Assembly: GCA_948465665.1 (NCBI GenBank) | Contig: CAOJXI010000003.1 | Location: 1 to 33,530, forward strand | DNA from: an uncultured Clostridia bacterium | GTDB taxonomy: Bacteria > Bacillota > Clostridia > Oscillospirales > Ruminococcaceae | DNA length: 33,530 bases | Direction of reading: 5' to 3' | In this document: positions 1 to 33,530 of the stretch, in pieces | How the letters are laid out: every line of letters starts with the position of its first letter | Position numbering within the stretch: the stretch's first letter is position 1 | Notes under the pieces: generated by a model | Told to the model about the DNA's origin: nothing | The model's database searches: none | What the model saw: the letters and a program-made list of their open reading frames with translations, nothing else | Translations under genes and position numbers: made by a program

Positions 1-113
1 GGTCGCCAGTTCAGCTCTGCTGAACTCAGCCCGCCAGAGTTGGACAAAACCTCCAAGTTTCCTCTTGCAGCCATCATCGCAAACCAACGGTTTGCGATGA
101 TGGCGTATCTAAG
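1..113. repeat. Dispersed hairpin repeat, copy 1 (cut by window start)
   Basis: This non-coding segment is closely similar to the reverse complement of 4246-4340. Its centre is a perfect 16-bp stem (70-85 with 89-104) around an AAC loop, next to a block reading as GAGTTGGACAAAACCTCC. A smaller imperfect palindrome (ccagttcagctctgctgaac) lies at the left. Part of the same motif (actggcggccagagttg) recurs near 18702-18718. No ORF is evident. It is probably a REP-like or MITE-like intergenic repeat; its boundary on the left lies outside the window. Confidence 0.6.
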
Positions 114-215
114 ACTGAAAAGCAGAAATTTTCATCGAACTCATATTACAATAGCGAAACTATCCCTGCTAAAAAAACATACAAAAATGTACAGTGGAAG
201 TGATAGCACTGCTTA

Positions 216-263
216 GAGCCTGTTTAGGATCTCAACGTGTGCGGGGAGATTCTAAACAGGCTC
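216..263. mobile_element. 48-bp miniature IS5-like element with TTA target duplication
   Basis: The ends form an inverted repeat: GAGCCTGTTTAGGATCT on the left and the complement of GAGCCTGTTTAGAATCT on the right, with one mismatch in 17. The direct repeat TTA flanks it at 213-215 and 264-266, as expected for IS5-family groups that target TNA. The first 29 bases are identical to the start of the element at 33438, so this looks like an internal-deletion derivative of that family. It has no coding capacity. Confidence 0.7.
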
Positions 264-317
264 TTAGACAAAAGAGCTATAATGAATCCACATTACATTT
301 TAGGAGGATGCAAAGCT

Positions 318-779
318 ATGAGTTTAGGAACCCATTTATTTTATGCAAGGAAAAACAAAGGGTTATCCCAAGAAATAGTTGCAGAAAAACTTGGGGTAAG
401 CAGACAGACAATTTCCAAATGGGAAACAGATGAAACCCTGCCGGATATTCAGCAGTCAAAAAGATTAGCAGTGATGTATAACCTGACATTAGACGAGTTA
501 ATCGACTTTGATATTGACGTAAAGGAAATACAAAACGCCATTGACAGGACAAGCCAGGAAGTAACCGATAAAGTTGACTGGACAAAAGCATGGGGCAAAA
601 AATACCCGATTCTGATACAATACCAAAAGGAGGTTGAAACCGCACCTTATAGGGCGGAATTAGAAAAGCTGCTGGATGATTTGCAGAAAAGATATGGATA
701 TGATGAATTAAACGCTTTTCTGGTTCTCAAGGATATCCTTGCATCTGTCTGGAAAAGCAGGAAGGAAATCCAGAAATAG
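318..779 (+). CDS. XRE-family helix-turn-helix transcriptional regulator
   Basis: A 153-aa protein with an N-terminal Cro/C1-type helix-turn-helix at about residues 5-60. The segment LSQEIVAEKLGVSRQTISKW holds the recognition helix, followed by ETDETLPD and a helix ending LTLDELIDFD. The remaining ~90 residues are charged and helical with no membrane segment; I do not recognise that part. The start is set by AGGAGG at 302-307, 10 nt before the ATG. An in-frame ATG at 237 lies inside the miniature element just upstream and is not a likely start. It is probably a DNA-binding regulator, but its targets cannot be inferred; it stands alone and converges with the phosphotransferase gene. Confidence 0.85.
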   Translation: MSLGTHLFYARKNKGLSQEIVAEKLGVSRQTISKWETDETLPDIQQSKRLAVMYNLTLDELIDFDIDVKEIQNAIDRTSQEVTDKVDWTKAWGKKYPILIQYQKEVETAPYRAELEKLLDDLQKRYGYDELNAFLVLKDILASVWKSRKEIQK

Positions 780-791
780 TTAGAATGTAGG

Positions 792-820
792 CGGCGGCTA
801 CCCAGTATGGGCAGCCGCCG
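792..820. terminator. Hairpin between convergent genes, possible bidirectional terminator
   Basis: CGGCGGCT (792-799) pairs with AGCCGCCG (813-820), and CCC pairs with GGG inside. It lies 12 nt after the stop of the XRE gene and touches the stop of the leftward phosphotransferase gene. There is no clear U-run on either side, so termination is inferred mainly from position. Confidence 0.5.
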
Positions 821-1732
821 TTAAAAAATAAATATATTGGGATCAATTTTTTCAAGCCGGCGGTACCCTCGGTTCAAAAGAGCTGTATCATTACGGCGAT
901 TTCCCAAAAGTATCTGCTGTAAAGGCCAGTAAGCGTCGTTAAGTTCCGCTTTCCTTTCTGCAATACTTGGATGGGGATGGCCGTAATGCCGCAGTACCTT
1001 CCTGCCAAATTCCTTTCCAAAATCATCTTCGCTGCAATCAAGGATACATAAAAAGTCATTATCAGGGTCTCCAACTGCAAAATCCCCGAAATCAATTACA
1101 CCATACAGACGTTTGTTTTGAAAAACCATATTATCCGAGCTGAAATCGTTGTGGACAAGACAGGGATTATACTGGAACAATTCCCTGCTTGATAAAAGGT
1201 TATCATATATTTTGCTTATCTTTGTATGTAAGAAAGAGGATAATAGACCTTTATCTTTTAAAGCAGTACATAGGTAAGTATATTCCTGGTTAAAGCGCTG
1301 GCTTTTATCCTCAACAACATCCTGGAATATTCCGCAGGAAATATCAATTTTAATCTGATGAAGTTCCTGGAGGAATTGGGCCTCATCGCTGGCTAACGCT
1401 TCCTTCTCCCTCTCAGTTAGAGTTTTATACATTTGGAAAGAAACAGGCTCCCCAGGAAGGAACGTCATAATATTGAACTGTTCACCCTGATAAACAGTTC
1501 TGGGCGTTTGGAAGGAAAGATGCTGGCGGCTAAGGAAACGATACAGGCTGAATTCCCTCTGTTGGGCAGCATGTACTTCCCTTCGTTTTGGAATTTTAGC
1601 TACAAACTGGCCGCCGCACAGCAGCACATCGCTGTCATCGCCTGACGCAAGATATTGTATTTTATCCACCTGAAATCCTAATTGGTTTAATACAGAGCGG
1701 ATTTCATAAAATTCATCCTGATAATTCAACAT
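821..1732 (-). CDS. Aminoglycoside phosphotransferase (APH)-family kinase
   Basis: A 303-aa cytoplasmic kinase-fold protein. It shows the N-lobe lysine motif FVAKIPKR (about residues 43-50), the catalytic loop LVHNDFSSDNM (Brenner-type HxDxxxxN, about 193-203) and the metal-binding IDFGD (about 212-216) followed by the APH-typical VGDPDNDF. The family transfers phosphate from ATP to aminoglycosides, macrolides, choline or other small substrates; the substrate here cannot be read from sequence, so resistance should not be assumed. An upstream in-frame ATG would add 40 residues overlapping the HD gene. I prefer the start at 1732, which has GTAGGTA 8-9 nt before it and follows the HD stop by 10 nt, suggesting co-transcription. 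Confidence 0.82.
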   Translation of the reverse strand: MLNYQDEFYEIRSVLNQLGFQVDKIQYLASGDDSDVLLCGGQFVAKIPKRREVHAAQQREFSLYRFLSRQHLSFQTPRTVYQGEQFNIMTFLPGEPVSFQMYKTLTEREKEALASDEAQFLQELHQIKIDISCGIFQDVVEDKSQRFNQEYTYLCTALKDKGLLSSFLHTKISKIYDNLLSSRELFQYNPCLVHNDFSSDNMVFQNKRLYGVIDFGDFAVGDPDNDFLCILDCSEDDFGKEFGRKVLRHYGHPHPSIAERKAELNDAYWPLQQILLGNRRNDTALLNRGYRRLEKIDPNIFIF

Positions 1733-1742
1733 TGTAAAATAC

Positions 1743-2246
1743 CTACAACTGGCATAAAAACAGCCTGTCCAAAAAACGAATTCCCGCCTGGGTGCGAAAA
1801 TACTTTTCCCGCGCCGTCCTAACGGCGTCCTCGCCGCGGTTTCCTTCATCAAGGTTTACCAAAAAGTCGGCTTCCACTAAAATTTGAAAATCCATTCCGT
1901 CGATAGCGGTATAAGTGTGATGATGCCCTACCAAAAAACTAACCCGTTCTGCCGTCTGTTCAGAAAAACCCAAAGACAGCAGCATTTCCCGCGCTGGGGC
2001 AATTCCCTCTTTTTCCTGATAAGGGCCGTCATGGCAGCCGAATTTCTCCTCAGCAGGCTTAATGCCAATATCATGGACAACCGCTGCTGTTTCCAAGGTA
2101 AAGCGGGTGTTTTCGTTCAGTCCTTCCAGCTCGCCTATGGTTTTGGCATACCCCCAGACTTTGAGAAAATGATTAATCCGTTTAGGGTTTCCAGCCTCCC
2201 AGTCAGCCATTTTATCAATCAACCGGGATATTTTTTGAAAATCCAT
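1743..2246 (-). CDS. HD-domain phosphohydrolase
   Basis: A 167-aa soluble HD-superfamily protein. The metal ligands are visible: an early histidine in INHFLKVWGYA (about residues 24-34), the HD pair in AAVVHDIGI (about 53-61), and later histidines in VGHHHTY (about 106-112). Family members are metal-dependent phosphohydrolases acting on nucleotides or related phosphoesters; the substrate is unknown. AAGGAG lies about 10 nt before the ATG. It sits between a metallophosphoesterase gene and the APH-type kinase gene, all leftward, so the three probably form one transcription unit. Confidence 0.85.
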   Translation of the reverse strand: MDFQKISRLIDKMADWEAGNPKRINHFLKVWGYAKTIGELEGLNENTRFTLETAAVVHDIGIKPAEEKFGCHDGPYQEKEGIAPAREMLLSLGFSEQTAERVSFLVGHHHTYTAIDGMDFQILVEADFLVNLDEGNRGEDAVRTAREKYFRTQAGIRFLDRLFLCQL

Positions 2247-2282
2247 CCTACATATGCTCCTTTCCTGATTTTATCCATTTTA

Positions 2283-2846
2283 TCATAAGCTGAAAAAGCT
2301 GATGATTTCCTCAGCGCTGACAGGTTTCATGATGTTGGCATCAACCCCAACATCATAGCGAAGAACCCCCTGTCTCCGGTTCTGCTCATTATAATCCCTA
2401 TGGTTATGCTGGTGTCCATGGAGGGAAATGCTTCCCCTGAAAAACCCGTTCCATTCCATAATGGGATAGTGGAATAAAATGAATCTTGTATTGCATACCT
2501 CGATTTCAGCATAATCCTGTATAGAAGTAAACAGGGATTGGTTAAAAGAGGGGTTGTCTGCAAAACGGTCATGGTTTCCCCGTATCAGGTGTTTGGTTCC
2601 TTTTAGTTCAGAGAGGGTTTCCATTGCAAGGCTTGGCCCCTTCATGGTAAAATCCCCTAAAATATAAACTTCGTCCTGAAAATCAACAAGCTGGTTCCAG
2701 TTTTTAATTAGGGCTTGATCCATCTGTTCGATATTTTGGAAAGGGCGTTTTGTGTGCCTGATAATATTTTCATGATGGAAATGCAGGTCTGACGTAAAAT
2801 ATACCAACTGTTTTCCCAGCCTTTCTTTTAACCTGATATATAACAT
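2283..2846 (-). CDS. Calcineurin-like metallophosphoesterase
   Basis: A 187-aa protein with the five blocks of the family: TSDLHFHHENI (about residues 18-28), LGDFTMKG, IRGNHDRF, FHYPI and LHGHQHNH, which supply the Asp/His/Asn ligands of a di-metal centre. The short length and the FHHENIIRHTKRPF start resemble the small bacterial phosphoesterases often annotated as phage or chromosomal putative phosphohydrolases; the substrate is unknown. No clear Shine-Dalgarno precedes the ATG at 2846. An internal TTG giving a protein that starts with VYFTSDLH, close to where relatives begin, is a real alternative. It heads the leftward run with the HD and APH-type genes. Confidence 0.85.
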   Translation of the reverse strand: MLYIRLKERLGKQLVYFTSDLHFHHENIIRHTKRPFQNIEQMDQALIKNWNQLVDFQDEVYILGDFTMKGPSLAMETLSELKGTKHLIRGNHDRFADNPSFNQSLFTSIQDYAEIEVCNTRFILFHYPIMEWNGFFRGSISLHGHQHNHRDYNEQNRRQGVLRYDVGVDANIMKPVSAEEIISFFSL

Positions 2847-2885
2847 AATACATTTTCAGGGTTTAAGCAAGTTAAAATGGACGCA

Positions 2886-2917
2886 TTGACAAACTTTTTT
2901 AGAAATGGTAGTCTAAT
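2886..2917 (+). promoter_or_regulatory. Probable sigma-A promoter for the TPR-type gene
   Basis: TTGACA at 2886-2891 is a perfect -35. The matching -10 is less clear (TAGTCT at 17-bp spacing, overlapping TCTAAT). It lies 31 nt before the ATG at 2948. Confidence 0.5.
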
Positions 2918-2947
2918 TTTATAAATTAGTATAGAAGGGATGGTTTT

Positions 2948-4111
2948 ATGGGACTTTTTTTGCAGGCAGCCCTATTTCCCGGCGGGGATATTTCTAAATG
3001 CCAGGAAGCGCTTGAGCAGTGTTCCCGCGACCCGCGGTTGTCTGTCCAAACAGATGGATGCCGCTGGAGCCAATATCCAAAGGGGTCAGCAGTTCTTTTG
3101 AACAACGACTGCTGCGATTATGAATCCCTTGCAGATAAACTTTCCCGTTTGCTGGATGTTCCTGTTATGTTATTATATATCTATGACGGCGATTACTGGG
3201 GCTATTTTCTCTGGAAAGACGGAACAAAAGAAGACGAATTCGCCAGCCTTTCCGACTATTTCAGGGAAGGCGAGCCGCCCAACAAATCGGGGGATGCCAA
3301 AAGGGTAAGCCAATATTTTAAAGTGAAGCCAGAGGACATAGAACGTTACCTTATCCCTTGGCCCGATGATGAGACAGAAGATCACGCTTATAAGGACGAT
3401 GAAGCTGTAATTGGTGATAGCTGGCAGATGGCGGATTTTATGAAAGCCTTGGGGTTTGACTATGACCAGCTTTGTCCGCCTGAACCAGAACCCGACCCGG
3501 AACCAGCCGCCGCCCCTATACAGCAAAAGAAACCTTGTATTATATACAATAATGCCCAGCCAATAGATACCCCTGTCCTGCCAAATGCCCTTACGGATCG
3601 AAAATATGCCCTCAAATGGGTAAAGGAGCTTGGGACAGAACATACAGAGGTTATCCAGGCCCTGCAAAGCAGAAAGTATAAAAGCGCGGTTCCTCTGCTT
3701 ACAGAAGCAATCCAGGCTTATCCCAACACCCCCGCTTTATACCTTCTCCGCGCTTTCTGCTGGAACCAATTGGAGGGGCTGAACCATGGGATGAGCCGCA
3801 AACCCGATATGGATCGGGATTTGACGAAATTCCTAGAGTTTGAACCGGATGACATCATGGCGCTGCGTGCCCGGTGCCCTACTGCGGCGACTACTTCCCG
3901 CTATCAGCGGCATATTTCGGATTTGACCAGGTTAATAGAGCTTGACCCGGAAAATATTGATCTTTACCAGTTGGATCGCGCTTACCGGTATCATTGGGTA
4001 GGGGATGACGATGCCGCCCGCAGGGATTTGGAGGATATTTTGCAGCGCGGGGAACTTTGGACTGTGGATTTAGTTTATCTTTGCAGGGCGTTTGGATTTG
4101 AAATGTCTTGA
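2948..4111 (+). CDS. Uncharacterised protein with C-terminal TPR-like repeats
   Basis: A 387-aa protein without signal peptide or membrane segment; I do not recognise the N-terminal domain. Residues 1-165 form an acidic, Trp/Tyr-rich globular part (VMLLYIYDGDYWGYFLWKDG). A proline/glutamate linker (PPEPEPDPEPAAAP) follows at about 178-191. The C-terminal ~155 residues contain TPR-like helices with typical spacing (SAVPLLTEAIQAYPNTPALY, LTRLIELDPENIDLYQL, AARRDLEDILQ). TPR modules mediate protein contacts, so a scaffold or adaptor role is possible but unproven. GAAGGGA lies just upstream of the ATG, behind a TTGACA promoter. A hairpin-rich intergenic region follows. Confidence 0.75.
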   Translation: MGLFLQAALFPGGDISKCQEALEQCSRDPRLSVQTDGCRWSQYPKGSAVLLNNDCCDYESLADKLSRLLDVPVMLLYIYDGDYWGYFLWKDGTKEDEFASLSDYFREGEPPNKSGDAKRVSQYFKVKPEDIERYLIPWPDDETEDHAYKDDEAVIGDSWQMADFMKALGFDYDQLCPPEPEPDPEPAAAPIQQKKPCIIYNNAQPIDTPVLPNALTDRKYALKWVKELGTEHTEVIQALQSRKYKSAVPLLTEAIQAYPNTPALYLLRAFCWNQLEGLNHGMSRKPDMDRDLTKFLEFEPDDIMALRARCPTAATTSRYQRHISDLTRLIELDPENIDLYQLDRAYRYHWVGDDDAARRDLEDILQRGELWTVDLVYLCRAFGFEMS

Positions 4112-4133
4112 TTTTGACACAAGAGTATATCTA

Positions 4134-4234
4134 TGATAAAATTACGTGGGTTCGGTAAAGCAAATTTGCGGGAAAAGGCTAAGGTGGTAAAAAGTCCAGA
4201 GGACAGCTTTTCGTCGGGCTCACGTGAATTTTAT
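4134..4234. repeat. ~100-bp segment with imperfect inverted ends
   Basis: ATAAAATTACGTGGG on the left is nearly the reverse complement of CTCACGTGAATTTTAT on the right, with a single-base difference in register. No ORF lies between. This resembles a decayed miniature element immediately next to hairpin repeat copy 2. No clear target duplication was found. Confidence 0.35.
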
Positions 4235-4245
4235 GGTTATTGATC

Positions 4246-4340
4246 TTAGGTACGCCATCATGGCAAACCGTTGGTTTGCTGGATGGCTGCAAGAGAAAAC
4301 TTGGAGGTTTTGTCCAACTCTGCGGAGTTGGACGAAGCGG
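4246..4340. repeat. Dispersed hairpin repeat, copy 2 (inverted relative to copy 1)
   Basis: This is the reverse complement of 1-113 with scattered differences. It has the same order of blocks: a GCAAACCGTTGGTTTGC hairpin, GGCTGCAAGAG and CTTGGAGGTTTTGTCCAACT. The two copies stand in inverted orientation about 4.1 kb apart and bracket the XRE-to-TPR gene block. Confidence 0.6.
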
Positions 4341-4384
4341 TTAGCTATCATCCCTTAGGCAAGGTTTCCGTTTACTTTAAGCCT

Positions 4385-4470
4385 GCTGGGGTATTTCGCG
4401 CCTGCGGGCGCGACCAGGGGGCTTTTTAGGAAAGCCCCCTGGACCCGAAACCTTTTTAATCCGCCCCAGC
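4385..4470. repeat. Nested palindromes upstream of the MoxR operon
   Basis: An outer pair GCTGGGG / CCCCAGC (4385-4391, 4464-4470) encloses CGCGCC-TGCG-GGCGCG (4397-4412) and a perfect 12-bp stem CCAGGGGGCTTT / AAAGCCCCCTGG (4414-4425, 4431-4442). A short T-run (CTTTTTAA) follows at about 4452-4459. It could terminate plus-strand transcription from the TPR gene or be a REP-like element. The 429 bases between the TPR and MoxR genes hold only repeats; I see no gene there. Confidence 0.5.
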
Positions 4471-4541
4471 TTCTACTCATCTTAGCTTATCCCCGCAAAT
4501 CAACCTTACCAAACTCACATATAACCGAACGGAGGAAAACC

Positions 4542-5537
4542 ATGGGTGAAGCGCAGCAAGCATCAAAATTTTTAGAATCCTTAAAGAAAAACCTTTCCAA
4601 AATAATGGTTGGCAAAGAACAGGCAGTAGACATGCTATTAACTGCGCTTATCTGCGGAGGCCATGTCCTAATAGAAGACCTTCCCGGTCTTGGAAAAACC
4701 ACCTTAGCGGCAGCGCTGGCGAAATCCCTGACCTGTTCATTCAAGCGGATTCAGTTCACGCCAGACGTACTTCCATCGGACGTAACCGGCTTTACCACAT
4801 ATAACCTGGCAACAGGGGAAAAGGAGGTACGTTTTGGGGCAGTAATGGCGCAGATGGTTCTGGCGGATGAAATCAACCGAACGAGTCCCAAAACCCAATC
4901 CAGTTTATTGGAAGTCATGCAGGAGCACCAGGTAACAATAGATGGAACAACATACCGTTTACCGGAACCGTTCATGGTATTGGCAACCCAGAACCCGTCT
5001 GAGCTGACCGGAACATATCCCTTGCCGGAAGCGCAGCTAGACCGGTTCTTGTTGAAGATCTCCATGGGCTATCCAACCCGTGAGGAGGAGTATTCAATCT
5101 TATCACGCCATAAACAGGCAGCAGCAGGGGAAGGAATAACCGTTAAGGAACTTGAACCAGTAGGAACCGCAGAGGATGTATTAACGCTCCGCCGTGTCTT
5201 CCAAAAAATGAAATGCAGCGATGCGGTTTTAAACTATATCGTCCAGATATCCCAAAGAAGCCGGAACAATGAACAGATAGCGTTGGGAATCAGCCCGCGC
5301 GGGTCTATCGCATTGATGGAAGCATCTATGGCACATGCACTTTTGAAGGGCCGGGACTATGTAATTCCTGACGATGTAAAGGATATGGCTGGCCCGGTTT
5401 TAGGGCATCGTGTCCGTTTAAACCTTCAGGCGAGCATGAAAAACCGTTCTGCCCAGGAAATTATGAAGGAAATAGTGTCCTCGGTAACGGTTCCAGGGGT
5501 TGCAGGGGAAACCGGTTTCTTGGGGGGAGTCCGATGA
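4542..5537 (+). CDS. MoxR-family AAA+ ATPase
   Basis: A 331-aa cytoplasmic AAA+ ATPase of the MoxR group. Walker A is DLPGLGKT (about 46-53), Walker B MVLADEINRTSP (about 105-116), and sensor 1 lies in VLATQNPSELTGTYPLPEAQ (about 147-166), a very characteristic MoxR stretch. The C-terminal lid carries ALGISPRGSIALMEAS. MoxR proteins act as chaperone-like ATPases for partners encoded next to them, here a DUF58 protein and a membrane transglutaminase. GGAGG precedes the ATG by 7 nt. The stop overlaps the next start in an ATGA, implying translational coupling. No clear promoter was found in the repeat-rich region upstream. Confidence 0.93.
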   Translation: MGEAQQASKFLESLKKNLSKIMVGKEQAVDMLLTALICGGHVLIEDLPGLGKTTLAAALAKSLTCSFKRIQFTPDVLPSDVTGFTTYNLATGEKEVRFGAVMAQMVLADEINRTSPKTQSSLLEVMQEHQVTIDGTTYRLPEPFMVLATQNPSELTGTYPLPEAQLDRFLLKISMGYPTREEEYSILSRHKQAAAGEGITVKELEPVGTAEDVLTLRRVFQKMKCSDAVLNYIVQISQRSRNNEQIALGISPRGSIALMEASMAHALLKGRDYVIPDDVKDMAGPVLGHRVRLNLQASMKNRSAQEIMKEIVSSVTVPGVAGETGFLGGVR

Positions 5538-6748
5538 GGAAGAAAAAAGGAGCGGGAGTTTTTTCGGAAATGAAGCGCCTGCGGGTTCCCTATGTAATTG
5601 TTATGGCGGCAAGCCTGTTCGCAGGGCTCCTTACAGGGATGCGGGTGTATTTTCTAATCTTCTATGTCCAGCTTTTTCTTCTGGTATTCTGCATTGCAGT
5701 TATTGTTTATACAGTTGCGTCTTTTGCATATTTACAGACAATCAGCCAGGAAGAGGCCGTAAAAGGGGATACTGTCCATCTTCATTTGGAAATACATAAT
5801 GAAAAGCCATACCCGTTTACCATGATGCAGGTGCATGTTCAGGCAGTATCCAGCAGGGAAAACAGGGTGCTTTCATTTCATCTTGCCCCAAAAGCGTCTA
5901 TTAGTTTTGATTTGCCAGTTGCCTGCCAGTGGCGCGGGGAAACCGGTATTGGGATGAGTGTGGTTGAACTGCGGGATATGTTTGGACTGGTACATATTTA
6001 TTTTCCTTTAAATTTCCTTCCCTATTACCGCCCCAGACGGCTGCTGGTATTTCCAAAGGCGGAAAAATTATCTTTAAGTATGGTAGGGAACCCCCGCCGC
6101 CTTCAGGTAAGGGGAGCCCTTACCCAGCCGTCGGATTCCGGCAATGATTTATACGGATTACAGGATTATCGGCCGGGGGATACCGACCGCCAGATTCATT
6201 GGAAGGTTTCAGCTGCCCATAACGCTTTATATACAAAATGGTATGAACGGGAAGCCCGCCCCCAGTGTATTATTTTGATTGACGATTGTATGCCCTTTTC
6301 CGGGGAAGAAGGAAAAGTAGCTGCTGACCTTCTCTGCTGTACGGCTGCTTCCCTGTCCAGATGGGCTTTGTCCCATCAAAATGGGGTTTTGCTTTGCGCA
6401 GGCTCCCCTCATATTCCCAAGGTACAAGGCGAAAGCTTCCAGGATTATTCAATGATACAGCAATGGCTTGCCCTGCTTCCTTTTGAGGGGCAAGGGGGGA
6501 TGTCCGGCGAAAATATCAGTTCAGAACTGGCTGGGGGCTTTGCCGCAGGGCTTCCTGTTTATCTGCTTACTGCTTCGCCGTCCTTGCTTGCCAATGTAAT
6601 GAATGTAATCATTCAGCGCGGGGCGCAGATGGTTTGCATATGGGCCGCCATGTCCCCTGGAGAACGTCCCTCTTTTCCTGACGGCGTTTTGGATATTCCA
6701 ATGGAACCTGGCTGTAATATTGGCACAAGATTGGGGGAACGGTTATGA
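5534..6748 (+). CDS. DUF58-domain membrane protein
   Basis: A 404-aa protein with two N-terminal membrane helices (about residues 15-65) and a cytoplasmic C-terminal part. The DUF58 signature is clear around residues 215-245 (GNDLYGLQDYRPGD then RQIHWKVSA), followed by a von Willebrand A-like strand with an acidic cluster (CIILIDD). DUF58 proteins are nearly always encoded beside MoxR ATPases and are thought to be their partners. The gene overlaps the previous and the next gene by four bases each (ATGA), the classic arrangement MoxR-DUF58-transglutaminase. Confidence 0.92.
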   Translation: MRKKKGAGVFSEMKRLRVPYVIVMAASLFAGLLTGMRVYFLIFYVQLFLLVFCIAVIVYTVASFAYLQTISQEEAVKGDTVHLHLEIHNEKPYPFTMMQVHVQAVSSRENRVLSFHLAPKASISFDLPVACQWRGETGIGMSVVELRDMFGLVHIYFPLNFLPYYRPRRLLVFPKAEKLSLSMVGNPRRLQVRGALTQPSDSGNDLYGLQDYRPGDTDRQIHWKVSAAHNALYTKWYEREARPQCIILIDDCMPFSGEEGKVAADLLCCTAASLSRWALSHQNGVLLCAGSPHIPKVQGESFQDYSMIQQWLALLPFEGQGGMSGENISSELAGGFAAGLPVYLLTASPSLLANVMNVIIQRGAQMVCIWAAMSPGERPSFPDGVLDIPMEPGCNIGTRLGERL

Positions 6749-9102
6749 ACCGAATTCGCCAATGGCTTTCCCTGCACCAAAATGTGTGGGGGATTTCTAT
6801 TGATTTGCTGGCAGCCTGGTCGTTTACGGCAGTCTGGATGATTGCGGTTTGTAACTGCTTCCAGGGGCTTTCCTTTGGCCTTAGTGTACAGCGTGCTATG
6901 GGGTTGACTTTGGCTGGCGTATTGGCAGTTTATCTGGTTTCCCGTAAATGGTGGATTTTCCCCGGGGCTGCGGCGTTAGGCGGGTTTGCCCTTTGGAGGC
7001 TTTCACGTACAGATTATTGGGAAGAATTCCTTGCCTGCTTGCAGGATTATACTGCCTGGTGGATGCAGAGATTCCCCCAGGGTGCTGATTATCCTTACCA
7101 TGTTCAATGGGTGCAGTTTTTGGTGGCTGTCCTGATTGGTGCAGCCCTGTTTTTTATGATGCGCCGTTTTTTTTCGTTTCTCCTCCTTTTGGCTGGGAGT
7201 GTTGGGGCAGTCGTTTTAACGGGGATTTTCGCTAACGGAGAAGGGGCGGGGCTTTATCCCTGCCTTGCCCTTTCGCTGATTGGTTTAATTATAGTTCTGC
7301 CAAGAATTTATGCGCGTTATCTTCAAACGCATAACGTCCTAGGAGAATCCCCTGGTGCCAAATTATCAGGCGCAGAAAAAATTAACAGGGTATCATTACA
7401 GCTTTTAGCAGTCCCCGCAGCGCTGGTTTGTGTAGGGCTTGCTTTTTGGATAGTGCCGGAAGATACTTCTGAATGGCAGTCTGTACCGCTTGTCCATTTT
7501 TTATGGGATATGGGGGACTTATTCCGCTTTTCCATTGGAAAGTCAGAAGGATATTGGGAATTTCAGCTTTCCGGCGTAGGGTATCAGCCTTCCCTGGATC
7601 GCCTGGGCGGGCCGGTGGAATTATCCGACGACATCCTGTTTGAAGTGAAATCTGAATCCCCGGTTTTATTGCGAGGAAGCGTCCAGGATACCTATACAGG
7701 GACAGGATGGACTGATTCCCATAATAACGGGAGATTCCGGCTGGAAAGTGCCGTTTGGAACGGAAAACAGAAAGAAGTGTTTGGGTTAAGGCTTCCCAGG
7801 GATAAAAAAGCAAAAGAACTTTACCAGAATTTAACTAGGGAAGTTTCCTTTCAGATATATCCCCGTAACTATCCATATTGTACTATTTTTACAACAGGAC
7901 GGGCGAAAGACGCTGAATTTCTGAACGGCGGGGAGGAAATTTATTTTAACTCCCAGGGTGAAATGTTTACAAGGAACTATATTTCCAGCTCATACCTTGT
8001 AACTGGCAGGGATTTTCTGCCCCGCAGCGCTGGTATGGATCAGGAAATACTTTTGCTGGAACGTCTGACAGCCGGAGAACCTTCCAAGGAAATGATGGAA
8101 ATCTGCGGGCAATACCTTCAACTGCCTGACAGCCTGCCCCAGCAGGTGCGGGATACGGCTGAAAGCATAACCCAAAGATATACGACCCCTTACCAGAAAG
8201 CCGCCGCCTTGTGTGATTGGCTGTCCCAAAATTGTACCTATACCCTTTCCCCGGAACCGCTTCCTGACGGCAGGGATTTTGTAGATTTTTTCCTTGAAAC
8301 AAGGGAGGGTTACTGTGTATACTATGCCTCAGCTATGACTGTTTTCGCCAGATGCGTTGGAATCCCCGCCCGGTTTGTTTCCGGGTTTGGCCTGCGGGAA
8401 GGGGAAAACGAGAATTGGTATTATACTTCTGAGGCAACCGCCCACGCTTGGACAGAAATCTATCTTCAAAATATTGGATGGATTGCCCTGGATCCGCTGG
8501 GGTGGGATCCCAGCCCGCTGTATACTCCTGACGATATGGAAGCAAATCCCCCGGAACCTCCCTACCTCCTTGATGATGAAGATGAGGAGATGGAAGAAAC
8601 TGAATTACTGGGGCTCCCTGAGATTCAGGAGCCGAGTACGTTTCCCGTTTGGGTCTTCTTCCTGTTAATGGTTCTGGTTGGGACAGCGGCGGGGATTTGG
8701 GCTGTTTTTCAGGCTCCGGGCTGGATTTGGAAGTTTGAACGGCTTGAAAAGGATTATCCTGAACCGGGGCAGAAAACAGGATGGATTTATCAGGATATTT
8801 TGCAGTTGGCTGCCTTTTTAGGAATTGTACCTGTAACTGGTGAAACCGCTTTTGAGTTTGCGCAGAGGGCCGATGAAAGGCTGCATATTGACGGTTTGGA
8901 ACAGCCCATGGGAATGGCGGCTGACTGCCTGGTAAAAGTGCAGTTTGGCGGCATTGAACCAACAGAAAGCCAAATACAGGAGATGCTGCAATATCATCAA
9001 AAATTAGAATACCTGGTAAAGATCCGCCTGGGAAAATGGAAGTATTGGTGGAGAAGGTGTATACCTTGTCTCTGGAAATCGGTTTGGAAAAAACGCACTT
9101 AA
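6745..9102 (+). CDS. TgpA-like membrane transglutaminase/protease-like protein
   Basis: A 785-aa protein. The first ~240 residues contain about six or seven membrane helices. A large extracytoplasmic region then carries the transglutaminase-like core with Cys524 (GYCVYYASAMTVFARCVGIP), His567 (ATAHAWTEIYL) and Asp583 (WIALDPLGW), the expected Cys-His-Asp triad. An acidic linker (DDEDEEMEE), another membrane helix (about 635-655) and a cytoplasmic tail resembling the C-terminal DUF4129 part of TgpA-type proteins follow. It probably modifies or cleaves envelope proteins together with the MoxR and DUF58 partners; the substrate is unknown. Confidence 0.9.
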   Translation: MNRIRQWLSLHQNVWGISIDLLAAWSFTAVWMIAVCNCFQGLSFGLSVQRAMGLTLAGVLAVYLVSRKWWIFPGAAALGGFALWRLSRTDYWEEFLACLQDYTAWWMQRFPQGADYPYHVQWVQFLVAVLIGAALFFMMRRFFSFLLLLAGSVGAVVLTGIFANGEGAGLYPCLALSLIGLIIVLPRIYARYLQTHNVLGESPGAKLSGAEKINRVSLQLLAVPAALVCVGLAFWIVPEDTSEWQSVPLVHFLWDMGDLFRFSIGKSEGYWEFQLSGVGYQPSLDRLGGPVELSDDILFEVKSESPVLLRGSVQDTYTGTGWTDSHNNGRFRLESAVWNGKQKEVFGLRLPRDKKAKELYQNLTREVSFQIYPRNYPYCTIFTTGRAKDAEFLNGGEEIYFNSQGEMFTRNYISSSYLVTGRDFLPRSAGMDQEILLLERLTAGEPSKEMMEICGQYLQLPDSLPQQVRDTAESITQRYTTPYQKAAALCDWLSQNCTYTLSPEPLPDGRDFVDFFLETREGYCVYYASAMTVFARCVGIPARFVSGFGLREGENENWYYTSEATAHAWTEIYLQNIGWIALDPLGWDPSPLYTPDDMEANPPEPPYLLDDEDEEMEETELLGLPEIQEPSTFPVWVFFLLMVLVGTAAGIWAVFQAPGWIWKFERLEKDYPEPGQKTGWIYQDILQLAAFLGIVPVTGETAFEFAQRADERLHIDGLEQPMGMAADCLVKVQFGGIEPTESQIQEMLQYHQKLEYLVKIRLGKWKYWWRRCIPCLWKSVWKKRT

Positions 9103-9118
9103 AGAAGGTTGAATAGTA

Positions 9119-10342
9119 ATGATAGGACTATTGAAAAAAATACCTATTATGTCCATGGGGACTGGATTTATTTCTGGATATAACAAGTCGAAAGGGTATC
9201 ACTACTTATGGTTTGGTAGCCTGAATGACGCAGATAGGCAGCCTATTCTTTGGAGGGTATTGTCTGTAAAGGGAAATGGGGCTTCTTATCAGGATGACGG
9301 AGGAAATGCCTGTGAAAACCCGCTCTTTTTGCTGACAGAAGACGTATTAGGTTCATATCCTAAAAATGAAGTAATCAGGCGAAACAGCTACATCAAGTTT
9401 TATGAAACGGATTCTGATGCAGGTTGGGATTTAGAGAACCCGTCTTCTATCTGGCAGCAAAGCGACGCCAGGAAATGGTGCCGGCACTTTGAACAGGTTT
9501 GTTTTACAGAAGAAGAACACGCCTCCATATTATCCACCTTTAAAAGCGATAAAGAATACCACAGCAAGCGGGACGCATATAACGCAGCACTTCCCCCCAT
9601 CAAAGCAGCACCCAATATATTAAACGGCGACAAAGTATTTTTCCTTTCATCTGAGGAAGCGGAAAATAACGAATATGGCTTCAAAGACAAAAAGACTTAT
9701 ACTGCAGAACAGGAATGGTGGACGCGCTCTTTTGACAGGTATTCGGATTATGGAGAACATAGCTTTCTTGATGTTGGAATTGTTTTAACCCACTTTGGAG
9801 GGCTTCTCTGCGCGCCGGTCGGCAGTAAAATGTATACACGCCCTGCCTTAAACCTGAACCATAATCAGGTGTTGTTTGCATCCGCCGCCATTGATGGGAA
9901 AGAGCGGGGGCTGCCGCAAACCCCCGCGGTTTTAAAAAAGATTCCCCAAATGCCGGAAAGAAAGATGAAAGGCTGGAAGCTGACGCTGATAGATGAAAAG
10001 CGGAATGGCTTTTCTGTTGGCAGGGCTGTAAAACAGGGCGATGTCCTTATTGTCCCTTATCAAAATGCGGTTGTCTATGATCAGTCTCTTGCCCCAAACG
10101 AACGTATTTCTGCTGTTGTTTTGGACAGCGGGGGGACAGATTTAAAATACTATGGAAATATAGCCCTGCCGGTTTCACCAGATGGGGAAGCACAGATTGA
10201 CCTGTCTTCCATTGCCTTGAAAACAGGAGATAGGATTTTCGTATTTTCCGAACAATGCAATAGGAACAGAAGGACGGATTATGCAAGCCGCCCTGTGGAA
10301 TTGGTTTTAAACCAGCAGCCAGTAAGCTCCCAAAAAGCATAA
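9119..10342 (+). CDS. DUF6273-like domain protein
   Basis: A 407-aa protein lacking a signal peptide or membrane helix. Residues ~25-250 have the pattern of the DUF6273-type domain found in many Clostridia proteins: FGSLNDADRQPILWRVLSV, IWQQSDARKWC, VFFLSSEEA, WWTRS and the closing RPALNLN. Its function is unknown to me. A C-terminal ~120-residue beta-rich part (SVGRAVKQGDVLIVPYQNAVVYD...) is also unfamiliar. AGAAGG lies about 11 nt before the ATG, 16 nt after the transglutaminase gene, so it is probably the last gene of that operon. An internal ATG (MSMGTGFISGY) is a possible alternative start. Confidence 0.75.
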   Translation: MIGLLKKIPIMSMGTGFISGYNKSKGYHYLWFGSLNDADRQPILWRVLSVKGNGASYQDDGGNACENPLFLLTEDVLGSYPKNEVIRRNSYIKFYETDSDAGWDLENPSSIWQQSDARKWCRHFEQVCFTEEEHASILSTFKSDKEYHSKRDAYNAALPPIKAAPNILNGDKVFFLSSEEAENNEYGFKDKKTYTAEQEWWTRSFDRYSDYGEHSFLDVGIVLTHFGGLLCAPVGSKMYTRPALNLNHNQVLFASAAIDGKERGLPQTPAVLKKIPQMPERKMKGWKLTLIDEKRNGFSVGRAVKQGDVLIVPYQNAVVYDQSLAPNERISAVVLDSGGTDLKYYGNIALPVSPDGEAQIDLSSIALKTGDRIFVFSEQCNRNRRTDYASRPVELVLNQQPVSSQKA

Positions 10343-10361
10343 AAAAATTTGAATTCTCCAC

Positions 10362-10390
10362 TTGACAAAAAGGTTCTGTTTGTATAGAAT
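10362..10390 (+). promoter_or_regulatory. Sigma-A promoter of tRNA-Leu
   Basis: TTGACA (10362-10367), a 17-bp spacer and TAGAAT (10385-10390) lie 15 nt upstream of the tRNA 5' end. Confidence 0.75.
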
Positions 10391-10405
10391 TATAAAGGTA
10401 GCTTT

Positions 10406-10490
10406 GCCGCTATGGCGGAACTGGCAGACGCAAGGGACTTAAAATCCCTCGGTTGAATAAACCGTACCGGTTCGATTCCGGTTAGCGGCA
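10406..10490 (+). tRNA. tRNA-Leu (anticodon UAA)
   Basis: This is a class II tRNA of 85 nt. The acceptor stem is GCCGCTA (10406-10412) with TAGCGGC (10483-10489) and discriminator A. The anticodon stem AGGGA/TCCCT encloses CTTAAAA, giving anticodon TAA at 10440-10442, which reads UUA/UUG. A long variable arm (CGGTTGAATAAACCG) and the T-loop GGTTCGATTCC are present. CCA is not encoded. Confidence 0.97.
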
Positions 10491-10500
10491 TCAATGGTTT

Positions 10501-10549
10501 GAAAGCTTTTGGATTGTTTCTTGTTGGAAATAATCCAAAAGCTTTTTTC
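10501..10549 (+). terminator. Intrinsic terminator of tRNA-Leu
   Basis: A 14-bp stem, AAAGCTTTTGGATT (10502-10515) with AATCCAAAAGCTTT (10532-10545), ends in a run of six T. It lies 11 nt after the tRNA. Confidence 0.85.
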
Positions 10550-10602
10550 TTTCTAACGCTTTGCCGCAGAAAAAGGCTGTTATTGTCGGAAGGGGTTGTT
10601 TT

Positions 10603-11430
10603 ATGTTGGAAAGGAAACTGTTTTGTGAAATCTCTCCGCTGGCTTATCAGATTTCAACGCAGAAAGAAATTATGCTCCGCAAACTAAAAAACCTGCCGCT
10701 GAAATCCCGGTTTGCCCGCGAAAAATCCAACAGCGAACTTGAAATACGGATATACCGCCATTCCTCGCTGATCCGCCGGAAACTGGGCAATGTCGATATG
10801 CAGCTGCAGGAAAACAAAGCTGTCAATTTATTCTTAGCCGCCCCTAAAATTGACCATATCCTGATCCGGCCGGGACAAATTTTTTCTTTCTGGGAACTCG
10901 TCGGAAAACCCAGCGTGGCCTGTGGTTATCGGGAAGGTTTGGTGATCGCCTCCGGCAAGCCGGGGAGCGGGATCGGCGGTGGCATGTGCCAGTTTACCAA
11001 CCTGATCCACTGGATGATCCTCCACTCGGATTTAAAAATCTTGGAACACCACTGTCATGACGGTATTGACTTGTTCCCGGACTTTGGGCGTGTAATTCCC
11101 TTTGGCACAGGAACATCCATCCTGTATAATTATTTGGATTACCGTTTTCTGAACAATACTGACAGGACATACCAGCTTATCACCCATATTGATAATGGTT
11201 ATCTATGCGGGGAATTGCGGTGTGATCAAAAGCCTGCGCGGAAATACCATATTGAATGTCGGAACGAGTTCTTTTCCAGGGAACCGGACGGGGTTTTCCG
11301 CAACAACGAAATTTACCGGGTTACGATTGACGTTAGGACGGGGAATAAAATTTCTGAGGAACTGCTCCGTAAAAACCATGCTAAAGTTGCCTATGATTCC
11401 TCGAACCTTACGCTGGTAGATTGTTTCTGA
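10603..11430 (+). CDS. VanW-family protein
   Basis: A 275-aa protein. The VanW domain is clear from about residue 80 to 200: IRPGQIFSFWELVGKPS, GYREGLVIASGK, GIGGGMCQFTNLIHWMILHS and a later HCHDGIDLFPDFGRVIPFG. VanW occurs in vancomycin-resistance clusters and widely in Gram-positives; its activity is not established. No signal peptide is visible with this start. GGAAGGGG ends 7 nt before the ATG at 10603; an in-frame TTG at 10561 would add 14 residues but lacks a site. The next gene encodes a GH3 lipoprotein, hinting at a shared cell-wall role. Confidence 0.85.
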   Translation: MLERKLFCEISPLAYQISTQKEIMLRKLKNLPLKSRFAREKSNSELEIRIYRHSSLIRRKLGNVDMQLQENKAVNLFLAAPKIDHILIRPGQIFSFWELVGKPSVACGYREGLVIASGKPGSGIGGGMCQFTNLIHWMILHSDLKILEHHCHDGIDLFPDFGRVIPFGTGTSILYNYLDYRFLNNTDRTYQLITHIDNGYLCGELRCDQKPARKYHIECRNEFFSREPDGVFRNNEIYRVTIDVRTGNKISEELLRKNHAKVAYDSSNLTLVDCF

Positions 11431-11475
11431 ATGGAAAATGCCAAGTTCATGCTGCTTAGAAAGGATTTCTTAACG

Positions 11476-12894
11476 ATGAAAAAGATTTTCCCTGCTGTTC
11501 CTGCAACAAGCTTTCAGCTTCTTTTAAAAGGGACAGGAGCGGTTTTAATGGGTTTGTTAATAATGGCGGGCTGCCAGCGGGAGATGCCTTCCGCTTCCTC
11601 AAAAGAAACTCCCTCTGAAAGCGCTTCTGTAAATAGCCAGTCTTCCCCGCCGCCCCTTGTAAAACAAAGCGCACGGGGGATTGTCCACATGGAAGAAGAT
11701 GGGACGTTTACCCTTTCCGATGCCGGGGGCAATGCCATACAGTTTTCCCTTTCCGAATACCAGGGGGAAAATACCAGCATAGTACAGGAGGGCGCGAAAA
11801 TCCAGGTGGAATATTTAGAGGAAACCGGGACGCAGCTTTTTAAGGTTCTTTCTTTGTTATTGGTGGCCCCGCCGCCCCTTTGGGCAGAATACCGTTCCCA
11901 GGCAGAGGATATTTTATCCACCATGACCTTAGAGGAAAAGGTCGGACAGTTATTTTTCATCCGCTGTCCTTCTGTGGATACTGCGGAACAGATTGCAGCC
12001 TATCATCCTGGCGGGATTTTAATGTTTGGGCGGGACTTTGAGGGAATAACCACCGAACAGACAATAGAGAAAATTGCATCCTATCAACAGGCTTCCGCCA
12101 TTCCCCTTTTGATTGGGGCTGACGAGGAGGGCGGGACAGTGGTTAGAGTCAGTGCAAACCCTTTGCTCCGCCAGAGCCGTTTTCCCTCCCCCCAGCAGCT
12201 TTTTAACCGGGGAGGTATGAGTGCAATTGTTTCCGATGCAGAAGAAAAAAGCCGCTTATTATTATCCTTGGGGGTAAATGTCAACCTTGCCCCGGTCTGT
12301 GATGTTTCAACTATGCCTGTTGATTTTATTTATAACCGCACGTTGGGACAGGATGCCGCCCATACTGCCGTATATGTGGATATGGTAGTAAGGGTTATGA
12401 AAAAAGAAGGTATTGGATGTGTCCTGAAGCATTTTCCCGGCTATGGGAATAATTTAGATACCCATACAGGGATTGCTTATGACTGCCGGCCTTTGGAAAC
12501 CTTTGAATCGTCTGATTTCCTTCCTTTCCAAGCCGGGATTCAAGCTGGTGCAGGCTGTGTTCTGGTATCCCACAATATTGTTTCGGTTATGGACTCTGCA
12601 AATCCGGCTTCTTTGTCTCCAGAAGTACACCGCATTTTGAGGAAAAAGCTGGGATTCCAGGGAATTATTCTGACCGACGACCTTTCTATGGACGCGGTTC
12701 GGATGTATACGGAAGGGGAAAACGCTGCGGTTCAGGCGGTAGCTGCGGGAAATGACATGCTGATTGTCAGCGACTATATCCGGCAGGTTCCCGCTGTTTT
12801 ACAGGCGGTACAGGATGGGCGCTTGGATGAGGGCCTTATTGACGGGGCTGCTGTTCGTGTTCTGTGCTGGAAAATTTCCCTTGGGCTTATTTAG
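11476..12894 (+). CDS. GH3 beta-N-acetylhexosaminidase-like lipoprotein (NagZ-like)
   Basis: A 472-aa exported lipoprotein. The N-terminus MKKIFPAVPATSF leads into a hydrophobic stretch and lipobox MAGC, followed by a Ser/Thr-rich linker. The GH3 domain spans about residues 145-460: LEEKVGQLFFIRC, GADEEGGTVVRV, CVLKHFPGYGNNLDTHTG (the NagZ KHFPG...D.H motif that supplies the general acid-base) and ILTDDLSMDAV with the nucleophile Asp. The family removes GlcNAc from muropeptides. An in-frame ATG at 11431 directly abuts the VanW stop without an SD; the start at 11476 follows AAAGGA and gives a proper signal peptide. It probably acts outside the membrane in peptidoglycan turnover, co-transcribed with VanW. 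Confidence 0.88.
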   Translation: MKKIFPAVPATSFQLLLKGTGAVLMGLLIMAGCQREMPSASSKETPSESASVNSQSSPPPLVKQSARGIVHMEEDGTFTLSDAGGNAIQFSLSEYQGENTSIVQEGAKIQVEYLEETGTQLFKVLSLLLVAPPPLWAEYRSQAEDILSTMTLEEKVGQLFFIRCPSVDTAEQIAAYHPGGILMFGRDFEGITTEQTIEKIASYQQASAIPLLIGADEEGGTVVRVSANPLLRQSRFPSPQQLFNRGGMSAIVSDAEEKSRLLLSLGVNVNLAPVCDVSTMPVDFIYNRTLGQDAAHTAVYVDMVVRVMKKEGIGCVLKHFPGYGNNLDTHTGIAYDCRPLETFESSDFLPFQAGIQAGAGCVLVSHNIVSVMDSANPASLSPEVHRILRKKLGFQGIILTDDLSMDAVRMYTEGENAAVQAVAAGNDMLIVSDYIRQVPAVLQAVQDGRLDEGLIDGAAVRVLCWKISLGLI

Positions 12895-12951
12895 GGGAAT
12901 CTGTGGAACGAAAGCTTTGTAAAGTACTTTTTTAAAATTTTTTAATTTTTA

Positions 12952-12980
12952 CGTCACACTTTTGGCTCCTTACGTGTCTA
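12952..12980 (+). promoter_or_regulatory. ECF-type promoter motif upstream of the broken gene
   Basis: CGTCACACTTTT followed by CGTGTCTA repeats, with one extra base of spacing, the bipartite motif found on both sides of 30673-30762. From here to the start codon the sequence also aligns well with the upstream region of the secreted peptidase gene at 30593, including the shared ATAGGGAAATTT and a TTCC...GGGAA hairpin. Confidence 0.5.
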
Positions 12981-13059
12981 TATAACTGATAGGGAAATTT
13001 TTCTGGACATTCCCGTATATGCGTAATATGGGAAAAATTATTAAGGAAGGCTTTTCTAA

Positions 13060-13422
13060 ATGAAAAGGCTAAACAGATTCGCAGCAGTTCTTTTGGTACT
13101 CTATAAGTGTGGCTTTGTCAATGACAGCATCTGCATTAGAGGTTGAAACTACAAAACAATTTTCTCTATCAGAGGCATTTTTTGCTCCTGATATTTTTGA
13201 TTACTTAGAACCTGTATTCATAACCGGGGGATGCTGGATGGGCGAGGATTTTTCCAGCCAGACAAGGAGGTTTTCCGCAGCAATCCTGACGGATTGCAAG
13301 GGAAAGCGACGCAGTATGGCTGGAAAAAGACCGCTCAGACAGCGTGGGGCGGTTGTGAATACAGGTTTTTAATTCAAAATGACCAAATTGATGAATTTTA
13401 TCAAGCGCAAGAGGAAATATGA
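13060..13422 (+). pseudogene. Broken secreted-protein gene, paralogue of the C39-like peptidase gene 5' end
   Basis: The ATG follows AAGGAAGG and encodes MKRLNRFAAVLLVL, close to the signal peptide MKKLRKFVAVLLAL of the peptidase gene at 30593. Comparison shows a 2-nt loss in a CTCTCT run near 13099-13102. Skipping it gives SISVALSMTASALEVETTKQ as a signal peptide end and mature start. The frame then runs into the MITE at 13208. Removing the MITE and one TTA copy rejoins the frame to IQNDQIDEFYQAQEEI and a stop at 13420-13422. The mature part does not resemble a peptidase, so it was a short secreted peptide or a truncated remnant. Confidence 0.7.
13208..13368. mobile_element. 161-bp MITE, copy 1 (inside the broken gene)
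   Basis: The terminal inverted repeats are GAACCTGTATTCA / TGAATACAGGTTt, flanked by direct TTA repeats at 13205-13207 and 13369-13371. It is nearly identical over its full 161 bp to 23678-23838. The inner segment CCGCAGCAATCCTGACGG is also present in the element cut by the window end. It carries no transposase; the TNA target and end sequence suggest mobilisation by an IS5-family transposase encoded elsewhere. Confidence 0.85.
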
Positions 13423-13545
13423 AATTGTGTTGTATATCACATAATAGAGTAAAACATTGAAACATTTTTTACTATTTGAAACCTTTGCATTTCAGGATGT
13501 AGGATAAAACCGAGGAGAAGTTTATTCCTGACAGTAGAAAAAATA

Positions 13546-13649
13546 CTATAGAAATCCTCGAAGTTGTTACCCACAAAATGGACTGAGAGTCCCATAAACG
13601 CAAGGCCCTTCAACCCATTTTGTGGACAATTTTATCGAGGATTGCTATA
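13546..13649. repeat. 104-bp inverted-repeat element
   Basis: The outer arms TATAGAAATCCTCGA and TCGAGGATTGCTATA match at 14 of 15 positions. The inner arms CCACAAAATGG and CCATTTTGTGG match perfectly. The whole can fold into one interrupted hairpin with a ~32-nt loop. No ORF is present. It may be a different small non-autonomous element or a structured transcript, and it lies in the gene-poor stretch 12895-13778, which otherwise holds the broken gene and MITE. Confidence 0.45.
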
Positions 13650-13688
13650 AGAAACTCATAATCCCATATAAGATTATAAATTATTCAA

Positions 13689-13728
13689 AAAAATGAAAGG
13701 GTCGGTATGTGGAAAAAACCGGCCCTTT
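13689..13728. terminator. Hairpin before the MFS gene; T-run on the minus-strand side
   Basis: AAAGGGTCGGT (13696-13706) pairs with ACCGGCCCTTT (13718-13728). Read on the minus strand, the stem is followed by CATTTTTTTG, a good terminator signature. On the plus strand the T-run is interrupted. A GTAATG-like start at 13707 lies inside this stem, which argues against starting the MFS protein there. Confidence 0.45.
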
Positions 13729-13778
13729 CTGTTATACTTTTCTTAATGAGAAAATGTTTTAGAAAGAAGATGGAGCTT

Positions 13779-14966
13779 ATGCCGGAAACAGACCGACAAC
13801 TGAAAAAAAGCCGGGGCATTTTGGGAATTGTTACCGTTTTTTTCTGGGCGTCCGAATACTGCCATGTCCCCTTTTTTACCCCCTATTTGAAAACCCTTGG
13901 CCTTACGGCTACCATAATCGGCTTTCTGGTGGGGAGTTATGGTTTTACCCAAATGTGCATCCGTATCCCATTGGGGATTTTTGCGGATGTAAAACGGAAA
14001 TACCGCCTTATCGTCATTGGGGGATGTTTTTTTACAACGGTTTCCTCCCTTGGGCTGTACTTAACGCAGAATGTCCCCCTTATGTTCCTCTTCAGGGTTC
14101 TTGCCGGGGTCGCTGCGTCTACCTGGGTAGGGTTTACAGTTATGTATTCCGGCTATTATCCCCCTTCCGAGGGCACAAAGGCAATGGCCTCCATTAATGC
14201 CTGCAACAATACCGGGAAACTTCTCGCCTTTGTCCTCGGCAGCGTGACAGCCAACCTGTTTGACTACCGCGCCCCCCTTTTAATGAGCTGTATTACTGGC
14301 TTTATTGCAGTCGGGCTGGCGCTTTTTGTGAAAGATGTGGATGTAACACGGAAACCTGTCCAGTTTTCCGCACTGGTTGGGACTTTCCGCGAAGTGGGGG
14401 TTATCCTCCCTGCTGGGCTTGCTATTATCCAGCAGATGATCCTCCAGGCTACCGCCTTTTCCTTTACTTCTGAGGTTACAAGGGGGTTAGGGGCTTCTGC
14501 TGCCCAAATTGGTTTTTCTTCCTCCCTTTTTACTATTTTTCAGATTCTTGCAGCTTTATTTGTGGGGCATCGTATTGCCAATCAACTGGGAGAACGTAAA
14601 ATTATCCCTGCCGCCTTTCTGGTTATGACCCTTTACTGTATCTGCGTTGGGTATGCTTCCAATATTTATGTAATCTATTTAGCACAGGTTTTTGGGGGGT
14701 TTGCAAATGCAACCCTGTTTTCCATGCTGTTAGCAGGCTGTATTAAGTATGTCCCGCAGGAAAAGAAATCTACTGCAATGGGTTTTTTCCAGGCAGTTTA
14801 TGGGTTTGGTATGACCCTTGGGCCGGTTTTAATGGGCAGGCTGGTTGATATCTCCGGCAGCCAGGCCGCTTTTACCGTCTTTGGAATCTGTGCCGTCCTT
14901 GCCGGGACTGCCGCCTATGCCCTGATCCCTGTTGTTGCCAAGCATTATGCAGCTTTACAAAAGTAA
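13779..14966 (+). CDS. Major facilitator superfamily transporter
   Basis: A ~395-aa integral membrane protein with about 12 hydrophobic segments and the MFS loop 2-3 motif in RIPLGIFADVKRKYRLIVIGG (about residues 66-86), plus a second-half equivalent near GHRIANQLGERK. It is probably a proton-coupled efflux or uptake carrier; the substrate is not inferable. Starts at 13707, 13746, 13770 and 13779 are in frame. The first lies in a hairpin, and 13779 has a purine-rich AGAAAGAAG about 9 nt upstream; the exact start is uncertain. Its 3' end overlaps the convergent small-protein gene by 12 bp with no terminator between them. Confidence 0.85.
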   Translation: MPETDRQLKKSRGILGIVTVFFWASEYCHVPFFTPYLKTLGLTATIIGFLVGSYGFTQMCIRIPLGIFADVKRKYRLIVIGGCFFTTVSSLGLYLTQNVPLMFLFRVLAGVAASTWVGFTVMYSGYYPPSEGTKAMASINACNNTGKLLAFVLGSVTANLFDYRAPLLMSCITGFIAVGLALFVKDVDVTRKPVQFSALVGTFREVGVILPAGLAIIQQMILQATAFSFTSEVTRGLGASAAQIGFSSSLFTIFQILAALFVGHRIANQLGERKIIPAAFLVMTLYCICVGYASNIYVIYLAQVFGGFANATLFSMLLAGCIKYVPQEKKSTAMGFFQAVYGFGMTLGPVLMGRLVDISGSQAAFTVFGICAVLAGTAAYALIPVVAKHYAALQK

Positions 14967-15353
14967 ATATCCCAGTGCCAGAAGCAAAGGCCAATCTGCA
15001 TTTTCGGTTTTCAAAAGTATCAGCAAAGCTAAAAGCAGAACCCTGTCTTTATCCTGGAAAAGTTGCTGGATTCCAACTGACAGGCTGTTTCCGGCGGGGG
15101 CTGGATTTGGAGGAGGCAAAGGGGTATGTTGAGCCCTTTCATGATTCTGCCTTGGCTCTGTTATGGCAGGCGGGGGTGTTAAATCCTGTGCAGGGGTTTG
15201 AGGGGTATGGAAGTTTCCGCCTGATGCCTGGCGTATTGTTTCATTTGCCTGCTGCTGCATCCGGCGAACCCGTTGTTCTGCATCCCGCTGCATCCGAAGC
15301 ACATCCTGATCTGATAATACAGTTGGACTATGCCAATGCTCTAAGGTTGGCAT
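14955..15353 (-). CDS. Small uncharacterised protein with hydrophobic C-terminus
   Basis: A 132-aa protein. The first ~50 residues are charged and likely helical (MQRDAEQRVRRMQQQANETI), followed by a proline-rich low-complexity linker. The C-terminal ~27 residues are strongly hydrophobic (VLLLALLILLK, then WPLLLALGYLLL). I know this Leu-rich tail from unnamed small proteins of Clostridia but cannot assign a function. A strong GGAAGGAGGT precedes the ATG, 18 nt after the preceding gene. It is the last gene of a three-gene leftward operon, and its coding end overlaps the convergent MFS gene. Confidence 0.75.
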   Translation of the reverse strand: MPTLEHWHSPTVLSDQDVLRMQRDAEQRVRRMQQQANETIRQASGGNFHTPQTPAQDLTPPPAITEPRQNHERAQHTPLPPPNPAPAGNSLSVGIQQLFQDKDRVLLLALLILLKTENADWPLLLALGYLLL

Positions 15354-15371
15354 AACGGTTTACCTCCTTCC

Positions 15372-15800
15372 CTATAATATTCCCACAGGCAATATCCCTG
15401 ACTCCCGCAGGAGCGGGAACATCCGCGCTAAAATCAAAATGCGCGCTGCATCGTCAATCCGTTTGCTTCGTTCCTCGCTGAGAAGCGGCTTTAATGCCCT
15501 GAGCAGAGCAACCCCCTTGTCCTCTTTTTCCAGCGTTCCGGCTTTGTTTATCAACCCAATCATAGATGAAATCATAGATGGGTCAAATGAACCAAACAGA
15601 CCACTTCCGTTTGCAGCCTGGAGCAGATCGGACAAAGGTTCAGGATTCCCGCCCCCGCCTGGATGGACATTTTGGGGCGGAGGGGGTTCTGTGTTTCCTT
15701 CCCCTCCGCCCAGACCAAGCATGGAAGCTAAATTTTGAAGTTTTTGCATCTGCTCCGGTGAACGAAGGATCTCCCCAATTTTTGCGCTGATATCTTCCAC
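15372..15800 (-). CDS. Small uncharacterised protein, GTG start
   Basis: A 142-aa protein. The N-terminal helix (MEDISAKIGEILRSPEQMQK) leads to a Gly/Pro-rich linker (residues ~36-60), then a helical domain (MISSMIGLINKAGTLEKEDK, ALKPLLSEERSKRIDDAARI, MFPLLRESGIL). No signal peptide or true membrane segment is seen. An ATG at 15818 overlaps the Shine-Dalgarno itself; AAGGAGG followed after 7 nt by GTG at 15800 is the better start. The SPEQMQKLQNLASMLG motif echoes the next gene upstream, suggesting related proteins. Function unknown. Confidence 0.75.
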   Translation of the reverse strand: MEDISAKIGEILRSPEQMQKLQNLASMLGLGGGEGNTEPPPPQNVHPGGGGNPEPLSDLLQAANGSGLFGSFDPSMISSMIGLINKAGTLEKEDKGVALLRALKPLLSEERSKRIDDAARILILARMFPLLRESGILPVGIL

Positions 15801-15833
15801 CCTTCGTCCTCCTTCCATTTTATAAAAAACTTT

Positions 15834-16076
15834 TTATTTCATTTTTAACTGCTTCATAAGCTGCTGCGCCTCCGGCGTTGAAAGGATACGCTGCAATCTG
15901 ATTGGATCATTCAATATGCCGCGCACCATCTGTGCATCCTGGGCAGGCAGGCTGTTCAGCACTTCGTTTAAGTTCCCCTGCTTCAGACTGTTTTGGATTT
16001 TAGGATCGCTTCCGGCCATTTTCAGCAGTTCGGATACTTTATCCGGCGGGATTTCTCTCCGGCTGGATCTTGCCAT
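15834..16076 (-). CDS. Small uncharacterised helical protein
   Basis: An 80-aa basic, helical protein (MARSSRREIPPDKVSELLKM ... NSLPAQDAQMVRGILNDPIR ... STPEAQQLMKQLKMK). The tail pattern RLQRILSTPEAQQLMKQL resembles the start of the neighbouring 142-aa protein (EILRSPEQMQKLQNL). AAGGGGG lies 8 nt before the ATG at 16076; an upstream ATG (16097) would add 7 residues. It is the first gene of the three-gene operon. Function unknown; no domain recognised. Confidence 0.72.
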   Translation of the reverse strand: MARSSRREIPPDKVSELLKMAGSDPKIQNSLKQGNLNEVLNSLPAQDAQMVRGILNDPIRLQRILSTPEAQQLMKQLKMK

Positions 16077-16176
16077 AGAGTACGCCCCCTTACGCATATA
16101 ATTGGTTTTTGGGATACGCTGTATTATATGCGCCGTCCCCTAAAAAAATGACAACATAGATTGGAGATGGTATATT

Positions 16177-16665
16177 TTGCCCAACAAACATTTACAGCGT
16201 CTTTTGGCAGTCGCTTCGGACAGCCATGGGAATTATAACGCGCTGGAACAGCTTTTAATGGAAAATCCCAATATTAATGGGCTTTTATTTTTGGGGGACG
16301 GTATGCGTGAGTTTGAAGACCTGCAAAGCGTACACCCTAATCTGCCTATGGTGGGAGTTCCCGGAAACTGCGATTACAGTTACCGGGAACCCCATACCAG
16401 GGTTTACCAGGATGGGGATTTAAGGATTATGCTTACCCATGGGCATTATTATCATGTTAAAGATGGATTGGAGTATTTGCTGGGGGCTGCAAAGTCTTCC
16501 AATGTATCAGCGGTATTATATGGGCATACCCACCGGGAGAAGGTGGAACAGGAAGATGGTTTATGGATTGTTAATCCCGGAAGCCTGGGGTTTTCAAGAA
16601 CGTATGCACTGCTTGAAATTACGCCAAAGGGAATCCAGGCAGAGATAAGGGTTTTGGCCCGATAA
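16177..16665 (+). CDS. YfcE/MJ0936-type metallophosphoesterase
   Basis: A 162-aa phosphodiesterase-fold protein. Metal-binding blocks are visible in order: ASDSHGNY (about 13-20), LFLGDG (about 37-42), VPGNCDY (about 60-66), LTHGHYYHV (about 85-93) and YGHTHREKV (about 114-122), then NPGSLGFSR. YfcE-type enzymes hydrolyse phosphodiesters in vitro; the cellular substrate is unknown. The start is a TTG with TTGGAG about 10 nt upstream; no ATG is available before residue 29. It is divergent from the small-protein operon and convergent with the PrpR-like gene. Confidence 0.87.
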   Translation: MPNKHLQRLLAVASDSHGNYNALEQLLMENPNINGLLFLGDGMREFEDLQSVHPNLPMVGVPGNCDYSYREPHTRVYQDGDLRIMLTHGHYYHVKDGLEYLLGAAKSSNVSAVLYGHTHREKVEQEDGLWIVNPGSLGFSRTYALLEITPKGIQAEIRVLAR

Positions 16666-16688
16666 GCTAAAGCAAATTTGCTTTATCG
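16660..16688. terminator. Hairpin between convergent genes
   Basis: The palindrome CGATAA-gc-TAAAGCAAATTTGCTTTA-TCG begins at the stop codon of the metallophosphoesterase gene and lies 23 nt past the end of the convergent regulator gene. There is no long U-run. It probably serves both directions. Confidence 0.5.
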
Positions 16689-16711
16689 AATCTCCATTAT
16701 TTCTTTCAAAC

Positions 16712-18619
16712 CTAATATTTTACCCCCAACTTTTTCATCCTCCGCCATAGGGTGGACGGGTTAATATGGAGCATCTGCGCAGCTAAAGTACGATTCCCGC
16801 CGCATTTTTTTAAAACCTGTTCCAATTCCTCGGCGCGGGGATCTTTCAGTATAACTTTTTCCTCTTGGTTTGGAGAAGCGAAGGACGTTTCTCCCTCCAT
16901 ACTCTCTTTAATAAAAACCTCGTCTACAATCCGCTTAGGTGTAGTCAATACCAATCTGCGGCAGCAGGATGCCAGTTCGGGCAGATTATAAGGCCATTCC
17001 TGCATTTGTATCCATTTTTCTGCATTGTTGGTCAATCGAATAAACCGGGAAAACCTGTTTTGGCTCTGCTGTAAAAAATAATGTGCCAGGGGAAGGATAT
17101 CGTCTTTCCTTTCCCTTAAAGGCGGGATACGAACCGTAAGGGCATTAAGAGCATAGAAAAATCCAGGGTGCATCATGCCGCTGCCCAAAAGCTCCACAGG
17201 GGAACGGGTTTCAGAGGCAATTACCCGCAGCCGCGCCGGAAAAGGGCGGCTGTCACGTCCGCGAAAAATAATGCCCTGTGTGAGCAGGCGTTCCAGGCGA
17301 AATTGCGCTTCCAAGCTTAACGACCCTGCCTGTTCTAAATATAAAGTTCCGCCTTCTGCCATACCTGCGTATCCTTTAGAAAGGATACGCCCTTCTATTG
17401 TTTCAGTTCCAAAAATGGCATCGCACTGTTCCAAATGATCAATACACCCACAGGGAACGATTATAAATGGGCCGGAGGGGTTGCAGCTATGGATACAGCG
17501 TGCAATCGTTTCCTTTCCTGTTCCAGCTTCCCCTAGTAAAAAAACCGGAACAGATAGGGCAGAGACTTCTTTTGCCTGACGGATAACTTTTTGATACGTT
17601 TGGGAAACGGCGATTAAATCCTCAAAGTGCAGGCCCCCTGATTGTCCCCGGCGGTAAAGTTCCCGGCGCATTTGGGTTTCCATTTCTTCCAGCCTGCGGC
17701 CTTCATGAAAAGATAAAATTGCCCCATTGGGGCGGCCTTCCACCAGGATAGGGGTCATAGTGGCAGCTAAGGTTGTAGCCCCTGCCGACAACACGACTGA
17801 AAACAATTCTTCTCCCTTCTCAAAAACCTGGTTCACTAGCTCTGGCGGGAAGTCGGGAAACTGTCTGCACAATGGCTTCCCTTCCAATTCCCTTTCCGCT
17901 TTGCCAAGCAAAAGTTCCGCAGGATGGTTTGCATGGGTGATAATTCCTTCCCCGCTGATACGGAGAACCCCATTGTGCGTATTATCCAGGAGTGTTCGGA
18001 ATTCTGCGGTGTTGCGCTTTTCCAGATTGCTGGCAAAGGCTACCTTCTCTGCAACGCGGAAAGCCTCTGCAATTGATTCCCTGCCTGAAGACAGGAATAA
18101 ATGGGGCAAGCCTAACTGTAAGGCTTTACGGCAGACTGCATCTCCGCCAATGACAAGTTCTGCTCCATCTGTTTTAGCCTGGACAACGGCAGAGGGAATT
18201 TGAGAGGAATCCTCTACAAAATAGTGGGTTAGGGCAACATTGTACAAATTATTGAAAGATGACATATCACAGAACATATTGGAAAACCCAACGACTGCTA
18301 TATTAGGGCGCTGGTTTTCTGCAAGGGGGAGAACCGCTTTTGCCTGAAGGATAAGGGAAGCCATTTCCTGGCCTGTCAGTTGGATTTCTACAACAGGGAT
18401 TGGAACAGCGTGTTTCATCAGGGAAGCCTGAACCCCCCGGCCAATCAGGATATCCGCCCCCTGTTCGACTGCCCAGCGGGCCTTTTCAGCAGCCTGATCT
18501 GTTTCAATGGCTTGGACAAGAAGCAGACAGGCAGAACTATGCCGGAGAAGCTGTTGGGCGGCTTCCTCAGCTTGTTTGACCATTTCCTCGCGGGGAACGA
18601 AACAGATTAGATTCGCCAT
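16712..18619 (-). CDS. PrpR/NtrC-like transcriptional regulator with degenerate AAA+ domain
   Basis: A 635-aa regulator. An N-terminal PrpR_N-type sensor domain (about 1-190) is followed by a PAS-like segment (about 205-310, LLDNTHNGVLRISGEGIITH), an NtrC-type AAA+ domain (about 340-560) with Walker A LGEAGTGKETIA, and a Fis-type helix-turn-helix at the end (GGNRTLAAQMLHINPSTLWR). The Walker B position reads GGTLYLEQAG where active relatives have LDE, and the GAFTGA loop that contacts sigma-54 is absent (the region reads IFGTETIEGR). It may therefore repress or activate without sigma-54, as TyrR does. It follows ilvD on the same strand, after a 161-nt gap with a hairpin. Confidence 0.85.
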   Translation of the reverse strand: MANLICFVPREEMVKQAEEAAQQLLRHSSACLLLVQAIETDQAAEKARWAVEQGADILIGRGVQASLMKHAVPIPVVEIQLTGQEMASLILQAKAVLPLAENQRPNIAVVGFSNMFCDMSSFNNLYNVALTHYFVEDSSQIPSAVVQAKTDGAELVIGGDAVCRKALQLGLPHLFLSSGRESIAEAFRVAEKVAFASNLEKRNTAEFRTLLDNTHNGVLRISGEGIITHANHPAELLLGKAERELEGKPLCRQFPDFPPELVNQVFEKGEELFSVVLSAGATTLAATMTPILVEGRPNGAILSFHEGRRLEEMETQMRRELYRRGQSGGLHFEDLIAVSQTYQKVIRQAKEVSALSVPVFLLGEAGTGKETIARCIHSCNPSGPFIIVPCGCIDHLEQCDAIFGTETIEGRILSKGYAGMAEGGTLYLEQAGSLSLEAQFRLERLLTQGIIFRGRDSRPFPARLRVIASETRSPVELLGSGMMHPGFFYALNALTVRIPPLRERKDDILPLAHYFLQQSQNRFSRFIRLTNNAEKWIQMQEWPYNLPELASCCRRLVLTTPKRIVDEVFIKESMEGETSFASPNQEEKVILKDPRAEELEQVLKKCGGNRTLAAQMLHINPSTLWRRMKKLGVKY

Positions 18620-18669
18620 AGGATAAGCTCCTTTTTAATCTTACCGTTTAGGGGTAATAGAGGGATTTC

Positions 18670-18740
18670 GCGCCTGGCGGATTTCGTTCGGCTCTACTGA
18701 ACTGGCGGCCAGAGTTGTCACCCTGGCCGCCATATCTTTT
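18670..18740. repeat. Hairpin repeat between ilvD and the regulator gene
   Basis: A perfect 10-bp stem TGGCGGCCAG (18703-18712) / CTGGCCGCCA (18723-18732) is followed on the plus strand by TATCTTTTT. The left part (cgttcggctctactgaactgg) and the ggccagagttg block match the start of the window, so this is a partial member of the same dispersed repeat. For the leftward genes there is no U-run. Confidence 0.5.
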
Positions 18741-18780
18741 TGCATTGCTTTATGTACTGCCTGCTTTTGGTTTATTCCCT

Positions 18781-20448
18781 TTATTTTTTCATGATTGCAC
18801 CTTTATTTGCGCTTTCTACCCATTTTGCATATCTTCCCAGCCATCCGGTCTTAATAGAAGGTTCCTTTGGCGACCAGGATTTTTTCCGTTCTGCCCATTC
18901 CTCGTCGGAGATATCGGCATGAATTGAATAATGTGGAATGTCAATTTGAATCATATCCCCATCTTTCAGCAGACCGATTTCCCCGCCTTCAGCAGCTTCC
19001 GGGCAGACATGACCAATTGACGCCCCCCTTGAAGCGCCGGAAAATCTCCCGTCGGTAATTAATGCAACTGTTTTATCCAGCTTCATTCCTGCCAGCGCGC
19101 TGGTTGGGTTAAGCATTTCACGCATACCGGGGCCGCCTTTTGGCCCTTCATAACGGATAACCACAACGTCGCCGTCCACAATGCGGCCATTATAAATGGC
19201 GTCAATGGCTTCATCCTCGCTGTCAAAAACCCTGGCAGGCCCAGTATGGACCAGCATTTCAGGGGCTACAGCACTTCTTTTAACAACGCATCCTTCCCTA
19301 GCAATATTTCCCCATAAAACCGCCAAACCTCCGGTTTTGGAGTAGGGTTCTTCTACGGTGCGGATGGTTGAGGTATCACGATTTACAGCGTTCTGGATAT
19401 TTTCCAAAACGGATTTCCCAGTAACAGTAAGCAGGGAACCATCAATCAGTCCATGCTCTGCAAGCTGCTTCATTACAACCGGAACCCCTCCGGCAGCATT
19501 GAGGTCTTGGATATGGGTTGGCCCTGCCGGGGCAAGATGGCAAAGGTTCGGAACAACTTCGCTGACCTCATTAAATGTCTCTAAACTGACGGGAGCTTCA
19601 GCTTCATTGGCAATTGCCAGCAAATGGAGAACGCTGTTTGTAGAACATCCCAGCGCCATATCAGTAGCAACTGCATTTTTAAAGGCGGCAGGCGTTAAAA
19701 TATCCCTTGGACAAATGTTTTTCTTTACCAATTCCATAATCTGCATCCCCGAACGTTTGGCTAATTGGATTCGCTCGCTATGTACTGCCGGAATTGTACC
19801 ATTGCCGGGCAGCGCCATCCCAATCGCTTCACTCAGACAGTTCATGGAATTAGCGGTGTACATCCCTGAACAGCTTCCGCATCCAGGGCAGCAGTCCATT
19901 TCAAACTGTTTCAGTTCGTCCGCATCAATAAATCCGGCCTTGTAGCTGCCTACTGCTTCAAACATTTTGCTCAGACTGATTTCTTCCCCGTTATGGCATC
20001 CTGCCATCATCGGCCCGCCGCTGATAACGATAGAGGGGATATTCAGGCGCGCCGCCGCCATTAACATGGCAGGGACTATTTTATCACAGTTAGGGATTAA
20101 TACCAGCCCGTCAAAACCATGGGCCAGCGCCATCGTTTCAATACTGTCTGCAATCAGTTCGCGGCTGGGAAGGCTGTATTTCATTCCTTGATGCCCCATT
20201 GCAATCCCATCACATACCCCAATAGCCGGAACCAGAATTGGCGTTCCGCCTGCCATGCTTACGCCGGTTTTGGCGGCAGCGGCAATTTTATCTAAATGAA
20301 TATGGCCGGGGATAATTTCATTAAAGGCGCTGACCACTCCGATTAAAGGGCGGTTCAGTTCTTCATCTGTATAACCCATTGCATAGAACAGAGAACGGTT
20401 AGGGGCACGTTCCGGCCCTTTAATTACATTTTCACTTCTAAGAGACAC
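18781..20448 (-). CDS. ilvD: Dihydroxy-acid dehydratase
   Basis: A 555-aa enzyme of full length that converts 2,3-dihydroxy-3-methylbutanoate or -pentanoate to the 2-keto acid in valine, isoleucine and leucine synthesis. It shows IlvD/Edd signatures: [32 protein letters not shown], the iron-sulfur cysteines in [10 protein letters not shown] (Cys121) and [20 protein letters not shown] (Cys190/193), and the C-terminal [19 protein letters not shown]. The start is GTG at 20448 with GGAGG 7 nt upstream and a good sigma-A promoter further up. No T-box-like leader is evident in the short upstream region. No other ilv/leu gene is nearby, and the same-strand neighbour is the PrpR-like regulator. Confidence 0.96.
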
Positions 20449-20507
20449 TGTAATACCTCCTAAATATGTGCCCGAAGGCGGATTTATTTTCAGTCCGGTT
20501 TTCTTTC

Positions 20508-20535
20508 ATTATAGATTATTTTAAAAATTTGTCAA
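20508..20535 (-). promoter_or_regulatory. Sigma-A promoter of ilvD
   Basis: On the minus strand, TTGACA (20530-20535), a 16-bp spacer and TATAAT (20508-20513) point towards ilvD, giving a leader of about 50 nt. Confidence 0.75.
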
Positions 20536-20578
20536 CCCTCTTTAAAAGGGCAGACAACTTAAAAAGCTTTCAAACTTA

Positions 20579-20608
20579 TTGACAGCGCTACATTAAAAGG
20601 AGTATAAT
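20579..20608 (+). promoter_or_regulatory. sRNA promoter, TA-like locus A
   Basis: Consensus TTGACA (20579-20584), an 18-bp spacer and TATAAT (20603-20608). Confidence 0.85.
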
Positions 20609-20614
20609 ATAAAT

Positions 20615-20702
20615 ACAAACGAGGAACCTGAAAGACGGTTGCTCCCTCATTAGCAGTTAGAAATAACCGTAGAGTTAGCAGGTCTAGCGGTTATTTCTTT
20701 TT
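20615..20702 (+). ncRNA. Putative antitoxin sRNA, locus A
   Basis: A predicted ~88-nt transcript from a consensus promoter to a hairpin terminator. It begins ATACAAACGAGGAACCTGAA, almost identical to the 5' end of the convergent peptide mRNA, and contains GACGGTTGCTCCC, whose CTCCC is complementary to the GGGAG of the peptide SD. Its 3' terminator hairpin overlaps the end of the peptide gene, so the RNAs share ~40 nt of perfect complementarity. It has no ORF of its own. The role as antitoxin is inferred from architecture. Confidence 0.7.
20661..20702. terminator. Shared terminator hairpin, locus A
   Basis: AAATAACCG (20661-20669) pairs with CGGTTATTT (20688-20696), with CTTTTT on the plus strand. 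The peptide stop codon lies in the stem. The minus-strand side lacks a strong U-run, so mRNA read-through is possible. Confidence 0.75.
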
Positions 20703-20807
20703 GCCGTTATTATGAAAAAAGTTGACGATTGAAATAACAAGATTAATGATACTTACTATTGCAATCGTATACTGAAGTAAAGAACCCCATGTAACAACTT
20801 CTGTCAT
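20691..20807 (-). CDS. 38-aa hydrophobic type I toxin-like peptide, locus A
   Basis: The peptide starts MTEVVTWGSLLQYTIAIVSI and ends with a single hydrophobic helix and the basic tail HNNGKKK. Size, one membrane helix and Lys tail match type I toxins such as BsrG and TxpA, but I cannot assign it to a named family by sequence. GGGAGGGG (20814-20821) lies 6 nt before the ATG. It is encoded at the 3' end of a ~300-nt mRNA whose own promoter is at 20975-21003, convergent with an sRNA that overlaps its 3' end. Locus B encodes an identical peptide; locus C a diverged one with conserved TW, SIINLVI and FHN. Confidence 0.78.
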   Translation of the reverse strand: MTEVVTWGSLLQYTIAIVSIINLVISIVNFFHNNGKKK

Positions 20808-20813
20808 CCGTTT

Positions 20814-20854
20814 CCCCTCCCTTCCGCGTACAGACTGCACGCTTGCGAAAGGGG
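20814..20854 (-). promoter_or_regulatory. SD-sequestering leader hairpin, locus A
   Basis: In the peptide mRNA, CCCCTTTCGC (20845-20854) can pair with the GCGGAAGGGAGGGG that contains the ribosome binding site, with a bulge. The same structure occurs at 21276-21316 and 32882-32922. Such occlusion is typical of type I toxin mRNAs. Confidence 0.6.
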
Positions 20855-20974
20855 AATCCAAACATAAAAAGAAATGTACTCCCCTTTCTGGAAATCAGGT
20901 AAAAGGGAGCAACCGCCCGTCTATTTTGGCTCCCCTAAGAGAACCAAAATTCAGATTCCTCGTTTGTATCTTTT

Positions 20975-21003
20975 ATAATAGCTATAATTCGACTTTTTGT
21001 CAA
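20975..21003 (-). promoter_or_regulatory. Peptide mRNA promoter, locus A
   Basis: Minus-strand TTGACA (20998-21003), a 17-bp spacer and TATTAT (20975-20980). The predicted transcript begins ATACAAACGAGGAATCTGAA and forms a 12-bp 5' stem-loop (ATTTTGGTTCTC-TTAG-GGGAGCCAAAAT). Confidence 0.8.
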
Positions 21004-21044
21004 TTATGTATTTGGAATTTAGAGGGTAAAATATTTAAAATGTC

Positions 21045-21074
21045 TTGACAGAAGCACTTCAGAAAATGTATAAT
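21045..21074 (+). promoter_or_regulatory. sRNA promoter, TA-like locus B
   Basis: Consensus TTGACA (21045-21050), an 18-bp spacer and TATAAT (21069-21074). Confidence 0.85.
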
Positions 21075-21080
21075 ATAAAT

Positions 21081-21164
21081 ACAAACGAGGAACCTGAAAG
21101 ACGGTTGCTCCCATAGGCTATTAGAAATAACCGTAGGGCTCAAATCTAGCGGTTATTTCTTTTT
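21081..21164 (+). ncRNA. Putative antitoxin sRNA, locus B
   Basis: A predicted ~84-nt RNA. The first ~32 nt (ATACAAACGAGGAACCTGAA, then AGACGGTTGCTCCC) match locus A exactly. The following linker and the terminator loop differ (CATAGGCTATTAG; loop TAGGGCTCAAATCTAG) while the stem is kept. The terminator overlaps the 3' end of the convergent peptide gene. The variable loop could give locus specificity, which is inference. Confidence 0.7.
21125..21164. terminator. Shared terminator hairpin, locus B
   Basis: AAATAACCG (21125-21133) / CGGTTATTT (21150-21158), then CTTTTT on the plus strand. The peptide stop lies in the stem. Confidence 0.75.
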
Positions 21165-21269
21165 GCCGTTATTATGAAAAAAGTTGACGATTGAAATAAC
21201 AAGATTAATGATACTTACTATTGCAATCGTATACTGAAGTAAAGAACCCCATGTAACAACTTCTGTCAT
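21153..21269 (-). CDS. 38-aa hydrophobic type I toxin-like peptide, locus B
   Basis: The coding sequence is identical to locus A, giving the same 38-aa single-helix, KKK-ending peptide. The arrangement is also the same: SD GGGAGGGG (21276-21283), leader hairpin, own promoter at 21439-21467 and a convergent sRNA. The identity of the two coding sequences, against divergence in the linkers and in the -10/spacer of the mRNA promoter, points to recent tandem duplication or gene conversion. Confidence 0.78.
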   Translation of the reverse strand: MTEVVTWGSLLQYTIAIVSIINLVISIVNFFHNNGKKK

Positions 21270-21275
21270 CCGTTT

Positions 21276-21316
21276 CCCCTCCCTTCCGCGTACAGACTGC
21301 ACGCTTGCGAAAGGGG
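21276..21316 (-). promoter_or_regulatory. SD-sequestering leader hairpin, locus B
   Basis: CCCCTTTCGC (21307-21316) faces the SD-containing segment at 21276-21290, as in locus A. Confidence 0.6.
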
Positions 21317-21438
21317 AATCCAAACATAAAAAAGAAATGTACTCCCCTTTCTGGAAATCAGGTAAAAGGGAGCAGCCGCCCGTCTATTTTGGTTCTCCTA
21401 AGAGAATCAAAATTCAGATTCCTCGTTTGCTGATTTAT

Positions 21439-21467
21439 ATCATACCTGCGTTTTCTCTATTTGTCAA
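21439..21467 (-). promoter_or_regulatory. Peptide mRNA promoter, locus B
   Basis: Minus-strand TTGACA (21462-21467), a 17-bp spacer and TATGAT (21439-21444). The spacer sequence is unrelated to that of locus A, yet the elements and spacing are kept. Confidence 0.78.
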
Positions 21468-21508
21468 TTATTTTATAAAAAAACAAATATTTTTTGCAAG
21501 TTTGCCGC

Positions 21509-21537
21509 TTGACTTTTCCTTAAAATGCAAGTAGTAT
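21509..21537 (+). promoter_or_regulatory. Possible promoter of the MATE gene
   Basis: TTGACT (21509-21514), a 17-bp spacer and TAGTAT (21532-21537), 65 nt before the start codon. Confidence 0.5.
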
Positions 21538-21602
21538 AGTTCAGACCTTCATTTTTACAGCCTGCATTTCAATTAAACGCCGGTTACGGCAGGAAAGGTT
21601 AA

Positions 21603-22955
21603 GTGATTTTTTTGGTCAGGGATATGACACAGGGCAGCCCCTTGAAACTTATCTTAGGGTTTGCCATTCCTATGGCAATCGGGAACATTTTCCAACAGCT
21701 TTATAGTATGGCAGATACCATTATTGTGGGAAAATTTGTCGGAGTGGATGCGCTTGCAGCAGTTGGCTCAACAGGTTCTTTGAACTTCCTAATCCTAGGA
21801 TTTGTCCTGGGGATTTGCAGCGGTTTTACCATCCCTATTTCCCAATGCTTTGGCGCAGACGATATGAAAGGTATGCGCCGCTGTGTTGCAAATTCTATTT
21901 ACTTGTGCGTTGCCATTACTGGTCTGCTTACTATCATTACTCTGTTATTTACCCGCCAGTTTTTACAATGGATGCACACCCCTGAGGACATCTTCCAGGG
22001 TGCATACGACTATATTATTGTTATCTTTGGCGGGATGTTTGCAATGATGCTTTATAATCTTCTCTCTGGGTTTCTCCGCGCCTTGGGGGACAGCCGGACG
22101 CCATTGTTTTTCCTGATTGTTTCTTCTATTGTAAATATTATACTGGATTTGGTATTTATCTTGATGTTCCATACAGGGGTAGCGGGGGCAGCATGGGCAA
22201 CCGTTATTTCCCAGATAGTTTCCGGGGTCCTATGTTTGGTCTACATTATAAAAAGGTTTCCGGTTCTTCATTTGGATAAAGACGATATGACTGTTGATAC
22301 CAAAATAATGGTTCGTCTGGCACGAAATGGAATTCCTATGGCACTACAATTTTCCATTACGGCAGTAGGCAGTATTGTAATACAAACAGCCGTAAATACA
22401 TTAGGTTCTGCTGTTGTTGCCGCTATCACTGCCGCTGGAAAAGTCCAAAACCTGGTGACACAGCCCATGGACTCCCTGGGGGCAACTGCCGCTACCTACT
22501 GCGGACAGAATTTAGGCGCGCAGAAGGTGGATCGCATCCATCAGGGATTTCGTAAATTTGTTATGGTTTCAACCATTTATGCTATATTCTGTATGGTCGT
22601 TGTGATGGTGTTTGGCTCTACCATCTCCCTGCTCTTTGTAGATAAATCTGAAACCGCCATTTTAGGGCTGATTAGACAATATTTAATCTGGAATGGAGCC
22701 TTCTTTATTCCCTTGGCTCTTATCTTTATTTTCCGAAACGGGCTCCAGGGGATGGGGTTTGGGATTTCCGCTATGCTGGCCGGAATCTGTGAAATGGTGG
22801 CTCGTTCCGCAGTTGCCTTTACCTTAATAAAACCTTTGGGGTTTACAGGAGCCTGCCTTTCCAATCCTGCGGCATGGGTTGCCGCTGACCTGCTCCTTAT
22901 CCCCATGTACTTCCACGTTATACGGATTCTTGACGCCAAGTTTAAGGCAAAATAA
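21603..22955 (+). CDS. MATE-family efflux transporter
   Basis: A 450-aa membrane protein with about 12 helices. The N-terminal motif DMTQGSPLKLILGFAIPMAI, then FQQLYSMADTIIVGKFVG, is typical of the MATE/DinF group of clostridial cation-antiporting multidrug exporters. The second half repeats the pattern (MVRLARNGIPMALQFSITAV). The start is GTG at 21603 with GGAAAGG just upstream; an ATG seven codons later (MTQGSP) is an alternative. The substrate is unknown. A GC hairpin at 22992-23015, inside the convergent gene's 3' end, could end its transcript. Confidence 0.92.
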   Translation: MIFLVRDMTQGSPLKLILGFAIPMAIGNIFQQLYSMADTIIVGKFVGVDALAAVGSTGSLNFLILGFVLGICSGFTIPISQCFGADDMKGMRRCVANSIYLCVAITGLLTIITLLFTRQFLQWMHTPEDIFQGAYDYIIVIFGGMFAMMLYNLLSGFLRALGDSRTPLFFLIVSSIVNIILDLVFILMFHTGVAGAAWATVISQIVSGVLCLVYIIKRFPVLHLDKDDMTVDTKIMVRLARNGIPMALQFSITAVGSIVIQTAVNTLGSAVVAAITAAGKVQNLVTQPMDSLGATAATYCGQNLGAQKVDRIHQGFRKFVMVSTIYAIFCMVVVMVFGSTISLLFVDKSETAILGLIRQYLIWNGAFFIPLALIFIFRNGLQGMGFGISAMLAGICEMVARSAVAFTLIKPLGFTGACLSNPAAWVAADLLLIPMYFHVIRILDAKFKAK

Positions 22956-22969
22956 TCAATAGCTTTCAT

Positions 22970-23641
22970 TTACATATCTTCAGAAGGGGAGGCCGTCTGT
23001 TTGGAAACGGACGGCTTCCCCTTTCCCACAGTTTGGACAAAATCAATTAAAAAAGAGGATAGTGTAACTGTTATCAGGGAAAATGCAATTCTCTTGAAGG
23101 GGATATAAGTAAGGGAAAGCAAAAGAACTGTTATATCTGTTGCAAGATATGCCCTTGAAATCCGACAGCGGGTAAGTTTGGAGATAACCAGCGCTAAAGC
23201 ATCATCACCTCCGCTTGAACCTCCCTGGCGGATAACAATGCCACAGCCAATTCCAACAAATAGCCCGCCAACCAATGCGGCAGCCAGCGGATGGGCAGAT
23301 AAATTCGGAAGGACTGGCGGGAAGGACTCCCATAAACGGGAAAATCCTGCAAAACACAAGGTAGAAAAAATGGAGGTTTTTAAAAAGTCTTTTCCTAAAA
23401 ATCGGAAGCCTAATAGGTAACAAATTGTATCCAAAATAGGGGAAAGGATGGATGGGGATAGACCAACCCAATAGTTTAAAAAAAGCAGCATCCCCAAAAC
23501 GCCTCCTTCTGTTATCCCTGTTTGCCGGTGGATATTGTAGATACCAAAGGAGAGGATGGATGAGCCAAGAAGGATTAAAAGGACTTTTGGAAGAGGGAAT
23601 AACCGTCGGCGTTCCTGGGTAATGCGCGCTAAAAAAGACAT
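22970..23641 (-). CDS. YitT-family membrane protein
   Basis: A 223-aa protein with five or six membrane helices (residues ~15-190). Family-typical segments are SSILSFGIYNIHRQTGITEG near the N-terminus and VGIGCGIVIRQGGSSGGDDA (about 126-145), the glycine-rich signature of YitT/DUF161 proteins. It is shorter than the usual ~280 residues because it lacks the C-terminal cytoplasmic DUF2179 domain, ending instead in a short polar tail. The function of the family is unknown. GAGGT lies about 10 nt upstream of the ATG. It is convergent with the MATE gene. Confidence 0.85.
   Translation of the reverse strand: MSFLARITQERRRLFPLPKVLLILLGSSILSFGIYNIHRQTGITEGGVLGMLLFLNYWVGLSPSILSPILDTICYLLGFRFLGKDFLKTSIFSTLCFAGFSRLWESFPPVLPNLSAHPLAAALVGGLFVGIGCGIVIRQGGSSGGDDALALVISKLTRCRISRAYLATDITVLLLSLTYIPFKRIAFSLITVTLSSFLIDFVQTVGKGKPSVSKQTASPSEDM
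22992..23015. terminator. Hairpin at the MATE/YitT convergence
   Basis: GCCGTCTGTTT / AAACGGACGGC (one wobble) with a short GG loop, followed on the plus strand by TTCCCCTTTCCC. It lies within the last codons of the YitT-type gene. Confidence 0.4.
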
Positions 23642-23677
23642 GGAGATTTACCTCGTTTCTAAAGATAATGTGAATTA

Positions 23678-23838
23678 GAACCTGTATTCATAACCGGAGG
23701 ATGCTGGATGAGCGAGGATTTTTCCAGCCAGACAAGGAGGTTTTCCGCAGCAATCCTGACGGATTGCAAGGGAAAGCGACGCAGTATGGCGGGAAAAAGA
23801 CCGTTCAGACAGCGTGGAGCGGTTGTGAATACAGGTTC
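23678..23838. mobile_element. 161-bp MITE, copy 2 (intergenic)
   Basis: It has perfect 13-bp terminal inverted repeats (GAACCTGTATTCA / TGAATACAGGTTC) flanked by TTA at 23675-23677 and 23839-23841. It differs from the copy at 13208 at only a handful of positions. It sits between the divergent-side YitT promoter region and the end of the ABC ATPase gene. Confidence 0.88.
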
Positions 23839-23876
23839 TTAGATAAGGCTCATTTGCTTATCCCCGCAAATCAGAC

Positions 23877-24599
23877 TTACAATACTTTAGACAGGAAATC
23901 TTTTAATCTTGGGTGCTGCGGATTTGCAAAAAACGCATTAGGTTCATTCTGTTCCACAATTACGCCGCCGTCCATAAAGAGCACCCTTGTTCCCACTTCC
24001 CTTGCAAATCCCATCTCATGTGTAACAACAACCATCGTCATACCTTCATCCGCCAGTTCACGCATCAATTCCAATACTTCCCCTACCATTTCAGGATCCA
24101 GCGCGCTGGTAGGTTCATCAAACAGGATAACATCCGGGTTCATTGCCAACGCCCTAACAATAGCAATCCTTTGTTTTTGTCCGCCGGAGATGCTGCTGGG
24201 GTATACGTCCGCCTTATCCGACAAGCCGATTCTCTCCAGTAATTTCCGGGCTTTTTCCTCTGCCTCATCTTTAGTCTGTCTCTTTAATGTCACAGGAGCC
24301 AAAGTAATATTTTGTAAAACCGTCAAATGGGGGAACAGGTTAAAGTGTTGGAAAACCATGCCCATTTTGCACCGTACCGCGTCAATGTTGGTGCCTTTTG
24401 CAGTAATGTTCTTTCCCTCAAACCAAATTTCCCCGCCAGTGGGGGACTCCAGTAAATTCAAACACCGCAGAAAGGTAGACTTCCCCGAACCGGATGGCCC
24501 AATTACAACAACCTTTTCACTCTTTTGGATTGTCTCGGTAATTCCATTTAGAACAACATTGTCGCCAAATTGTTTGGTAAGGTTTTTAACTTCTATCAC
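23877..24599 (-). CDS. Polar amino-acid ABC transporter, ATP-binding protein
   Basis: A 240-aa ATPase of the GlnQ/ArtP class. Walker A is GPSGSGKST (about 34-42), the signature [18 protein letters not shown] (about 133-150) and Walker [21 protein letters not shown], with the switch histidine in [14 protein letters not shown]. The start is GTG at 24599, giving [12 protein letters not shown] as in relatives, with AAGGAGA about 10 nt upstream. It overlaps the permease stop by 14 nt, so translation is coupled. A longer ATG-initiated form would carry 16 odd residues and is unlikely. Confidence 0.93.
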
Positions 24600-25257
24600 T
24601 TTTCGCCAGTCTCCTTTCCAGGCGGCTGAAAATCTTTTCCAGCCCAAGGGTCATTATCAGATAAATAAGGGCTACTGTAAAAAGCGGAACCCATGGATTA
24701 TAAGTAGCGTTGCGGATCATATCCCCGGCCTTGGTCAAATCAGTAACAGCAATAAAGCTTGCCACTGACGTTTCTTTAATCAGTGCAATAAATTCGCTGG
24801 TGTAGGTGGGCAAAACTGCTTTAATAGCCTGAGGCAGAATAATCTTCCATAAGGTTTGGCTGTAAGAAAGCCCCAAAGAACGCCCGGCTTCCATTTGGCC
24901 CTTGTCTACCCCCTGGATGCCCGCCCGGAAAATTTCAGTGCAATATGCGCCGGAGTTTATCCCGAAGGCAAGGCTTGCCACCATAATTTCGTTTTTGCCG
25001 GAAAAGATAACAAAGCCGAATATCATTAACTGTGTCACCATGGGAATTCCCCGGATAATCGTAGTATATAAGTTTGCAAACCATCGCAGCGGCTTGATGG
25101 TGGATATTTTCATCAGTGCAAACAAACACCCCAGAATCGTTCCTATGATGATTGCAAAGAAAGCAATTTCAATGGTTTTTCCCAAACCGCTGAGAATAAC
25201 CTTCCATCCTTCGTTGGCAATCAGCACCCGGTTGATTACCTGAAAAAAATTGTTCAT
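24586..25257 (-). CDS. Polar amino-acid ABC transporter, permease
   Basis: A 223-aa membrane protein with five predicted helices and the HisM/ArtQ-type features: [20 protein letters not shown] near the start, [20 protein letters not shown] and the ATPase-contacting EAA loop [20 protein letters not shown] (about 142-161). One permease gene implies a homodimer. The ATG at 25257 follows GGGAGGG by about 12 nt; upstream in-frame starts would add a poorly conserved leader. It lies 86 nt downstream of the binding-protein gene, with a strong hairpin in the gap. Confidence 0.9.
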
Positions 25258-25293
25258 TCCGAATTGATGCCCTCCCTCTGTAAATATGCTAAT

Positions 25294-25316
25294 AAGGACG
25301 GCCAAAGGCCGTCCTT
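25294..25316 (-). terminator. Intercistronic hairpin after the binding-protein gene
   Basis: The perfect 10-bp stem AAGGACGGCC / GGCCGTCCTT has a 3-nt loop, followed on the minus strand by TTATTAG. It is probably a partial terminator or 3' stabiliser that lets the binding protein be made in excess of the membrane parts. Confidence 0.6.
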
Positions 25317-25342
25317 AAAACAGCGGAAATACCCAGAAACCT

Positions 25343-26134
25343 TTATTTTCTGTAAATGATTACCTGCTTAGAATTAAAATAGGTATCAGAAAAGCTTACT
25401 TCCTGCAAACGTTCCTCTGTAATGGTCATACCTGCGGCAATCATGTCAATGTTGCCGGATTGGAGCGCCATAATTAAACCGTCAAAAGCCATGTTGGTAA
25501 TTTCCAGCTTTTTCCCGTTATCTGCCGCAATTTCCCGGCACATGGCAATGTCAAAACCTACTACGTCGGTTCCGTCCAGAAATTCAAAGGGAGGGAATTC
25601 TGCATTGGTACCCATTTTAATAACGTCTGTATTATTTGCGGACTTGTCCTCTAATTCTTTCCATTTGCCGGAAGCAATGGTATCAAGCAGGGTATTATAG
25701 GTATCTCCCTGTTTGATTTTTTCAAGGGATGCGTTGATTTGTTCCAGTAAAGCAGTATCTTCTTTGCGTACTGCAATAGCGTATTCCTCAGCTTCCAAAC
25801 CGGGATCGAATATGGTAAAGGTATCGTTTTCCGCTACAATGGATTCAGCGGGAAGCTCGTCAATAATGATGCAGTCAATGTTGCCTGCCTTCAATGCTAA
25901 CGCTGCATCCATGCCGGAACGGTAGCCTTTTACATTGTTGTCGGGGTCGCTGCTGTTTTCCTTGGCAATGCCTTCCCCTGTCGTGCCGGATTGTACGCCG
26001 ATTTTCAGGCTTGCGATATCTGCCAGGCTGGAAATTTCAATTTTGGGCAGGTTGTTCCCGCTGCATCCTGACAGCATACCAGCGGAAATTACCGCCGCCA
26101 TGAAAAACGCGCCTGCTTTTTTTAACATATTCAT
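25343..26134 (-). CDS. Polar amino-acid ABC transporter, substrate-binding lipoprotein
   Basis: A 263-aa exported lipoprotein (family 3 solute-binding fold). The signal peptide MNMLKKAGAFFMAAVISAGM ends in lipobox LSGC. The mature part has LKIGVQSGTTGEG, GYRSGMDAALALKAGNIDCI, then MGTNAEFPPFEFLDGTDVVGF and IDMIAAGMTITEERLQEVSF. The usual order of the two lobes appears permuted: a segment matching the second lobe (IGVQSGTTGE) comes before the one matching the usual mature N-terminus (MGTNAEFPPFEF). GGAGG lies 7 nt before the ATG. It heads the operon binding protein-permease-ATPase; an upstream ARG-box-like site hints at arginine or a related substrate. Confidence 0.9.
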   Translation of the reverse strand: MNMLKKAGAFFMAAVISAGMLSGCSGNNLPKIEISSLADIASLKIGVQSGTTGEGIAKENSSDPDNNVKGYRSGMDAALALKAGNIDCIIIDELPAESIVAENDTFTIFDPGLEAEEYAIAVRKEDTALLEQINASLEKIKQGDTYNTLLDTIASGKWKELEDKSANNTDVIKMGTNAEFPPFEFLDGTDVVGFDIAMCREIAADNGKKLEITNMAFDGLIMALQSGNIDMIAAGMTITEERLQEVSFSDTYFNSKQVIIYRK

Positions 26135-26195
26135 GATAATTCCTCCAAGTATCAGTTTGCGGGACGCTCCCGGTTGGAAGCTTTCCTGCGTGAAT

Positions 26196-26224
26196 AATAT
26201 ATCACACAATATACGCAAATGCAA
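26196..26224 (-). promoter_or_regulatory. Promoter of the amino-acid ABC operon
   Basis: Minus-strand TTGCAT (26219-26224), a 17-bp spacer and TATATT (26196-26201), about 60 nt upstream of the binding-protein ATG. Confidence 0.55.
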
Positions 26225-26243
26225 GGGAATTTCGGAGGATATT

Positions 26244-26257
26244 TGAATTTTTATTCA
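26244..26257. promoter_or_regulatory. ARG-box-like palindrome
   Basis: TGAAT-TTTT-ATTCA is a perfect match to the core of the ArgR/AhrC operator (TGAATWWWWATTCA). It lies 20 bp upstream of the -35 of the ABC operon. A second adjacent box is not clear. The AT-rich context means a chance match is possible. Confidence 0.45.
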
Positions 26258-26388
26258 TTATCATTCATATTAACTACAATAACAGGGCTTTGAAATGATT
26301 TTTTTGCCTAAACTGCTGCTGCCTTCCCCATATAATGGAACGTTAATCAATCTCAAGTTGTTTAGGCAATGCCTGAAGATGGGAACTG

Positions 26389-27627
26389 CTATGGGCCGCT
26401 GGGATCAAAATACCCGCTGTATTTAATGTCTTCAACAACATCTCCTCCTGTTCCAGATACCATATGGATGCTGGAACGGAGGATTTTATCCAGCCTTTGG
26501 ATTCTATTCCGCAAAGCATTTGCTATAGCTCTGCGGCGGTTTTCATCCAAAAACAGAGAATTTTTGGTGAGTTCCATCCACTCATCTTCAATGTTATCCA
26601 ACTTTTCCAGTTCCAGCCAGTCAAAAGAGGAAACCAATTTTATTTGCTCTTCGTGGCTGGTCTTAAATGGCTTGCAGACTGCTTTCACACTGCCAATCAT
26701 AGTGGCTGGTTTGTCAAACCAGAGGGATGTTCCGCTATCATAAATGGGGGCTGCGCCTGTATATTTCAGCGTTTCAGCATCACGCAGTACACCAAAATTG
26801 TTTTGGTGCCGATCCTCATTGAAAATGATGTAATCCAATACGATCATTTGATCCACTGCCAGTTGAATCCCAGGGATGCCCAAGGCGCTGCAGCAGTTCA
26901 GGTAATGTTGATGTATGGAAATATGATTGGGTTTTCTTTCAGTCTGCATGATATACCATGCAGTAATCAGTTCTGAGTCAGAAGTAATAAAGTCTTCGCA
27001 TAAACTGTATGGGTAGTCTTCCTGCACTGTCAAAGAGTATGATGTATGAGGAATCCCAAGGCGTTTCATAATGATGCTGGCAATGACCTCATTGTAGGGT
27101 TCCTGCTGGGTGGCGCCGCTGCCGCCTTTGAGTAAGCAGCGTTTTCCATCCGCAATGACCCACTTCTTCTTCAGCCAGCCATCCGAAGTGTTGTCCGGCG
27201 ACATCATGTTCATTCTTTCGCTGGACGGGCCCCGGCCAAAAAGGATATTTCCCACATCGTCGGAAAAATCATTTTGGAAGAAATTAATGTCCTCCCACTG
27301 GATGTTTTCCGATACCGGGCATATCCAATATTGATCCGATAGGCTGAGCCCCAGACATTTTTCCAAAAGGAGCTGTGTGCTGGACACGCCCAGTTTTTTG
27401 AGCGCATCCTGGATGCGGTCACGGCTGGCAGGGATTGCCCTTCCAGCCCACCATGAATTAAGCGCTTGCCGGTCTGCAATCCCATTTTTTACAGGTATTC
27501 CAACCGGGATGTGTTCCGGGTTCTTTATCGTGCCAATGGAACGAATCACCCCCGTGGCGCCGTCTAACTGGATATCGGCAGCAGGGATATGCTTGTGCAT
27601 TAGGATATAATTTCTGTTTGCCACCAT
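26389..27627 (-). CDS. Orphan HipA-like Ser/Thr kinase-fold protein
   Basis: A 412-aa cytoplasmic protein. The central and C-terminal parts have HipA-like kinase features: a glycine-rich loop (LLKGGSGATQQEPYNEVIAS, about 163-182), the catalytic loop LDYIIFNEDRHQNNFGVLRD (about 250-270) and a metal-binding IYDSGTSLW (about 280-288). The N-terminal ~120 residues (with LNSWWAGRAIPASRDRIQDA) are not the usual HipA N-subdomain that I recognise. No HipB-like repressor gene is adjacent, so this is not a standard hipBA pair. The SD AGAGGTGAT is very close to the ATG; a GTG one codon later may be used. Substrate unknown. Confidence 0.7.
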   Translation of the reverse strand: MVANRNYILMHKHIPAADIQLDGATGVIRSIGTIKNPEHIPVGIPVKNGIADRQALNSWWAGRAIPASRDRIQDALKKLGVSSTQLLLEKCLGLSLSDQYWICPVSENIQWEDINFFQNDFSDDVGNILFGRGPSSERMNMMSPDNTSDGWLKKKWVIADGKRCLLKGGSGATQQEPYNEVIASIIMKRLGIPHTSYSLTVQEDYPYSLCEDFITSDSELITAWYIMQTERKPNHISIHQHYLNCCSALGIPGIQLAVDQMIVLDYIIFNEDRHQNNFGVLRDAETLKYTGAAPIYDSGTSLWFDKPATMIGSVKAVCKPFKTSHEEQIKLVSSFDWLELEKLDNIEDEWMELTKNSLFLDENRRRAIANALRNRIQRLDKILRSSIHMVSGTGGDVVEDIKYSGYFDPSGP

Positions 27628-27715
27628 ATCACCTCTTTTGTTTTTGCTGTTACTTCTGCCAACCTATATTTTCCACTGTTGCCTTGTATCCTCTGTTCCC
27701 TCAAAATATTCTGTT

Positions 27716-27750
27716 ATAATTGACCCCGCCTTTCTTTTTTAGTCAATTAT
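27716..27750. promoter_or_regulatory. Inverted repeat upstream of the HipA-like gene
   Basis: ATAATTGAC (27716-27724) and GTCAATTAT (27742-27750) are a perfect 9-bp inverted repeat separated by 17 bp. On the minus strand it includes TTGACT, a -35-like hexamer. It may be an operator for the HipA-like gene; no partner repressor is visible nearby. Confidence 0.35.
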
Positions 27751-27770
27751 ATCACTTTTTCTTTCCATTT

Positions 27771-27950
27771 TCATGCGGCTGCCCTGTGTTCCGCCCCCAA
27801 AAGCCCCCATATGCTGTCTGCGCCGGCGTTTAACGCTTGCTGGAATATTTCTTCGTCGTCCGATTTAAGGGTAATGTCTGCTTTAGGGGCAGGGGAACAG
27901 CCCGTTATTGATAACATAATAACTGTAATGATAAGTATGAAATATTTCAA
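27771..27950 (-). CDS. 59-aa putative lipoprotein (TTG start)
   Basis: The peptide begins MKYFILIITVIMLSITGCSP, a compact lipoprotein signal with lipobox ITGC, followed by a 40-residue acidic mature part (LKSDDEEIFQQALNAGADSI...). The TTG start lies 8 nt after GGAAGG, which overlaps the last codons of the preceding gene; only 3 nt separate the two genes, so coupling is likely. The mature part is too short for a domain; it may be a truncated relative of a longer lipoprotein. Function unknown. Confidence 0.55.
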   Translation of the reverse strand: MKYFILIITVIMLSITGCSPAPKADITLKSDDEEIFQQALNAGADSIWGLLGAEHRAAA

Positions 27951-27953
27951 TTC

Positions 27954-28364
27954 CTAATCCTTCCCGCTTGGTACAGCCTTAACATAGATTTCTGAACCGT
28001 CGTCCAAAACCTCGACAAGCCTGCTTTCTCCTTCTTCCAAATCGCTGAGGTCTATATGTCCCGGCAGGGTTTCCAGATAGGCAAAAAGTTCTTCATAGGT
28101 AGAAATTTCTCCCTCGCCGGGATCGAAGCCTTCCACCTTAGCGCGATAAAATTCTATCATTTCTGAAAGATGTTCTTCTTCGGACATATCTTTATTGTCC
28201 TCCATGTTGACGTATACCGTCTTTTTTGCGTTTTTCGGCGGCGCTTCATCTTGGGAAAATGCTGCAATGGAACCTCCTGCCAGGAGGACTGCCAACACTA
28301 TGATTCCACAGATCAATGTTTTTAATTTTATTTTATCGACTCCTTTAAAACGATAGAATCCCAA
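27954..28364 (-). CDS. Small exported or membrane-anchored acidic protein
   Basis: A protein of up to 136 aa. An N-terminal helix (KLKTLICGIIVLAVLLAGGS) is followed by an acidic mature region (EEEHLSEMIEFYRAKVEGFD, YEELFAYLETLPGHIDLSDL) ending VPSGKD. There is no cysteine at the cleavage site, so it is secreted or anchored by its helix. The start is unclear. The TTG at 28364 has only a weak site, whereas AAAGGAG sits 8 nt before an ATA codon (28331) that would give a tidy signal peptide MKLKTLICG. It precedes and is probably co-transcribed with the 59-aa lipoprotein. Function unknown. Confidence 0.6.
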   Translation of the reverse strand: MGFYRFKGVDKIKLKTLICGIIVLAVLLAGGSIAAFSQDEAPPKNAKKTVYVNMEDNKDMSEEEHLSEMIEFYRAKVEGFDPGEGEISTYEELFAYLETLPGHIDLSDLEEGESRLVEVLDDGSEIYVKAVPSGKD

Positions 28365-28446
28365 AATATCCTTATCGTTTTTGATATAATCCCTTTGTTT
28401 ATTATATCGACTGATTTCGACAAAAGTAAAGCGCTTTATATAAGGT

Positions 28447-28479
28447 TATGGAGCAAAAACTTTTAGCTTCTGCTCCATA
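28447..28479. terminator. Hairpin downstream of the 424-aa lipoprotein gene
   Basis: TATGGAGCA (28447-28455) pairs with TGCTCCATA (28471-28479), 22 nt past the stop codon at 28501. The U-run is weak. Confidence 0.5.
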
Positions 28480-28500
28480 TTGATACTTTTTCTGACAAAA

Positions 28501-29775
28501 TCATTCAGCAAATGGTGTTATAGGATAAGAAATATCCACAGCTTCTTTTTCAAAGGCTTGCGGAGAAATATAATAATAGTTCCCTTCTGGTTCCGCTTCC
28601 TTTGCTGCACTTGTATTGGAAGGTATTACTTTTAAAATTAAACTGTTATCCTCTCCTACGGAAAGAGACAGCAATGTATTATCTCCAATATTTTCTAATC
28701 TTTTCCAAGGAAGCTCCTTTAAATCCAATGTATCTGGTTCAAACCGTATAATAGCCTTTCTTCCATAATCAAGAAGAAATAAATCCTTTTCGGTATTATA
28801 AAAAGAGTTGCATTTTGAATAAATTACTGACTCTAGCTCATCATAAATTAAGGATGCAATTATTTTTGATGTATCTCCCTCAGCTTGAACAATAAATGAC
28901 CCCTGGGAACTATCATGTTGGATATAGAAACAGCCATTATCAAGAGCTACCAAATATCCGGGACAATAGTCTTGATAATAACGAGATTTATATTCAGAAA
29001 TTTCACTCGGCAAAATAATTTTTTCCTTTTGATTCCCTTCTAAATCATACCCTAGAAGATAATGTTCCTTTTGCACTGTATTAATAGGCTTTGTTATATA
29101 AACCCATATCATATTATTATGATATGAAGCCGCATTTACATAATCTTCTGTCTCAAACTCTATAACAGGTTTCATAGTATCTTCTATACAGTTGTAAAGA
29201 TAAACCCCTTGGGTTGAATATCCATCCCAGTTTTTCATCCATATTAGAAATTCGTTTTGACTGAGCCATTCTAATTGAGATGTTATCATCCCTCTGCTTC
29301 CATAATTATAACCTTTTTTAAGAGTTTTTTGGTTAAAGTCATAAATATATGTTCCAATTTCAGGCTGCGGAGTAGGATTAAGAGAAAGATTAACTGGTTG
29401 TGTGTCCATTCCTACTATATACAGTTTTCCATCTTGCAATAAACAGGAACCATTATGGTAATCTGCAACATTCATATTTTGCTGAAATTTTTCTGTATCA
29501 TTGGTAAGGGTTTTGCTCTTTAAATTATATGTTCCATATTGTATATTTTTTTTGTGAAGTGTATATTTATCACGTTCCCTTCCTTCTAACGTTTCCTCAG
29601 TCTCTCCAGCATAACAGATGTAAGCTGTATCCTTATCCAGTGCAAGAATTTTAACTGATTCTGGATATTGTATATTAAAATGTAATTCTTGAATAGTATT
29701 ATCTTTAATCGGTTGACAGGATGCCAAAATAACGCACAGAGAGATTAAGCAGAAAGATTTGATAAATAGTTTCAT
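28501..29775 (-). CDS. Uncharacterised lipoprotein, probably beta-propeller-like
   Basis: A 424-aa exported lipoprotein: MKLFIKSFCLISLCVILASC gives a signal peptide with lipobox LASC. The mature part is rich in aromatic residues and repeats short strand-like segments (TYIYDFNQKTLKKGYNYGSR, YLLGYDLEGNQKEKIILPSE, GCFYIQHDSSQGSFIVQAEG), as in WD/Kelch-like propellers, but I do not recognise a named family. It is visibly richer in A+T than the metabolic genes to its left, suggesting different ancestry. It follows the C39-like peptidase gene on the same strand after a strong hairpin and may be part of the ECF-controlled envelope set. Confidence 0.72.
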   Translation of the reverse strand: MKLFIKSFCLISLCVILASCQPIKDNTIQELHFNIQYPESVKILALDKDTAYICYAGETEETLEGRERDKYTLHKKNIQYGTYNLKSKTLTNDTEKFQQNMNVADYHNGSCLLQDGKLYIVGMDTQPVNLSLNPTPQPEIGTYIYDFNQKTLKKGYNYGSRGMITSQLEWLSQNEFLIWMKNWDGYSTQGVYLYNCIEDTMKPVIEFETEDYVNAASYHNNMIWVYITKPINTVQKEHYLLGYDLEGNQKEKIILPSEISEYKSRYYQDYCPGYLVALDNGCFYIQHDSSQGSFIVQAEGDTSKIIASLIYDELESVIYSKCNSFYNTEKDLFLLDYGRKAIIRFEPDTLDLKELPWKRLENIGDNTLLSLSVGEDNSLILKVIPSNTSAAKEAEPEGNYYYISPQAFEKEAVDISYPITPFAE

Positions 29776-29811
29776 TTTATTTCCTTCCCATTCGTATAAT
29801 TTTCACATATA

Positions 29812-29842
29812 GGGAAGCACCGATATATGATTGGTGCTTCCC
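29812..29842. terminator. Hairpin between the peptidase and lipoprotein genes
   Basis: The perfect stem GGGAAGCACC (29812-29821) / GGTGCTTCCC (29833-29842) lies 26 nt past the peptidase stop. It has no strong U-run, so it may be partial. Confidence 0.6.
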
Positions 29843-29867
29843 TGTCCAACTTACAAAATGTTAAATA

Positions 29868-30593
29868 CTAACAAAGGATAACATTATCGTAGTCTTTAAT
29901 AACATCATACATAAGGCTATTGGCAATCCATTTAACCCCTGCTGTACCAGAACGACCAGGATCAACAATGAAAACCTTATTTGTTCCAGTATTAATCCCA
30001 CTTACATTTAGATAATGTACCGCATCGTAGCCAAAGTCAGAAACATGTCTATAGGTGTCAATCACTGGAATGGGGGGATAGTCCCCTATAATTGCATAAT
30101 AAAATTCATTTAGCATATCATCAATGCTATAAACTCCAACCTGCGCATATCCAGTATGTGACTGCCTGTCATTAAGTACATCCAAGAGAGTTTGAATGTC
30201 AATATATTCTGTCTCGTCGGTAGCACCCATAGCACTAGCAAGGCTGGATGTAGATGGAATTGTCCCATTTATATAGGCTAAGGTTTGCTTTGCAGTAAAT
30301 ACTGCACACCATGTAGGGTGTCCAGTTTGTGCATAATGGGGAACACTGATGGTTACAGTCCGTACCCTCTCTAAAGAAAAGGGGTTACTGCGGTTGCCGC
30401 TTAACTTATCCTTAACCTGTGTAATTTGTTCAGGGGTACCAATACGTTCAATGCTCTCTATTTGTTTTTGTGTTGTAGTTAGAAGGTCAGGAACATCCCT
30501 TTTAACATCCTCTGCTGCAAACGCCGGCATAGAGGAAACCGCGCTCATAGAGAGCGCCAAAAGAACCGCCACGAATTTCCTTAGCTTTTTCAT
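29868..30593 (-). CDS. Secreted C39-like (papain-fold) cysteine peptidase
   Basis: A 241-aa precursor with signal peptide MKKLRKFVAVLLALSMSAVS, cleaved near AFAAED. A ~50-residue linker precedes a C39-type domain: Gln89 and Cys96 in VPHYAQTGHPTWCAVFTAKQ, His193 in YDAVHYLNVSGI and Asp211 in VFIVDPGRSG form the expected oxyanion/catalytic set. It is not fused to an ABC exporter, so it is an extracellular stand-alone enzyme or inhibitor-like relative; the substrate is unknown. GGAGG is 11 nt before the ATG. Its upstream region carries the CGTCAC...TGTCT motif divergent from the ECF sigma operon, and its leader and signal peptide are paralogous to the broken gene at 13060. Confidence 0.8.
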   Translation of the reverse strand: MKKLRKFVAVLLALSMSAVSSMPAFAAEDVKRDVPDLLTTTQKQIESIERIGTPEQITQVKDKLSGNRSNPFSLERVRTVTISVPHYAQTGHPTWCAVFTAKQTLAYINGTIPSTSSLASAMGATDETEYIDIQTLLDVLNDRQSHTGYAQVGVYSIDDMLNEFYYAIIGDYPPIPVIDTYRHVSDFGYDAVHYLNVSGINTGTNKVFIVDPGRSGTAGVKWIANSLMYDVIKDYDNVILC

Positions 30594-30672
30594 AAGAAAA
30601 GCCCTCCTTAATTATTTTATTCCCATACTGCGCACATATAGGAATTCTCAGGAAATTTCCCTATTGCTAAAT

Positions 30673-30701
30673 AAAGACAACTAAGAAGAAAAAACGTGAC
30701 G
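30673..30701 (-). promoter_or_regulatory. ECF-type promoter motif, peptidase side
   Basis: On the minus strand CGTCACG (30701 to 30695), 16 nt and GTCTTTATT. It is identical in spacing to the sigma-side motif; the two -35-like blocks form the inverted repeat AAACGTGACG / CGTCACGTTT (30692-30701, 30734-30743). Confidence 0.6.
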
Positions 30702-30733
30702 AAAAAATTTTGGAAAAAATTTTTTTAAAAAAC

Positions 30734-30762
30734 CGTCACGTTTCGGCTGTTCAGTTGTCTTA
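30734..30762 (+). promoter_or_regulatory. ECF-type promoter motif, sigma operon side
   Basis: CGTCACG (30734-30740), 16 nt and GTCTTAATT, ending about 24 nt before the sigma gene start. It suggests autoregulation of the sigma operon. Confidence 0.6.
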
Positions 30763-30785
30763 ATTGAAAAGGAGGTGAAAAGGGC

Positions 30786-31346
30786 GTGGGAGAAGTAAAA
30801 GAAAGAAGTCCTTTATTCAATGGCGAGGCACGAAAGAAACTGATTGAAAGGGTATACCGGAGTTCGTTTCAAAAGCTGTGCTGGTTTTCCTATACAATTG
30901 CAGAGGATATGGAAACAGCCGAAGAACTTACAACTGAGGCATTTGTCAGACTAATGGAACATCAGCCGGAACTATACGAAGAAAGTGAAGAGGGTATCAT
31001 TAGATATCTTTGCGCAAGTATCCGAAATATTAGTTTAAATTGGATAAAAGGACAAAAGTTTCGGGAACATCTCTCACTTAATGCTACATTAATGGACGAT
31101 CTTTCCCTTTTCGAAGTGATTGCAGACCCTAACGAGACTCCAGAACAGAAAGTCTCGCGTCAGGAGATGTACAATACGCTGCATAATGCAATTGAACAAC
31201 TGTCCCTAAGACAAAAGAAATGTATAGAGTTTTACATACAGGGACTAGACCATAACGAAATTGCAAAGCGGATGAATATAACCCCTGACGCATCAAGATC
31301 ACTTAGAGCTAGAGCAATTGAAAATCTGCGTTCCATTCTGGGTTGA
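30786..31346 (+). CDS. ECF-type RNA polymerase sigma factor
   Basis: A 186-aa protein with sigma-70 region 2 at about residues 20-90 (ETAEELTTEAFVRLMEH; IIRYLCASIRNISLNWIKGQ) and region 4 at about 130-184 (IEQLSLRQKKCIEFYIQGLD, HNEIAKRMNITPDASRSLRA). It lacks regions 1 and 3, as ECF factors do. The start is GTG with GGAGGTG 8 nt upstream. It is followed after 36 nt by a DUF4367-type membrane protein gene, the usual anti-sigma position. The bipartite motif in its own upstream region suggests self-activation. Confidence 0.92.
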   Translation: MGEVKERSPLFNGEARKKLIERVYRSSFQKLCWFSYTIAEDMETAEELTTEAFVRLMEHQPELYEESEEGIIRYLCASIRNISLNWIKGQKFREHLSLNATLMDDLSLFEVIADPNETPEQKVSRQEMYNTLHNAIEQLSLRQKKCIEFYIQGLDHNEIAKRMNITPDASRSLRARAIENLRSILG

Positions 31347-31382
31347 AACCTCAATCAATAAAAGCGGAAGGAAGGTGAGTCC

Positions 31383-32114
31383 ATGTTTCCCCATGAAGAA
31401 AATAACCATTCTTTTAAATGGACACAGGAAGAAGAGGAGGAAGCGTATAAGGAATTTTTGGAATCTATGAAAACGTTCCCAGAATCTCAGATAACTCAGG
31501 AAAAATTCTTTTCAGAGGAAAAGCTGGAACGCATCCACGAACGGATTTTTGGACAAACCAAGCCTAAACGGTTTCCACGTGCAAAGAAATTTTGGGTAAT
31601 TGTTGCAGCTGCTGCCGCTATTTTAGGTACTATGACGACAGCGGCAGCTTTTCAGAACCGCTTTCGAAGGTTTTTTCTTCATGAATCCAGCATTGCCACG
31701 GATGTAGAAGTCCTGCCGCCGGATGATGGCGAAAACAGCGAAACAATCTCTTATTATTGGGATGCCGAGTATGTACCGGAAGGGTATACCGTTTATTTTT
31801 CGGATATTTCCGATATGGATACTACAATTATGTATACTAATGAGGGGGAAAACCCTATTACAATTTCAACAATCTCTCTTACTGCAATCCCATCCATTGA
31901 TACAGAGGATACACAAAAACAGGATGTGGAAATTGCTGGCGGCTCAGGATATCTATATACCACATCAGATGAGTCCAAAATAAGGCTGCTGCTTTTATAT
32001 GCTGATTGTGTCCTTTTTATCAGCGGGGAAGGGATTTCTCGGGAGGAACTGTTTAAAATGACAGACTCCCTTTATACAACAAATATTACCATAAATCAGG
32101 AGGATTTGCAATGA
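31383..32114 (+). CDS. Membrane-anchored anti-sigma factor with DUF4367-like domain
   Basis: A 243-aa protein. A cytoplasmic acidic N-terminus (TQEEEEEAYKEFLESM) is followed by one membrane helix at about 70-90 (FWVIVAAAAAILGTMTTAAA) and an extracellular domain from about 125 to 240 (YYWDAEYVPEGYTVYFSD, then SGYLYTTSDESKIRLLLLYA) that matches the pattern of DUF4367 proteins. Gene position behind the ECF sigma and this topology support a role in holding the sigma factor until an envelope signal. GGAAGGTGAG precedes the ATG. It overlaps the next gene by four bases. Confidence 0.87.
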   Translation: MFPHEENNHSFKWTQEEEEEAYKEFLESMKTFPESQITQEKFFSEEKLERIHERIFGQTKPKRFPRAKKFWVIVAAAAAILGTMTTAAAFQNRFRRFFLHESSIATDVEVLPPDDGENSETISYYWDAEYVPEGYTVYFSDISDMDTTIMYTNEGENPITISTISLTAIPSIDTEDTQKQDVEIAGGSGYLYTTSDESKIRLLLLYADCVLFISGEGISREELFKMTDSLYTTNITINQEDLQ

Positions 32115-32551
32115 ACATCAGAAAAATTTTAGCGTCTGTTTTGACCGTAAGCGCGGTAATATGCTCCATAGGGAACGGCGTATTTGCTTATGAAAGCAGA
32201 AACGAGGGAGAAAATGTCTCTGTGCAAAATGAGGGATCTGTTTTAAGATATGCCCAAATAGCAAAATTCACTCCCACAATTAACTCCAGCGGATCTATCA
32301 AAGTCAGTCTCACCCTTCGGTCTGGTTTAGACTATTCCATGACGCTTGAACTTGAACAGTATGTCGGCGGTTCCTGGGAGTCCATCGACAGTTGGTATTT
32401 AGATGGGAATTATGCTGGCACCATCTCCGAAAGCTGTTCTTTGGAAAGCGGGGAAAGATACCGCGCCCGCGCCTATGTGGAGGTATACGACGAATACGGG
32501 GATATTGTGGAAAGCACCACTAAGTATTCCTCCGCTATAACTGCCCGCTGA
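32111..32551 (+). CDS. Small secreted beta-rich protein (DUF6147-like)
   Basis: A 146-aa precursor with signal peptide MNIRKILASVLTVSAVICSI, cleaved near VFAYES. The ~120-residue mature part is beta-rich: FTPTINSSGSIKVSLTLRS, MTLELEQYVGGSWESIDSWY, ERYRARAYVEVYDEYGDIVE. It resembles secreted DUF6147-type proteins of Clostridia, an assignment made from memory of the pattern. AGGAGG is 8 nt before the ATG, and the start overlaps the anti-sigma stop (ATGA). It is the last gene of the ECF operon and is followed by a terminator. It may be the signal, an effector at the envelope or a target of the divergent peptidase; none of these is shown. Confidence 0.72.
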   Translation: MNIRKILASVLTVSAVICSIGNGVFAYESRNEGENVSVQNEGSVLRYAQIAKFTPTINSSGSIKVSLTLRSGLDYSMTLELEQYVGGSWESIDSWYLDGNYAGTISESCSLESGERYRARAYVEVYDEYGDIVESTTKYSSAITAR

Positions 32552-32594
32552 AACCTGCTCCTGCTTTTTCCATCATAATTCCAAAATTTCCAGA

Positions 32595-32636
32595 GGTTCC
32601 CATACCGCTTTCCCGCAGTATGGGAACCGCCCTTTT
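32595..32636 (+). terminator. Intrinsic terminator of the ECF operon
   Basis: GGTTCCCATAC (32595-32605) pairs with GTATGGGAACC (32618-32628), followed by GCCCTTTTC. Confidence 0.75.
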
Positions 32637-32650
32637 CATCTATAAAATTC

Positions 32651-32680
32651 TTGACAAAGCCTTTTCGGGGGATGTATAAT
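32651..32680 (+). promoter_or_regulatory. sRNA promoter, TA-like locus C
   Basis: Consensus TTGACA (32651-32656), an 18-bp spacer and TATAAT (32675-32680). Confidence 0.85.
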
Positions 32681-32686
32681 AAAAAC

Positions 32687-32771
32687 AAATGAGGGGCCCG
32701 TAAGACGGCTGCTCCCCCTACTGGTTACAAAGAAATAGCCGTAGAGTTGTCAGTCTGGCGGCTATTTCTTT
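32687..32771 (+). ncRNA. Putative antitoxin sRNA, locus C
   Basis: A predicted ~85-nt RNA starting AACAAATGAGGGGCCCGTAA, with GACGGCTGCTCCCCC. Relative to loci A and B, ACGAGG has become ATGAGG and GGTTGC has become GGCTGC; the same changes occur at the 5' side of the locus C peptide mRNA. It ends in a 13-bp terminator stem overlapping the peptide gene. Confidence 0.7.
32729..32771. terminator. Shared terminator hairpin, locus C
   Basis: AAAGAAATAGCCG (32729-32741) pairs perfectly with CGGCTATTTCTTT (32759-32771). Compared with A and B, a T-A pair in the stem has become C-G (AACCG/CGGTT to AGCCG/CGGCT), a compensatory change that keeps the stem. Confidence 0.75.
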
Positions 32772-32875
32772 GTTATGTTATGGAACAGATTAATCAACGC
32801 GATAACAAGGTTAATGATACTTACTACCGCAGTTATGGACTGAAGCAAAGCGCTCCAAGTAACAACATCTGCCAT
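32762..32875 (-). CDS. 37-aa hydrophobic type I toxin-like peptide, locus C
   Basis: The peptide begins MADVVTWSALLQSITAVVSI and continues with INLVIALINLF and the tail HNITKK. It differs from the A/B peptide at about a third of positions, all conservative within the helix, while VVTW, LLQ, VSIINLVI and FHN are kept: a pattern of selection on protein sequence. GGGAGGGG (32882-32889) precedes the ATG. A longer in-frame reading of 96 aa from 33052 would cover the structured leader and is not credible. Confidence 0.78.
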   Translation of the reverse strand: MADVVTWSALLQSITAVVSIINLVIALINLFHNITKK

Positions 32876-32881
32876 CCGCTT

Positions 32882-32922
32882 CCCCTCCCTTCTGCGCGCA
32901 GACCGCACGCTTGCGGAAGGGG
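32882..32922 (-). promoter_or_regulatory. SD-sequestering leader hairpin, locus C
   Basis: CCCCTTCCGC (32913-32922) faces the SD segment at 32882-32895. The arms have changed from loci A/B but the pairing is retained. Confidence 0.6.
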
Positions 32923-33042
32923 CTGCACATGCTTCAAAGAAATGTACTCCCCTTCCTGGAAAGTCCGCAGGGGGAGCAGCCGCCCGTCCGGTTTGAATCC
33001 TTGGATGGTCTCCAAACCGCGGGTTCCTCATTTGTTTCTCTA

Positions 33043-33071
33043 AAAATACCATATTTTTCCTATTTTGTCAA
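33043..33071 (-). promoter_or_regulatory. Peptide mRNA promoter, locus C
   Basis: Minus-strand TTGACA (33066-33071), a 17-bp spacer and TATTTT (33043-33048). The -10 is weaker than in A and B. Confidence 0.65.
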
Positions 33072-33090
33072 TCGTTTTATGCCGATGAAA

Positions 33091-33129
33091 GGGGTATGCT
33101 GTAAAATTTTGCAGCATACCCCTTATTTT
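33091..33129. terminator. Strong hairpin between locus C and the small membrane protein gene
   Basis: GGGGTATGCTG (33091-33101) pairs with CAGCATACCCC (33112-33122), followed by TTATTTT on the plus strand and TTTCAT on the minus strand. It may insulate the promoter of locus C from neighbours. Confidence 0.6.
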
Positions 33130-33244
33130 GGGCTGATTTCCAGAATCATCCGATTCTGACTGGGGTTTTTTCTCTCCTTTCGGGGAACCATACCATTACA
33201 GCCGGTTATTACCGGCCTATCATTGTGAAAGAAGGTACTATATT

Positions 33245-33427
33245 ATGAATCGAGTCATGTCTTCCGCTGTATCCGGCCTTGTGCTGACTGCTGCCATTGG
33301 AACCGCTGCCTATATGGCTTCCCACAGCCCCCAAGCCAAACGCAGGAAGTTAAAACGTACTGCCAACCATGCCCTCCATACTTTGGGGGATATGGTGGAC
33401 ACGGTTGCCTGCATGATGCACGGATAA
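33245..33427 (+). CDS. Small membrane-associated protein
   Basis: A 60-aa protein: an N-terminal hydrophobic helix (SSAVSGLVLTAAIGTAAYMA) then a basic segment (QAKRRKLKRTANHALHTLGD) and MVDTVACMMHG. Similar 55-65 aa proteins with a glycine/alanine helix and a GDMVD-type tail are common in Clostridia, but I know no function. GAAGG lies 9 nt before the ATG. It is a stand-alone gene between a strong hairpin and the mobile-element end. Confidence 0.65.
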   Translation: MNRVMSSAVSGLVLTAAIGTAAYMASHSPQAKRRKLKRTANHALHTLGDMVDTVACMMHG

Positions 33428-33437
33428 CTGTTCCTAA

Positions 33438-33530
33438 GAGCCTGTTTAGGATCTCAACGTGTGCGGATTAGCGAGCGGATTTTTTGCCCAGCAAGGCAAA
33501 AACCCGCAGCAATCCTGACGGATTGCAAGG
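33438..33530. mobile_element. Left end of an IS5-like MITE or IS, cut by the window end
   Basis: It starts GAGCCTGTTTAGGATCTCAA, identical for 29 bases to the 48-bp element at 216, after a TAA that fits a TNA target. It continues into CCGCAGCAATCCTGACGG, the block shared with the two 161-bp MITEs, and so links the two repeat groups. Its right end and any transposase lie outside the window. Confidence 0.7.

What the first reader, a model, noticed from the sequence alone, without database searches (positions are those of the whole stretch)
13060..13422. Gene caught in decay: 2-nt deletion plus MITE insertion with exact TTA duplication
Removing the 161-bp MITE and one TTA restores an open frame across the junction (..IFDYL + IQNDQIDEFYQ..). 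Separately, comparison with the paralogue shows loss of one dinucleotide in a CTCTCT tract inside the signal peptide. The dinucleotide tract could also be a phase-variable switch, with the MITE arriving later. The reconstructed mature peptide is only about 35 residues, the size of a secreted peptide signal or toxin.
Basis: seen in the sequence. Interest (0 to 1): 0.5.

Follow-up and report, generated by a model that had tools for sequence, protein, structure and literature searches.

The report
Decayed secreted-protein gene hit by MITE
A small secreted-protein gene in an uncultured Clostridia-type bacterium, still carrying what looks like the promoter of a stress-type sigma factor encoded 18 kb away, has been broken by a reading-frame shift and by a young non-coding jumping element; the breakage is real but is an ordinary kind of genome decay.

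Summary
A 161-bp MITE (13208-13368) sits between exact TTA copies (13205-13207, 13369-13371). It is one of about 30 related copies in this draft genome. Of 24 copies checked, 19 have an exact 3-bp duplication of TNA type. The element folds as one hairpin (z -9.7) and occurs in relatives and a viral contig. This copy is young (3 differences from consensus, 1 private). The upstream gene (ATG 13060) shares promoter, ribosome site and signal peptide with the C39-like protease gene 29868-30593(-) (alignment score 146, shuffle maximum 32). It lacks 2 nt relative to that paralogue where the paralogue reads CTCTCT.

New here: the shared promoter motif (CGTCAC-16/17-TGTCT) also precedes the ECF sigma gene at 30786. 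The broken gene is therefore probably a dead member of that regulon.

Not supported: phase variation (only 2-3 CT units) and a peptide signal or toxin. There is no homologue of the first part of the coding region in 398 family genomes, plasmids or phages, no resemblance to the C39 pro-region, and the open frames are weak evidence. The whole gene is absent at this site in three congeners. Ordinary decay; interest low.

The parts
12952..12982 (+). Promoter-like motif CGTCAC-N17-TGTCTATA shared with the C39-like gene and (looser) the ECF sigma gene
   Evidence: only two sites of the strict pattern in the draft genome (12952+, 30701-), a third looser one before the sigma gene (30734+)
13043..13050 (+). 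Ribosome-binding site AAGGAAGG of the broken gene
   Evidence: sequence; aligned with AAGGAGGG of the paralogue
13060..13207 (+). 5' part of the broken gene: start codon, signal-peptide region, first part of mature region; frame shifts near 13100
   Evidence: leader plus promoter alignment score 146 vs shuffle maximum 32
13099..13102 (+). Site of the 2-nt loss (CTCT here, CTCTCT in the paralogue)
13205..13207 (+). Left target-site copy TTA
13208..13368 (.). 161-bp MITE, terminal repeats GAACCTGTATTCATAACC / GGTTGTGAATACAGGTTT, folds as one hairpin
13369..13371 (+). Right target-site copy TTA
13372..13422 (+). 3' remnant of the frame, 16 codons and TGA
   Evidence: open by chance with probability about 0.21
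13547..13649 (.). Second, unrelated MITE-like element (103 bp, ends TATAG..CTATA)
   Evidence: inverted repeat; three further near-full copies in the genome
29868..30593 (-). Paralogue of promoter and leader: predicted secreted C39-like cysteine protease with conserved C96, H193, D211
   Evidence: Pfam PF13529 E 6e-4, below its curated cut-off; alignment
30786..31346 (+). ECF sigma factor, probable regulator
   Evidence: TIGR02937 73.6 bits, cut-off 42.9; Sigma70_r4_2
31383..32114 (+). DUF4367 protein, probable membrane anti-sigma factor
   Evidence: Pfam PF14285 E 5e-11; the anti-sigma role is inferred from position

Best explanation
A small secreted-protein gene of the local ECF sigma regulon has become a pseudogene. 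Its promoter, RBS and leader share descent with those of the C39-like protease gene (shown by alignment). A 2-nt loss in the leader shifts the frame, so translation from ATG 13060 would end after 28 codons (shown, if the assembly is right). A young copy of a TNA-targeting hairpin MITE, moved in trans by an unseen transposase (inferred), has also split the mature region; which lesion came first is unknown. Transcription by the sigma factor of 30786-31346 is inferred from the shared motif. The product is lost; it was probably a minor secreted protein of an envelope-stress-type regulon (inferred).
For: Promoter and leader homology 146 vs shuffle maximum 32; upstream alone 103 vs 33; leader alone 51 vs 32. 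Motif before the broken gene, the C39 gene and the sigma gene, with only two strict sites in 2.5 Mb, both in this contig. MITE family with exact TSDs in 19 of 24 copies, all TNA, and this copy 3 differences from consensus. Gene absent at this site in three congeners, where the GH3 and MFS genes are about 130-190 bp apart.
Against: After the 2-nt gap the alignment on its own does not exceed shuffles (24 vs 32), and openness of the frame is weak evidence. The genome is a 70%-complete draft in 287 contigs, so the 2-nt loss could be an assembly error. No intact or empty-site allele was found.
Confidence: 0.7

Rival explanations
1. Only promoter and leader were ever duplicated here; the downstream frame is chance, so there was never a second functional gene. 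The locus is a recombination scrap of the C39 gene into which mobile elements landed.
For: Similarity to the paralogue stops just after the leader; no homologue of the first part of the mature region in what was searched; frame openness not significant; locus missing in congeners.
Against: The frame is open on both sides of the MITE in one register, and after the 2-nt gap the aligned leader keeps its hydrophobic character and an A-x-A-like cleavage region.
Confidence: 0.2
2. The 2-nt loss is an assembly or sequencing error and only the MITE broke the gene.
For: Draft assembly in 287 contigs, 70% complete.
Against: There is no homopolymer or long repeat at the site of the kind that commonly causes such errors.
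Confidence: 0.08
3. The CT tract is a phase-variable switch of a secreted peptide, and the MITE came later.
For: 2-nt difference in a CT tract inside the leader.
Against: 2 against 3 units only; the paralogue is another gene, not another allele; the MITE would break the gene in either phase.
Confidence: 0.02

Closest known systems
Prokaryotic MITEs moved in trans by an IS transposase (reviewed in PMC10969869)
   Same: Short, non-coding, terminal inverted repeats, target duplication, many copies, some insertions inside genes
   Different: No parent transposase found here; the family was not matched to a named one
IS5-family, IS1031-type elements (TNA target; from memory of ISfinder)
   Same: 3-bp TNA target duplication
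   Different: No transposase or shared terminal repeat could be tested
Secreted C39-like peptidases (PF13529)
   Same: The broken gene shares promoter and leader with one of them
   Different: No peptidase domain and no detectable pro-region similarity
ECF sigma / membrane anti-sigma regulons of Firmicutes
   Same: ECF gene, DUF4367 gene downstream, same motif before the sigma gene and two other genes
   Different: Motif and regulation are not tested by experiment

Membership tests
MITE | Short, terminal inverted repeats, no transposase gene | tested here: met
   161 bp, repeats at both ends, one long hairpin z -9.7
MITE | Target-site duplication | tested here: met
   TTA here; 19 of 24 own-genome copies exact
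MITE | Multiple dispersed copies | tested here: met
   15 near-full and about 15 shorter copies; also G001, G002, G032 and viral contigs
MITE | Parent element with the same ends | tested here: inconclusive
   None seen in 100 relatives or viral contigs with exact 18-bp ends
IS5/IS1031-type derived element | 3-bp TNA duplication | tested here: met
   TTA, TAA, TCA in own genome, TGA in G032; that TNA is the IS1031 signature is from memory
IS5/IS1031-type derived element | Transposase of that family with the same ends | not tested
C39-like secreted peptidase | Peptidase domain with catalytic Cys, His, Asp | tested here: not met
   3' flank does not align with the C39 gene (22 vs shuffles up to 30)
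ECF sigma regulon | Promoter shared with the sigma gene itself | tested here: met
ECF sigma regulon | Transcription depends on the sigma factor | not testable with these tools
   needs expression data
Pseudogene | Intact homologue or allele elsewhere | tested here: not met
   no homologue of the first part of the coding region in 398 family genomes, plasmids or phages; only promoter and leader have an intact relative

The most novel reading that the evidence does not exclude
A lineage-specific small secreted protein under an ECF sigma factor was gained and then lost again, so that only a promoter-plus-leader cassette, shared with a protease gene, is recognisable: a case of such cassettes being reused to recruit new genes into a regulon.
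Probability: 0.15. Interest if true: 0.35.

Novelty: new member of a known kind. Interest (0 to 1): 0.2.

Why it matters
It adds a well-defined TNA-targeting hairpin MITE family, spread over two genera of one bacterial family and into viral contigs, and gives a testable three-site promoter motif for an ECF sigma factor. The gene loss itself is ordinary.

Tried and rejected
Peptide homologues by sequence in relatives: hits at E 0.04-0.8; the three read out lie in unrelated open frames. Idea that the mature remnant is the pro-region of a C39-like protein: looked suggestive by eye, but shuffles gave p 0.1-0.98 for each piece. Protease domain further downstream: no alignment. Parent transposase by exact terminal repeats: only elements of 50-270 bp found; the single unpaired end in G002 (L073) lies at the edge of a PtsI-like gene (by eye), with no transposase. 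Orthologue of the sigma factor in congeners: best 36% identity, in G002. Rfam: nothing beyond a tRNA.

Full report
Observation. A 161-bp element at 13208-13368 is bounded by TTA at 13205-13207 and 13369-13371. A search of the genome that holds the window (G000, 2.54 Mb, 287 contigs, 70% complete) found about 15 near-full and about 15 shorter copies. A second full copy lies in the window at 23678-23838. Of 24 distinct own-genome copies with both ends, 19 have an exact 3-bp duplication: TTA, TAA or TCA, so the target is TNA. As a single strand the element folds into one hairpin, -47.4 kcal/mol against a shuffle mean of -18.7, z -9.7. This copy differs from the consensus of 14 full copies at 3 positions, two of them shared with other copies and one private, the outermost base. 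It is therefore a recent arrival. Copies with the same ends occur in two of three congeners and in one other genus of the family. One viral contig holds a full copy between TAA duplications, inside what looks by eye like a phage structural-gene region.

The gene. ATG 13060 has a good ribosome site. A stretch from about 12928 to 13145 aligns with the start of the C39-like gene 29868-30593(-), score 146 against a maximum of 32 in 500 shuffles. The part upstream of the ATG alone scores 103 (maximum 33) and the leader alone 51 (maximum 32). In the leader this copy has CTCT where the other has CTCTCT, so translation from 13060 would end after 28 codons. The part after that gap, on its own, does not exceed shuffles (24 vs 32). 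The frame that follows the gap is open to the MITE and continues after it for 16 codons, but openness of that length is expected by chance with probability about 0.08 and 0.21. The homology of promoter and leader, not the open frame, is the real evidence for a former gene.

What it belonged to. The shared promoter contains CGTCAC, 16-17 nt, TGTCTWTA. This strict pattern occurs only twice in the draft genome, at 12952(+) and 30701(-), and the reversed-pattern control matched nowhere in it. A looser third site, CGTCAC-16-TGTCTTAA, stands before the ECF sigma gene at 30786, which is followed by a DUF4367 gene, probably its anti-sigma factor. ECF sigma factors commonly drive their own operon (general knowledge), so the broken gene most likely belonged to this regulon. 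Two sites of the same pattern in congener G001 stand before a predicted secreted protein and before a hairpin and a toxin-antitoxin-like pair, both named by eye. The clear orthologue of the sigma factor was not found there, so what reads those two sites is open.

History. In G001, G002 and G003 the flanking GH3 and MFS genes are neighbours with only about 130-190 bp between them, so the gene was gained in this lineage or lost in the others. The 3' side also holds a second, unrelated MITE-like element at 13547-13649 with three other near-full copies. The site is thus a small landing zone for mobile elements.

What is not supported. Phase variation: the tract has 2 or 3 units, and the comparison is between two genes, not two alleles. 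A peptide signal or toxin: the first part of the mature region has no homologue in 398 family genomes, plasmids or phages and no family match, and neither piece resembles the C39 pro-region. The present TGA need not be the original end. The pieces on either side of the MITE were searched apart.

Literature. MITE inactivation of genes is well documented in prokaryotes (PMC10969869). The TNA target suggests an IS5/IS1031-type transposase (from memory), but no parent was found.

Verdict. The added value is the link to the ECF sigma regulon and the definition of the MITE family.

Noticed in passing
20691-20807(-), 21153-21269(-), 32765-32875(-): Three short hydrophobic ORFs (M[TA][ED]VVTW..LLQ..), two of them identical and in tandem units 462 bp apart, that resemble holin-like type I toxins of bacteria by eye; no Pfam or NCBIfam match in the ones tested.
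   Followed up: partly
13547-13649: Second MITE-like family, 103 bp, ends TATAG..CTATA, at least three other near-full copies in the genome.
   Followed up: partly
30660-30760: Divergent promoters of the C39-like gene and the ECF sigma gene carry the same CGTCAC..TGTCT motif in opposite directions.
   Followed up: yes
L186:6117-6276: Full-length copy of the MITE with TAA duplication in a viral contig: the element enters phages.
   Followed up: partly
L064:1501-1530 (G001 C215): The promoter motif in a congener precedes a predicted secreted 356-residue protein and lies in three near-repeats of GTGCGCCACATTTTG.
   Followed up: no
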